NCBI GenBank assembly: GCA_002049455.2
Contig: KV918917.1
Location: forward strand, 24,014 to 88,013
Reading direction: 5' to 3'
Length of the DNA: 64,000 nt
Origin: Porphyra umbilicalis
Taxonomy: Eukaryota; Rhodophyta; Bangiophyceae; Bangiales; Bangiaceae
Shown here: piece after piece, positions 1-64,000 of the stretch
How the letters are laid out: the number at the start of each line of letters is the position of its first letter
How positions within the stretch are numbered: position 1 is the stretch's first letter
The notes under the pieces: generated by a model
What the model saw: the letters and a program-made list of their open reading frames with translations, nothing else
What the model was told of the DNA's origin: nothing
The model's database searches: none
Made by a program: the position numbers and the translations under genes

Positions 1-2
1 CC

Positions 3-275
3 GACTTTGCCGACGATGCGAACACCAGCAACGGTGCCGCGCTCAGCCATCCAACCATCACGTCGGCGCCGTCGGTCGGTCCCGGCTGGACCGAGTTTAC
101 CCGCGTGACGCTGCAGACAAAGGGTCAACACCACTTCACCACCGCCTTTGTCAAGTTTGTGCTCTGCATCCGCAGCCGCTCACACACGCTGCGGCTGTAC
201 AATGACGCGTGCAAGCACATCCACCACAGCGTGGCCGTGTACCCATCAGAGGTGCCTAAGGCGACCATCTGGTAG
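3..275 (+). CDS. 3' end of an unknown protein gene
   Basis: An open frame enters from the left edge of the window and ends at TAG 273-275, giving about 90 C-terminal residues. The visible part begins DFADDANTSNG and ends VYPSEVPKATIW. It has balanced, non-low-complexity composition, with alternating hydrophobic residues such as FVKFVLCIRS and HSVAVYP that suggest beta-strands, and two histidine-rich spots. The other two plus-strand frames close early, which favours this one. I do not recognise the family, and the start and most of the gene lie outside the window. It could be a terminal exon or the end of an intronless gene. Confidence 0.55.
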   Translation, partial: DFADDANTSNGAALSHPTITSAPSVGPGWTEFTRVTLQTKGQHHFTTAFVKFVLCIRSRSHTLRLYNDACKHIHHSVAVYPSEVPKATIW

Positions 276-1724
276 AACTGGTCGACGTTGGGAGGCGTGG
301 GGCAGACGGCGCTTCGAGGACTGAGGCGCTTGCTTGTCCGCTTTGGTGCTCGTGTGTGTACTTGTGTACATATTTTATTCGAGAGGTCTGTCAAAGCGTG
401 ACGATCAGCGAGGGACGGCGGGCCATCACGCAACAGCTCCGCATCTGGGCAGCCGGCTGGTCGCCCGACGTTTCCCGCCGCCGGGTTAGTCCTCTACGCA
501 TCGCACGCATGTAAAAGATACTTTGTCTGTTCATGACACAGGGCTTGACCCGAAACTTGTAGCCGCAAACGCACCCTGCATGCGTGCACGAGGGATGAAC
601 AAGTAGGAGTCAGCCACCAGGCTTGCATGCAACCCTCAGAGGACCGCGTTCCACTGGAACGCTCCTACAACACACCTTGTACGCTGGCTCATCATCATAC
701 TGTACATTGAGCCCCACACACGTGGCCACGCGGGCATGCGCCACTGAGCGCTCCCAGGGAACGAACCAATGCAGCGTCGCCCCTGCAAAGGACCCCCCCG
801 TCTGGGCGGACCGCCACCACCCGTTTGGGTTGTGCCCACGACGGTCGCTGGTGAATCTCCCGACCCGACCGGCGCATGCGATTTGCCCGTGCCGCACGGC
901 CCGGCGCTTGTGGTGGAACGCCCGTGTGCCGGATCGATCGCGCAGTGGGGCGCCGCAGCAGCGCGCCAGCGTCAGAGCCGCCCACACGTGCGGTGGCGCC
1001 GGCGGTGGTCTACGCGGACGCGCGGCGGCCGCGCCCGCGACGGCCGCCGCGCTTGCGGCGCACCCGCTCGCTGCCGCTGCCGCCTTCCAGCCGACCGCGG
1101 CGGCGGACCCCCGCGGCAACCGCTGGTGCGGCGGCGGACCCCCGCGGCGCCCGCGGGCGCGTGCGTCCGCGTCAGCGTCGCGGGGTCGGGCGCGGCCGCG
1201 TCGGCTGCGGCCGCGGGCGCTTCGCCGCCCCCCACCCGCTCGCGTGCGACGCGTGGGGGGGAGGCGCGTGGGGGGGTCAGGGGGGGGGGGGGGTGCTCCC
1301 GCTCGCCCTCAGCCCCGCGTGTGCGCCCACCACCCCGCCGCGTGCGGCCGTGTGGGGACCGCGTGGCGTGGGGCGCCCGCTCGGCGTGTGTGGCCGCCCC
1401 GCTTCCATCGCGGCGCCACGGCCCCCGCCGGCGCAACGTGGCTGGTCGCGCCCCGCCCCGGCGCTGCCGCACGCGCGGCGGCGCTGCGTCTGCGTCGGCA
1501 TCCCCGTCACTGCCGCATCGGTTCCCCAACCGTGTGCGTCTACCCTCTGGTCGTGTGCGTCGTACGACACCCCTCCCTGTTCCCCGTCACGGCGTGTCCC
1601 CATCCCTGTCCCCCGTCGCGGCGCCTCCCCCTCCGCACACCCCAGCGGGCGGTCACGGTTCTCCCCCCCCCCGCCCACCCCCCCCCCCCCCGACGACTCT
1701 CCCCCCACCCCCCCCCCGGTCGCC
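276..1724. other. intergenic, GC-rich, low complexity
   Basis: No convincing gene here. The frame that later encodes the ABC ATPase is open back to about 623, but its translation is Arg/Pro/Ala low-complexity sequence without any domain, and no well-placed ATG supports coding. Short C and G homopolymers are common from about 1260 on. The part next to 1725 probably contains the promoter and 5' leader of the TGD3-like gene. Confidence 0.4.
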
Positions 1725-2935
1725 ATGGCGTTTGCGTCCCCCCCCCCCACGCCCGTCGGCGTCCCCCCCCGCCGCCCGCCGGCCGTGTGCGCGGTGCGGC
1801 GGCGACCGCGGCCGGCGGGCTTGCGACCGACGGCCACCGCCGCGCGGGCGCCCGCGCCCGACCCGTCCCCCCCCGGCGGCCGGTGGGCGAGCCTCTGGGC
1901 GTGGGCGTCGCGCCCGAAACCGCCGCCGCCGCCGTCGGGCGTGCCCGCTGCGTCTGCCGACCCGCACCCCGCCGCCGCCGACGCCCCCGCCGCCGTGTCG
2001 GCGGCGCTGCCGCCGGCGGCCGCGGCGGCCGCCCCCCCGCCGCCGGGTCCCCCCCCCCCTCGCCGCCGCCGCCCGAGCTGGAGCTCCTCCACGTGCACAA
2101 GGCGTTTGACGGCAAGCCCGTCCTCAACGGCATCTCCCTGTCGGTCCACCGCGGCGAGGCGGTCGGCATCATTGGGCCGTCGGGGAGTGGCAAATCCACC
2201 CTCCTCCGCCTTCTCGCGGGCTTGGACGTGCCCGACGCGGGCGCCGTGCGGTGCCGCGGGTGGACGCGGCCGGCCAAGGTTGGCTCGGAGCCGCCCGATG
2301 CGGGGCCCAACCCGCTGCGGCTCGGGATGGTGTTTCAAAACTCGGCGCTGTTTGACTCGCTGACGGTGGCGGAGAATGTCGGCTTTCAGATGCTCTACGG
2401 GGGGGACCGCTCCGCCCCGTCGGTGCGCCTCCCGGCTGACCGGGTGGAGGTGTTGGTGGAGGAGGCGCTGCGCAAGGTCGGCTTGGGGGGCATCGGGGGC
2501 AAGCGCCCCGCCGAGCTGTCGGGCGGCATGCGCCGCCGCGTCGCGTTTGCGCGCGCCGTCATTTGTGATCCGGCGTTGGAGGCGACGCGCAAGGACGTGG
2601 TGTTGATGGATGAAGTGACGGCGGGCCTCGACTCGATGGCGTCGACGCGGGTGGAAAACCTCATGGTCGCCATGGGCGACGAGTGCCCGACGCGGGTGGT
2701 GGTGACGCACCAGTTTTCCACCATCCGCCGCACCGTCGAGCGCGTCGTGTTTCTCCACGATGGGGTGCTGCGGTGGGACGGGCCCGTGTCGGAGCTCGAC
2801 ACGACCGACAACCCGTATGTGCGGCAGTATTTTGACGCGTCGCTGGCGGGGCCGATGCGGTTTGCCGACGATGAGGTGTTGCCGTCGCCCGACGGCAATG
2901 GCGTGCCGACCGACGGCAATGGGGTGGCTCCTTAG
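1725..2935 (+). CDS. TGD3: TGD3/MlaF-like ABC transporter ATPase, plastid lipid import (frame break in a C run)
   Basis: Nucleotide-binding subunit of an ABC transporter. The domain starts near 2087 (ELELLHVHKAF) and shows Walker A GPSGSGKST, Q-loop MVFQNSALFDSLTV, signature ELSGGMRRRVAFARA, Walker B VVLMDEVTAGLD and H-loop VVTHQF. The block LFDSLTVAENVGF is typical of the MlaF/TGD3 branch. In plants TGD3 sits on the stromal face of the inner envelope and, with TGD1 and TGD2, imports lipid precursors for galactolipid synthesis. ATG 1725 has a good context (cgccATGg) and opens an Ala/Pro/Arg-rich leader that could be a transit peptide, but it lies one frame away from the ATPase domain. A single missing C in the run near 2051-2060 would join them, giving about 403 residues. 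The alternative, a start near 623 in the ATPase frame, gives an implausible leader. The family call is firm; the start and the plastid location are inferred. Confidence 0.8.
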
Positions 2936-3583
2936 TGGGGGGCGTGGCCGACCACGTTTGGCTGTGGGGGGGGGGGCAGCGGTGCTGCCCGAACGCTTGC
3001 CGTCGATGGGTGGTGCGGCGTGGTGCGTTGCCCGTGGCAGCGCTACGCCTGTCACCGTCACTGCTTCACGTGCCGTCGTGTTTTTTTTCGGGTCGCGCGC
3101 CCTCCCAGCGAGCGCGCCTGCTGTGGGCGCTCTCGGTCTCGGCTCTCGTCGGGCGCCGCTCCCGTCGCTTTGCGGTGAGCTCCCCACCGACGCTGGCCGA
3201 GGCCGATGCGCCGTGCACGCCCGGGACCAAATACGAAGCTGGATGCTGCCCGTGGCGGCCGCCGCGTGTCTTGTACATTTCCGATACCGCCGTGCGCCCC
3301 AGCGCCCGGTTGACCTGTACACGTGTGCACGCACCGCCGTCGTCTTCCCTTGACTCCTTTACTGTGCGTGTGTGTTTCATGCTGGCCCTTGTCGCCCACA
3401 GTTGATATATATAGGATCTCCTCCAATCACCTATTGGCCAGGCGCGCCCTCGCGCCCCGCACCGCCCGCCGCTGTGCAATACGTAGTCAGTCGTCCCAGC
3501 CCTCGCCGCACGCGTGCCGGTGGACGGGCTAGCGGTCTCCCCAGCGGCGGTGCCCCCTCGCCGCACGCGTGCCGGTGGGCGGG
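2936..3583. other. intergenic with TATA-like and CCAAT elements
   Basis: No gene supported. TATATATA lies at 3406-3413, with CCAAT at 3423-3427 and an inverted CCAAT (ATTGG) at 3433-3437. If this is a promoter, the order would fire leftward, but no gene is recognisable in that direction before the end of the ABC gene. The right part merges into the 55-bp tandem duplication. Confidence 0.3.
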
Positions 3584-3611
3584 CTAACGGTCTCCCCTGC
3601 GGCGGTGTGCC
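3502..3611. repeat. 55-bp tandem duplication
   Basis: Two head-to-tail copies of a 55-bp unit beginning CTCGCCGCACGCGTGCCGGT (starts at 3502 and 3557) with only a few differences. The second copy contains the stop codon and last codons of the minus-strand tetraspan gene, so the duplication may have extended or replaced that C-terminus. Confidence 0.75.
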
Positions 3612-4102
3612 CCCGCACGGACGCACCACCCGCATGCGCCGAGCGCGGCCACGGCGCCCCCCCCCAAAGACACGCCCGCCACCACCCACGCGGCGACGAG
3701 GACGGCGCGCGGCCACGTCCACCCCCCCCCCGCCGTCGCCGGCCCCGCGGCGGCCACGAGAGACGCGGCCACCGCCCAGGTGACGCCGAGCACCACCCCC
3801 CCCACCGCTTCAAGGACGTCGGGCACGCAACACAGGCAGCAGGTGAGGCAGCCGAGGAGCGCAAGCGCGAGGCGCGCCGCCCACGTGGCGCCGACGAGCG
3901 CCGCGAGGCCGTCACACAAGCCCGTATCGGCGGCGGTCGAGGCGAGGCCGCAGCTCGCGTCGGCGGGCAGCGACGGGGTGGACGAGACGAGCGACGCGGG
4001 GGGGGACCGCAGCTTTGCGAGGACGATGGCGAGGATGAAGAGCGTGCCGAGCAGCTGCACGCCGTGGACGAGGCTGGCGGTGACCGAGGTGACCCGTGAC
4101 AT
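3584..4102 (-). CDS. small tetraspan membrane protein, unknown function
   Basis: Predicted 172-residue protein read from ATG 4102 (MSRVTSVTASLVHG). It has four hydrophobic stretches: around GVQLLGTLFILAIVLAKL, LALALLGCLTCCLCC, GVVLGVTWAVAASLVAAAG and AVLVAAWVVAGVSLGGGAV. A loop after the first segment contains three cysteines, and the tail is basic. The frame stays open far upstream of this ATG, but that part is Arg/Pro/Ala low-complexity, so the first ATG before the first membrane segment was chosen. The four-helix layout resembles MARVEL-like or tetraspan proteins, but no diagnostic motif was seen. A second, unrelated-looking tetraspan protein lies at 24415-25026. The last residues fall inside a tandem duplication. 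Confidence 0.5.
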   Translation of the reverse strand: MSRVTSVTASLVHGVQLLGTLFILAIVLAKLRSPPASLVSSTPSLPADASCGLASTAADTGLCDGLAALVGATWAARLALALLGCLTCCLCCVPDVLEAVGGVVLGVTWAVAASLVAAAGPATAGGGWTWPRAVLVAAWVVAGVSLGGGAVAALGACGWCVRAGAHRRRGDR

Positions 4103-5642
4103 GGTCGCCACGGAGGCCTGCACGGCGGCGGCGGGGTCTCCACAGAAGTGTGGGAATTGCTTCCAAACGACCAGAGGCGAGGGAGCAGCGGCGCACAGCG
4201 GGCGGGGCGCGGCGCTGGGGGGGGGGCGCGCCGCGGGTGGCCGAAACGGCCGGCAGCCACCGCCAAAGTGCCCTGCCGTCGACGAGCGTCGACGAGTGCG
4301 TGGGTGGGGGGGGGCGTGGACGGTGCTTGCCAGCACCGCCGCCTCGGTGTGTGTGCACCGCTGCGGCGGACGGGGACCCGGCCGGCGGCGTGCGGCGGCG
4401 GCACGCCGTGGCCGACCGCGCCGGCCGCGCGGGCGGGGTCCATCGGCGCGGTGTGCGCCGGCGCGCCCGCGCCCGCTGCCCCGACCGCGCAGACGGCCGC
4501 GCTGCACGGGGCACGCCGCCGCGCCCGCGCCCGCCGTCTGGGGCGGCCGCGCCGCCGCGGCGCTGCCGGGGGGCCCCGCCATGGAGGTTGCCGCCGCCGA
4601 GGCGGGGCACGCGACGGTCGGCGCCGACAGCGGGCGGCCGACAGCAGACGGGGGCGCGGGGGGCCGACGACACACACACGGGCGCACACCACGTGATTTA
4701 AAAAAAAAGAGCGTCTTTCAAAACGGCGTGGATCAAGTGTTCCCCGAGTCCCCCGCTCAAGAGTAATTGCGACACGAGTTGGGTGGCTGCCTCGGCGCGG
4801 AGGAGCGGGATCGTGGCGGCCGCCCGGCGCGCCGCCGCCCCCCCACCCCGCCGCCGCCGTGGAGGTCCCGTCCCGTGGCGCCCGCCGGCGGCGGCCACGC
4901 CCCCCCCCCACCCCGCGGCCGTGCCGCGGCAGCGGCGGCGGCCGCAGCCACCTTTCCCACGCCCGCGGTCTGCACGCCGCACGGCGGTCGCCGCCGCCGC
5001 CGCCGCCGCACCGAAACGGTGGCGCGGGGAGCGGTGCGCGGGGCGGCGGGCGACACCCGGAGCGGCTGCCCCGTTCGCGGCGCTGAGCTTTGGTGGTGGC
5101 GCGCCGCTACCCGGGGGGGAGGGCCGACACTTGGTGTGTTTCTCCCTGCGCCGCGTCTGGCGCGGCGTGCTCGCGGCGGCGGGTGGGCGTGCCGCCTGCA
5201 GAGGGCGGCGGGAGGCATGGACGGGTGGCCCTCTCGCGGGGCTCATCCCCGGGGCTCTTGCAGGAACGTGCCGGGCAGCTGCCGGTGGTGCTGACCAGGT
5301 GCTGACGCGCGGTGCGTGGTGTGGCGCTGACGCCAAGGGCTTTATAGGCGCGGGCGCGCGGGGTGGTGGGGGCGGCAAGCGGCCACCCCAGCAGCACCGC
5401 CCCCGCACCCACAACCGTCGGTCGCCCTTTGGCCGTCCCTCCCGCGCCGCCCCCTCGTCCCGCCGCCAGCGTCGACTCCCGGTCGCCACGCAACAAACGA
5501 CCGCCGCGGCCGCCACCCCCACCGTCCACCGGCGCGAGGCGCGGCGGCGGGCGACGCCCGAGGCGGTTGGGCGGCACCCCCCCCCCCCTCCTCCCCCCGC
5601 CCGCACCGGCCTCTCCCGGCACGCACCCCGCCCCCGCTCGCC
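4103..5642. other. intergenic, GC-rich, one weak minus-strand reading frame
   Basis: Mostly low-complexity GC-rich sequence. A minus-strand frame ending at 4698 closes with a helical, non-repetitive C-terminus (reading LLRAEAATQLVSQLLLSGGL), which could be the end of a small gene. Its upstream part is Arg/Ala/Pro-rich and no start can be justified. The rightmost part is the promoter and leader region of the secreted repeat protein starting at 5643. Confidence 0.3.
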
Positions 5643-6799
5643 ATGGCGCGCAAGGCGTGGGTGGCGACCCTGACCGCCACCGCCGCGGCGGCGGCCGCCG
5701 CCGCCGGCGCAGCGGCGGTGGTCGTCCCCCCCGACGCGGCCCTCGCCGACGCGGCGCGCGTGTCGTTATCGCAAGTGCTCTCATCCTATGATTCGATTGC
5801 GCGCGCGACGCCGCACCCGGCGCCGACGGTGGGGGGGGGGGGGGCGGGCTGGCGGCCGTGGCGGCCGCGCCGCCCGTGCTGCCGGCCCCAGGCCACCCAA
5901 CGGGGCCCGTCGGTCACCCGAGCGCGCCCGTGGGGGCGCCCGCCCCGGTGTCCCTCGCGGCGGCGCCGGCGGAGCTGCTCGCCAAGCCGGTGGCGTACAA
6001 GCCGGCGGTGGCGTCGTTTCCGACCGTTGCGGCGGCGCCGCTGGTGCCGTACATGCCCATGGCGCCGCACGTGCCGATGGTGGGGTCGCTGACGGCGGTG
6101 GGGGCGGCTGGCATCCCGGTGGGGTACGGCGCGCAGGCGCTGCCGTACCAGCAACCGTACGCGGCGGTGGCACAGGCGGCGGGTGTGTACCCCTACGGCT
6201 TGCCAATGGTGCCGGTGGTGCCCCTGGTGCAGGTGCAGCAGGTCAAGCCCGTGGCGCCGCAAGTCCAAGCTGTCAAGGTACCTCTGGGCCAGGTGCCGCA
6301 GGTTAACCTGCAACAAGTCAAGGTTCCGCAGCAGGTGCAGCAAGTCAAGGTGCCGCAGCACGTGCAGCAGGTCAACTGCCAGCAAGTCAAGGTGCCGCAG
6401 CAGGTGCAGCAGGTCAACTTCCAGCCGGCCAAGGTGCCGCAGCAGGCTGTGCAAGTGAAGGTGCCGCAGCAGGCTGTGCAAGTGAAGGTGCCGCAGCAGG
6501 TGCAGCAGGTCAAGGTGCCGCAGTACCTGCAGCAGGTCAACTTCCAGCCAGTTAAGGTGCCGCAGCAGGTGCAGCAGGTCAAGGTGCCGCAGCACCTGCA
6601 GCAGGTCAACTTCCAGCCAGTCAAGGTGCCGCAGCAGGTGCAGCAGGTCAAGGTGCAGCAGGTCAAGGTGCCGCCGCAGCCTCTCGTCCAAAATGTGCAA
6701 GTGGCGTCGCCGCAGATGGTTCCGGTCTACTCGCCGACGTCCTCGCCGTACGACGCACTTGTCGCTGCGTATTCCAGGACGGCGACCTCGTCTGCTTAA
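5643..6799 (+). CDS. secreted-type protein with Val-Gln-Lys-Pro repeats (frame break in a G run)
   Basis: ATG 5643 (gccATGG) begins MARKAWVATL followed by an Ala-rich hydrophobic stretch, a good signal peptide or membrane-anchor candidate. The frame is lost at the 14-G run 5831-5844; one extra G would rejoin it to the frame that continues to TAA 6797-6799, giving about 385 residues. The second half is made of degenerate repeats such as KVPQQVQQVN, KVPQHLQQVNFQPV and KVPQQAVQV, followed by a Ser/Pro-rich tail. The repeats alternate hydrophobic and polar residues with a regular Pro, as in fibrous or cell-wall proteins. I know no named family with this repeat. A structural extracellular-matrix or wall role is inference only. 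The break may also be real, leaving a short secreted peptide and a separate frame. Confidence 0.65.
6270..6675 (+). repeat. coding repeat array (KVPQQ-type units)
   Basis: About thirteen imperfect units of 9-17 codons built on AAGGTGCCGCAGCAGGTGCA, read in frame as KVPQQVQ plus QVN/QVK linkers. Two neighbouring units (KVPQQAVQV) are identical, and a longer QVNFQPVKVPQQVQQ block occurs twice, suggesting recent internal duplication. Confidence 0.8.
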
Positions 6800-7741
6800 G
6801 TGGCAGCTACGTGCGCATGTGGGGTCGCGCGTGGTATGTGTGGTTGGCTACGGTTTTCTGGGGGGCAAGACTGGGGCTCGCGTTGCTTGTACATACGGTA
6901 GAAGATAGAAAAAACGCTCGGTACGAACGATTTGTGAAGCTGGGGTTTTGGCAGCTACGACAGCGGTGGACCGCTCCACGGTGGCACATCGGTCAACACC
7001 TTCGGACTCTTGCAGACGCGACCCCCACAGCCGCGGGAAACCTTACACTCGGGCGTGGATTCCTCCAATCTTCGGATGTCTCGATCCAGTCAAACAAGCC
7101 CTTCCTGCTCAGAAGACCGTTTCGCGTTCGACAACAGCTGCGGGGAATCAGTCACGGGGTCGACACGGCCGACGTCGATCTCAAAGACAAGGCCACGATT
7201 TCTGGTGGGGCCGCGACCGAGAGTATCACAACTGCGGCGCCCCACAGGTTTTGGCGGACGCAGGCTGGGGCCGAACGGACGGCCTGCCCCGTCGGTGCAC
7301 CCAGCGCCACCAATGCTGAGACAGCCGCAACAACGGCGGCGGCTACCGTGGCCCGTCCGCGATCTCCCATACCCTCAAGACCTTTGACACGGCTGGTCAG
7401 ATCCGTTCCACAGCTCTACACGCGGTACGATTAGATGGCTCCTCGTTCCTCATAAACACGGAAGGTGAGTCTCGTCACCCCAACAGCTGGGCTGGACTGT
7501 TTGCAGAAAGAGCGGGGCTAAAAAGGTGCCGCCACCGCAGCAAAGCAGATGCACCAGAAGAGCAGAGTACATGAAAAGTTGATCAACGAAAAAGAGCGAA
7601 ACCCAAGCACAACGCCGGGCCATGCGCAGCTGTGACGGAGAAACGACGTGAAAGGAAAGAATACGGACAGAACAGAGGCACCTGTAAACCAAACACAATA
7701 GTAGGTACTCTCAATCAAGCAAGCAAAGACAAGAGAGGTGC
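6800..7741. other. intergenic between convergent genes
   Basis: Lower GC than the surroundings. It holds the 3' sides of the repeat-protein gene (plus) and of the cyclin-like gene (minus). A 207-codon open frame runs from 6811 to 7434, but it starts at GTG, lacks a recognisable domain, and overlaps similar open stretches in other frames, so it is not called as a gene. Confidence 0.4.
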
Positions 7742-9100
7742 TCAATACGTCCACGACACGGGCACGACACCGTCGGCCGAGCCCACCGGAGCCACCGGCG
7801 CCAGCTGGGCCGTCTCGAACACGTCCGCTACCTCCGCCGCGGGCGCCCGCAGGTGCTTGCCCGGCTGCTTGGGTGCTGTGTAGTAGGAGTCGACGCCGGC
7901 CTCCTCGGCCGACCGCTTGCCGCCAACCTTGGTGGTGCCCGCCTTGGCGCCGCCCACCACCGTGTACCCAAACCAGGCAAGCAACTTGTCATCGTCCCCG
8001 CCGGTGCGGGCCATCAGGTCACGCGCGTCGGCAAAGTCCTCAGGGGCGACCGAGATCTTCCAGTCGACAGCCTTGAGGAAAGACATTTGCTCCGAGCCAA
8101 ACCGAAAGTTGGGACCGAGCAGCTCCCGCAGGTCCATGGCCGTACGGCCCGGAAACTCCTCCGACAGGAGCACCGCCAGGTAGCAGGCAATGGCCACCAC
8201 GCACTCCCAGCGCTGCGGGCGGGCCCAATCGCCCTCACCCACCAGCGGCTTGCCCGACTGCACATACTTCTTCAGCAGCGACACGGCGAGCACGTGCTCG
8301 TCGGCGTTGAGCATCAGGTACTCGGCCAAAAGGCAGAGCCACTTCTCCACGGTGCTCACGGGCAGCGTGCCACCGACGTTGAGGACGACCACCTTGGCAA
8401 CGAGAGAGCGGAGCGACGCGCACATGCCCACCGCCCGGTTGCCGTCAACCGACGAGACCCCCAGCTGCCGCGCGCCCGCCCACTTCTCCAACCAGTCGCC
8501 CGTACGCAGCGGCGTCTGCCACCGGGGGGTCCCAGGCACACCACCCTCTTCCACCGGTGCGTGAAGGCCGTCCGAGGACCGGGTCGGCGACGAGCACACC
8601 TTGGCCTTCTTGGCCGGCCGCGGAGCGCTCCCGTCGCACGACGCGGCTTCCTTAGCCGCGGCAAGCGCGCCGTAAATGTCTTGTGCCGCCGACTCGAGGG
8701 CGGCCACGTCGGCGGAGGCGGCGGGATAGTCAAAGCGCTCCCCGCCGAACTGGGGCACAGTCTGGTCATGGCTGGTCGACGATGACGACGATGACGAGCG
8801 CCCAACGACAGAGCGCGAGCGCGGGAGGTCAGCGGCAGACTTGACCGAGGCAGCAAAAGGCCCGGCCGCCGCCGCCGTTGGCACAGCCGCAGCCTTGACC
8901 ACCGGCTTGGCCGCAGCGGGGACCGGCTCGAAGACATAGGCCGACGGAACCGACGGCGCCGCGAACGACGGCACCGAAAAGATGGATGCCACAGGCACCG
9001 CAGAAGGTGCCAAAGGGGCCACCGGCGCCACCTGCGGCACCTGCGGAACGACCTGCTCAAATTGGGCACCGCTAAAATCGGGCACCACCTGCTCGTCCAT
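7742..9100 (-). CDS. divergent cyclin-box protein
   Basis: Predicted 452 residues from ATG 9100 (MDEQVVPDFSG), the first ATG in a frame that is otherwise open further upstream. The N-terminal half is a Pro/Ala/Val-rich linker with a serine run and a basic patch (PRPAKKAKV), possibly a nuclear localisation signal. Residues about 240-370 look like one cyclin fold: helices around EKWLCLLAEYLMLNADEHVL, AVSLLKKYVQ, WECVVAIACYLAVLLSEEF and FGSEQMSFLKAVDWKISV. The last block matches the usual cyclin pattern of a Glu-containing helix followed by Leu-x-x-hydrophobic-Asp-Trp. Cyclins bind and activate cyclin-dependent kinases, but the subclass here is unclear, and some Pho80-type or CDK5-activator-like proteins share this short layout. 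Upstream lies a CCAAT-rich divergent promoter shared with BZW/5MP. Confidence 0.6.
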   Translation of the reverse strand: MDEQVVPDFSGAQFEQVVPQVPQVAPVAPLAPSAVPVASIFSVPSFAAPSVPSAYVFEPVPAAAKPVVKAAAVPTAAAAGPFAASVKSAADLPRSRSVVGRSSSSSSSTSHDQTVPQFGGERFDYPAASADVAALESAAQDIYGALAAAKEAASCDGSAPRPAKKAKVCSSPTRSSDGLHAPVEEGGVPGTPRWQTPLRTGDWLEKWAGARQLGVSSVDGNRAVGMCASLRSLVAKVVVLNVGGTLPVSTVEKWLCLLAEYLMLNADEHVLAVSLLKKYVQSGKPLVGEGDWARPQRWECVVAIACYLAVLLSEEFPGRTAMDLRELLGPNFRFGSEQMSFLKAVDWKISVAPEDFADARDLMARTGGDDDKLLAWFGYTVVGGAKAGTTKVGGKRSAEEAGVDSYYTAPKQPGKHLRAPAAEVADVFETAQLAPVAPVGSADGVVPVSWTY

Positions 9101-9534
9101 GGTGAACGTGCAGTTGGGCGCGCACCCACGCGAAAAACTACGAAGAGAAAACAACCGTAGCGCGAGGAAGAAGGTCGTCACGGAGGGGGTTGGTGTAGCG
9201 TATCGATGGAGGGGTGGGAACCAGAGGCGTCGGCCGGGGACGCGGGGACGGGCCTCAAGACTGTGGGTACGCGCACGCACGGGAGGCGCGGTCGTGGGGT
9301 GCGCGGCGCGCGGGCTCCAGAACGAGGCGGCGGGAGCGCCCGTGCCTGAGCGGCCGCTGGAGGGGGGGTGTCAGATTTAGTTCCGAAAGGACGGGAGGCC
9401 AGGCCGTCGCCGACGGCTTGCACACAGGTCTGCGAGACAGGCCCGTGGCGAGGGGTGCTCCGCCAGGTGGCGGTGGCGGGCCTGTGCCAACCGTCGCGGC
9501 GTTTGGTGACAGCCACATATCCTGCCGAGGTTGT

Positions 9535-9719
9535 CCAATCACCGTGCTGCTATTGGCCGTTGGTGACAGGAGGGCGGCGGCTTGCGTCCTCCTCGAGCGT
9601 CGGGTTTGGGTGGCCCAATGACCGATTTTGGTATCTGATTCCCCTTTCTGCTGTGCGCCTCCAGCGAAGGCGACGCTGTGTGGCGCGCAGTGGCCAGCTG
9701 GCTCGCTTACAGAGCCAAT
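9535..9719. promoter_or_regulatory. CCAAT-box cluster in a divergent promoter
   Basis: CCAAT occurs at 9535-9539, 9615-9619 and 9715-9719, with its inverse ATTGG at 9552-9556. The cluster sits in the 1.1-kb gap (9101-10187) between the minus-strand cyclin-like gene and the plus-strand BZW/5MP gene. CCAAT boxes are the usual NF-Y target in eukaryotic promoters. No clear TATA box was seen, and nothing else in the gap looks coding. Confidence 0.4.
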
Positions 9720-10187
9720 CAGAGCTCACGGAAACAAGTGCCGCGCTGCTGGGGACGGCCGCGTGGACTCCTACACCAGAAAATTCTAGATTTTTTAACT
9801 TCACAGGACGGGGCATGTGCACGTTACTTAGAAGAACAGATGAAAATTTCAGACAACAAGGCTCCACAAAAAACACAGAAGCCAAGCATATCCGCGCGTT
9901 TTTCTGCACTAAGTAGCACCCTTTTTAGAGCCCAGAAGATTGTTTTGTGTCTCAACTCGGCGGGTTCAGACGCCGCTCGGCACCGCCACCTTCATCCCCG
10001 CTGTCAACCACGGAAGCTGAACGCGTCTTCCCGCAGCACGACTCCACTTTGACGCCTCGGATTGCGAGAAGAAGCGAGGGCTTCGTAGAAGTCTTCAGAG
10101 CGCAGCTTTTCCTTTTTCGGATTCTACTACGCGGCACCGTCGTTTGCACCTCGCAAGCTGTGACCCCCGTGCTCGTGACCCGCCATC

Positions 10188-12094
10188 ATGTATGCGAGTC
10201 AGAAGTCCGCCGCGGCTCTCGCCGCCGGCAAGCCCCTTGTCGACGCATCCGGCAAGGAACTGAAGCCGACGCTGTCTTCCGGCCTCGTTCGGACCCGGAA
10301 GCGGAATATCCAGACGAAGCGGGACCCCGAGGCGTTCCGGAACCGGCTGCTCGAGGTCTTTGACGAAGCCGTACGTTCTCCGTGTTTGCTTTGTGTGATG
10401 TACTGGTCTGCTCTTGCATGTATGCGCACTTTTTCTGCTTCTCTGTTGCGTGGCCTGCTGTGCCTCATTGGCTTCGCTCCGGCGTCGGCTCCCCGTTCTT
10501 TATGCTTGATGGTTCCACTGCCCTGGATGCTGACGTGATGTTCTCGACTTGCTGTTACTGTGGCGCGTTTGCTTGTGGTCTCCGTACCTCGTTCTTCCTT
10601 CTTTTTATTTTTTGCGCCGCAGGAGGGGGATGTGAAGAAGCTAGTCCAATTGCTCGACAACGACTCGCTAGACTACTCCCGCTATGGGGATGTCTTTGGG
10701 GAGGTGATCCTGGCCGGGAACATCGTCGAGCCCGGTGGCAGCCTGCGGTCGGCGCCGACGCCGCATTGCGTGTTTGAGAGCGAGACGGAGGAGAAGGCCA
10801 CGATTGGCGTTGAGGCGATGCACCAGATTATGCGGCGTAAGCCGTTCCTGCGCGCACGCTTCGACGCGGTTGTGTCGAAGCTTCTCATCTGCCTTTCCAC
10901 GTTTGGTGATGTTGAGCGGGATCGCTTTGCATTTGCGGTGGGCCTGATGCTGTCGCGGAACATGGTGCGTTGTGTGTGTCTTTCTTGTTTCGGGCACGGG
11001 CTATATTGCAGGCCTCTGGGCGGAGAGTGGTGGCTCGTATTTGTGCTGCCTGGGGCGCTGCTTGGTGCGTCTCGTCATGTAACGGTCGGTACCCCGTGTC
11101 ATGCACAAGCACATCCCCACTCCGTCGTCCCGGTCGGGTGGTTTCTGACTGGGTTCTGTCCGTCACCGTCTCGTTTCTCTTTCTCTTTGTGCTTGTGTCT
11201 GCCACGCAGATGTCGCCGAGCGTCCTCAACCAGCTCAAGACGAACAAGACGGCGGTGGAGAGCGGCCACGCCTTGGCGTTCATGATCCGCCTCATCACCT
11301 GCTACTTGGAAGCTCCCCTAATGACGGTGGATAAGCTGATGGGCTCGCTCAAGTCGGCCAACATTGACACTGGGACCATGGTCGACCTGATGCCCACCGG
11401 GGACCGCTCCGCCGACGCTCTCTCGGAGCACTTTCGGGGGCTGGGTCTCGGCAAGCTCGTCGAGCAGAACGAGCGCCGCATCAAGCAGGCCAAGGTTACC
11501 GACGCTGTCGCCGCCGTGTGTGCCCGCGTCCGGGCGGGCGTGCCTGGCGCCGAGACGTACGCGTGGGTGGCTGGCCACGCGAAGGACGTTGGCCTCTCAG
11601 AGGGCGAGGTCGTTGGTGCCGTCTGGGGCGGCATTGTCGACTCGGTCGACCTCAGCCGCAAGCAGCAGCAGAACCGCACGTCCCTGCTCGGCACCATCTC
11701 GGCGTCGGCCGACCTGCTCGTTGCAGCGTGCAAGAATGGGCAGGCGGAGCTGGAGCTCCTCAGCCGCATCCAAACGTTTGTGTCGGCAGACATGGAGTTT
11801 CTCAAGCTCGCCGTCTTTCGCGACATTGTCACCCTGCTGTACCGCAAAGACGTGCTGAGCGAGGACGCCATTCAGCGCTGGTACAGCCGCGGGTCGACGC
11901 TGAACAAGGGGTCGGCCGCCAGCTCCAACATCATCCGCGTGCAGATGCAGCCGTTTGTCAAGTGGCTGGAGACTGCCGAGGAGGAGTCGTCAGAGGAGGA
12001 GGGAGCGGCGTCTGCGGCGGCGGCCCAGGGGGATGCTGCTGCCCCTGCGACGGGCTCTGACGCTGCGCCGGCCGCGGCGGACGGTGCTGCCTAG
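10188..12094 (+). CDS. BZW1: BZW1/BZW2-type eIF5-mimic protein (5MP), three exons
   Basis: Translation regulator of the BZW/5MP family, which competes with eIF5 for eIF2 and eIF3 through a C-terminal W2 (eIF5C) domain. Exons are 10188-10370, 10623-10964 and 11210-12094 (TAG), in phase 0, giving 469 residues, slightly longer than the about 420 of animal BZW proteins. Introns of 252 and 245 nt run GTACGT-CAG and GTGCGT-CAG. Diagnostic blocks are LSSGLVRTRKRNI, LDNDSLDYSRYGDVFGEVIL, LRARFDAVVSKLLICL, SPSVLNQLKTNKTAVESGHA and the W2 end QMQPFVKWLETAEEESSEEE, which parallels the KFVEWLKNAEEES ending of animal proteins. The Ala/Asp tail after it is extra. ATG 10188 is the first ATG, with context gccatcATG. 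The protein is cytosolic by family. The exon joins are supported because both restore family-conserved sequence. Confidence 0.92.
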
Positions 12095-13332
12095 GCGGCC
12101 CCTGAGAGCGCTGCGTAGGCTGCTGTTTTTTTTGTTTCTCGTTTGTCACATGTGTGCGTGTGGCGCTGCGTATGTTGCTCTCCCCCGAGTATGGACGGTA
12201 GGACCAGGTTGACCACTGGTGTAGCAATCAAGAGCGTTACGCCCTTTTCTTTTGAGGGACTCTGTGGGCGGTTGTTTGCCAACCTCATGTCGCGGGCCTG
12301 TTGCGCACCTGGCACACGGCAGCCGAGCGGCGACGCCACGGCGGTGTGACCGCGGCGGTGTGGGGCCGGCCCCGGCCGGGCGGCGCGCCCCCTCCCCGCC
12401 GACGGGCGTCGGCGCGCGCACGCGCCGCCGCGCCGCCGCCGGCGCCCGACGCCGCTCTCGCGGCGTCTGCCCGACGGCGCGCGGGGGCGTGTGCCCCCCC
12501 CCCCCCCCCCCCCCCCCCGCCGTGGGGCGGCCCCGCCCCGCCGCCGCCGCCGCGGCGGCGCGCCGTCACACACACTGCCGCGCGGCCGGCGGCGGCGGCG
12601 GCCGCGCGGGCGCGCCGCGGCGGCCGCGCCGCGCGCCGCCACGCCGCCGCGTCGGTGCCGGCTGCGGCCGCCCCCGCGGCGGCCCCGCGCGGCACCGTCG
12701 GCGGCCGCCGCCCGCCGGGCGGCGGGGCGGTGCGCGGCGGCAGTGCCGCCGCCGCCGCGGCGCGGCCCGAATTTGACCGCCCCGACGCGCGGCGAGACAC
12801 CCACCGCGGTGCGACACGCGCGGATGCGACGACCAACCCCCCCCAGCGGGGGGCGGCGCCATCCCCCCCCCCCCCCCCCCCCCCCCCCCACCTCTGCCCG
12901 CCGCGCCGCGGCGCCCAATTCGCACCGCGCCCGGCACGGGGGGGGCGCCGCGCCGGTCGCCCCAGCGGGGGCGCTGCCGCGGGCGGAGCGGGGCGGGGCG
13001 GGGCGGCGGCGGCGGCGGCCGCCGCCGCCGCCCGTGGGGGGGGCGTCGGCCGCGCCGGCGGCCGGCAGCACCGCGTGCGGCTGCGCCGCGGCGACCCCGC
13101 CGCCGCCGCCCCGCGCGTCGGCCGACGGCGCGCCGTGCGGCGCGTGCGCGCCGCCCCCCGCGCGGCCGACACGGTGGTGGGTCCCCTCCCCGCCGCTGCT
13201 GCCGCCGCCGCCGCCGCCACCGCTGCCGCCGCCACCGCCGCCGCCGCCGCCGCCACTGCCCGCCGTCGTCACGTCGCTCCCGCCCTGGTCGCCGCCGCCG
13301 CCGCCGCCGCCGCCGTTGCGGCGCCTCGGAGG
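12095..13332. other. intergenic, extreme GC with poly-C runs
   Basis: Downstream of BZW/5MP the sequence becomes almost pure GC, with C runs near 12493-12518 and 12866-12889. The frame of the following methyltransferase is open back to 12301, but the translation is Pro/Ala/Arg/Gly low-complexity without a start ATG before 13333. I see no gene or RNA here; the right part presumably holds the promoter of the methyltransferase gene. Confidence 0.4.
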
Positions 13333-13488
13333 ATGGGGAATCCGGCGCGGGCGGCCGCCGGCGGCGACCGCCGCCGCGCCGGCGGCGGCGGCCGCCGACG
13401 CCCCCCCGCCCGCCTCGCCGGTGCCGCCGCCGTGGCGGCCGTCGCCGCCGCAGCCGCCGCCGCCGCCGTCACGCTCGCGGCGGTGAGG

Positions 13489-13527
<39 letters not shown>

Positions 13528-14630
13528 GCCGCCGCCACGCTGCCGCCCCCACCCCCGCGCGTGACGGCGGTGCACGGCGTCGCCGTTGACGCGGCGGCGG
13601 CGGCGGCGGCGGCACCGCCGCCCCCGCCGGCGGCCCCTCACGACGCGTGGCCCCCGTCGGCGGTGGGGGAGGCGACCGCGCGTCGGGTGCCGCGTGCACG
13701 CGCGGCGGCGGCGCCGTCGGCGGCGGCGCCGTCGGTGGGCTGGCCGGGCGCCGCGTGGGCCACCGCCGCCCTGTCGGCGGCGACGCGCGTGGCCGTCGGC
13801 CGCGCGCCCGCCGCCGCCCCGGGCGGCGCGGGCGGCGGCGGCAGAGGCGCGGCGGCGGGCGGCGGCGGCGGGGGGCCCGACGGTCCGCCGCGGTCGGGCG
13901 GCACGGCCGTTGCCACGACCGCCGCGGCGGTCGGCCCCGCCGCCGCCGCCCGTGCTGCCACGCCGCCGGTTGTGGGTGCGGGCGGTGCCGCCGCCGTCGG
14001 CGGGGCGCCCGGCACGGCCGCCCCGGGCGCCACCCCGCGCCGTCAGACGGTACCAGAGGCGCCCCCCGCACCCGCGGCGGCGGTGGCCCGCCCCGCCGAC
14101 GGCGGGCGGGCGGGCGGCGACGACGGACTGGGGGGTCCACCCGCCGCACCTGGGGTCATACCCGCCCCTGCAGCCGACGGCGAGGCCGCCGCCGTGCGCG
14201 TGGCGACGGCGGCGGCGCGGGCGCGCGCGTCGCCGTCGGCGGCGGTGGGGGGGGTGGCGCCACCGCCGCCGCCGACGCCGACGCCAACGCCGCCGTCGCT
14301 CGCCGCCCTGGGTGCCTCACCCCGAGCGCCGGCCGACGGCGCGCCGACGCCGACGCCAACGCCGCCGTCGCTCGCCGCCTTGGGCGCCTCGCCTCGAGCG
14401 CCGGCCGACGGCGCGGCAACGCCGTCGCCGACGGCGCCGCCGCTCGCCGCCCTGGGCGCCTCCCCACGAGCGCCGGCGGGGGGTGTGGGGCCACGCACGT
14501 GGACGCGGGGGCCGACGCCGACGCGGCCGCGCGCCGCCGCCGTGCGTGTCACCCCGCGGGCGCCCGCCGGCGACGCGTCGACGCCCGCCGCGGGGCGGGC
14601 GGGCCGGTCGGGTGACGACCGCGGCGCTGC

Positions 14631-14664
<34 letters not shown>

Positions 14665-15961
14665 GCCGCCGCCGCCGCCACCGCCCCGCCCGCGGGCGTG
14701 GCCCGGTGCAAGGCGGCGAGCGCGGCGGTGCTGCTCGCGCACCGCATGCGGGATTTTCTCGGGGAGGCGGGGGCGACGGCGTTCAAAGCCGCCCTCCGCG
14801 GCCTGGCGCCGGCGCTGCGGGCGACCGACGGGCAGGCGGCGGCGGCGGCGGCGGTGGGGACGGCGGGGGCGGGTGGGGGCACGGCGGCGGGCGCACCCCC
14901 GCGGGAGCCGCCCATGGTCGTCGACGTGGGCGCCAACCGGGGCCAATCCGTGGAGGAGTGGGCGGACCTCTTCCCCGGCGGCCACCTCCTCCTCCTTGAG
15001 GGCAACCCGTCGACCGCCGACGTGCTCGACGGCGTCGTTGCGACGCGGCGGCAACGGCTGGCGGCGGCGGCGGCAGAGGCGGCGGTGGGGGCGGGCCCCG
15101 AGGCGGCGGGCGGGCCGGCGGCGGCGGCGACCATCCAGGTCGTCCGCGCGCTCGTCGGCAACGCGACGCGGCGCGTCAAGTTCCGCTCCTCCGTCGGCGG
15201 GCGGAGCTCCGAGCTGTCGGGCATCTTTCCAGACTCCACCCCCGAGTCGGACACGGACAAGTTTGCCTACACGGTACGTCTTGACAGGTGCCTGCCGTGC
15301 GCGGTGAGCGTGTCAGGACCGCTTTGTCCAGGAGGCGGCGTCTGCGCCCGACGCGCCCGCTTTGGGCCGCACGCTTTCGTGGCCGCCCGTTTCTAACCCT
15401 GCTCCTCTCTCTGCTTTTTTTTTTCTTTCTACGTGCTCCCCCGACCGGCGTGCCGAGAGCCCCCCCCAACAGACGATCCCAATGGATACGCTCGACAATG
15501 TGTTGCGGCGCGCCACCCAAACGCTCCCGCCCGCCCTGCGGGTGCCCCCCGTCGCCGGCACGCCCCGCCGCCGCACCTACCCCGTCGACCTCCTCAAAGT
15601 CGACACGGAAGGGTGGGATGTGGTGGCCCTGTCGGGCGCGCCCGCCACCCTCGCCGCCACCCGCATGGTCCTCTGGGAGTGCCACATCAAAATGGCCGTC
15701 GCGTCGGGCCCCCGCACGACGCACGCGCAGGCGGCGGCGCTCCTCGACGCCTTTGGCTTTGAGTCGTACAAGCTCGGGCGGGACGCGCTGCTGCGCTTTG
15801 ACGGCGACTGGTACGATCGGCGGCTGGACGTGGGGCCGTACATGGGCTGGCACAATTGCCTGGCGGTTAGGCGAGACGAGCCGCTGCGGCGGCGGCTGCT
15901 GTCCAAGCTCAATGGCATCCAGGCGTGCGCGGCGCCGTGGGGGCTGACCGCCAGTGTCTGA
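13333..15961 (+). CDS. FkbM-family SAM-dependent methyltransferase with N-terminal membrane anchor (copy A), two exons
   Basis: Exons 13333-15273 and 15473-15961 (TGA), intron 199 nt (GTACGT to CAG), phase 0, about 809 residues. ATG 13333 (MGNPARAAAG) gives a short Arg-rich cytosolic end, then a hydrophobic Ala/Val stretch (AAAVAAVAAAAAAAAVTLAA), the topology of a type II Golgi protein. A long Ala/Pro/Gly stem with three 24-residue repeats follows. The C-terminal domain has SAM motif I VVDVGANRGQSVEEW, an acidic strand LLLLEGNPSTADVL, and the FkbM hallmark VDLLKVDTEGWDVVALSGA; it ends WECHIKMAV, MGWHNCLAVRR and WGLTASV. FkbM enzymes O-methylate sugars and other small acceptors. Methylated galactans are abundant in red-algal walls, so a wall-polysaccharide role is possible but inferred. 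A paralogue with the same intron position lies at 22091-24148. The domain is secure; the stem and start are less so. Confidence 0.8.
14275..14490 (+). repeat. three 72-bp in-frame repeats in the methyltransferase stem
   Basis: Three tandem 72-bp units start at 14275, 14347 and 14419, each encoding a 24-residue segment of Thr-Pro pairs followed by LAALGASPRAPADG. The third unit is slightly diverged. They lie in the low-complexity stem of the FkbM protein and probably vary in number between strains. Confidence 0.85.
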
Positions 15962-16211
15962 CGCGTGGCGCCGCGGTGGCATGCGGGAGAGTGGTGAGTG
16001 GTTGGCGGATGACGTGCAGTAGACAGCCGATGCAGCGCGACTGCCACATCTTTGGGTCGTACGGAAAGAGACACGGGTAGCTCGCCAGCCCGGGTCACGC
16101 CGGGCCCCAGCACGCCCAGACAGGGACGACGCCGTGCACCCTGGCCCAGATAGACAAAGACGCAGACGCAGACACAAAAGCACCAAAAAGTCCTACTCGC
16201 CCGCCACCCGT

Positions 16212-17432
16212 TTACTTGCCCGTCGACATCTTGTCAATGATCGCCTCTGTGTACTCGGTCGTCGAGGCGCTCCCCCCCAGGTCTCCCGTCCGGTACTTGC
16301 CCTCCTTGAGCACCGCGTGCACCGCCCGCTCAATGTCGTCGGCCTTTGCCGCGAGCTTCATATGGCGAAGCATCATCAGGGAGCTCATCAGCAGCGCCGT
16401 CGGGTTGGCCTTGTTCATCCCCGCAATGTCTGGCGCGGTGCCGTGGACGGCTTCGGCGAGCATGCACGCGGCGCCCATGTTGCCCGACGGCGTCAAGCCG
16501 AGGCCCCCAATCAGCCCCGCACACAAGTCGCTGATAATGTCCCCATACAGGTTGGGCATGACCATCACGTCGAGCCGCGACGGGTCCATCACGAGCGCGC
16601 TCGCGCACGTGTCGATGAGCATCTCCTCGTACTCAACGTTGGGGAAGAGCTCCGACACCTCCCGGCACACCTCGATGAAGAGGCCGTCCGACTGTTTCAT
16701 GACGCTCGCCTTGTGCACCGCCGTCACGCGCGACCGGTTGTTGTCCGCCGCGTACTTGAAGGCGTACTCGGCGACGCGCTGGGAGGCGGTGCGCGTGATG
16801 ACTTTGAGGGACTCGACAACGCCCGGCACGACGACGTGCTCCAACCCCGAGTACTCGCCCTCGGTGTTCTCCCGCACGGTCACCAGGTCGACATTGTCGT
16901 ACGGGGTCTTGACGCCGGGGAAGGACACGCACGGCCGCACGTTGGCGTACAGCGCCAGCTCCTTGCGGAGCGTCAGGTTGAGGGACTTGTGGCCCTTGCC
17001 GACGGGCGTGGCCATGGGCCCCTTGAGGCCAAAGCCGTTGCGGAGCACCGAGTCGAGGGCCTCCCGCGACACGAGCGGGTCGCCGGGCTTGACGTTGGCC
17101 ACGGAAATCTCGTGCGTCTCCCACGAGACGGGCACGTTGGCGGCGGCAAAGATGGTCTGCACCGCCGCCGAGATTTCAGGGCCAATCCCATCGCCGGGGA
17201 AGAGCGTCACCGTAAAGTGCTTGCCGTCGGCGAGCGCGGCGCTGCTGCCGTCGCCAATGCCCGTGCCGCCGGCCGTCGGGGCCGTCTGCACCTCTTTTCT
17301 CAGGGAGGCGGTCGGGTCAGCAGTGGCCGCGGCCGACAGGGAGCGCGTTACGCCGGCCGACGACCGGCCGGGGGTGGCGCCGGCGGCCAGCCGCCAGTGG
17401 CGGCTGGCGCCGGCGGCCGCGGCGCGGAGCAT
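16212..17432 (-). CDS. IDH3A: mitochondrial NAD-dependent isocitrate dehydrogenase, catalytic-type subunit
   Basis: Oxidises isocitrate to 2-oxoglutarate with NAD in the TCA cycle, in the mitochondrial matrix. The 406-residue protein starts at ATG 17432 (MLRAAAAGASRHWRL), with about 55 residues rich in Ala, Arg and Ser and poor in acids, a typical mitochondrial presequence. The catalytic part has FPGDGIGPEI near residue 80, VRENTEGEYSGLEH (substrate phosphate and NAD discrimination region), NRSRVTAVHKA, MPNLYGDIISDL and EAVHGTAPDIAG. These match the IDH3 alpha / IDH catalytic subunit rather than the NADP enzyme. The gene has no intron. The frame is open upstream to 17777, but the added residues are not conserved. 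A regulatory-subunit identity is less likely because the ENTEGEYSG active-site block is intact. Confidence 0.93.
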   Translation of the reverse strand: MLRAAAAGASRHWRLAAGATPGRSSAGVTRSLSAAATADPTASLRKEVQTAPTAGGTGIGDGSSAALADGKHFTVTLFPGDGIGPEISAAVQTIFAAANVPVSWETHEISVANVKPGDPLVSREALDSVLRNGFGLKGPMATPVGKGHKSLNLTLRKELALYANVRPCVSFPGVKTPYDNVDLVTVRENTEGEYSGLEHVVVPGVVESLKVITRTASQRVAEYAFKYAADNNRSRVTAVHKASVMKQSDGLFIEVCREVSELFPNVEYEEMLIDTCASALVMDPSRLDVMVMPNLYGDIISDLCAGLIGGLGLTPSGNMGAACMLAEAVHGTAPDIAGMNKANPTALLMSSLMMLRHMKLAAKADDIERAVHAVLKEGKYRTGDLGGSASTTEYTEAIIDKMSTGK

Positions 17433-18797
17433 GGCGGTCGTCGGTCGGGGGCGCGACACGCAGGCCAACAAGCGAGCAGGTGGGTGAAGCAAGTCGTCAA
17501 ACGTAACGGGAAGAGAGGCACAAGAGCATACAGTCAATGGCCGCAGCAAGCGCCACGGGCGATCGGAGGTGGCGGCGGCAGCCGGATCCCGACGGGGGGG
17601 GGCGGCGGCGGGGCGCGTCGCCTGTGGCGTGCGACGGATCCGCGTTCCGTGGCAAAGGCGATTGCGCGACGGTTCCTCAACGTGCACCCGTTTGAAACTG
17701 ACAGACAGGCGGCTTGCGGGTTTTCGAAGGATTCGTGTCATCTGATTGGGCTTTCCATCTTTCGGAAGAGAATTCATAGAAAAATGTCACTCACTGTGTG
17801 ATCTTTTCGAGCTTTGATCCACTGTCTCGACCCACTTTGCTGCGCTCGAGCCAAGGATGCCTTGTCGTTGCACTTCTATCGTGCTTCTCACAAAAACTGG
17901 ACCTCGGTGCATCAGCTTCCGTTGCAAAATCACTGTTTCATTGGCTCAGGGGGCGGTCAATGATGCTGAAGCGGATGTTGCGGATCCAGTTTTTGTGAGA
18001 AGCACAATACATTGGTTCCTTTGAAAATGCATCCTTTCCAACATCTGACGACTGTCGGCGGCATCATGCCGCCGAGACATGATGTCTCTGTCGCCTCCTC
18101 AAATGCCACACGTAGTTTTGAACCAATCTAAGAGCCTCTTCCCAGTCCATGATCCGTATGCGTGCTAGTTTCGTATGGCGACCCTTGAGCAGATCCATAG
18201 GCGTCAATGCGACGCGGGACTTTGCTGCAGGTTCAGGTGAAAGTTTCTTGCTACAATGCTATCAGTCACTTGTGGTTCTTTCATGCGCAGTGAACGGCGG
18301 AAGTTTAGTGTGATGAAGTCCCATGACTTACAGGCGTGCTCGAGAATACCGGACTGGATTTTAGTAATTGCTTTCTTCTGCATTGCAACTCGCAAGACTC
18401 AGTCGCCTTTCTTTTTGCAGCGGCACACGACCAACACAGCACAGTGCTCCTGAAAAAGATCGTCCCAGTTGCATCTTGTCCGCTATGCAATCTCGCGGGA
18501 AGAGCCCCTCCACCTCCGCACGAGGGCTGCCACGAGCGCCCCATCGACCGCGACGCTCGTGCGTCGCTGCGGCGCGGCCACCACCCGCCATGCAGAGGAT
18601 CTTGACCCGGTGCTTGCAAAGAGTGGTGGCGGTACGACCCGCCGCGCAGTTTAAAAGCCAGCGGCGTGCATGGTCGCACGGCCGGCTGGACGGGCACAAC
18701 CATCCCCATCTTTTCCCCTGCACGTCCCCACACCCATTCCCCTCCCTACAAACGCCACTCCGGCTTCACCGTCTCGTGGCACCCGCCACCCCCAGTC
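17433..18797. other. intergenic with a long imperfect hairpin
   Basis: About 1.4 kb of moderate-GC DNA between the divergently arranged IDH gene (minus) and the small plastid-protein gene (plus). It contains the inverted repeat described at 17881-18005. Short open frames on both strands overlap each other and show no domain, so none is called. Confidence 0.4.
17881..18005. repeat. inverted repeat, 21-bp perfect arms, MITE-like
   Basis: GTGCTTCTCACAAAAACTGG plus A (17881-17901) is the exact reverse complement of 17985-18005. The inner flanks (about 17905-17928 and 17957-17982) are also imperfectly complementary, so the 125-bp block can fold into one long hairpin. This is the shape of a small non-autonomous foldback element; no target-site duplication was identified. 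Confidence 0.6.
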
Positions 18798-19293
18798 ATG
18801 GCGTTTGTTGCCTCCTCCCCGGCGCTGCTGCGCGCGGCCCGCGCGCCCGCCACCTCCACCCGCCGCCCGGTCGCGGCCGCGCGGGTGGTGATGGCCGCTG
18901 ACCCGCAGAAGGCGCCGAGCTCCGAGGGCCCCGTCACGTCGGGGGTGCCCCCGGCCCGCAAGTACCCGGTACGTTGGGTGGGGCGAGGGACCACCGCCGC
19001 TGCCGGTGCTGTGGTCGATGCGCGTGCGCAGTGTCGGGGACCGGGTAGTGGTGGCCATGCAGCCGAGCCGGTGCGGCTGGTGGGCCTGGCAACACTTTGG
19101 CATTCTCGACCAGATCGGCAGCTAACAAGTTTGTTGGTTCCCTTTTGGTGGTTTGTTGGATGTGGCTCCTTGTTCGGCACTCGGTTGCGCGCTGCAGGGC
19201 GTGGAGAATGACATGGCCCAGCTCGAGGAACAGGCCGCCGACCACGTCGAGGACCCCGCGGGCCTGACGAACAAGGCCCCAAAGGATGAGTGA
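18798..19293 (+). CDS. 88-residue protein with plastid-type leader, two exons
   Basis: Exons 18798-18968 and 19198-19293 (TGA) are joined by a 229-nt intron (GTACGT to CAG), phase 0. ATG 18798 (MAFVASSPALLRAARAP) opens a leader rich in Ala, Ser, Arg and Pro, ending near VAAARVVMAADPQ, where AARVVMA resembles a stromal processing site. The mature part is short, hydrophilic and acidic: SEGPVTSGVPPARKYP, then ENDMAQLEEQAADHVED. No membrane segment is present. The intact transit-like leader and splice signals argue for a real gene, although the family is unknown to me. A plastid location is inferred from composition only. Confidence 0.65.
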
Positions 19294-19613
19294 GGGGTGT
19301 TTGGCTCGTTGGCGCCGCGGCATGTGCACAGGTGGGGCCAGCTGACGCGTGGAGGTGGACCACTGCAGCGCGTGTTCTTATAGTTTTTCTCTCTCCCCAA
19401 ATCACTCTTCTGTTCCATCTCCTCGCTGCGGCGTTTGCAGCCCTTGGCATGGTCACCACCGCCGCCGCCACGGCGCACCGGTGGTGGCGCCCGCCGCCCT
19501 CGGCATTGTCACCACCGCCGCCGCCACGGAGCGGCGGTGGGGGTGGCGCCCGCCGCCCTAGCGAGAAAAATCCGCTCGTGCCGCCCCCAATGCCCGCTCA
19601 GAGGGAAAACCGG

Positions 19614-20973
19614 CTAGGGCCGTTCCGACGGTCCGCCGCCGTCGACGAGCTCGGCGAGCGCGTCCCCCCACCCCCCCGACGCGCCGCCGACGCCCTCGAG
19701 CGCGAGCGCCTCGGCCGCCGCCGCGTCCGCGTCGGCGCCGCTGCTGGCGGCGCTGTCGGACCCCCCCCCGTCGCTGCCGTCGCTGTCGCCCCCGTCCGAC
19801 GCGCCCCCCCCCCCCCCCCCCCCCCCGGTCGGTCGTGGCGGCGCGCCGTGGGCGGCGTCCCCCCCCCCACCCCCCCCGCGCCCCCCACCTCGGCCGCAAA
19901 CGACGCGTAGGCGTCTTGCACCCCCCCCCCCCCCCCTCGAGCCCGTCGGGCCCGCCGTCGGCCGCTGCCCCCTCCCACCCCATCCCCCCGTCCCCATCTT
20001 CGTCGCCGTCGGCGAGCACCTCCGCGCCGGGCGCCGACAGGGAGCCGCGGATGTGGAAGAGCCCCGCGGGCGTGTGGCGCGTGTCGAGGACGGCAAACCG
20101 CACCGCCGTGCCGGCCGTGATGGGCGAGGCGGCGCCCGCGTCGCCGTCCGCCTCGGCCGACGGCGTCCACGTGGCCGCCCCAACGTTTGGGGTGTAGGTG
20201 GCGGGCGCGTCGGCGAGCGCAATGACCGCGTGGAAGACGCGGAGGACCGACACGCCAATGTGGTCGGCCGCCTGTGCGGGGGGGGGGCGCGACCGCAGCA
20301 GGGGCGACCCAGGGACGTGCGGACACGGCAAGCAGAGCAGCAGGAAAACAAAAAAGTCGTCTGAAAGACGCAGCGTCGCCACGAGCGCGTCAGGGTGCAT
20401 TCACGAGGGCGCCGCGCGTACGTGGAGACGTGCAGGCACCCACACCGCCGCCCAGCCGAGCACGGCGGCTCCCGCCCGTGCCAACCCCCCACACCAGCCT
20501 CGTGCCCGGGCGCGCCTCCGCATCAGCCCCCCCCCCCACCCCCCATACCCGCATCCGCAGGGCAGCCGTCGCGGCGTCCCCCCCCCCCCCCCCCCCCCAC
20601 GTACCACAAATCGCACGATGCCCCGCAGCAGCGCGTCTGGCGGCGGCGAAAAGACGAGCAACAACACCCGCCCCGCACGTGCACGTAGGCAGAGGAGGCG
20701 GGGAGGCGCCCCGCGGGGGCCACGTCCATGAACCCCCCCCCCCCCGCCGGCGCCCGCCCCCCGGGCGGGGGAGCGCCGCGACAACGACGCCCCGCAGGGC
20801 GGGCACGTAGCGCAGCAGCGCCGGCTCGAGCGACGCGGCGGCGGCGGCGGCGGCAACGGCGGGGCGGCCGCCGGCCACGGCGGCGGGCGGGAGCGCCACC
20901 ACCACCGACGCGTCGACGGCGCGCCAGACGGTGGGGGGGGGGGGGGTGGGGGGGGGGGGTCATCCAACTCCAT
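19614..20973 (-). CDS. RPA43: DNA-directed RNA polymerase I subunit RPA43, two exons, frame breaks at G runs
   Basis: RPA43 (POLR1F) forms the stalk of RNA polymerase I and contacts the initiation factor Rrn3. Exon 1 runs from ATG 20973 (MELDD then prolines) to 20605, exon 2 from 20271 to 19614, with a 333-nt intron (GTACGT to CAG). Recognisable blocks are ASLEPALLRYVPALRGVVVA, matching the LLRYsesLKGVPVAY region of human RPA43; RVLLLVFSPPPDALLRGIVRF before the intron; and DHIGVSVLRVFHAVI, WTP and VRFAVLDTRHTPAGLFHIRG after it, matching the OB-fold (HIGclvhgcFNASI; AGVFcIRG). An acidic Asp/Ser tail follows. These blocks lie in different frames, switched at G/C runs near 20730-20760, 20931-20959 and 19801-19935, so the protein cannot be read continuously as assembled. 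The identity rests on the block order, which is convincing. Confidence 0.75.
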
Positions 20974-21839
20974 CGTCGTCGCAAGCGGGGGGGGGGGGGG
21001 GGGGGGGGGGGTGCGTGCCGCCCGATGGCGGCGTCCACCAGTGGGGGGGGGCGGGCGGCCACGGCAGCGCCGCGGCGGCGGCCGTCGCCCCCGCCGGCGG
21101 GGATGGGGGCGGTCATGGACCACGTGGCACCGCCACGGGGATCAGCCGCCCGCGTCGGCGGCGCGGCTGGAATGGCCGACAAGTGACGCTGCGCCTGCAG
21201 TACAGCGTCTTCTCGCGAACAGAGGCAGCTGTTTCACCTCCAAGATGAATGATAGTGGGCTTTGTTGGCGCGAAACGTCGATCGACCAATGATATTTTCT
21301 TGTACACGAGTCTATTTATTGTATCGGGAACACACAGTATTTTTCCATACTTTTCGTGCGTGTGCCGTCGCGCGCCGCCACCGAGGCGCCGCTCGAGCGG
21401 CGGGGCCGAGCGCTCGGCCCCGACGCCTCGGCCGACGCGTCGTCCGCGCCCCCGGGCGTCCACGTCGGGCGGGCGCGCCGCGTGGCCGCCGCCGCGCGGC
21501 CGCGTGGCCGCCGCCGCGCGGCCGCGTGGCCGCCGCCGCGCGGCCGCGTGGCCGCCGCCGCGCGGCCGCGCGTTCCCCCGTACATAAATATTATGGGGCC
21601 ACGGGCGGCGGCGGCCGCCGCCGCCGCCGCCGCCGCCGCCGCGCGGCGGCGGTCGGGGTGGCGGCCGCCGCGGCGGGCGGCGGCGCGGCGGGCGGCGGGC
21701 GGCGGGGGCGGGCGGCGTCGGGGCGCCGCCGCCCCCGTCGGCGGGCGCCCCGGCGGCCGTCGGCCGGCGGGTGCGGCGGGGCCGTGACGCGGCGGGCACA
21801 CCCCGCCCGCCGCCCCGCCGTGGGGCGGGGGGGGTGCGA

Positions 21840-21881
<42 letters not shown>

Positions 21882-22090
21882 CCGCTTTGGGCGCACCCGC
21901 CGCCGCCGCCGCCGGTCGCCGTGACGCGGCGCGCCGCTGCGGTCGCGTCGCCCGCTCCCGCGTGTGCGCACCCGCCCCAGGGGTTTGGTCCTGGTTGTTG
22001 TCTGTGGCGGTGGTGGACGCCGCCGCTCCCGCCGCGGCCGCCGCCGCACCCGCCGCCGCCGCTGCTGCTGCCGCGGCCGCCGCACCCGCC
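20974..22090. other. intergenic, GC-rich with G runs and a NotI-type minisatellite
   Basis: No gene supported. The left part (20974-21190) has long G runs. An AT-richer island at 21190-21360 contains short A/T tracts and may be the RPA43 promoter side. After it comes the 22-bp minisatellite at 21482-21569, and then almost pure GCC/GGC triplet DNA up to the second FkbM gene. Confidence 0.4.
21482..21569. repeat. four 22-bp tandem repeats, each with a GCGGCCGC site
   Basis: Exact tandem units of 22 bp beginning GTGGCCGCCGCCGCGCGGCC start at 21482, 21504, 21526 and 21548. Each contains the palindrome GCGGCCGC. A related partial unit precedes them. No coding role is apparent. Confidence 0.9.
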
Positions 22091-22829
22091 ATGCCCCGCC
22101 ACCGGCCCGACGGCGGGGGCGCCGTCGGGCGCCCCCCCTCCCACCCCCCCCCGCCCCCGCGGCGACCGCGACCGCGACCGCGACGGCGACGGCGACGGCG
22201 ACCGTGACCGCCGCGCCGGCGGGGGCGACGGCGCCGCGTGGCGGCCGCCCGCCCACTACCGCGCCCGCCCCGACGGGCGGCCGCCGCGGCGGGGGCGGGT
22301 GGCGGCGGCGGGCGGGGGCGCGAGCGGCGGCGGCGGCGGCGGCGGGCGGGGCGTCCCGCCGCCCACTGGCGGCGGCGCCAGTGACGGCGGCGGCGGTGGG
22401 GGTGGCGGTGGCGGCGGCGGCGCGCCGTCGCGTCTCCCCCGCACCGCGCTCGCCGCGGCGGCGGTGTGGGTGGTCGCCGCCGCCCTCACCGCCGCGGCGG
22501 TCGTCGGGCCGCTGCGGCCGGTCGGCGCGGGGGGGGGGGGGTGGTGACCCTGGGGGGGCTCTCCCTCAGCGGCGGCCTGTGGGGCTCGCCCCCGGACGGG
22601 GGGGGGGGGGGGGGGCGCCCCCCGCGACGGCGGCGGCGCTGCCGCCCGCGCCGCCGTCGGCCGCGCCGGCGGCGGCGGCGGCGGCGGCTCCGCCGCCACC
22701 ACCGCCGACGGGGGCCCCCGCCGCGCCGGCGGCGGCGCGCGTCGGCGGCGCGGTGGTGGTAGAGACTCCCCCCCCCCCCCCACCCCGACGCCCCCCCCCC
22801 GTCGGGGGGCGGCGCGGAGGCGGCGCCGT

Positions 22830-22860
<31 letters not shown>

Positions 22861-23035
22861 CGCCGCCTGCTACGCGGCCAACCACGACCTGCTCACGCCC
22901 GACCATGGGCAGTACTTTTGGGGGGAGCCGGGCGCGCACGGCGTCAAGCGGATGCTCCGCGACTTGCGCTTTGCGCTCGCGTCGTCCGACGGGCAGGGCT
23001 TGGCCGTCGACGACGTCGCGCAGTCGACGCGTGCG

Positions 23036-23080
<45 letters not shown>

Positions 23081-24148
23081 GGCGGTGGCCGCGAGCACCC
23101 CGTGGTCATTGACGTTGGCGCCAATGACGGGCAGTCACTCGACCTGTGGCGGGGCATCTACCCGTGGGCGCGCATCTTTGCGGTGGAGGGCAACCCGACG
23201 ACGGCGGATGCGCTCACCGCCGCCCTGCGGCGGAGTGGGGACGGCGTCGGCGGCGCGGGGGGGGTGACCGTCGTGCGGTCCCTCGTCGGCAACGTTAGCC
23301 GCACCGCCACGTTCCGCCGCGCGCGGGCGGCGGAGCACAGCCAGCGGAGTGGCATGTGGCCGGACGGGGCGGCAGAGACGGAAAGGGACCGCTTTGACTA
23401 CATTGTGCGTTGGGGGGGGGCGGGCGGGCCCGCCGTGGCGGATGCGCCGTGGCGGTCCACTGGTCGGGCCGTCAGGGGTGCGCATCGTCTGCGTGCGCCT
23501 CTTGTGTCCATGGGGTGTGCACGGTCGCGCGGGTGTCGCCCTCCTCGTTCTTGCTTCTGACAGCCGTGACGGTGCGCTGTGCTGTTGGTCCCTCTGGTTG
23601 TCTTGCGACCTCCCCCCGCGCGTGTGTCCCCGCCCCCCGCGCAGAAGATACCGGTCCAGCCGCTGGACAAGATTCTCGCCGACGCCACCGCCGCGCACCC
23701 CCCCCCCCTGCGGCTCCCCCGCCCCCCGTCGCGGCCGCCCCGCGGGCGCACCTACCCCATCGACCTCCTCAAAGTCGACGTGGAGGGCTACGACGTGGTT
23801 GCCCTCGCGGGCGCGCCCGCCACCCTGTCCGCCTCGCGGCTCGTGTTGTGGGAGTGCCACGCGTACATGCGGGCGGCGCTCGGCGGGCCGGGCACGACGC
23901 ACCGCCAGGCGGCGGCGGCGCTGGCGGCAGCCGGCTTTGAGTCGTACAAACTCGGGCGGCACAAGGTGCTCCGCTTTGACGGCGGGTGGTACCAGCCGGC
24001 GCTCGACGTGCCGGAGTTTATGGGCTGGCACAACTGCCTCGCCGTGCGGCGGGGGGACCCGCTGCGGGGGGTGCTGCTACGCAAACTCAACGGCCTCCCC
24101 GAGTGTGTGGGGCCGTGGGGGCTCGGCGGCGCCAAGGAGACAGAGTGA
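22091..24148 (+). CDS. FkbM-family methyltransferase with membrane anchor (copy B), two exons, frame breaks in C/G runs
   Basis: Paralogue of the gene at 13333-15961. Exon 1 ends at 23404 and exon 2 is 23645-24148 (TGA); the 240-nt intron (GTGCGT to CAG) is in phase 0 and falls at the same protein position as in copy A. The catalytic part reads VVIDVGANDGQSLDLWRG, IFAVEGNPTTADALTAAL, VVRSLVGNVS, then after the intron VQPLDKIL, IDLLKVDVEGYDVVALAGAP, WECHAYMR and MGWHNCLAVRRG. Upstream, TALAAAAVWVVAAALTAAAV forms a membrane anchor preceded by Arg-Asp and Gly-Asp repeats; ATG 22091 is a plausible start. The leader, the anchor and the domain (from about 22862) lie in three frames, switched at the C/G runs near 22129-22158, 22528-22541 and 22765-22800. 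A continuous protein therefore needs homopolymer correction. Role as for copy A: probable sugar O-methylation in the secretory pathway. Confidence 0.75.
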
Positions 24149-24414
24149 GGCGGCGGGGGGGGGCTGGGGGGGGGGGCTGGGGGGTTGGGTGACCGCGCGT
24201 GCCGCGTGCGCGTGGCGCCGGTCGGCGGCGGTCGGGTGTATCCCACATGCACCAACGCAAGCAATGGAACGGACGAGTAAGAGACCCGGCGATCGCCCAG
24301 CCGTGACAGTGGCCGACATGGCTGCCACCTGTCCCGCCCGAGCCCACGCGCAAGCCCGCCAAGCGCGCCGGCTGCGCCGCTCCGCTCCCCTTCCCCCCCC
24401 CCCCCCCCCCCCCG

Positions 24415-25026
24415 TCACGAAAAGTTGGCATACGTCCCCTCCTCCTCCGTCGCCCGCACCCGCGCCTCCTCCTCTGCCTCCTCAATCCGACGGTCCTCCG
24501 CCGCCTGCTCCGCCATCACCCGCCACGCGCAGTAGACGCCGCGGACGCACCCCAAAAACATCAACCACCCAAACACCAAGCCGCTGCCGCTCGTCGCCTC
24601 GACGGTTGCCAACCCCCCGTCCGGGTCGCGCCCCCCCCCGGGCGCCGCGCGAACCGTCGAGAGCAGCGCGAGGGCGGGCGTCCACCACACGAGGAGGGCG
24701 AGGAGGAGCTTCTGCTCTGCCCAAAACGTCCACAGCCGGGGGGACGTGCGCATGCCCGGGCGGCCCGCCTGCAAGCGCCCGGATGGCGACACGGCCATGA
24801 GCGCGTGGCGGCCGAAGAGGCAGCCGACGACGACGGAGAAGAAAACGACGGCGACGATTGGGTACACGCACGAGCCGCTGCACGTGTCTTGCCGGTTGGC
24901 TTGGTCGAGCGTCGCCCCAAAGACAATGATGGATGCGACGGTCAGGAAGAGCTCCACGAGCACGAGGTCCGCGTAGGGCGTGAGGACGCCAGAGTGGGGG
25001 GCCACCGACAGCAGCTCTATGGCCAT
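24415..25026 (-). CDS. four-helix membrane protein, MARVEL-like layout
   Basis: Predicted 203 residues from ATG 25026 (MAIELLSVAPHSG) to TGA 24415-24417, no intron. Four hydrophobic segments lie at about residues 20-40 (DLVLVELFLTVASIIVFGA), 55-75 (IVAVVFFSVVVGCLFG), 107-125 (LLLALLVWWTPALALLS) and 150-168 (LVFGWLMFLGCVRGVY). Between helices 1 and 2 is a Cys-containing loop (QDTCSGSCVYP) that could form a disulphide. The cytosolic tail is a charged helix (AEQAAEDRRIEEAEEEARV). This topology resembles MARVEL-domain proteins of membrane apposition and vesicle traffic, but no sequence signature proves it. The frame is clean, with sharp hydrophobic periodicity, so the gene itself is likely real. 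Confidence 0.65.
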   Translation of the reverse strand: MAIELLSVAPHSGVLTPYADLVLVELFLTVASIIVFGATLDQANRQDTCSGSCVYPIVAVVFFSVVVGCLFGRHALMAVSPSGRLQAGRPGMRTSPRLWTFWAEQKLLLALLVWWTPALALLSTVRAAPGGGRDPDGGLATVEATSGSGLVFGWLMFLGCVRGVYCAWRVMAEQAAEDRRIEEAEEEARVRATEEEGTYANFS

Positions 25027-25613
25027 GGCTGTCAGCGGTCACGTGGAACGCTACGATGCTCTGAGAAGAAGCGCTTCGTGACGACAAGGGTAAAACTCGA
25101 CGCCCAGCTCGGGCGGCGGTCGAGGCGCCGCGATGTTGCCGACGGTCGTTTGAAGACGCACCGGCATGCCCTCGAGGGAGACCAAGACACGCTTGCAGGA
25201 CACGCTTGCATACACTCGTGAGAGCACCCCCGACATCCATGGAACTCGGCCCATCGCGTCGGAGACTCGGCACGTAAACTCGCGCTGTTGGGTGGAGCCA
25301 CAAATTCAGACAGGCTCATCTGCTCAGCTCCGCTGCTCGACCGCTTGTCACTTGTCGATCGCCAAACACCGGCCTGAGCAAGTAGCCCGCAGACGCCGAC
25401 ACCTACGGAAACCTCGCAGCGCAAGTGTCACACGTATTTGTTGAGCGCTGCGGCATGGGTGACGGACGAGGCCGACTCGAGGCCAAGTGCCCGCGTCTGC
25501 CCGCGCGTGGTGCGGCTTAGTCACCCTCGGCGGCCACGACCGCCGCCGCGACCACCCCTTGCCCACGCTCGCCCCTGTGGCGTGGTGCCGCCCTCGCGCC
25601 CCCCCCCCCAACA
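25027..25613. other. intergenic, divergent promoter region
   Basis: A 587-bp gap between the minus-strand tetraspan gene and the plus-strand DDX41 gene, presumably holding both promoters. Moderate GC, no repeat, no clear TATA or CCAAT box seen, no coding potential above background. Confidence 0.4.
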
Positions 25614-28580
<2,967 letters not shown>

Positions 28581-30541
28581 CTACTCGTCTTCGCCATCGC
28601 CATCGTCCCCATCTTCGCCCTCCCCGTTAGCATCCGCAGCCTCCTCCTCGTCCTCACTGTCCTCGCTCTCAAAGCCGTCCGGCACCAAGTACAGGCGCAC
28701 GACCGGCTTGTTCGGGTCCTTCATGAGCAGCCCCTTGGTGCCCGGCGCCACGTGCTTGAAGCACAACTCGACAAACTGCTTGAAGATGCCCCACATGTTG
28801 CCCTCTGACAGCCCAATTTGGCCCGCAAACTCCCGCGGCTTGTACACCTGCGTGCCGAGGATCACGTGGGCGGTGGCGTCACGCGGGTGAGCGCGCGCGA
28901 CAAAGCCGAGCTTCATCTGGTCCGCACCCGCCAGCAGCGCGCCGGCCGTCCAGCGGGCGAGCTTGACAGAGTTGTTCTTGAGCTCCGTCGCGAGCACCGC
29001 CCCGCGCTGGTTGTCGAGCTTAGACCGCCAGTCGGCGGTGGGGCCCGACCGGGCTGTCGGCTCCTCGGGCGCCTCGTTGAGGGCCTTGATGACGAGGGCG
29101 AGGGGCTCGCCCTCGGCACGCTCCGATTGGGCGCTGGCCCGCCCGCCCGTCGCCAGCGGCTGCGCCGCGCCGTCGACATCGCACCGCGCGACGAGCGTGA
29201 TGCCTTCGGCAAGGGTCCACTTGCGATAGCGATAGGCGACCGACGCCGCCTCCTCCGTCACGTCGTCGCCCATAAAAGGATTGTCCTCGGGGAAGGTGTG
29301 GCGCTTGCCGCGGGTGAGTACCGTCTGGGAGAAATTTTGGTTGACGAGCGTCGACTCGAGTGCGAGCGCCTGCGCCGAGTTGATCACCTCCTCCCCCGGG
29401 AGCAGTGACTTTTCGTCCCGTGGCGGATCGTGCGCCGTCTCGTTGACGGTCAGGACGTCCATGAGCGACCCGTCGCGCTTGTCAAAGAACAGCTGGTCCC
29501 CAACGCGCTGGACAACCACGTCCCACGACGCCACCCCACGGGGCGCCATCATGAGCAGGGACAGGATGGGGCCCGTCGCAAACACAGTCCCATTCGTGGT
29601 GCCCGCCAGGCGCCGGATGATCGGGTCGTCGGTGGTGGTGGTGTAGTGGAAGGGCCGGTTCTCAAAGCGCGCGAGCGGCTTGTCCGTCTTGGTGGTAACG
29701 CGGTCATAGGTGCGGTCGTAAAACTCGAGCGAACCGGCCGTCAGCAACGTCTCGGGAGCGCCAACGCCGTCGTGCGAGAGCTTGGAAAGCGCAGAGAAGG
29801 GCAGCTCCTCCACCATTTTCCAAGAGGGATCCACCTCCACCGATGCCTCACGGGTGGCGTTGCGGCGGTCATCCCACCGGCCATAGCCGCCACGGCCACC
29901 ACGGCCGCCACGAGCACCACCGCGGCCGCCGCCACGGTTGAAGTCACGACGGCCGGCGTCGCGGTCGCCAGGGCGGCCATCGACCCCACGGCCACGAGCT
30001 GTGGACAAGACAACGGCCGTTTTCGCAAACGCAGGGAAGCACAGAAAACAAGAACCATTGAAGGAGGCAGGCGTGTTAGAAAAAGCCAGTCCCATCGCAG
30101 TTGCAACCAGACCGCATCAGGGCACCTAGCTAGACCAACACAGCCCTCACGCCATCTCTGGCATCCCACACTCACACCCACCGCACACACTGAGGTATCC
30201 CCAAGCCACCCGCAATAGTCTCGGCTCCACTCGCATACAAGAGCCGTCTGCCCGCACGTACGTCCACCTCGGAAGGCCCCGCGACCCCGCCCAAAGCCAC
30301 TCGGTTTGATCGTCCGCGTATCTACAGTCGTGAACGCCCCCGCTTCATCGTCCGCCCCGTCAATCCCCGGCGGCGGCGCGCCGTAGCGAGCGGCCGCCGA
30401 CCAGTCGGCGGCGCGACCGAGGCGATCCGACTTGGAGAAGGGCGCGTACGGCATGTCCCGGAACTTGGCGGGTGGCAGGTCTGCGGGGGGACCCCACCCG
30501 TCCGCATGATCATGAATCGTCAGCTTTCCAAAGTGCGCCAT
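28581..30541 (-). CDS. EIF3D: translation initiation factor eIF3 subunit D, two exons
   Basis: Subunit of the eIF3 complex that binds the 40S ribosome; eIF3d also carries a cap-binding fold. Exon 1 is 30541-30262 and exon 2 29998-28581 (TAG), with a 263-nt intron (GTACGT to CAG) in phase 1. Total 565 residues, close to the about 550 of the human protein. ATG 30541 starts MAHFGKLTIHDHADGWGPP, and PYAPFSKSDRLGRAADW is the conserved N-terminal block. The intron lies inside an RGG-rich linker. Conserved later blocks are VDPSWKMVEELPFSALSKL, ADDPIIRR-like TDDPIIRRLAGTTNGTVFAT, APRGVASWDVVVQRVGDQLF, LVNQNFSQTVL, LGFVARAHPRDATAHVILGT and MWGIFKQFVELCFKH. The tail is acidic, as in other eIF3d proteins. 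Cytosolic; no oddity beyond the single intron. Confidence 0.95.
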
Positions 30542-30894
30542 GATGGCGACAGGAGGTTCTTCCCGAGCTGCCGTCCCCTGCCACAAAGGGGCTGACGACG
30601 GCGAACGTCGATGACGGGGCAGGCGCGACGGCGATGCGGATGCTTGGCGACCAAATGGAGTGCGTCGTCGACGGTGCCCCCATTGAGAAGGAACAATTTC
30701 ATCACCCTGTAATTTTCCTCATACGCAATCGTTTGCTGGAATCGTTGTCATATGTGTTGGATTTACACGCTGACCAAAAGCAGCCGGGAGAATTTACTTC
30801 GACGTCTTACTTCGCGTACAAAGAACGAAATTCGTGCTGGAAAAACAAAAACACACCCCAACGCAGAGCACCAACGAACACAACCGAGCGACAC
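30542..30894. other. short intergenic gap
   Basis: 353 bp between the start of eIF3d and the stop of GPI, both on the minus strand. It should hold the eIF3d promoter and the GPI 3' end. A lower-GC stretch at about 30700-30860 contains A-rich tracts; no clear promoter element or RNA was identified. Confidence 0.4.
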
Positions 30895-32944
30895 CTAGCC
30901 TTGCAAGAACTTCTTCAGCAGTGCCGTTGTCGACGAGTTGAAGCCGCTGACGTCTCCACCCTTGGACCGCACGCCTGCAATCGTCGTCCGTACCTGCTTG
31001 GCGAGCACCTTGCCGAGCTCCACGCCCCACTGGTCAAACGAGTTGATCCCCCACACGAAGCCCTCCACGGCCGTGCGGTGCTCAAACAGCGCCAGCAGCT
31101 GGCCGAGGGAGAAGGCGTCGAGGCGGTCCATCAGGATGCTGCTGCTCGGCCGGTCGCCCGTAAAGGTCTTGTGAGGGATGAGCTCGGCTGGCACGCCCTC
31201 GTCGGCCAGCTGCTCGGCGGTCTTGCCCAACGCCAGCGCGTCGGGCTGCGCAAAAAAGTTGCACATGAGCTCCTCGTGGTTGCTAACCGGCTCGCCCGCC
31301 AGGTGGATGGGCGTCTGCGCCGCAATGACGCCGACAAAGTCGGCCGGCACCACCCGCCCCTGGTGCATCAGCTGGTAAAAGGAGTGCTGGCCATTGGTGC
31401 CCGGCTCCCCAAAGTTGACCGGCCCGCCCTCGTGGCCCAGGGGGCTGCCGTCCAGCTTGACGCCCTTGCCGTTGCTCTCCATGTCCACCTGCTGGATGTG
31501 CGGCGCCAGCTTAAGCAGCGCCTGTTGGTAGGGCAGCAGCGCGCGGGTCGCGTGGCCGAGGAACGTGTTGTTCCACACGCCGAGAAGGCCCATGAGGATG
31601 GGTAGGTTCTGCTCCGGTGGCGCCGTCGCAAAATGGGTGTCCATGTCCCGCGCGCCGGCCAGGAAGCGCTCGACAACATCAAAGCCGTACTGCAGCGCCA
31701 GCGGAACCACACCGACCGCCGAGCACACCGAGTAGCGGCCGCCAACCCAGTCCCAAAACCCAAACATGTTCTCAGGGTCCATGCCAAAGCCCTTGACACC
31801 GTCGGCATTGGTGCTCACGGCGACCATGTGCTTAGCGACGGCAGACTCCCCGAGGGCGTCCACCAGCCACGACCGCATCGTGCGCGCGTTGAGCATCGTC
31901 TCGGCGGTCGTAAAAGTCTTGGAGACGACCACGACCAGCGTCGTCTCTGGGTTCAGACCCTCCCGCGCGCGTGCCACATCCACGGGGTCAACGTTGGCTA
32001 AGAACCGCAGCCGCCGCCCCGACGCCGCCGCCCCGGCGGTCGCGTCCATGCGCAGGGCCTCGTACGCAAACTCAGGGCCAAGGTAGCTGCCACCAATGCC
32101 AATCGACACCACGTCGGTGAGCGCCTTGCCCGTCGCACCCACCCACTCACCCGACCGCACACGGGCCGAGAAGGCCTTGACCTTGTCCAACACCGCATGC
32201 ACGTCGGGCACCACATTGGCGCCGCCCGACTCAATGACCGCATCCGGGGCCGCACGCAGCGCGACGTGCAGGACGGAACGGCCTTCCGTGGGGTTGATCT
32301 TGGTGCCTGCCATCATGGCCGCTACCTTCTCCGTCACACCCGCCGCCTTGGCCAGCTCTTGCAGATAGAACATGGTCTTCTTGGTGGCCTTTTGACGCGA
32401 GAAGTCCAGAGTCAGGCCGGGGTGCGAGGCGACCATCGATGCGCAGCGATCCTCATCCCTGCGGCCACAAGGTGCATGAGCACAAGCGGCAGCGGCCGAT
32501 AGCCAACAAAGGGGAGCAGACAGGAGAGACAAAGGGAGAAAACCCCAAGAACAAGGAAAACACAAGAAGCATCGTTAATACAACCATGTGCATCAAGCTG
32601 CCGTCAAGCTGCCGTCAAAGCGGTGAACACTCGCAGGACGTCCACAGCCTGTGGAAGAGTATACAGTTGGGACAGCGAGAAGCCACCGTGGGCACGGAAC
32701 CGACGCCAAGGGAGACGCTAGCGAAACCTGCACGCATGGCGCAGCAATATCCGAGGCAAGACAGTGGGCAACGTTGCGCACGTCTGCTGACTCACGAAGA
32801 CAGGCAAAAAGTGCCACAAAATACGTACTCCAGCAAGTCGCGCAGATGGGAGCCCTTGAGCGCCTCCACCTGCGCCTCCAGCGCAGTCCATGCGTCCGTA
32901 TACGCGGCCGTCGCCGGGGGCTTGGTCGCCACCGCCGTCGCCAT
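30895..32944 (-). CDS. GPI: glucose-6-phosphate isomerase, two exons
   Basis: Interconverts glucose-6-phosphate and fructose-6-phosphate in glycolysis and gluconeogenesis. Exon 1 is 32944-32829 and exon 2 32458-30895 (TAG), with a 370-nt intron (GTACGT to CAG) in phase 2. The join gives [20 protein letters not shown] and 559 residues, the normal family size. ATG 32944 is the first ATG after an in-frame stop at 32981-32983. Signature 1 is [18 protein letters not shown] and signature 2 [18 protein letters not shown]; other blocks are [50 protein letters not shown] and the C-terminal [10 protein letters not shown]. The short N-terminus ([19 protein letters not shown]) is not a convincing transit peptide, so the enzyme is probably cytosolic, where red algae also make their starch. 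Confidence 0.96.
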
Positions 32945-33592
32945 CGCGCTCGCTGCTGCTGCTGTGGCTGCGGGTGGGCGTCAGGAAAAGAACTTGGCAA
33001 GTGGACGAGGCGTGCACCAGAGGGGCAGACGTGAGGGCGGGGAGTGGTGAACGTGCCGGGACGTCGGCAGCGTGACACAAAAGGTGGGTCGTGACAGCAC
33101 CAAGTGCGACGGGCGGATCCGGGAGCAAAAAGAGGGTCCTGGGGGCCATGCGCCAGGCAATGCCACGGCAAGGGGTGGTTGAAGGCTGTCTGGAAGCGAC
33201 GAACACCAGCCACAGCCACATGCAACCGATCCACTCCAGTCGAACCAATGGAGAGAATCCTCGCTCAGATTTCACCGTCGAGTAATTCCTACGCCGTCAA
33301 AGATCAACTGCCGGGCCATGCAACCGAGCCCCTCACTGTTTCAATGAGAATCATGCGAGCACAAAAGGGGAGTCGGCCAGAGAGAGAGACAATGCGTGTC
33401 TCTCACTGGCCATGCATGGCACCGACGACGACGTGTGAAGTGCCCAGTTACGAAGACGTTCATTGTAATAGTCATTTTTGCTCCCACTTGTGTGTGTGTA
33501 GAACGCCCAGTGTCGGAAGAAAGCACAAGACGAGTTGCGCATGCACAGAAACCAACAACCCGCCCACTTCAAAAAAGACGGCGGCGCAGAGT
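32945..33592. other. intergenic, promoter side of GPI
   Basis: 648 bp between the GPI start and the stop of the zinc-finger gene (both minus). The left part is GC-rich; 33240-33590 is lower in GC. Overlapping short frames on both strands are not coding by any sign I can see. Confidence 0.4.
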
Positions 33593-35062
33593 CTAGCGCC
33601 GCCCCTCACCCGTGGCCGAGCCCACCTTCCCTCCCACGCAAAATTGGGCGTCGACCTGCACCGGCTCCGAGGCCGTTATCGGCGCTGCTGGCGGCTGCAG
33701 ATGGGCGCCCAGGTCGCCCGTCGAGCGCGACGACGTCATGTCGCGCTCCATCGCGATGGCGTCGCCGAGTGCCGGGCACGAAGCAGCCGGCGACAGGTGC
33801 CCGCGCTTGCGTTTGAGCTGCCGCGGCACAGTGGCGTCCGGGTCGGCAGCCGCTGGCTTGGCGCGGACCCGCCGACGGGCCGCCGGCGCGCGACGGGTAG
33901 TCCCCCCCCCCGCCCCCAGTCCGGCGCCCCCGCTGGCTGACCGCATCAGCCGCAGCCGCTCGTTAGTGCGCGTGTAGTTTCGGCACTGTGCCCGATCGGG
34001 GCAGCTTCCGACGCAATGGCAGCAGCGCCAGGCGGGTCCCGCCGCGACAGCTTGGTCCCAGGTGACCCCATTGATGCCGGCCGCCCCTGCGGTCGTGAAG
34101 CACCGGTCGCAGACGACCTTGCGGCAGGTCGATGACGTTGCTAACGCGCCGCACACAATATGCCGCACGGCGGGGCTGGTGCGGGAGCACAAGTGACAGA
34201 AGCGGCTCGGGACGGGCTTAGAGAAGGTCGCCTTCCTACGCTTCCGCGGCGGCGGGACAGTGCGGACCGGCGTCTCAGAGGCCGGCGTACGGGCGGTTGC
34301 ATTGGCGCCAGTAGCAACGGGCGACTGGGTGGGCGGCTGCTTCTTGTTTTCCACATTGGTCGACACTCCGGTGGAAACGGGCGGCTTGGATGTGCCCGCC
34401 GTCGCTTTCGCCGTTGCCGTCGCCGTCGTCGCCTGCTTGATGCCACTCGGTGACGCCACCAGGGGTCGGGGGATACCTTCATCATCTTGCCGCTCCGACG
34501 ACCACGCGCTGTCTTCGGAGAACGTCCCCCCGGAGATGGAAATCGGAGAGGTTGGCGTCCAGTCCTCACTCGAGCTCCCGTCTTCGAATTGATGGGGGAC
34601 GACGTCGGGGAGAACCTCCACTGCTGCTGACTCCACCGCGGCCGCCGCCAGCAGCGGCGGCAGAGCTGGCGGCTTTGGCTCCGACGCAAGCAGGGGCAGG
34701 CATACAAGATGGCTGTCGTCCGCTGCCTGCAGCCGCAACGTCGGAGGTGACGAAGTTGGCGTGAAGCGCAAGACTGGGTCAAGGTAGAATGACGACCAAG
34801 ACGGGCTTGGCGAGGGGCTTCCGTAGGACAACCGCTCGTCGCCCATCTCCGCATCAATGGTCGCCAGCGGTGGCGGGCCGACGGGGAACTCAAACAACGA
34901 CGGCAGCAGGGACTCCAATTTGGCAGAGTCGGTCGTGTTTTGGGTGCAGGGAGTGAATGTCGTTGGCTGCAGTGGGCTCGCTCCAGCAGCACCAAAGTCA
35001 TCGGCACCAGCGTCCCACGTGCAGGCGGTGTCAAACCCGGTCCATGTGCCAAACGCCGTCAT
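33593..35062 (-). CDS. CDCA7-like protein with 4CXXC_R1-type zinc finger
   Basis: Predicted 489 residues from ATG 35062 (MTAFGTWTGFDTACTW) to TAG 33593-33595. The first 270 residues are an acidic, Ser/Thr/Pro-rich, probably disordered region. A basic cluster PPRKRRKATF, a likely nuclear localisation signal, directly precedes a cysteine-rich domain at about 288-362: CHLC, then a Cys before the second pair CDRC, then WRCCHCVGSCPDRAQC. The spacing and the W-x-C-x2-C-x-G-x-C end match the zf-4CXXC_R1 domain of CDCA7 and JPO proteins. In animals and plants these bind DNA and recruit the remodeller HELLS/DDM1 for maintenance DNA methylation. The fit is by pattern, not by close identity. A short basic tail (LKRKRGH) follows. 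The frame is open upstream of the chosen ATG by a few codons only from non-ATG starts. The gene seems intronless. Confidence 0.65.
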   Translation of the reverse strand: MTAFGTWTGFDTACTWDAGADDFGAAGASPLQPTTFTPCTQNTTDSAKLESLLPSLFEFPVGPPPLATIDAEMGDERLSYGSPSPSPSWSSFYLDPVLRFTPTSSPPTLRLQAADDSHLVCLPLLASEPKPPALPPLLAAAAVESAAVEVLPDVVPHQFEDGSSSEDWTPTSPISISGGTFSEDSAWSSERQDDEGIPRPLVASPSGIKQATTATATAKATAGTSKPPVSTGVSTNVENKKQPPTQSPVATGANATARTPASETPVRTVPPPRKRRKATFSKPVPSRFCHLCSRTSPAVRHIVCGALATSSTCRKVVCDRCFTTAGAAGINGVTWDQAVAAGPAWRCCHCVGSCPDRAQCRNYTRTNERLRLMRSASGGAGLGAGGGTTRRAPAARRRVRAKPAAADPDATVPRQLKRKRGHLSPAASCPALGDAIAMERDMTSSRSTGDLGAHLQPPAAPITASEPVQVDAQFCVGGKVGSATGEGRR

Positions 35063-38000
35063 CGTTGTCGACGTCGACAGCGCCGGCAAGGGGGACGTAG
35101 GGGTGGGTGCGGGGCAACCTGCGCGGCACGGCGAGAAGCGGGAGGCCGGGCACCAGTGCAGCGGGACGAAGGGCTACCCACAGTGTCTCTCCTCCAACCC
35201 CGAACGAAACGGCCACCAACGTGGCCGGGGTGACGAAGGAGAAAGCGTCTGGGAGAGGGACGGCACGGCGTCAGTTGGGCGTTGCGGGGTTGGTCGCGAG
35301 CCGCCAACGTCACGAACCAGCGGCTCTGCGGGGCGCGCCTTTTGTGTACGGAGTGGCCGCTTGCCTTCCCGTCCCACAACTCCCCACAGCCCCCGACCAT
35401 CTTGGCTCGCGGGCGCGCGCGCGCGCGCTCGCATGCGCGCGCGCACACGAGACACCACAGACAGATGCTGCTAGAGGCCAGCTGCCGAGGCCAGCACCCC
35501 ACGCCAGCGACGCTGGCGCGAGTTGCTCCCGCCAGCACGCTTCCCCTGGGCCGCCCCGGTGGCGGAGTCAATCCTACACAGATCCCCTCCTGCGGTCAAG
35601 GCGCCGTCGCCTGGTCGGCGGCAGCGCCAAGTGCCCCAAAGAGACGGCGGCAGTGGGGGGGGGGGGGGAGGGATCGTTCCACGGCTCCTTTCTATCCACC
35701 GATGGCTGCTTTGAGCAACCAATCTTTGACCTGTGCCGCTGGCGCCAGGTGGCGCAGCAGGCCCGTACCTCCTTTTTTCGCGAGACCCTGCTTTCTCGCT
35801 CTCGTCCGCGCATGGTCTAGCAAGGGCGAAAAAGGCTGAGCCCTGTGGCCCCTGCCAAGGGATCCCGCACACGACGCCACCCCCTGAAGGTCAACATATC
35901 CTTCCACCAATGGCTTCCTCCGCCCCAATCCTCACTTGCTCCAACGAATCTTGGCATGGAAGAGCATGACTGGGACTGGCGCACGGCCACAGCAGTGACG
36001 CCCGTAGGCCACAGCAGACACTGCAGGGGCCTTTGAGGCCGCTTAGCGGCCACGATGGGAGACGTGGCGCGCCCATAAGCCGCCGCCACTGCCAACCGGG
36101 CGCCCCGGATCGCCTGACGGTTCGCGCCACACTGTATCGGCACCGCGGACGGCAGCTGCGGAGGGGCCGAAGCGGCGTTGATCACGGTTCATCTGGGTGT
36201 CGCACAGTATGGTCTGTGCGGTCTTGCAGCAGCTTGCGCCACAGGGCGGGGCCGCCAAAGCTCGCCACGCAACGATACTCGTACTGTCCCGGCGAGCTGC
36301 GATCGAGCAGCACAGATATCGACCCGCGTCTACGCTGCTGGCGCCGCCACGCCGGAAGCTGCTGGTGAGCAACGGTCGCGTCGCTTGGCTGTCTGTCCGC
36401 CTCCCTTCCCCTCAGTCGCGTGAGCGTGGTGGCGATGCGCTCCGGATCACAGCCAGCCGCGAGGGCGGGGGATGCCGCCTCGTAAGACTCAAGAAAGGGT
36501 CATGCGACTGCCATTGGGTGAACGGACAGACATCAGGAAGGCTGCAGCGCCTGTGAGGGTGGAATGGCTCGCCTCCTCGCCCGTCACGGTGGCGAGAAGT
36601 GGATACCAAACGAGATTTACGACCCAGGGGCTCGCTTAACAACGGCCAGACTTGGTGCCGCATGGCATCGTCTCTGCCAGAATGGAGCCGTCACAGTGCG
36701 ACCCTCGGAGCGGTCCAAGGGAAGCTAGTGACTTCCAGGACCGCAGCTCAACTGTCCCGCAGCAGCAGCTGGCTGAGGCTCTACAAGTACCGCGGAAGAG
36801 GGGCCGATCGTCGGGGGTGGCACGAACTGCCGTCGTTGTGCCATCCAGATTCATGGCATGCAGCTGTCTCATTGGCTGACATGGTTTTGGTTTGGTAGCG
36901 TACAGTATCGCGTAGGAGATTTCGGGAGGGGCGAGAGGCGTGCTCTTCCACACCGAAACACTTAGCCTCCAGGCCCTTGTCATGGGGGTTACAGTAACGA
37001 TATCTCAGGACGGGTACTGTACAGTCTTTCTCCAATGCTGTCCACCCTTTTCGTCGCCTGACAAACCCCCAAGTAGCCCTCTTTTTCGTGCAGAAGATGG
37101 CAGAATCGCCCTTCCTGCCAGTGATGTCTCGTTACTATGCAGGGGTGCATAGTACGTTAAGGAAGCTATGATAATACAGGAATGGAGAAAGACTGTACTT
37201 CACAATAGAGCTTTGCCCAGCGTAGTGGCCTGAAAAGAAGTTAGTGCCCATCTTTCACTCGACCGGTCCGCCACCGCGGTCTATGCGGCAAGCGAGTGAT
37301 ACGCGGGGCTCCGACGCGGGCGACCTGTGAGGCTCCCACCAAGACAAATACAGTTCCGACCAGTTGCTTTTGATGGTCAGCAACGATAGAGCGGCACAGC
37401 TCGACGTCACTGCGCTTTCCGTTCGTTCGTCAGCCGGGACTGCGGCTGGTGCTTGCACGTGGGGGTCAACAAACCTTGAGGCACGCACGCAAAATCAGTA
37501 TACCTCCAGAAGACGCGCTGTAGATGCTGAGAATGAAGCCATGTGGTTACTTCCAGGAGCACCCCTATGTCGACGAGTTTACCGCCTTGGATTTGTGCAA
37601 GAGACTACACGGTCGTCCTGCAGTGTATACGTAATGCGTACATGTGTTCCCGACGTGGTATTGACATGTCGGCCAGCACTTCTTTGTTGATGGTCTGTCA
37701 CCAGTCGAATCCAGTGTGCCGCTCTGACACAATCCTGGAAGCAAATGGCACACGGTGCAGACTGTTGCGCGCCTAACTTGGCCGCTCGCGTAACAGCTTT
37801 CGTGTGAGTCTTGCGCTGACTGCGCAAGCGACGTGGCAGCGGTCCATTTCGACTCCGCCCCCACCTCCACCATGGCCCCAAATCGCCCTGCTGCACAGGC
37901 AGCCAACGTGGTGGCTATCCCGCCCCAGTCACCAGCTTCCAATCCCGACCGCCGCCGCGTCTTCTCCGGTGCGGGGGTGTGGCCGGCAGATGAGCAACTT

Positions 38001-38683
38001 GGTCGCAGACCACCAGCTTGATGCATTGTACCCGCACGTTGTGTTCAAAACAGCGACGAGTGTTCCGTCGCTCAAGGCAACGGTACTACAGCCTTGAACA
38101 CCAGGGCATGGGCCGTCACGCAACGACGAAATGGTCGGTCCTTTTTCTTGTCTGATCGCCTGTCTTTGGGGTCAGCTACGACTGAGAAACAAACGAATGG
38201 GTTAGCCCAACAACGCCCTTGGTTTGGTGGTGCCACGTCTGGTGGTTTCTGCTCTGACGGAAAGCAATCGCCGTCTGGGCGATTTCTTGGAGCTCGATTC
38301 CTTGGGACCTACAACGGTAGGAAGCGCTGGTCGGCCACACAGCCCCTAAGTGAGATCTGCGGCGATGATCTTGGTGTGCCTGTTTCGGAAAAAAAACAGG
38401 ACAATTGATGGGCGTCGGTCACCGACGCGTCGCATTCGTCCAGGAGTGGCCCCCTCGGGGCGGGGACTTGCTCGAGCGGCGTCCAAGACGGCCCCTACAC
38501 ACTTGGCCCCAACATGCCCTCTCGCAGCATGACCCTTGGCTTCCCCAGAGCCCCGTCCCCAGGTTCCGCCATGCCACGCAACACGGTCTCACGCCCTGGC
38601 CCGTGCCGCACTGGCGCGTCTGGGTCTTCCTTTGAGCTTTCCTCGCATCCTTGCCTCCCCGCTCCCTCGTGTCCGCCGCCGCC
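35063..38683. other. 3.6 kb without a recognisable gene
   Basis: The left third is GC-rich and includes an alternating purine-pyrimidine GC tract at 35410-35446 and a G run near 35657-35668. From about 35900 to 38600 base composition is moderate and many frames of 60-120 codons overlap on both strands, with none longer or showing a domain. This is typical of decayed or non-coding DNA. It may contain old mobile-element remains, but no transposase or reverse-transcriptase motif was found. Confidence 0.4.
35410..35446. repeat. alternating CG/TG tract, potential Z-DNA
   Basis: About 37 bp of nearly uninterrupted alternating pyrimidine-purine sequence, made of two (GC)n blocks separated by CTCGCATG. 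Such tracts favour left-handed Z-DNA and are unstable in copy number. It lies upstream of the zinc-finger gene at 33593-35062. Confidence 0.7.
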
Positions 38684-40096
38684 ATGGCCAGCGGTCTGCC
38701 CGCCCCCCAGGCGTACGCCAGCGTAGCTCCCTCTGTGGCAGACGCCAAACACGCACGCCGCTTTGTGGCGTCTGCCGAGCCGAATGCCAACGGAGCGGCC
38801 TTTTGGGGTGCGGACGGGAGCCCCTTGGGCCTCCGCGTCTACCGCCGCGTGCGCGGTGCCGACGGGGTCGAGTTGCGGTTGCCAGCCGACCTGCTGTACG
38901 TGCCGCAAGCAGCGACGGCGACGAGCCGCCGCGGCGACCTGTGGCGCGCCGCCACGGGCAAAGGTGGGCAGGTGGGAGCGAGCAGTGCCCCCTCCGACCC
39001 GCCGTCGGGCTGGTACGTCGCTGTCGAGGAGGGAGACGTCCTTGAGTTTGGGGTGGTTGTGCGGCGGCAGGCGGCTTGTGCGCTCATGCCCGTCGCGGTG
39101 CCGCCCGACTGCCCAGTGCCGGCCGCCACCAGCGGACCGGTGGAGATTGGGGCGGTCGTGCAAGTCGACGGGGAGCCGCTAGGGGAGACCTACTACCTCG
39201 GAGACGCTTCCGCCCCCGTCCTGTCGGTGGACGATGAGGAGGGTGGGGAGGACGAGCTGGGCTTCCACGGTTGGCGGAAGGAGCGGTGCAACTCTGCGTG
39301 CCCCCTTGAGGCCGTCTACCACCAGATGGTCGTCAAGACGGTGGCGGCGCTGCCGGAACCGACTCGCAATCCTCCCGCCGGCACTGCGGATGACGCGCGA
39401 CGGGACGACGGATCCACCGTTGGCAGCATTCGCTTGTCCGCCACCCTTGTGTGCCGCATCGAGCGGCAGGTGCGGGAGTATGCCCCGCCGTGGCGCCGCC
39501 CGAGGCTCGACCCCAAAGCCGTTGCGGAGCAACCGCTGTGTGTTACGGCGGGCGCCCCAAAGCTGGCCGACGGCAGCGGCCCGCTGCTCGTGCCGGCCGC
39601 GCTGCGGCCGCCGCGCCGTCAGAGCACCTCACGGTCCAAGCGGCCGTACTGGATGGTGACGGCGGTCATGGCCAAATCCCTTGTCAACGACTTGGACGGC
39701 TGGGGCGTCACCGTGCGCTACCGGCCGCCCTCCTTCTTCCACGCGGCGGGCTTTCGCGACGCCGGCGAGCGGCGCGTGGTTTTCCCGACCAACGCGGCGC
39801 TCGGGTTGTCGCCGCTCGCCGCCCCCCCGGCGGCGCCGGCCGCACCAGACGCGGACGTGACGTTTGTCCGCCTCACCTGTTCCGACCGGAGCGCCCCCGA
39901 GCGCCGGCCACGGGAGGAGCCGCTCGTCGACGAGTTGCACGCGCAACAGTTTGGGGTGACGGCAAAGCGCGACGGCGGCGGTCCGGCGGTGGGCGACGCT
40001 TCGCCGGGCGGCGGTGCCGACGACCGCGGTGACCATAAGACGCACCCGAAGGATGAGGGAGGGTGGCACTGGTGGTGGCGACCACGAACAACGTGA
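38684..40096 (+). CDS. hypothetical protein, 470 residues
   Basis: A clean intronless frame from ATG 38684 (gccATGG; MASGLPAPQAYASVAP) to TGA 40094-40096. The first 370 residues have balanced composition with beta-rich stretches, for example LGLRVYRRVRGADGVELRL, GWYVAVEEGDVLEFGVVV, YWMVTAVMAKSLVNDL and VTVRYRPPSFFHAAGF. The tail is Gly/Asp/His-rich and ends in a tryptophan cluster (GGWHWWWRPR). There is no signal peptide, membrane segment or recognisable motif. An EGGEDELGFHGWRKERC stretch with cysteines follows an acidic patch. Codon use looks like its housekeeping neighbours. I do not recognise the family; it may be lineage-specific. The length of the frame, its start context and non-repetitive composition make it a probable gene. 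Confidence 0.65.
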   Translation: MASGLPAPQAYASVAPSVADAKHARRFVASAEPNANGAAFWGADGSPLGLRVYRRVRGADGVELRLPADLLYVPQAATATSRRGDLWRAATGKGGQVGASSAPSDPPSGWYVAVEEGDVLEFGVVVRRQAACALMPVAVPPDCPVPAATSGPVEIGAVVQVDGEPLGETYYLGDASAPVLSVDDEEGGEDELGFHGWRKERCNSACPLEAVYHQMVVKTVAALPEPTRNPPAGTADDARRDDGSTVGSIRLSATLVCRIERQVREYAPPWRRPRLDPKAVAEQPLCVTAGAPKLADGSGPLLVPAALRPPRRQSTSRSKRPYWMVTAVMAKSLVNDLDGWGVTVRYRPPSFFHAAGFRDAGERRVVFPTNAALGLSPLAAPPAAPAAPDADVTFVRLTCSDRSAPERRPREEPLVDELHAQQFGVTAKRDGGGPAVGDASPGGGADDRGDHKTHPKDEGGWHWWWRPRTT

Positions 40097-41407
40097 AGTC
40101 ATGGGCGGCGACGGTCGGGGGGAAACGACGATGCGGTGGCGGGCGGGAAGGCGCAGACTCAACCGCTGCAGGGGGGTAGCCCGGCGGTGGGGGGCGAACC
40201 GACTTGCGGCGCCGGTCGGATGGTGGTCCCCCGATGGCTCCCGCCGCGGCGTCGGAGGTAGCTGGGCGGGGTCGCCCGCGTCTACGGCGCCGCCGCGGTA
40301 CGGCGGCGGCGCCGGCCACTGTGGTGGCGGCCTCGGCTCGCGCGCATGTCACGGCGCTGGCTCTATTCGGCGAGCTCGACAAAGGGATCCCCCATTGGTC
40401 AACCATCCAGTGACAGCCGATCTGTCCCAGTCGGCTCTCGCGACTGCCTCGATTTCGCCATCGAGTGGGCCGGTACAGTACCGGCCTCCTCGGCGGAGCA
40501 CTGGGACTGCCGACCGGCGGCGTACAAGCGTGTACTCCTCGGTGTGAGTGGGGGTTGGTGAAGGTGGCGCTGGTACGTCTTGTCAGTTTGTCCTGCATAT
40601 CTATTGTTTTTATTTGATGCTTTCATTGTCTCCTGTGCTTCCTTCTACTGGAACCCCGCATTGCCGCCAGCAAAGCGGATGCGCTTCTACCCGTAGCCCA
40701 TTCCAGTGCATCCAGCTGCACCGAGCAAAGTCACAAGCAGAAAGCGAAGGTCCCCCTGCCAATGCCGTACGAAATCCATGTTCCTGTCTGACAATGCGCC
40801 CCACAGGTCTCGTGCGGTAGATGCGGGGCCCTCCATCCGCCACGTTCGATCGGACCCGCGCGTTGGTCACTCTGGCACTTCGAGGGCGGCTACCCGGCAC
40901 GGTCGCCCCAGGCCACCCCTACGCCGCACCCCCTACGTGGTGGGGCTTTGTCCCAGTGGAGACTGGGGAGCGCCCCTCGTCACTCGACGGGGAGCCAGCA
41001 CCGCGCTGTATGCTGACGACGCGCAGCGCGGCCGCGGCGACAGCTGTGGTGGCGGTGGTAGGTGCAGTACGACCGGCAGCCGTACTTCGGGCAGCAGCAG
41101 CAGTGGGATGGTCGTGAGGGTTGGCCGCCCATTGCGCGGCTGTCCCCCTCCGCCGTCGCTCGGTAATAGTCGCATTGGCGCGCCGTAGGTGGGCATGACG
41201 TTGGCGGAGGAGGTTGGTTGTCGTCAAGGGGCTCGCGACTGAGTCCGCGCCCGACAAACGTGGCGGGCGGTTCCAACCACAGGGGCACGGCGGGGGCGGG
41301 CATGGTCGACGGGGCGGGAGAGGGGGATGGCCGAGCACTCCGTGCCGCTGTCAGAGCAAGAAAAATAGCACGCTCTTTGTATTACAAGCCCCATTCTCGT
41401 ACGCCCG
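40097..41407. other. intergenic between convergent genes
   Basis: 1.3 kb between the stops of the 470-residue protein (plus) and ADA2 (minus). Moderate GC with many short overlapping frames and no domain. No repeat longer than a few bases was noticed. Confidence 0.4.
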
Positions 41408-43048
41408 TCAACCCATCGGCATTGCATGGCCACCGCCCACGGCGGCGCCCTTCCCCCCCTTCCCCCCACCCCCTGGGCCCATGGAGATCCAACCCGCCCC
41501 CGCAATGTAGTCGTACAGTTTGTTGACCTTGGTTGCGTCCAGTCGCACCAGCAGCTTGGCGTCCTTCTTACGAACATGGCCGACTCGCGCCGCTTCCCGC
41601 ACCAGCACCTCCTTGACGAGCAAGTACTGGTGCGGGGATACCTTAACGGCCATAACCAGGTCCAGCTCGGCACGAGACAGCAGCTCCGCACCAGCCATCA
41701 ACCGAACGTCCAGGGGCGGCGCTTGTGCCCGCGCCTTGCCACCACCACCACCGTTGTTGTCACCGCTACCAGCCCCGCTGGGAGTACCATCGGAACCACT
41801 ACCGACAGAGCCATTGGCAGCCCCGCCAGCAAAGGCGGCAGCGGCTCGCGCGGCTGACATCGCGGCGAAGGCGGCCCCGCCCTTTTTACCACGTCGCCCC
41901 GGCAATGCTGTCGGCACCGGCGCCAGCGCCGCAGCCGTCGCCGCGGCCGCGTCAGCGTCGGCCTTGAGAGAAGCCGCTGACGGCGACAGCACTGCCGTCG
42001 GCAATGCGGCCGTCACGCGGTGGGCGTCCTCGAGCGTGGACGCGCCGATCGCACGGGCGTAGCGGAGTTTGTCAATCTTGAGCCGCAGCGCACGGTCCTC
42101 CGCTAGGTCGGCGAGCAGCCGACGGTGCTCCCCGTCCGTGTGAAAGCGCAAGAACGGGCGCAGTCGGTGGGACAAGTCCCGCTCCTCCCGTGGCCGCTTC
42201 TTGTCCGCGGCGGCGGCGGCCTTGAAGTCGAGCAAGTTGCGACTGACCACAAACTCTTTGCGGAAAGAGCGCTCATCCAGCTTGGATGAGTAGACTTCAA
42301 GAACACGCAACTTGAGTTCGGCCTCCTCGGGGGTGTCCTCGTGCAGCAGCTCCATGTCGGCGATAATCTCCTCAGCGTCCTGGTCCCACTCGTACGTGAA
42401 GTCTCCGCGTAGAGGCATCCAGCCACACGCCTCTTCTACCTGGTGCAAGTGCATGACGCGAAGGCATTTGGCGTCCACGTCCGCGTCCGCCCCGTCTTGC
42501 TCGGTCGGCGGAGCCACGGGCAGGACGCGAGTAATGTCAGGCAGCGGCGCGTTGGGCGCTTGCAGGCAAGTGGTACGGAAGTGCGCTTCCGCTTCGGCCG
42601 AGTTCTTGGTACGAACCACCTTGGCCACCTCCTCCCAGTTGCCCACGCCGTAGAGCTCCAGACCTTCCAACAAGCGCTCCTCCTCGTCAGCACCCCATCC
42701 CTCCGCATAGACGGGCGTAGAGACCACCTCAATCAGCCTGTACGCGTGGTTGGGCCGGTGCGGCCACAGCGTCGCCCCCACCGAGAAGCAGTCTAAACAC
42801 AAATCATAGTCGGGGCACTCCGCGCAGCGAGCGCGGATGGCAGCGCTCAAGTCACGCTTGCAGTAGTTGCAGTGAAAGCGCGCCAGCGTCTCCGTGTCGT
42901 CCTTGGACCGGGGCTTGTCCGACTTCGCACGTGCCCGCTTGGGCCGCACGCCCCCCCCGCTGGCGCCAGTGCCGCCGCCGCTGGCGCCATCGGCAGGAGC
43001 GGGGGAAACCTCATTAAAACTGCCAGCATCATGGCGAGACCCGTCCAT
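41408..43048 (-). CDS. ADA2: transcriptional adaptor ADA2 (SAGA-type complexes)
   Basis: Adaptor subunit that links the GCN5 histone acetyltransferase to its complex in the nucleus. 546 residues from ATG 43048 (MDGSRHDAGSFNEV) to TGA 41408-41410, no intron. After a basic segment (PKRARAKSDKPRSK) comes the ZZ zinc finger at about 57-103 (CNYCKRDLSAA, CAECPDYDLCLDCF), then a SANT/Myb domain at about 117-162 (WGADEEERLLEGLELYGVGN, WEEVAKVV). The ADA2 core follows with RGDFTYEWDQDAEEIIADME and VLEVYSSKLDERSFRKEFV. A low-complexity Ala/Gly/Ser linker separates this from the C-terminal SWIRM domain, about 460-535 (LLSRAELDLVMAVKVSPHQY, KLLVRLDATKVNKLYDYIA). Domain order and length are normal for the family. 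Confidence 0.96.
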   Translation of the reverse strand: MDGSRHDAGSFNEVSPAPADGASGGGTGASGGGVRPKRARAKSDKPRSKDDTETLARFHCNYCKRDLSAAIRARCAECPDYDLCLDCFSVGATLWPHRPNHAYRLIEVVSTPVYAEGWGADEEERLLEGLELYGVGNWEEVAKVVRTKNSAEAEAHFRTTCLQAPNAPLPDITRVLPVAPPTEQDGADADVDAKCLRVMHLHQVEEACGWMPLRGDFTYEWDQDAEEIIADMELLHEDTPEEAELKLRVLEVYSSKLDERSFRKEFVVSRNLLDFKAAAAADKKRPREERDLSHRLRPFLRFHTDGEHRRLLADLAEDRALRLKIDKLRYARAIGASTLEDAHRVTAALPTAVLSPSAASLKADADAAAATAAALAPVPTALPGRRGKKGGAAFAAMSAARAAAAFAGGAANGSVGSGSDGTPSGAGSGDNNGGGGGKARAQAPPLDVRLMAGAELLSRAELDLVMAVKVSPHQYLLVKEVLVREAARVGHVRKKDAKLLVRLDATKVNKLYDYIAGAGWISMGPGGGGKGGKGAAVGGGHAMPMG

Positions 43049-43557
43049 TGACAGAGGGCGGTGGGGAAGTGGGTGGTGAAAGGCAGCAACCAACGGCGAG
43101 ACCGCGCGAAAGAACAGGGCACAGCTGTGCAGAGACAAACGGTGCGCGACAGTGCGGAACCGCACATCAGGAGGAAGACATAATTGTCGGCTTGGGCAAC
43201 GAAATCCGAAACTCGTCCGGTCCCACAGAAGTATGGTAGTAAGTCGCAGAGTTAGCTGACACTATTCACGGACAACAGTTTTCTTTGCACAAATAGCCTA
43301 CATTTCTGGCACCCATTTTTCGCTCTTCACCCGTTTCGCAATGGATTGCAGTTTTCACCCAATTCAATCAACCCATCCAGTTTTTCCCAAAAACCGGTCG
43401 ACTACCCCTGGCGACAGCCACTCCGTCACGCCATTCTTCTGCGGCCACTCGTCCAGCAACCGCAAGCTACACTTGATTTCCTCGAACAACTTGATGCTCG
43501 TCTTGTCTGTGAGACCAGTAGTCACCTCTGGAAGAGGTGAGGAGCGAAGCTCCCAAT
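43049..43557. other. gap between ADA2 and the Fanzor stop; orphan short frame
   Basis: The right half (43364-43561, minus) contains an open frame whose translation has a protein-like character (KTSIKLFEEIKCSLRLLDEW, then GVTEWLSPGVVDRFLGKTGW). It has no ATG and would need a splice or frameshift to be expressed. It could be the last exon or relic of a host gene next to the Fanzor insertion. The left part, which contains the ADA2 promoter, is ordinary intergenic DNA. No inverted repeat marking an element end was found by eye. Confidence 0.35.
43522..43553 (-). ncRNA. two adjacent hairpins just after the Fanzor stop; candidate guide-RNA scaffold
   Basis: Starting 4 nt after the Fanzor stop codon (43558-43560) are two perfect stem-loops in a row. 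GGAGC/GCTCC pairs around a 3-nt loop (43541-43553), and TCACCTC/GAGGTGA pairs around a 5-nt loop (43522-43540). In TnpB and Fanzor systems the guide (omega) RNA is transcribed from the 3' end of the nuclease gene and beyond, so this is where a scaffold would be expected. The assignment is inference; the hairpins could also serve in transcription termination or RNA processing. Confidence 0.3.
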
Positions 43558-46500
43558 TCACACCCCTGGCGCGGGGCTGGCAGCAGCCATCTGGCCGACG
43601 TTACTCGTCGCCAGGTCACCGCTTGCCGACGCAGCAGCTGCGTCGTGCGCCCCGTCTGCCACCACACCCAGTGCCTCTACCCGCACCGTTGGCGCCGCCA
43701 CTGGCACGGCCGTGGGGGCCGTCCCCGCCTCTGCGACCGGCGCGTCGGCGACGACAGGTCGGCGCCAGGGCTCCCACGACGTGGGTGAACACCGCGTCCA
43801 CCCGTAGCCGGCCTCGTAGGTACCCGCGTCGATCGCAGCCGCGTGCCGCACCTCCTGTACAGGGTCTTCCTGGGGTGGCGCGCGTGACACGGTGTACCCC
43901 CGGATGTGGGGGTAGATGCTCCGACCCTGCATGCTCTTGATGGCAATCTTGGACATGTTGCGCGCCGCGTTGGTGTCTCGCCCGACGTACGAAGCCGGGC
44001 AGGCGACGTTGGTACACAGCTTGACCCCCCACAGCGCCAGCGGGTCGGTCCCAAACGCCCACTTGCCGTGAGCCGCAATCGCCTGCAGCACCTTTGTCCG
44101 CACCGCCTCTGCGTGCTCCTTGGCGCGCTGGGCAGCGGCACCGTCGCGTGGACCCGACCGACTGCCGGTCGTCACACCCCGTCGCGCGCGCCGGCCGCCG
44201 CGGAGGGGCGAGGCGCGCTTGGCCGCCGACGCCGACGCGCGATGTGCGTAACTGCTTGCCGCCTTGAGGGGCGTCAGGTCGACCGGCGAGTCGGGCGACA
44301 CGTACGTGTTGCACAATCCGTGGCCGCACTCTGCACACGTCAGGCTCGTATTGTGCTCGTCCACGTACACGAGGTGCACGTGCTTGGCCATGCGCCGCAC
44401 GAGGTCGACGCTGCCGGCGCGCGGCCGACACCGCCCAATCGCCAAAACCGCCTTGGTACCGTCCACCGTGCGCCGTAGCAAACCGCCCGTCAAGCGGCGC
44501 GCCAGCACCGCCGCGTACCGGTTGCACTGGATGAGGGCGTGTAGCCGCGCCTTGCGTTGACCGTACGTCGCGGCCGCCCCGTACGCCGCCTGATAGGCGT
44601 CTGTGTAGGTGCGCGCAATGCGCACAGTGGCCGCCACCACCCACGCGCCCCACGTCGTGACCTTGAGGGAGCACCCGGCCGTCAGTGACTCGCGCGACAC
44701 GCCTGGGTGTGCCGCCGCCCACACCGCCACCGCTGCCGCCTCGGCGCGCCTCGTCATACCGGCGCCCGTCGCCTCGCGGTACGCGCCTTTGGAGACGACC
44801 AGCGTCGCACCAGTGGGCGGGACGCGCACGCGCCGGCGCCCCCCGGCGGCGGCCGCACGTTTGAGTGCGGCACACAACACGCGCAAGCGGCCGGCCGACA
44901 GCAGCGACGTGCCGGGCGCGCCGAGCTGCTGGGGCGCAGCGGGTGCAGCAGCGGCCGCCGCAGCCGCCACTCGCTCTGCCGTGCGCAATGCCGCCGCCGT
45001 CTGGCGCTTGTCCTGCGCCGCGCGCTGCACGACGCACGCGGCGTGTGCCCCACTGTCGACCGACACTGCACGCCATGCCGCCTCTGCGTGCGCCGCCGCT
45101 TCTGTCTTAGCCTTGACAGCCGCCGTCGCGTGCGCCGCCTCTTTGAACAGGGCCGCCTCGCCCACCCACACACACACGTGGTTGGACAGGTGCCACGGTT
45201 GGACGTTGCCGCCATTGATCGTGGCGTGCGCGGTGGCGCGCATGCGCGTGAGGATGGCCCGGCGGCGGCCGGGGGCGCTCGTCCCCCGCTTGCGGGCCAC
45301 CTCTTGCCGTTGAATCGGGGTCAGGCACTCGTCGCCAAAGGCCGGCTGCTTGTACCGCCGGCTCTTGGGGGGGGGGGGTCCACCGCGTCTGTCGGCACCG
45401 TCGGTGCGTGCTCCAAAGGCGGCAAAGACGCTTGTGCCGCGGGCGTGGCCGCCGGCGGGCCCACTAGATCTGTACGAGTCCGCTTTGGGGGAGATCCCGC
45501 CGCCCCGGTCGACGCGCCGAGCGCGCCACGGCCGCGCTTTTTGGTCGTCTGGCTCACCGCGTCACCGCCGCCGACGGGAAGGCCCGCCACGGTGGCCTTG
45601 GCCGCGCGCGCAACGTCAGCCAACTTGGCGTGTAGCGCGTCGACGGTCGGCAAAACCCGACCACCCCACCGCACGAGGCACTCGGCGGCGGCGGTCGCGG
45701 CCATGGCTGCCCGCGCGAGCGCGTCGCCCGCAATCCGCAGCGCCCGGTACGCCCGATACGCGTGCAGGTGCGGCGCAGGTGACTGAACAAACGGCACCGC
45801 CCCGGGGCAGTAGGCAGCGACAATCGACGCGACGCCCGGGTCCCACCCAACAAACGCCAGCTCCTTGACGACGTCGGGCGAAAACGCCATGCGGTCCAGC
45901 TGCGTCCGCACGCTCGCCGTCTCGGTGGCCCCCCCCCCCCCCCACGACCGTCACTTGCAGCCTTACGACGCGCCCGCCGAGCGGCCGCCGTCGACGCGGC
46001 GGTGGCGGGGTGCCGTATCGTAAAGTGCACGCCGACACCGTCCGACACGATGGAGGGCCCGACCACCGTCTTGGCGCCGACAATGCGCGCGCGGCGGAGC
46101 AGCGTTTGAATGAACAGCCCGTCGGTTGTCGGCGCTGGCAGCGACACCCCGGCGGACGCCAGGCGCCGGCGGAGCAGCGCGCCGCCGACGCGCGCGTACG
46201 CGGTGCACGTGGCGGCTCGGCCGGGTGACGTGTCGGTCGCCTCGATGCCGGCACGGATGCACAACAGCTGGGCATAGTGGAGGAGCGGGTAAATGTGCAG
46301 CGGCCGCTGTCGCAGGGCCGACGTGTCGAGCTGGAGGAGACAGCGCCGCCGACCGTCACCACCGGCGTAGACTAGCACAGTGTCGTACGCCAGCGTGGCC
46401 CCGGCCGCCATGGCAGCCCCATCCGCAACAGACACTTTGCCCGCCGGCCACTTGAACGAAGGCGGTAGCGTGCCGTCGGCGGCTTGCAGCCCGGCAACGA

Positions 46501-48391
46501 GGGCCGAAATCAGTGCCGCGCGGCGCTGTCCGTCGAGACCGCCGGGGGCCTGCGGGTAGACGTCGTGAACGATGCACTTGGCAATGGTCTTGACCGCCGA
46601 CGTCACGTGCGTCACATAGTGGTTTTCAAAAGCCGTCGCCACGGTGGCCCAACCAGACGTGTCGCCCGGACTCGGCAGCAGCGTGCTGCACGGCAACTGG
46701 CTTTGCTCGGTCACCGCGTCTGCCACCGCCGCCGACGCCGCCACAAAGGCAGAGTAGTCGCCGTCGCCTTGGGCGGCGGCCTTGATGTCCCCGCGGGGCT
46801 TGACGCGTGCGCCTCTACCCGAGCAATCGACGCACGCCCGCCGGGGGGCGCCGCCAAACGCACCGACGCCGCGACAAGAGAAGGTCGAAGCGACCTGCTT
46901 CCAGGCAAGCCCGTGGTTGCTTGTCAGCGACGCCGGCACGGCCGCGATAAACTCGTCGAGCGTGCGCCGGCGGTGGCCGCCGCCACCGCCGCCATCGCCG
47001 CCCGCACCCTGCCCGCCGCCACCACCATCGACGCGCTCGAGCAGGTACCGCATCGTGCCGTCCATGACAATGGACACGAGCCGCAGATGCTTTGTCTGTG
47101 CCGTGGCCAACTCGGTCAGCGCGGCCGCCCCCGCGGCAGCGTTTGCGACAGCGGCGGCGGTCCCCGTCGGCGCGCGTCGGCTCGACGTCGTAGGCGGGCG
47201 CCCCGTCGGGGGCAAAGCGTTTGCCGGCCGCCCTGGCGCCAGCCGTCGTCGGACACCAAAAAACCGGTCGACCGACACGGAAACGGTCGTCGTCACCTCC
47301 CCCGTCATGCGGTGCTGGTCGACGCACCCCAAGTCGCGCCCGCGGTCTGCATTGTGGCCCGACCAGCCGTGGGCGACGGCTCGCAGCGGACACACAGCGC
47401 TGGCCCGGGTGTGACCACGCGCGTGGCACGCACTGCACTTGTTGTTTCCGCTGCCGGCCTTGGCGCCCTTGGTCGCCTTGGCCGCCTCGCCACGCGCCGC
47501 GTGCGCCGCCTGGGTGGCAGCGTCAGCCGGACACGTTTTCACATTGTGCTCCGTCGCCCCGCAGCCGCCGCATCGACGCTGGCGGCCACGCGTGCCGCCG
47601 CCGCCGCGCGCCGTGGCGCCAGCGTCGCCACCATTGCCGTCGCCATCGTCGTCGCCTGCGTGGTCCCCCGCGTCGGGCTGCACCATGGGGATCAGGCCCT
47701 TGACCGCCGACAAGACGCTGCCCGCCGCGTGACGCGCTCGCGCGCAGAGGCGCCTGCACGCCACCCGGACGGAGGCGTCGGCTCTTGTGTCGGCATTGGC
47801 GGGGGGTGCCGCGGCGCCCTCGTCACCGTCGTTTGGTGCGGGTGGCCGGGGCGGCGGCACCGTCACCGCAGCGACGGCTTGCAGCACGGCAGTAGAGGCC
47901 GACGTGGCGTCGTCCATCGCCGCCGACGCGGGCGACCCAGTGCCCTGCGCGTGCACCGGCTTTGATGCGAGGAGCTTGGACAGGAGGGCACTCGCGGCAA
48001 GCAAGCTCGCCACCGGCCCCGCATCACCGGCCGCCGCACACGCGGCGACGGCTGCGGCAACCTCCACCGTCGCCGACCGCACGGCATACGCCGCACTCTG
48101 CCGCGTGCTGTCGAGGGGGCCACCCGCCTTGATTGCCGCGTCCTCGCCGGCCGTACCGAGGCGCGTGACCTCGTCGTCGTCGTCGTGGTCTACCCCCACC
48201 GGCCCAGCCACACCCCCGCCATTGTCGCCATTGTCGATGCCGCTCGCCGTCGCCTCGCAGGGCGGCGCTGTCGCCAAACTGGTCGTCGTCGTGGGGCGCC
48301 GCGTCGTGGGACAGTGGCCGCTGCGACGCGCCCGAAGCGCTGTCGACGTGCCGGGCGCCTCCTCCTCGTCGGTCGACGACTGGTCGTCCAT
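43558..48391 (-). CDS. Fanzor (eukaryotic TnpB-like RNA-guided nuclease), two frame breaks in C runs
   Basis: One locus of about 1,610 codons read in three frames: ATG 48391 (MDDQSSTDEEE) to the C run 45929-45943, then to the G run 45367-45378, then to TGA 43558-43560. The N-terminus is acidic and disordered, followed by two zinc knuckles (CGGCGATEHNVKTC and CSACHARGHTRASAVC). A conserved-looking core follows (ENHYVTHVTSAVKTIAKCIV; VGPSIVSDGVGVHFTIR). Nuclease signatures: RuvC-I FVGWDPGVASIVAAY (Asp codon near 45842), VYVDEHNTSLTCAECGHGL (Asp-Glu near 44361-44356) with the first zinc-ribbon pair, second pair KLCTNVAC, and RuvC-III GRDTNAARNMSKIA (Asp near 43977). This order is the TnpB/Fanzor hallmark; Fanzors are RNA-guided DNA endonucleases found in eukaryotic transposons. 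No DDE or other transposase sits beside it. The basic insert KKRGRG may aid nuclear entry. The catalytic residues all appear present, so the protein may be functional if the homopolymer breaks are assembly errors. Confidence 0.85.
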
Positions 48392-48683
48392 GGCGGGGGA
48401 CGAGCGCACACGGGCGGGGGAGGGCTTGACGTCCTCAAGGCGGTGGCGCGCCCTTGCCGCCCGCTGGGGGTGCCGGCGCGGGGCGGCACGGCGGCCAGGC
48501 CTGTGGGCGCATGGTTGTGCACGGCGCCAGCACCCATCACACCTTTTATAGGAAACGGCACGGGTAGCGGTGGCTGGCTTGCCGCGGACCGCCAAACGAC
48601 ACGGGCGGGACTAGACCACCCTGCGAGACGGTCTAGGAGCTGGTTGCGGGCCGGCCGAGCGCACGAAACAAACACACCCTCGC

Positions 48684-48819
48684 GTGCAGGCACTCCCGCC
48701 GCGCTCTCCTCCTTTCTCGGCTCCACGCGCCACGCCGCGGCCGGCTCGTGCGTGCAGGCACTCCCGCCGCGCTCTCCTCCTTTCTCGGCTCCACGCGCCA
48801 CGCCGCCGCCGGCTCTTGC
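48684..48819. repeat. 68-bp tandem duplication upstream of the Fanzor gene
   Basis: Two near-identical head-to-tail copies beginning GTGCAGGCACTCCCGCCGCG at 48684 and 48752. They lie about 300 bp upstream of the Fanzor start, in its likely promoter. Confidence 0.9.
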
Positions 48820-49437
48820 AGGTGGGTGTACCCACAGGCCGCCATGCGGGCACCGGCGGCCGTGGGAGAAGCTCGGCGGTGGGCCGGCGGGTCGGCACCC
48901 GATGGGTCGGCACCCGACGGCGAGAGAAGACAATGTACGGACGAACGGGCACCGCGAGTCCCCCTTCCCGCCCCCCCCCCCCCCCCCTCCGCGGGGGTGG
49001 TGTGTGGAAAATTGTGACGTCATACGCGCGGGCGTGTCACGGACAGAAGGGGTGTGGCGCGTTGAACGCCACCGTTGGCCATCATGGAGACGCCTGGACG
49101 ACGTCTTGCCGACCGCTGCGGTGCGGCGGCGTCGCCGCATAGAGCACATGCCCGCCATACAGGTCCCACGGGTCCGACAGATGGGCCCAGCCACAGCGCT
49201 GCGACGACCCCACGCCCATCCCACCGGGGCGTGCGACCACCTTGCCGAAACACCCCCTCCTACCTGGTGTTGAACGCGCCGACATGGATGAAACCCGGTC
49301 GCACGAGTCGTCGTGGCGGTGGGGGTGGTCGGTCGTGTGGGGTGGGAATTTGGACCATCACGGCTGGTGTCAGTCGCCTCGGCGGCGCCGCTGCACTAGA
49401 TACCCCCCACCATACCTGGTGAGGGGGGGGGGGGCGG

Positions 49438-49575
49438 GGACAATGAGGACGATGAGGAACACCAGGACAATGTGGACAATGAGGAAACAGACAATGAGGA
49501 CAATGAGGAAATTGAAGAAAACGGACAAGGAGGACAAGGAGGACAATGGGGACAATGAGGACATTGAGGCATCCG
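49438..49575. repeat. degenerate GACAATGAGG minisatellite
   Basis: An interspersed 6-10 bp motif family (GACAATGAGG, GACAATGTGG, GACAAGGAGG) repeated about fourteen times; purine-rich on the plus strand. Confidence 0.8.
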
Positions 49576-49650
49576 AGAGTACGGGGCGGCCGTCTCTGGG
49601 ACGACCAAACACCGGCATTCGGGCGCTCAGTGGCGGACGGGCCCCACGCC

Positions 49651-49700
49651 GACACCCACCGACACCCACCGACACCCACCGACACCCACCGACACCCACC
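49651..49700. repeat. five exact 10-bp repeats
   Basis: Five perfect consecutive copies of GACACCCACC, which in one frame would encode Thr-Asp/His-Pro-rich sequence; no gene is supported. Confidence 0.95.
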
Positions 49701-49920
49701 AAGACGCGGCGCGCGGCGCGCGTCTCCACCACCACCACCGCCGGGCACGAGTGCGAGAGCGCCGACTCGCGCTCTGGCCAGGCGACACCGTCGCGGTTGC
49801 TGCCGTCGGATCGGTAGTTGCGTCGAGTCGCGCCAATTGAAAATAAGCCGCCCGCGCAGTCTTAAATACAATTTCAAAGTGGTCTACAACCCGCCTCAAG
49901 TTCGGTACCATCGGTCAAAG

Positions 49921-50020
49921 TGTCGATCACTGGGTTAAAGTGTCGGTCACTGGGTTAAAGTGTCGGTCACTGGGTTAAAATGTCGTTCACTGGGTGAAAG
50001 TGTCGATCATCGGGTCGTCT
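49921..50020. repeat. 20-bp tandem repeat array
   Basis: Four clean copies of TGTCGGTCACTGGGTTAAAG (with one or two base changes each) plus a fifth diverged copy, in exact 20-bp register from 49921. Confidence 0.95.
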
Positions 50021-50413
50021 GCAGCGGGGTTATGTCTGGTGGTGGGCGGTCAGTTTGGTGGCGCCTCTGTCGTCTCCGGATCATACGCGTAGTTGTGTAC
50101 CCAAATTGCACTATCAACTCTTGAGACGAGGAGATGCTGCGGTGTGGTTGGTGGTGCGACAAGGCAATGACGACCGGCGCTCCGGCACATGCACGCACTC
50201 TAGCTCGCTGCTCCCCAGCGCCTTCAGCATTCCACTCTGTCCCTCCCCCTGGCCATCCCAAGTCTCCCACCTTGTCCGTTGTGCTTGTACTTCCCCACCT
50301 TTGTGCGCGTTTGTGGATTCCCTGTAGACGCTTACAACACCCGACGCGTTCCGACAGCCGTATAGAAGCCGCTCGTATAATCGTCAGCCTCGGTCTTTCG
50401 GACAAAGGTCCGT

Positions 50414-50675
50414 TGCATTCAAAAAACATCTCGCCTGTGGGGGCAGGCGAGGCGGGTCCCCCCGCCGCCCCCCCGCTCACGCCCCCCCCCGGCGGCGGCG
50501 CCGAGCGCTTCGGCGGTGACGCGTTCCCCCCCGACAACCCCCCCGACACGGCGGGCTCCCCATGGGCGGCCACCACCCGCACGACCTGCCCAAACAGCGC
50601 CGCCTCGTCGAGGTCGTCGAGTGGCGACTCATAATCGCCCTCGTCCTCCTCCGAGTCGTCGTCCCAAAAGCTCGC
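50414..50675 (-). pseudogene. possible relic of an importin-7-type receptor C-terminus
   Basis: A minus-strand frame reads ASFWDDDSEEDEGDYESPLD, then DLDEAALFGQVVRVVAA. This acidic stretch followed by a Tyr-x-Ser-Pro-hydrophobic-Asp box and a short helix is the pattern found near the C-terminus of importin-7/8-type nuclear import receptors and plant SAD2. A Gly/Pro/Ser-rich tail follows, into about 50414. Nothing upstream (50676-52600) resembles the roughly 1,000 residues expected before it, so it looks like an isolated fragment or a terminal exon separated by rearrangement. The assignment rests on a short motif and is tentative. Confidence 0.3.
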
Positions 50676-51002
50676 GGCATTGTGTGGTGCCCCTGTACGG
50701 GAGATTGCTTGATAGGCGTGGATGTGGAGTCTGGAGTGCCGTCTGTCGTTCACTGTATGCATCATTACGCTCCTCCCACCTCTTTACAACTCCGCTTCTG
50801 AACTTCTCCCGCCCGTCACCGCCAGCACAAGCACCTCCTGCACCACCGACATGCCCAAATAAACGAGCGTGTGGCGTTCTCCTCGCACATTTCCCAGTAG
50901 CCATTCCCAGTGTGCCTCGACGCACGCCAGCTTTCCCACCACCGGGGCGGGGTCAAGTGCCGCCGCCGACTATACGAGCTAAAGATCCCCCCATTTCAAT
51001 GT

Positions 51003-51548
51003 GGGCTGTGGCATCGGATAGGACTCGCAAAGGAGCATCGCGTGCATATGCGAAACTCACAGACGTGCCACGCACCGGCCGTTGAGCGACGGCTCGACTT
51101 TATAGACGTGCACTGAAAAAGTGATGCCAAAGAGGGGGTCCTCACGCAACTGCACAAAAACCTAATGGAGGCTGCTCCCATGACCGCTCTGTATCGAGAA
51201 GCGCCGTGAAAAGACCAAACGGCGATGCTTTTTTTCATAACATACGCAACCCCTCCCAGACGCATCAATTTCAATGGTTCGGAGCCTACGAAAAACGCGT
51301 TGGCGACGCTTCAGCTTGTCAAACTGCCTGTTTTGGGCTGTGGCATCGGATAGGACTCGCAAAGGAGCATCGCGTGCATATGCGAAACTCACAGACGTGC
51401 CACGCACCGGCCGTTGAGCGACGGCTCGACTTTATAGACGTGAACTGAAAAAGTGATGCCAAAGAGGGGGTCCTCACGCAACTGTACAAAAACCTAATGG
51501 AGGCTGCTCCCATGACCGCTCTGTATCGAGAAGCGCCGTGAAAAGACC
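51003..51548. repeat. 214-bp direct repeat, 332-bp period
   Basis: 51003-51216 and 51335-51548 are almost identical (a few substitutions over 214 bp). Similarity continues in weaker form for about 60 bp to the right of each copy, so this is a tandem duplication of an approximately 332-bp unit. On the minus strand each copy carries a similar short frame (reading SFHGASRYRAVMGAASIRF), preserved between the copies but without a recognised domain. Confidence 0.95.
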
Positions 51549-51897
51549 TATCCGCGGGGCTATTTTTCGCAACATACACCACCCTCCCAGAAGCATGACA
51601 GTCTATGGTGCGTCTGCCGGTGCCGCCGCACCGCGGCGACCGCCGGTGGTCGCGGCGCGGGGTGACTTCTGGCCGGTGCTCTCGGCGGAAGGTGACCTCT
51701 GCTCGGGCGAGCGAGCGTGCTGCCTCCGCTGCCGCCAGGCGGAGCTTTGACCGCTGCCGCCGCCACCGCGGCCACGGCCGTCACGGGCGCCAACCGGAGT
51801 GCCGCCGCGCGGCCACCGGCAGGCGCCCGCGGCGCGGCGCGATCGCCGTGGGGGGGACGCTGTGGCGTCCTCCCTCCGGCCACCGCCGAACTGCCCA

Positions 51898-52035
51898 CGC
51901 TGTGCGGCGGCGGCGGCTGCGGCGGCGGCTGCGGCGGCTGCGGCGGCGGCGGCGGCTGCGGCGGCGGCTGCGGCGGCTGCGGCGGCTGCGGCGGAGGCGG
52001 CGGCGGCTGCGGCGGCGGCTGCGGCGGCGGCGAGC
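51898..52035. repeat. GGC/TGC triplet array
   Basis: An irregular (GGC)n(TGC) triplet microsatellite of about 140 bp. It gives Ala, Gly/Cys or Arg/Leu runs depending on frame and strand. Open frames across it, such as the minus-strand Ala-rich one, are best explained by the repeat. Confidence 0.9.
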
Positions 52036-52629
52036 GCAGCGGCTGCGGCGGCCGACGCGGCCGACGGGGTCGCGACGGCCGGCGCAGCGCGCCACACCGC
52101 CCCACGCAGTCCCCGACCCCGCGTAGTAGGTTGACTCACAAACAGGATCCGCTGCCGATTCGGTGACACCTCGCGACCGGGGAGCGTCAGCAGCAGAATT
52201 TCGGAAACCACAAATGATGAATTTCTAAAAGACTTACTGGCTCTGACATCACTCGCACGAGGGAAGCGTTGATGTCAATGACCCCGTATTGAGACAAGCG
52301 CACCTATATCTCCCCGGCTATTGCGAGAGGGCGCCACTGGACGGCCAAAATGCAGCCCGGAACGCGCGCCTCTGCGCGCGGCCACGGCTGCCTCACGTCT
52401 GGCGTGCCCAGCGCCGCCACATAGGCCCATTTTCTCCACCTCGCTGCACGTGACACCTTCCGGCCGCCCCGGGCCGCCGCAGCTGACCGTCTCACGGACT
52501 GACTTTGGTGCAGGCCACCGCCCCACTTCCCCTCGTTCACGATTACCGCTCCCACCCCTGCGCTCGCCCACTTCCTTCCGGAACCCCCCTCTCTCTTACT
52601 CTTTCCCCGTCTTGCTCCGCGTGACCACC

Positions 52630-53868
52630 ATGGATGCGGCGGGCGGGGCCCTGCCCGGCGGCGCGGCAGATCCTGCCAGCCAAGACCCTCGGGGTCCCGG
52701 GACAGCGGATGCCCGTGGCGGACGTACCCAACGTCGCGTTGCTTCGACGACCGGGGCGGCCTTTGGGGGGGACGGGCAAGGGCCTCATGCCGGGGGAGAC
52801 CGGGCGGGCGACTCGACGGTTGCGGGGGGGGACGGCGGTGCTGCGGCGCCACCAGCGGACCAAGGTTCCATTCCCGCAAAAAGCTCATCCAACCAATTTT
52901 TTCCCCATGTGACGATCGGCATCATCAAGCGCTGGAAGGACCTGGTGTTTGTGCGCGGGCGCCGCCATGAGCGGCGCGGCGTCGCCAAACGGCTGCAAGC
53001 CAACAACATTGCGGACCACCTGGTGTCCCACGACGCCTGGGTGCAGCGGTTGGACGTGGGAGGGGGCAAGAAGATGGACAAGGCGGCGGTGTCCCGCATC
53101 ATCGCGAAAGCCGTCAAGTTCAACAACGAGGTGAACGCCATACGACTCGCCAACACCGGCGCGGCGCCCGGGGTGGCAAAAAAAGCCGTGAAGGAACACG
53201 TGGCGATCAAGGCCAGAACGTGGCGAATTGGCGCCAAGGACGCGAGGCGCATACTCAAGTACGCAAGTAAGACCTGTCCCGTGGTGGGCGGCGTTATGCG
53301 GAGCCCGCCCCCTTTTGGCGGGTCCCGCCCGAACGACACCCCCGACAAGTCGGGAAGTGACAGCCAATCAGATGGCGACGATGTCGGGGGGGCGGGCGCC
53401 TTGGACACGGAGCCGGACAAGACCCCGTCCGCCAGCGACGAAGGCGACAGCACGTCGCTCGAGTCGTCGGACGACGGCGCGCCGTTCGCCCCCATGCCGA
53501 CAGCCGAGGGGGCGGGGCGGGGGGTGCCAAGCCGGGAGGACGCAGTGGACCTATCGCCTGCATCGGCCACCGGCGTCAACGTGGCCGGGGGAGCTAGTGG
53601 GCGGTCGAGGAGGGCGGCGTTGGCGGAAGCCTCCATGGAGGCGTCCATGCCGGGCGGTGCGGATGTTATGCGCTCGCTTGCCGGCTCGCTGTCCGACGCT
53701 TCGAGGCGTTTCGATGAGAAACAGAAGACGAAGCGCCTCGCTGCGGCCGCAGGGGAGGTTACGAAGAGGGTAGAGTTCCTTACTGCACTCGTCAAGGAGC
53801 ACCCACACGATGAGGGCTTCCGTGACATGCTGCGTGATGCTCTGCGGGGCGGTGAACCGCCCGAGTGA
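52630..53868 (+). CDS. Harbinger-associated second protein (probable DNA-binding accessory protein)
   Basis: 412 residues from ATG 52630 (accATGG; MDAAGGALPGGAADPASQ) to TGA 53866-53868, intronless. The N-terminus is Gly/Asp-rich and disordered. Residues about 100-210 form a basic, helical region (NQFFPHVTIGIIKRWKDLVF, RHERRGVAKRLQANNIADHL, AAVSRIIAKAVKFNNEVNAI, DARRILKYASK). It is followed by an acidic Ser-rich linker and a C-terminal helical segment (RFDEKQKTKRLAAAAGEVTK). In PIF/Harbinger elements the partner gene encodes a Myb/SANT-like protein that binds the transposase and element ends. I cannot see a clear Myb signature here, so that role is inferred from position and from the basic helical core. 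Confidence 0.65.
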   Translation: MDAAGGALPGGAADPASQDPRGPGTADARGGRTQRRVASTTGAAFGGDGQGPHAGGDRAGDSTVAGGDGGAAAPPADQGSIPAKSSSNQFFPHVTIGIIKRWKDLVFVRGRRHERRGVAKRLQANNIADHLVSHDAWVQRLDVGGGKKMDKAAVSRIIAKAVKFNNEVNAIRLANTGAAPGVAKKAVKEHVAIKARTWRIGAKDARRILKYASKTCPVVGGVMRSPPPFGGSRPNDTPDKSGSDSQSDGDDVGGAGALDTEPDKTPSASDEGDSTSLESSDDGAPFAPMPTAEGAGRGVPSREDAVDLSPASATGVNVAGGASGRSRRAALAEASMEASMPGGADVMRSLAGSLSDASRRFDEKQKTKRLAAAAGEVTKRVEFLTALVKEHPHDEGFRDMLRDALRGGEPPE

Positions 53869-53879
53869 CAACGCATTTA

Positions 53880-55157
53880 CTATCTCATGTGCGCACGATA
53901 GATGCCCTTCTCTCTCATAAAAGCACACACGACGTTTTGCACCTGCAGACGCATTGGCAGCGCCCCGGCCTCTGGGTCGTCGATGGCCGAGGGAGAGGGA
54001 TCAGCCAGCGGCTGCCGCGGGAAGTCATCGCCTCGGGCGACACAGACGTTGTGCAAGACACAGCATGCCACGATCCAGTCCATCGCGAAAGAAAAGTGGG
54101 CATCGCTCGCCAGGCCGACCCGCAGCTCCTTGAGACTCCCCCATCGCCCCTTCAAAATGCCGATGGTGTGCTCCGACTTTACCCGCAGCCTTGCCAACTG
54201 GTAGTTATAGTTTTTGTCAGCAGCCGTCTTACACTCAGGACGCTTGAATGGGCCAATCACATGCCGCGTGTAGAGCATACCCTTGTCACCGAGCAGGTAT
54301 TGGCTAGCCGAGAAGAAGATATTTGAGTGCTCACTCCACTCGGCCAGCGTCTGCACAAACGTATCGGGCGCCGCACCCGTACAGCCGACGACGACGTTGG
54401 TGATCGAGCAGTCCCAGTCGCACGTGATCAGGCCGCTCAGGCTGTAACGTGACTTCCGGTCATAGTACGTCCATGGGTGGAGGGCGGGCTGGTAGGCGAG
54501 GGGGAAGGTGGTGCCGTCCGTGGCACCGATGCAGCCCTGGAATCCAAACTTGGAGACCGCGTAGGACGATAGGTGCTCGCGCCGCTGCGCATTTGGCCAC
54601 CGGATGTGCACAGGTGCGAGAGACACGAGGGCCTTGACGACCCTGCGGCTACTTTTTACCACAGCACCTACCGACACCCCAAACAGGTCCGCGACGGCGT
54701 CGACGGAGCACGCGTTGCCGTAATGGCCGAGACGATAGAGGGTGATGGCAAGCTGCAGCTGTAGGTCCACCTGGGCGCCCCCGCGGGAACGGAAAAAAAC
54801 CGAGCGCGCATCCCTGCGGAGCGCCAACAGCACCGCCGCAAATGTCGCGCGGTCAACCCGAAAGTAGCCGCGGAAGCGCTGCTCGGATGAGTGGTAGAAC
54901 GCCGACTTGTACCAGGCGTCGGACTTGGCCACGCCGGCCCCCCCACGAGCCAAGTAACGACGCCCGTGCGTCTTGCGGAACGCATCGTACGACAGCGCCC
55001 AACCCAATTGCAGTCCCATCTTGGCCGTCCGCCCACCACCAGGAAACACGTCTTGCTCCTCCACCCACCCGACGTCGATAGCAGCGAGAAGAATAGTGAA
55101 AAACAATACTCGTTTACGGAGAGTAGCGAGCACGAGCGGGCGTGTTCGGCGCCCCAT
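53880..55157 (-). CDS. PIF/Harbinger transposase (DDE_Tnp_4 family)
   Basis: 425 residues from ATG 55157 (MGRRTRPLVLATLRK) to TGA 53880-53882, intronless and intact. The helical N-terminal part includes FRVDRATFAAVLLAL and a helix-turn-helix-like block LGHYGNACSVDAVADLFGVS, as in PIF transposases. The catalytic core shows GATDGTTFPLAY (Asp about 214), YYDRKSRYSLSGLITCDWD, GAAPDTFVQTLAEW, YLLGDKGMLYT (Asp about 291) and KSEHTIGILKGRWG (Glu about 329). These are the DDE triad contexts of the DDE_Tnp_4 family (related to the host protein HARBI1). A domesticated HARBI1-like gene is the alternative. The adjacent partner gene and repeat-rich setting favour a transposon. Confidence 0.9.
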   Translation of the reverse strand: MGRRTRPLVLATLRKRVLFFTILLAAIDVGWVEEQDVFPGGGRTAKMGLQLGWALSYDAFRKTHGRRYLARGGAGVAKSDAWYKSAFYHSSEQRFRGYFRVDRATFAAVLLALRRDARSVFFRSRGGAQVDLQLQLAITLYRLGHYGNACSVDAVADLFGVSVGAVVKSSRRVVKALVSLAPVHIRWPNAQRREHLSSYAVSKFGFQGCIGATDGTTFPLAYQPALHPWTYYDRKSRYSLSGLITCDWDCSITNVVVGCTGAAPDTFVQTLAEWSEHSNIFFSASQYLLGDKGMLYTRHVIGPFKRPECKTAADKNYNYQLARLRVKSEHTIGILKGRWGSLKELRVGLASDAHFSFAMDWIVACCVLHNVCVARGDDFPRQPLADPSPSAIDDPEAGALPMRLQVQNVVCAFMREKGIYRAHMR

Positions 55158-57216
55158 AATGAGAGTGGTGGTTGGTGGTTGAAAAGTAAACTTTGACCTC
55201 AATAAAACGACCAGCGACCCCGACAGTCGATGACGGACACGATGGGGAAGGCGAGGGGGAGCGGCAACAGCGGGTTGCGGTCCACGTGGATGGGTACCGG
55301 GGGGGGGTGGGGGGCGACGGCCGGTCACCGCCAACGTTGATGGGGAAGGGGGGGGGCCGAGGGCGACGGCCGGTCACCGCCAACGCCAACTTGGTGGGCG
55401 GCCGACGACGGCTCCTTGAAAGACGGTGGGGTCGCCAACGCCAGGGTGCCCGACGGGTTTACACGGTTGACGTACGAGGTGGCGCGGAGGACGGCGCGGC
55501 GCCGACTGCAGCAGCAAAAAAAAAATGGAATGCACGCAGGCGTGACCCAGGCGACGGGAGACGTGAAAAAAAAGGGGGAGGAGGGGAGAGGGGTGAGAAG
55601 GTGGGGGGGAGGGGGGAGGGGGGAGCGAGGACGGGGGAGCAAAGAGGGAGACGAGCAAACATCCGAAAGGAGAAACACATGATTGAGGGGGGAAAGCAGC
55701 GTAGAGCGCCGAAAGAGAAACGAAGAAAAGATGGGTACAGTCCACGATGCGCGTCAGACAATACGCTCGGCGGTGGAGTAGTAAACGGCGGTGGCACTGG
55801 CGATACGGGACGACGCACCACAGCGACCAGCCACTCCCATGCTGTGTCAAAAAAAATCTCCAAGCTTACATCGGGAGGGCCTCCTCCTCCGTTGCCACGG
55901 TGCAGGTGTGGTTGTCGTCGTCGCGTTGGGGGGAAGGCAGCGCGGTCGCCGACGGCGAGGAGAAAAACACACCTTGCCGATCTCGTGCGGCTGCGAGCTG
56001 CGTGACAGAATCGCCAGCGGGGCGGGGAAGTGTGAGTACCCGGGTGGTGGACGGCGGCGATTCTGCGGCGCCGGCAAGTCGAAGCATACTTCAACGTATT
56101 TCCAAAAAAATTAAATTTCATGTGTGGGTGGTGTGGCAGAATCGGCTGCGGGCGTCAGAATCGCCCGCGTTCGTGAAACAGCCTAGTCGCCCAATAGGCG
56201 GCGACGGCGGCGGCGGCGACGGGCAAGCCAGCCCCGCTCGTCATCGTGCGCACGGCCACAGTCGTCGCCGCTGCCGGCCGCCACGCCGCGGAGAATCGCC
56301 GCGCTGGCGGCCACCGGCAACATGTGGGCGGCGGCGGGAGGGGGCGACGCCGCGTCGGCACCCTCTCCACCTGCCGCCACAAAGTCTCCCCTGTCGCGCA
56401 CAGCCGTCTTGGTGCAGCCCGCAACCGAGGCGGGGGGGGGGGCGGGATACGTTGAAAGAAAAGAAAAAGACAGCGGAGGACGTTGTCCTCTGGAAGTGCG
56501 ACCCAACTCCACCTGAATTTCATTCAGGGATAAACCACGAACTACTACGGCGCTGCGAGTTTAGAACTAAGGAGCTAACGCCTAGCCAGGCAAAGCCTGG
56601 AGAACCCAATCCGGAAATTCCGGCAGTGCCCGTACACTGTGTGGCGGTATGAAATTCCCGAGAAAAAGTGAGATCTTTTCTTTCATTATAAATAAGGAGG
56701 AGTTATTTCGATTCGACCGCATCCAACTCTGCCGACTATCCTGCAGAAGATTCCTGAAAATGTGTCGAACAATCGCGAAGATTATCTTCCCAATCCGCTC
56801 GAGTCGTCCTGCAGATCGTATTTGGAACTTACCTGGTCCGATCCGACAATCAGACTTGTCTTGGATGGCGGATGGTCCTGAGATCAGACCAGGAACTGTT
56901 TTCCAGATTGTTTCCAGGACTGTTCCGCAGCGTATCTCGTGTCATGGCCACTGGACCAAACGACAAACAAATCCGTGCGCGCGTTGGACCGACTGGTCTA
57001 GCGTTCGAACAAGATCCGATCTCCATCCTGTACCCGTAGAATGAGTACGCGGACGGGTTCCAGACTGTCTTCAGAGCCAGGCAACAGCCTCGACGAGAGA
57101 TAACAGTGTCGTCACGCGATAAGCGCATACCCAGGATAAGTTCAGAACTACGTCGGTGCCCGACATGACAGACAAAGCACAGGGATAGCTGAGAATAAGT
57201 CCTGCAGATAAAGCAG
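55158..57216. other. intergenic; low-complexity purine tracts, then an AT-richer block with hairpins
   Basis: 55200-55750 carries G/A-rich low-complexity sequence (purine tract about 55555-55710). 55750-56500 is ordinary GC-rich DNA with overlapping non-coding frames. From about 56500 GC falls clearly, with three short perfect or near-perfect palindromes (56512-56623) and a T/A-rich stretch around 56660-56720. A 131-codon frame at 56649-57044 starts with ATG but has no domain and is not called. Part of this may belong to the end of the Harbinger element. Confidence 0.35.
56512..56623. other. three consecutive short palindromes
   Basis: CCTGAAT-TTC-ATTCAGG at 56512-56528, CCAGGC-AAA-GCCTGG at 56586-56600 and CCGGAAATTCCGG at 56611-56623. 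Two have 3-nt loops with perfect arms. Their grouping within 112 bp at a sharp composition change is unusual. They could be element termini, terminator-like hairpins or part of a structured RNA. Confidence 0.6.
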
Positions 57217-57555
57217 CAGGACAGCCTTTGGAACGATCCTGTCGACAGTTAGTATTTTTCTTCATCCGATCGCTTGATACTCTATCCGAAGATCTACCGC
57301 CTGGCATGTCAGCAGGACAGCCTTCGGAACGGTCCTGTCGACAGTTATTATTTTTATTCATCAGACTGCTTCTTGCTTTATCTGGAGATCTGCCGCCTGG
57401 AATGTCACCAGGACAGCCTTCGGAACGGTCCTGTCGACAGTTAGTATTTTTATTCATCAGACTGCTTCCTGCTTTATCTGGAGATCTGCCGCCTGGAATG
57501 TCACCAGGACAGCCTTCGGAACGGTCCTGTCGACAGTTGTTCTTTTTGTTCATCA
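57217..57555. repeat. 96-bp minisatellite, about 3.5 copies
   Basis: Units begin CAGGACAGCCTTCGGAACGG at 57217, 57313, 57409 and 57505. Because 96 is a multiple of three, both strands stay open. The plus strand reads 32-residue units around ERSCRQLVFLFIRLL and DLPPGM; the minus strand reads units around NCRQDRSEGCPGDIPGGR. It is not clear that either is translated. The composition is much less GC-rich than the rest of the window. Confidence 0.9.
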
Positions 57556-57884
57556 GATGTGCCATGATCATGACGCTCATGTCTTCTCCACGACCATTCG
57601 TCAGAAAAAGCAAGGAAGATTATGTCAGAAAAAACAAGGCAGATTATGCCGGAAAAATGGATGGAAAAACGACAGAAACGAGGAAAAAAGGGACATGCAT
57701 GGACAAAAAGACATAGAGGTCAAGAAAATGGGAGAAACAGACGACTCTGGATACCACAGAGGCCAAGAAAACGGCAGCCACAACAGGTCACAGATCGTGT
57801 TCGCCTTCGTCGGCATGGAGCAGTCGTCCGTGTCAGCGTGGTGGATCATATGAAACTCGCTTCAAGCAGACCGATAGGAGTGAG

Positions 57885-58763
57885 TTAGTCCGGTTCCTCG
57901 TCTGAGAGATCAACATCTCCAGCCTTGAGGTCCTTCAACTCATCCCGCATGCACCGCACAACGCCCTTGCGAGCCTCGTGGCTCTCTGGTCGCAAAAATT
58001 TGGGGTACTCTGCCATGTCAACGTAGCTTTTCAGACAGGCGGCTCCGGCTGCTCGCACAGAGGTCCACACTTCGCTGGCGTCCAGAAACAAAAGCTCAGC
58101 AATGATGGCCGCCGCCGCTCCGTTCATGTCAAGCGCGCGGACCAACTCGTTGTGGCCGTCCTTCAGTCTCAGTCGGTAACCAACGCCTGGATTCTCAGCT
58201 TTCGCGACGGCGGCAGAGGCACCCGAAACGGCTGCAGCAAGCACCACGCGTTCCATGGACGCCTCCTGTACGTCATCGTCCATGTAAACTCCCAAGGTGC
58301 GATACGCGAGCAGCCGAGCAGAGGTGCGACGCCTGTTGCAGCGAGTACGAAGACCCTTCTTCAGAGCCACTTTCACAGCACGTCGATGGCCCGACCAGCC
58401 ACTTGTGGTGTAGTCAATCTGGTTCGCATACTTCTCAACCGCTTTGGTCATAACTGCTCGGAGAGGGCGAGTACAGTCTCTATTGGAGCCTTTCAGTTGT
58501 CCAGGGGGGGCCAGCCATGAGAGGAAATTGTGTTCGGGCGAGTCGGCGGTGCTTCCATTCGGTCCGGGGCTCACAGTCCCATTGGAAATTTTCCTTAACA
58601 TGGCCTGTGCGTATCGCGAAAAAAGAACACTCAGGTCATCCTGGTACAGCAAAATATGCAACACGTCGACAGCAAGCCACGAGTACGACGACGATGTGTA
58701 CGGGTTAGACACGGTGCGATTCGTGGTACGATAGTAACAGATCGCGGAGAACCTCTCTCTCAT
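57885..58763 (-). CDS. hypothetical protein in the mobile-element region
   Basis: 292 residues from ATG 58763 (MRERFSAICYYRTTNRTV) to TAG, no intron. Balanced composition, no signal peptide or membrane helix. There are basic blocks (GWSGHRRAVKVALKKGLRTR, CNRRRTSARLLAYRTLG), a helical Ala-rich core (AAAVSGASAAVAKAENPGVG) and an acidic C-terminus (RDELKDLKAGDVDLSDEEPD). The ATG was chosen as the first in frame; three non-ATG codons precede it. I do not recognise a family. Its setting, next to minisatellites, a Harbinger element and the interrupted gene at 60638, suggests it may belong to an unclassified mobile element, but this is inference. Confidence 0.5.
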   Translation of the reverse strand: MRERFSAICYYRTTNRTVSNPYTSSSYSWLAVDVLHILLYQDDLSVLFSRYAQAMLRKISNGTVSPGPNGSTADSPEHNFLSWLAPPGQLKGSNRDCTRPLRAVMTKAVEKYANQIDYTTSGWSGHRRAVKVALKKGLRTRCNRRRTSARLLAYRTLGVYMDDDVQEASMERVVLAAAVSGASAAVAKAENPGVGYRLRLKDGHNELVRALDMNGAAAAIIAELLFLDASEVWTSVRAAGAACLKSYVDMAEYPKFLRPESHEARKGVVRCMRDELKDLKAGDVDLSDEEPD

Positions 58764-59580
58764 ACCATGGGCCAAAAGCAATCGAGTCTAGTGGTCAACG
58801 TACTCCATGTGCAGTCCAGACACTAGCGAATAGGGCACCACTGACAACTGGGGATGGCGGCGGAGCATCAGGAGCATCATCAGCCCCGCTACTCGGCATC
58901 ACTTCGACGCGCAAGACGCCGTCTCGTTCAACGTTTGTCCGCGCAAAAGTGTCCTGGCGTCTCAGTCCAGGTGTGGGCTCCGCAACCCCGATAGTACATC
59001 AGTCAACGTGTGTCTTTTCCCAAGCGCAACAGAGTCTCCGTGAAAGTAGGTCTCTGTGCAACCGTAACAGGGCCCCAGTCAACGAGTAGTACTCTGAGGA
59101 GCAGGGAAGAGAGTGCCACGACAACATGTTTGAGATCTGTCCAAGAGAGGACGTACGCACACAGATGCAGACGGCGCTGGGCGGAGCTGCACCGCAGGTG
59201 ATCTCCTGAGCAGGCACAGGTATCCGCAGGTGATCTCCTAAGCAGGCACAGGTATCCTGGAAAAGCCGGATACAGCGCGAAGGCGACGCAGGCTTCTGAT
59301 CTGCGGCGGGAGATGCGGTTCGCCATGACCATAAATGTACGTATTTCCCTTTGCGCGTAGTATTTGTCACGAAGATTAGAAGCACACGTTGGTGCAAGGA
59401 GCCCATATGCTCTAGTCGAGCGGGCCGGTCGGGCGAGGCCGAGGATCCCGTACATGCTGCATGCGTTAAGGTCGTACATTTCTGTTGTCGACGATGACCA
59501 GTACTTGATTTCACGGGCGGAATTGTTTGTGCATTGACTTACAATACTGTTGGAGATTGTGCAGCTTCCAATTCACCGGG

Positions 59581-59777
59581 CCGCGGCCGACAGGTGATCT
59601 CAGATCGGACGCCGCGCCCTCCACGCCGCGCCCAGATCGGGGTTCCGCACGTATCCGGTGCGGGACGGGTTCACCCGGCCGCGGCCGACGGGTGATCTCA
59701 GATCGAACGCCGCACCCTCCACGCCGTGCCTAGATCGGGGTACCGCATGTATCCGGTGTGAGACGGGGCGAGAACGG
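59581..59777. repeat. 98-bp tandem repeat, two copies
   Basis: Two head-to-tail copies beginning CCGCGGCCGACAGGTGATCT (59581) and the same with one change (59679), about 90 percent identical over 98 bp. Confidence 0.85.
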
Positions 59778-60194
59778 CGTCCCAGGCACACGCGCGGCTG
59801 CCCCGGCCACGCCAGGTCGTGGCACGCTCCCCACGGACTGCCACGCCCGGTTGCGGCACGCACAGTACCCTCTGGCGAGCACAGTCGCGGCATGTACTGT
59901 ATCGAGGGACCGCCACGCCCAGTCTCCGCCACCGACCAGCGCCGTCGCACTCGTGCCGTCACCGTGTCTGCACCACCACTCCTTCTCCTCCACAACTCAT
60001 TTCTCCATCCCCTCCTCGCTTGTTTTTCTTTCCCCCTTCTCCATCCCCGTTCGTTGTTGCGCCCCACGCTCCCCCCTTTCCCCCCTTTGTTTTTTTTTGG
60101 GCGCACCTGTGAGGAGGGAGGCCCGCTACCCCACTGGAGGGTGCGGGCCAGACCGCGACCGACCGCCTCTACGGGTGATCGGGTGTCCGTGAAG

Positions 60195-60610
60195 CCGCGG
60201 GCTGTGTCCCCCTTGTTGGGGCCACCCGCTGGTATTTTGGAGTGGCCGCCACGCCGGGTGGGCGGTCTTCACTGTGTTTTCTCACCCGTCACCCCGCCGG
60301 TGGGTGCTTGTGGGACCGTTACCAATCGCCCATTAAGGCGAGTGGGACTGGGTGGTGCCGCGGGCTGTGTCCCTTTTCTGGGACCAACCGCTGGCTGTGC
60401 ACGTCGCCGGCACGCGAGCCGGGCCGGCTTGACTGTTCGATTTTCGCTCGCCACCCCGCCGGTGGGTGCGTGCGTAACTGGTGCCGATTGCCCACGCGGG
60501 CGATCGCGCTGTTGGGGTACCGCGGACTGTGTCCCTCTATCTGGGGCCAACCGCTGGGATTTACGAGTGGCCGCCACGCCGGGTGGGCGGTCTTCTTTGA
60601 AAATTTCGGT
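60195..60610. repeat. 163-bp tandem repeat, about 2.5 copies
   Basis: Units begin CCGCGGGCTGTGTCCC at 60195 and 60358, and CCGCGGACTGTGTCCC at 60520. Each contains the same order of shared blocks (GGGGCCAACCGCTGG, GGCGGTCTTC, CACCCCGCCGGTGGGTGC). The array ends about 30 bp before ATG 60638, a position expected for promoter repeats. Confidence 0.85.
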
Positions 60611-60637
60611 TTGTCTCTGTCCTCGTGATAGCTGACT

Positions 60638-63600
60638 ATGGATGAGCACGATTCCCCAGAGCCCCTTGGGCCTATCCCGGGCGAATTGAGTCGCAACCAG
60701 CGTCGTCAAGTGGCGCGCGCCCGGAAACGGGCGGAGGCCATGACTGCTGAAGCTGCTCGGGTGGCTGAGCAAGCCGCCCGGGCTGTCAATGCGGCGCGTG
60801 CGGTCGAACGAGGTGCGGTTGCGGTGGCGCGACGGGCCGAGAACACTGCGGCACCGGCCCCATTGGCTCCCCTCGGCACCGGTCGCGAAATTGCGCCCGT
60901 GGCAGGTCGTGGCCGTGTTCGAGGCCGCGGCGGCGGTCGCGAGAGAGGCCGCAGCAGGGGCGACGCGGGCCCCAATCGACTCGGCGGGCGCTCACACGCG
61001 GTTCGACGCGGGAATGGTGGCGGATCGCGGCTCGAATCGGCTGCTCACAGTGCCTCAGCCGCTGTCGGGGGACATCAGCCCTCACCAGGCCTGAGCGGCA
61101 GCGGTCGGGTGGGTGCGTGCGGCGTGACGCCCACGCCACGCAATCGCCAGCCGGCTGTCCGGCCCACCCGGTCGTATGGGCCGGCACCCGGTGGCGACCG
61201 GGCCCAGTCTGCATCGGAAGTGATCGCCATCATCAACGATGGGCGGCGAGTTTTGACAGGTCGAGTGGGCGGGCTTACAGCCTCGCAGCTGCGGATGCTT
61301 CTCTCGGCCTTGGAACTCGCGGGACCTGACTATCTTCCGAGCCTCGAACGGATGCAGATCCTGAGCCAGTGCCGTGGGGGCTGTGGCGACGTGGAGGCCA
61401 TTGATTCGCTAATGGCTTCAGCTGTAAGGATATTGCAGAACGACGGCGGTGGTCCGCCGAGTCCTGCCGACACTACGGCCGCAAGCTTCCTTTTGAGGCA
61501 GGCTCTGGCGTCTCATGCATGCAAGGGCCAGTGCTTTGGCGGGGTGAAGCGCTCCCTCCCTCTTGCTTCCCGCCCAGCCCCGTCGCCTGCCCCATCTGCC
61601 GCCCTGCCTCCTGCTCCGATCCTCAACGCTGGAGCCTTGCCTCGTGCACCCCCCGCCAATGCACCGGCTGCGTCGAGCACGCGCCGGCGGCCGCCCGGGC
61701 GGCCACTCCCGCCTCCTGCGAAGCGCCTCCGCCGCACGACCAGCCACGATGGGGACCCGCAGTCGGTCGCAACTGTAACAACTTTTGCGCCGCCAACGCC
61801 GCGTGGTGCGCCGTCTTTGCCAATGGCGTCTGGAGCAAGCGATGGCCTGAACGCTCTGCCGGGAGCAGTGGAACCTGTCGTGCCGCTGTTTTTCTTTCCG
61901 GCGCGCGCCGAAAGGCGGCTCCAGCTGTGAACAGCGGATATCGGGTCGCTGGCAGAGGGCGAGGACATGTCCAAGCGCATGATGGATGGCATGCTGCTGT
62001 GGCTTTTATACTGGGCTGACAGCGGTGGAGTGCACGGTGGCCTCCGCGTTCTCTCCGCGCTCGACGCAGAGGACGTGAAGGACGCCGTGACTGATGACTG
62101 CCTGATCGTCAATAGGGCGGCCAAAGTGTTACTTGACCGCCTTGTGTTCGGGGGGGGCACGGTCATCATGCCAGTGTACAGCGGTCGGGGATGGTCGGGC
62201 TTGGTCGTGCGCCAACTCCATTTGGTCGTTTCCGCCGTCGTGCAGACCGTGATCGGTCGTGATGCAGCTCCCGTTCATGGCGCCGCAGTTGTGCTGATCA
62301 ACACCTGCGAGACCAGGGGCGGCGCGCAAGTCGACTTTGACATTGTAGACGGCCACTTCCGGTCGTTGAGTGCTGCGATTTGACAAACCCACCTACGTAC
62401 CAGGGACTCACTCGGAATGCGGATGCGTGTCAACGGGTGCCTGCGGATGCGTTTGCCAGTGCGCCGTGTGGCGATTCCCGGAGGAGAGGTTGCTGACACG
62501 GCGGACCACCTCCTGGCACACGTGTCTTTGCTGCATTCGGCCAAACCACAAGCAGCAGAAGACCTGCTACGTCGTGACAATGGGCCCCAATGACAAAAGG
62601 CCCATGCCCCTCGGCGCTTGCGTGGCCTTGTTCGACGCATCGTGGACGCCCACCGACCCGGTGGAGAGATTTTTCTTGAGCAGGAGCCCGGCGAGGAGCT
62701 GTTGAACGGCTACGATCTCTCGGAGGACGAGGCCGCCGACGGCGAAGAGGCGCTTAAAGACTTGACGGATGACGAAGACGGTTCCGGTGACAACAGTGCG
62801 CATAACGGCAGTCGCAAGGGCGAAGGCAGTGGAGGAATAAGACGCAGTCAAGATGGTGACAGTGTCGGGGATGGCGGTGGTGGGATCGACAATCGCAACG
62901 GACGAGGCCCAGCTGACGGCGTCGAAAACGGGTGTCGGACTGATGCGCATCTCGTGCTCGGGGGTTCCCCTCAGGGGCGTTCGAGAAACGTCCCTCGTGG
63001 GGGCATCGACGACGCACGGGGGTCTGGTGGCGGTACTGCTGCTATACACGCTCTTGGAGGCGCTGTGGTTATTGTGCACCATCACGATCGACGCAACAAT
63101 GGTGGATACAGGCGCCACAGGGAAGTGGAGGCACCGCTGGGTGGTGCAGGCGTTGATGCCCGCGCTCGCTCTGGCGCTGCCGGTGGTGTGGTTGCTCAAG
63201 ATGGACGCGACAATGGCGGCGGTAATGCAGGTGAGGCACGGGGACTCGTCGGTGCAGGCGTTGATGCACGCGCTCGTGCTGGTGCTCCCGTTGGTGTGGC
63301 TGCTCGAGATGGGCGCGACAATGGTGGTGGTTGTGCAGCGGCGGTACGCGGACTTGGAGGTGCACGCATTGATGCACGCGCTAGTGGTCTTGGTGCCGAT
63401 GTTGTGTTTGCTCAAGCTGGGCGCGACGATGGTGCTGGTGGTGCAGCGGCGGTACGCGGGCTTGGAGATGCACGCGTTGATGCACGTGCAGGTGCTGGTG
63501 GTGCTGGTGATGTGGTTGCTCAAGATGGACCCGACGATGGTGGTGGTGTGGAGAGGCGGTACGCGGACTTGGTGATGCACACATTGGTGCACGCTGTCGT

Positions 63601-64000
63601 GGTCGTGCTGCCAATGATGTGGTTGCTCAAGATGGACGCGACGATGGTGGCGATGGTGCAGCGGCGGTTCGTGGACTTGGTCGTGCACGCGATGATGCAC
63701 ACGCTCGTGCTGGTGCTCCCGTTGGTGTGGTTGCTCAAGGTGGACCCGACGATGGTAGTGGTGGTGGAGTGGCGGTACGCGGACTTGGTGATGCACAAAT
63801 TTGTGCACGCGCTCGTGGTCGTGGTGCCGATGATGTGGTTGCTCAAGATGGACGCGACGATGGTGGCGATGGTGCAGCGGCAGTACGCGGAATTGGTGGT
63901 GCAAGCGTTGATGCACACGCTCGTGACCGTGGGGCTGATGATGTGGTTGCTCATGATGAACGCGGCGATAGTCGCGATGGTGCAGAAGCGGTACACAACT
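60638..64000 (+). pseudogene. large gene with three in-frame TGA codons; Ulp1-like segment and 36-residue repeats (runs off window)
   Basis: From ATG 60638 (MDEHDSPEPLGPIPG) one frame continues to about 63535 interrupted only by TGA at 61928, 62381 and 62591, with no TAA or TAG. Part 1 (430 codons) has a charged helical start (ELSRNQRRQVARARKRAEAM), an RGG-like tract and a cysteine-containing middle (ILSQCRGGCGDVEAIDSLMA). Right after the first TGA comes TADIGSLAEGEDMSKRMMDG, reminiscent of the first motif of Ulp1/C48 cysteine proteases, then VIMPVYSGRGWSGLVV, where the usual HW is GW. Later come RDSLG, an acidic block (DLSEDEAADGEEALKDLTDD), and 36-residue repeats that lose one base near 63540. 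Possible explanations are a decayed transposon or host gene (each TGA may derive from CGA), spliced-out introns, or stop readthrough. The protease assignment is weak. Confidence 0.45.
63153..64000 (+). repeat. 108-bp tandem repeat array, about 7.8 copies, continuing past the window
   Basis: Units begin TTGATGCACGCGCTCGTG-like sequence at 63153, 63261, 63369, 63477 and so on to the end. Each is 108 bp (36 codons) except the one at 63477, which is 107 bp and shifts the frame. In the frame of the upstream gene, units read around DARARAGAPVGV, VVAQDGRDDGGG and AAAVRGLG. The other frames are also open, so several long shadow frames exist on both strands. Confidence 0.9.

Follow-up and report, generated by a model that had tools for sequence, protein, structure and literature searches.

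The window analysed here, a 64,000-nucleotide stretch of the Porphyra umbilicalis genome (GCA_002049455.2, contig KV918917.1, positions 24,014 to 88,013), contains on its minus strand (43558-48391) a Fanzor-like gene that is one copy of a repeat family. In this copy RuvC-I is read in one frame and the other two catalytic acids in another (Table 1). The motifs sit where the earlier note had placed them, all on the minus strand, and its proposal that three frames are one gene split by two homopolymer runs (45929-45943 and 45367-45378) agrees with the comparison of copies: the breaks map to both runs, and copies with intact frames such as L040 join the three segments. A box resembling the TATA-like CTATAAAAGG is found in the copies L041 and L042 as well. 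The flanking ADA2 shares 77% identity with a protein of Pyropia vietnamensis, which bears out the suggested red-algal origin and rules out a bacterial contaminant; other matches with a named organism are mostly from red algae.

Table 1. Features of the Fanzor-like gene, its carrier element and the nested insertion (window coordinates)
Feature	Position	Strand	Remarks
N-terminal open frame, stop to stop	45554-48610	minus	
Fanzor ORF frame 1, N-terminal	45554..48391	-	ATG 48391; in frame up to G-run ~45943
Frame 2, RuvC-I segment	45321..45950	-	WDPG at 45834-45845
Frame 3, RuvC-II, zinc ribbon and RuvC-III	43558..45561	-	stop codon 43558-43560
DEHNTSLTCAEC, first cysteine pair of the zinc ribbon, preceded by the relocated RuvC-II glutamate	44326..44361	-	
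CTNVAC, second zinc-ribbon cysteine pair	43999-44016	-	
GRDTNAARN, RuvC-III	43957-43983	-	
Zinc knuckle 1, CX2CX4HX4C	47531..47572	-	weak Pfam zf-CCHC matches
Zinc knuckle 2, CX2CX4HX6C	47390..47437	-	non-canonical spacing; weak Pfam zf-CCHC_6 matches
TATA-box-like CTATAAAAGG, putative promoter	48542..48551	-	~150 bp upstream of ATG
Fanzor-carrying Helitron2-like element, main part	43515..52127	-	3' terminus 43515; aligned with other copies
3' end of element: 3' copy of the 9-bp asymmetric inverted repeat, hairpin, CTGG and the host T	43515..43566	-	
Tandem repeats inside element, upstream of ORF	51002..51596	-	~332-bp spacing in copy C507
Nested insertion	52128..56180	.	missing from L053/L054; short flanking duplication
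DDE_Tnp_4 (Harbinger-like) transposase ORF, in nested insertion	53883-55373	minus	
Further 5' element part beyond nested insertion	56181..56634	-	97-99% identity to L053 and L054

In L040, 1,636 codons run uninterrupted from the same ATG through the region that is split three ways in the window copy; the single frames of L040, L041 and L042 measure 1,660, 1,921 and 1,458 codons, respectively. It is a serious possibility, although not the reading we expect to prevail, that the breaks in the window are sequencing or assembly errors and that the true frame is uninterrupted, as both lie in long homopolymers whose lengths vary by single bases between copies. However, the same copy also contains the nested transposon, no longer matches full-length copies on its 5' side and lacks 75 bp that are present just upstream of the 3' terminus in the other compared copies, so that the element is damaged regardless of the frame breaks. 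Homology to the full-length copies ends at 56634, by 5' truncation or another rearrangement. As it stands, the window copy is damaged and frame-broken.

The Fanzor identity given in the earlier note is backed by four published marks of these proteins, namely DPG, the relocated glutamate, the zinc ribbon and RDxN, of which PMC10711439 sets out DPG at RuvC-I and a glutamate placed six residues ahead of the zinc finger. In a pattern scan all 26 distinct family contexts had Asp at RuvC-I, and 23 of them the full DPG. The relocated RuvC-II glutamate lies six residues ahead of the first CxxC (E-HNTSQT-CAEC) and is Glu in all 14 rows that span the site, among 15 aligned, while RD is present in 15/15. 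All putative catalytic acids had been reported present, and Asp, Glu and Asp are indeed kept in the compared family sequences. Between RuvC-II and RuvC-III lies a four-cysteine zinc ribbon followed by RD (CAEC ... CTNVAC ... GRDTN). It is atypical, with ~103 residues separating the cysteine pairs and CX4C as the second pair, and some single copies (L001, L034) have lost a cysteine. A TTDG occurs in the L040 sequence, with TADG/TPDG in the same place in L041/L042, and may correspond to the TDG motif of the Fanzor1 WED domain (PMC10711439), an assignment that would need a fold. The spacing D-X(125,275)-[TS][TS] is given in PMC3627910 for its 2013 set, and the search pattern of PMC10711439 is narrower; the corresponding distance is ~497 residues in P0001. 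Since this extra RuvC length lies in a fast-changing region, we call the protein Fanzor1-type and a variant, a classification that the sequence marks support.

As a chance control, the window was read in six frames (100,020 residues in frames of at least 60); the core pattern E-x6-CxxC-x(5,150)-RDxNAA turned up once, at the Fanzor-like gene. The full pattern including DPG is present in the L040 protein but, owing to the frame break, in no frame of the window; shuffling the L040 protein 20,000 times produced it once, and the looser DPG-free pattern twice. PF07282 scores 22.3 bits in the window copy, below the cut-off, and above the cut-off in other copies, where the match spans just 22-27 of 60 positions; of the 24 members aligned, 17 match it at E <= 0.1, with 6.1e-8 as the best value. 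An NCBIfam search of three window pieces gave no families, and PHROGs gave weak transposase-family matches alone (phrog_506, E 0.004-0.07, ~20 residues at the zinc ribbon). Two PDB sequence searches gave no significant match, one returning nothing at E <= 10 and the other nine unrelated entries (E 0.28-8.4).

The unusual length of the protein had also been remarked on. Its ~1,636 residues are roughly double the ~800 that PMC10711439 gives for large Fanzor1s; two zinc knuckles lie in its N-terminal part, and it has long inserts. Two AlphaFold models, which bear on whether Asp, Glu and Asp come together in a RuvC fold, were of very low confidence (mean pLDDT 30.6 and 32.8).

The ends of the element that carries the gene are Helitron2-like. 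The 3' end of the family reads CTRR followed by T, and 31 of 32 distinct 3' ends precede a T, beyond which there is no clear consensus. This terminus was found at 64 places in the genome (none for the reversed pattern) and the 5' terminus at 139 (seven for the control). If the 5' end is TTAGCG, one copy of a 9-bp asymmetric inverted repeat, AGCGAAGCT, lies 2 bp from it; the other, AGCTTCGCT, lies 28 bp from the 3' end, directly before the hairpin. The arrangement of this repeat agrees with the definition of Helitron2 in PMC3627910. The 3' terminal hairpin is present (z = -3.58, with one of 200 shuffles folding equally well), the 5' hairpin, tried in two variants, is weakly predicted (z = -0.58 and +1.23), and the RNA fold of the last 127 nt is unexceptional (z = -0.84). 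Position 52127 is not where the element ends on its 5' side, as other copies run on. One copy, L054, has both ends and little else. A 945-bp 'ghost' element proved to be an unrelated repeat over ~740 bp, with just ~200 bp of its own sequence. For the single insertion tried, no empty paralogous site was found.

Non-autonomous Helitron2 members lack RepHel, and none was found within the element; the 8.3-kb stretch from Fanzor to terminus in L043 is, by eye, a nested non-LTR-retrotransposon-like insert. The genome has 28 PF14214 (RepHel) matches, 0/28 of them at a Fanzor locus, and the three RepHel loci checked (9 kb each) had no RepHel with matching ends. L078 and L079, two loci that have the 5' end of the element, were rejected as RepHel partners, none of four ORFs tested being RepHel: those of L078 are host-like (Sec23, SpoU methylase) and those of L079 have no Pfam match. 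As the partner RepHel was not found, the carrier is named Helitron2-like. We consider it unlikely that the carrier is instead an unclassified or IS605-like single-strand element, resembling Helitron2 in its hairpin ends and target-adjacent insertion by convergence. Such a reading would accord with the weak 5' hairpin, with the outcome at the few RepHel loci checked and with the Cyanidioschyzon merolae Fanzor element CMe-1A, likewise left without classification in PMC3627910, whereas the CTRR end followed by T, the spacing of the asymmetric repeat and the 3' hairpin fit Helitron2, and RepHel elements occur in the same genome.

The Fanzor family comprises 61 loci in its own 83.8-Mb genome, 49 of which span at least 1,500 bp. 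Hence the one large gene of the earlier note stands as an unbroken frame in other copies but not as a single gene, and a single host gene is ruled out by the 61 loci; the repeat family, the Helitron-like ends and the damaged state of the window copy had been overlooked. RuvC-I and RuvC-III share one frame at 9 of 34 distinct loci and fall in two frames at 13, including the window copy; the remaining 12 are undecided owing to stops, changed motifs or a RuvC-I outside the 3-9 kb compared. The frame is under purifying selection, with a dN/dS of 0.354 between L040 and L041 over 1,625 codons and values of 0.15-0.19, among the lowest, in the RuvC-I window. We do not take the low dS at the 3' end to prove a guide RNA, since recombination accounts for it equally well. 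Identity over the last 100 bp drops to 85-86% in L001 and L002, which diverge most among the copies compared. It also seems improbable to us that the family is extinct and its copies all relics, the intact frames being survivors yet to decay. Many copies do carry stops, frame breaks or nested insertions, but the dN/dS of 0.35 is that between two subfamilies with intact frames, and ten copies at 96-97% protein identity to the C-terminal frame of the window point to a rather recent spread.

On balance we favour, with somewhat better than even confidence, the reading that a multicopy Helitron2-like transposon of a bangialean red alga, itself transposase-less, has left a damaged copy here, and that its sole recognised gene encodes a very large Fanzor1-type protein, the whole working as follows. 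A RepHel transposase supplied in trans from elsewhere in the genome would copy the element by rolling-circle transposition from its 3' hairpin end, and the copy would insert in front of a T. Fanzor may then bind RNA read from the 3' end of the element into the adjoining host DNA, with the host sequence serving as guide, and would cut that same site on chromosome copies still without the element; repair from the occupied copy would spread or keep the element. We think it unlikely that the protein derives from a Fanzor but no longer works as a nuclease or with a guide RNA, and aids transposition otherwise, for example as a zinc-knuckle DNA- or RNA-binding helper. Such a rival would suit the very long N-terminal extension and its two zinc knuckles, the altered RuvC and zinc-ribbon spacing and the cysteine losses in L001 and L034, but sits poorly with the retention of all three catalytic acids in the compared sequences and with the low dN/dS at RuvC-I.

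Three published systems come closest to this one. CMe-1A of C. merolae is likewise a red-algal Fanzor1 repeat family, with ~150 copies and some frames intact, but it measures ~3 kb with TSDs and class left undetermined (PMC3627910), against ~12 kb and defined ends for the Porphyra element. The Fanzor1 Helitrons of Chlamydomonas (CRe) also combine an algal Fanzor1 ORF with a transposase-less Helitron2-type element in many copies, and are alike in being often truncated at the 5' end with the 3' end intact and in inserting downstream of a T-rich motif; they have 5-10 exons (PMC3627910), whereas the frame of the Porphyra family runs through ~1,636 codons without a break. The Porphyra family further differs from CRe in its target motif, its zinc knuckles and the long inserts in RuvC and zinc ribbon. 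The Spizellomyces punctatus protein SPu-1-1p, which we take to be SpuFz1, sits between terminal inverted repeats, and the predicted Porphyra protein is more than twice as long. SPu-1-1p has 633 aa (PMC3627910), and SpuFz1 resembles the present family in its multicopy Fanzor locus, in Fanzor-less 'ghost' relatives that keep both ends (PMC10432273) and in its catalytic D/E/D (PMC10432273, Saito et al. 2023). Our literature search returned nothing linking Fanzor to Porphyra or to a zinc knuckle, and a published account may exist elsewhere.

A bolder idea, which we regard as speculative and rather unlikely, is that a rolling-circle transposon relies on the giant Fanzor for its retention, the insertion preference (T-N-R before, T after) doubling as adjacent motif and first guide base and the zinc-knuckle N-terminus binding nascent RNA or the single-stranded Helitron intermediate. 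If true, each new insertion would by itself produce the guide that targets its site in the empty state. The family roughly doubles the length of a Fanzor1-type protein relative to the published figures compared, and adds a second algal lineage, after Chlamydomonas, with Fanzor on a Helitron2-like element of defined ends. With 64 3' ends and 139 5' ends in one genome, predictions can be made for the adjacent motif (T-N-R), for where the guide begins (T) and for where the RNA stops. The system would bear on why copy-making transposons, which do not leave their donor site, keep RNA-guided nucleases.

The minus strand of the window carries overlapping open frames (43558-48391) that jointly bear all of the TnpB/Fanzor motifs described in the earlier note. 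The proposal that its three frames represent one gene split at homopolymers is supported by other copies in the same genome. The coding region is uninterrupted in three of these loci, L040, L041 and L042, where single stop-to-stop frames of 1,660, 1,921 and 1,458 codons, respectively, each contain RuvC-I, the zinc ribbon and RuvC-III; L040 and L041 also reach the zinc-knuckle region in frame, and L040 has 1,636 codons counted from the ATG equivalent to window position 48391. RuvC-I and RuvC-III share one frame in 9 of the 34 distinct loci and occupy two frames in 13, including the window, with 12 undecided. Homopolymer length at both break points differs among copies, and thus slippage, either real or in sequencing, accounts for the frame breaks. 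Comparison of L040 with L041 over 1,625 codons gave a dS of 0.358, a dN of 0.127 and a ratio of 0.354, with low ratios near RuvC-I; the L040/L042 and L041/L042 ratios, 0.421 and 0.578, come from pairs that include poorly aligning ends. These values are as given by a coding frame under selection. Toward the 3' end of the ORF (codons 1200-1636 of P0001, the L040 protein, compared with L041 and L042) dS falls sharply from about 0.46 to 0.16-0.08, which suggests recombination between subfamilies, or constraint.

The locus is not the single gene that was first described. Within the host assembly (83.8 Mb, 665 contigs), at least 83 pieces match the 580-aa C-terminal frame with 48-100% identity, and merging at 3 kb places the window copy among at least 61 loci of a repeat family, 49 of which span at least 1,500 bp; these counts are lower bounds, 75 of 89 candidates having been scored. 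Ten other loci are 96-97% identical across nearly the entire query. Two protein searches outside this genome, one of which was confined in its scoring to the 7,984 candidates with the most shared words, reached seven significant relatives from jgi and one from ena, all of the same family (69-89% identity), and no characterised Fanzor.

Alignment of the copies revealed a common 3' terminus 43 bp past the stop codon, composed of a double hairpin followed by ACTACTGG and then by unrelated host DNA. The 32 distinct 3' ends read CTGG (30) or CTGA (2), and in 31 of them a T follows directly, with no clear preference farther out; the end pattern occurs 64 times in the genome versus 0 for the reversed pattern. 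The 5' terminus, traced in contigs C56 and C38, recurs 139 times versus 7. Among 23 distinct 5' ends viewed, TTA immediately precedes GCGAAGC in 20, T stands at -6 in 21, and T-N-R occupies -6 to -4 in 19; TTA is probably the element's own 5' end and T-N-R a target preference. The one insertion tried yielded no empty site to confirm this end. One arm of the inverted repeat AGCGAAGCT / AGCTTCGCT lies 2 bp from the 5' end and the other, directly upstream of the hairpin, 28 bp from the 3' end, a placement that corresponds to Helitron2 as defined by Bao and Jurka (PMC3627910). In the literature consulted, the nearest parallel is provided by their Chlamydomonas Fanzor1 elements, CRe-1 to -3. As judged from end positions in two copies, the complete element measures about 12 kb without nested inserts. 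No match to the Helitron transposase RepHel was found inside it. Other parts of the genome contain 28 RepHel matches, and none of the three of these loci that were examined carried the element's ends.

The window holds a damaged copy of this element (see the table). Immediately ahead of the terminal motif it is missing 75 bp (25 codons) that are present in the other copies compared, and element sequence picks up after a nested insert and continues to 56634, beyond which there is no match to full-length copies. The open frame of the neighbouring ADA2 gene starts about 350 bp from the element's 3' end on the same strand. Its best organism-named relative among 54 matches is from Pyropia vietnamensis (77% identity), and most other named matches are from red algae, with one from a fungus, which identifies the host as a bangialean red alga and agrees with the red-algal origin initially proposed.

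Features of the window copy and its neighbourhood
Feature	Position	Strand	Remark
ADA2 transcriptional adapter gene	41411-43165	minus	Pfam
3' end of the window copy	43515	minus	
Nested insert, 4.05 kb	52128-56180		with DDE_Tnp_4 transposase ORF
DDE_Tnp_4 transposase ORF	53883-55373	minus	Harbinger-like

Further features were observed in the window copy and at related loci. A tandem array with a period of about 332 bp lies within the element upstream of the ORF (window 51002-51596; C507:28192-36560) and is greatly expanded in contig C507. At L043 (C447:30700-39300), the 3' tail of one Fanzor copy is interrupted by inserted retrotransposon-like ORFs, of non-LTR type by eye, with about 100 bp of the element end repeated on their flanks; the same 8.3-kb spacing recurs in two more copies. 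The reverse strand of L054 (1247-2191) contains a 'ghost' with both termini and without Fanzor, which adjoins a full element and carries a ~742-bp repeat matching at least 40 further genomic places (40 of 425 candidates scored). Loci L078 and L079 have the 5' 500-900 bp in common with the Fanzor element and no Fanzor match in 9.8 kb of each; L078 adjoins Sec23 and SpoU-methylase genes.

In experimentally studied Fanzors, RNA comes from the element end and its 3' part is the guide, and the adjacent motif upstream of the target is CATA for SpuFz1 and TTAAN for GtFz1 (PMC10432273). Transferring this scheme to the present element, we infer that the guide would start at the T after CTGG and that the T-N-R preceding the 5' end would act as the adjacent motif; given such a guide and motif, the Fanzor protein would cut the unoccupied site. 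Folded as RNA, the last 127 nt are no better than shuffles (z = -0.84). The last kilobase is strongly conserved between subfamilies, which may come from recombination, and in two loci (L001, L002) its last 100 bp are no better conserved than the remainder.

The published marks of Fanzors include a DPG motif at RuvC-I and, six residues ahead of the first CxxC, a catalytic glutamate (PMC10711439), as well as the zinc ribbon and RD (PMC3627910), and the family has all of them, as WDPG, E-x6-CAEC, CTNVAC and RDTN. The family protein P0006 retains the glutamate and has the preceding aspartate altered, which fits the glutamate as the catalytic residue. The zinc-ribbon profile PF07282 scores above its cut-off in other copies and below it in the window copy (22.3 versus 26.3 bits) and in whole P0001 (18.7 bits). 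About 497 residues separate RuvC-I and the [TS][TS] pair, and about 103 lie inside the zinc ribbon, an unusual spacing that exceeds the published range. Two zinc knuckles are located near residues 274 and 319 of P0001; their Pfam matches are weak (zf-CCHC_6, E 0.01 for the window pieces and 0.84 for P0001), the best E being 2.6e-4, among four of 24 family members. AlphaFold gave a mean pLDDT of 30.6 for 1,181 residues with 24 sequences and 32.8 for 346 residues with 15, values too low to argue for or against a RuvC fold. Insertions in REC, RuvC and the zinc finger bring some Fanzor1s to ~800 residues (PMC10711439), and the present protein extends this trend to about twice that size, the largest in the literature consulted, bearing out the unusual length first noticed. 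By its sequence, it is a Fanzor1-type protein, about double the largest size given in that literature, carried by a family of Helitron2-like repeats in a red alga.
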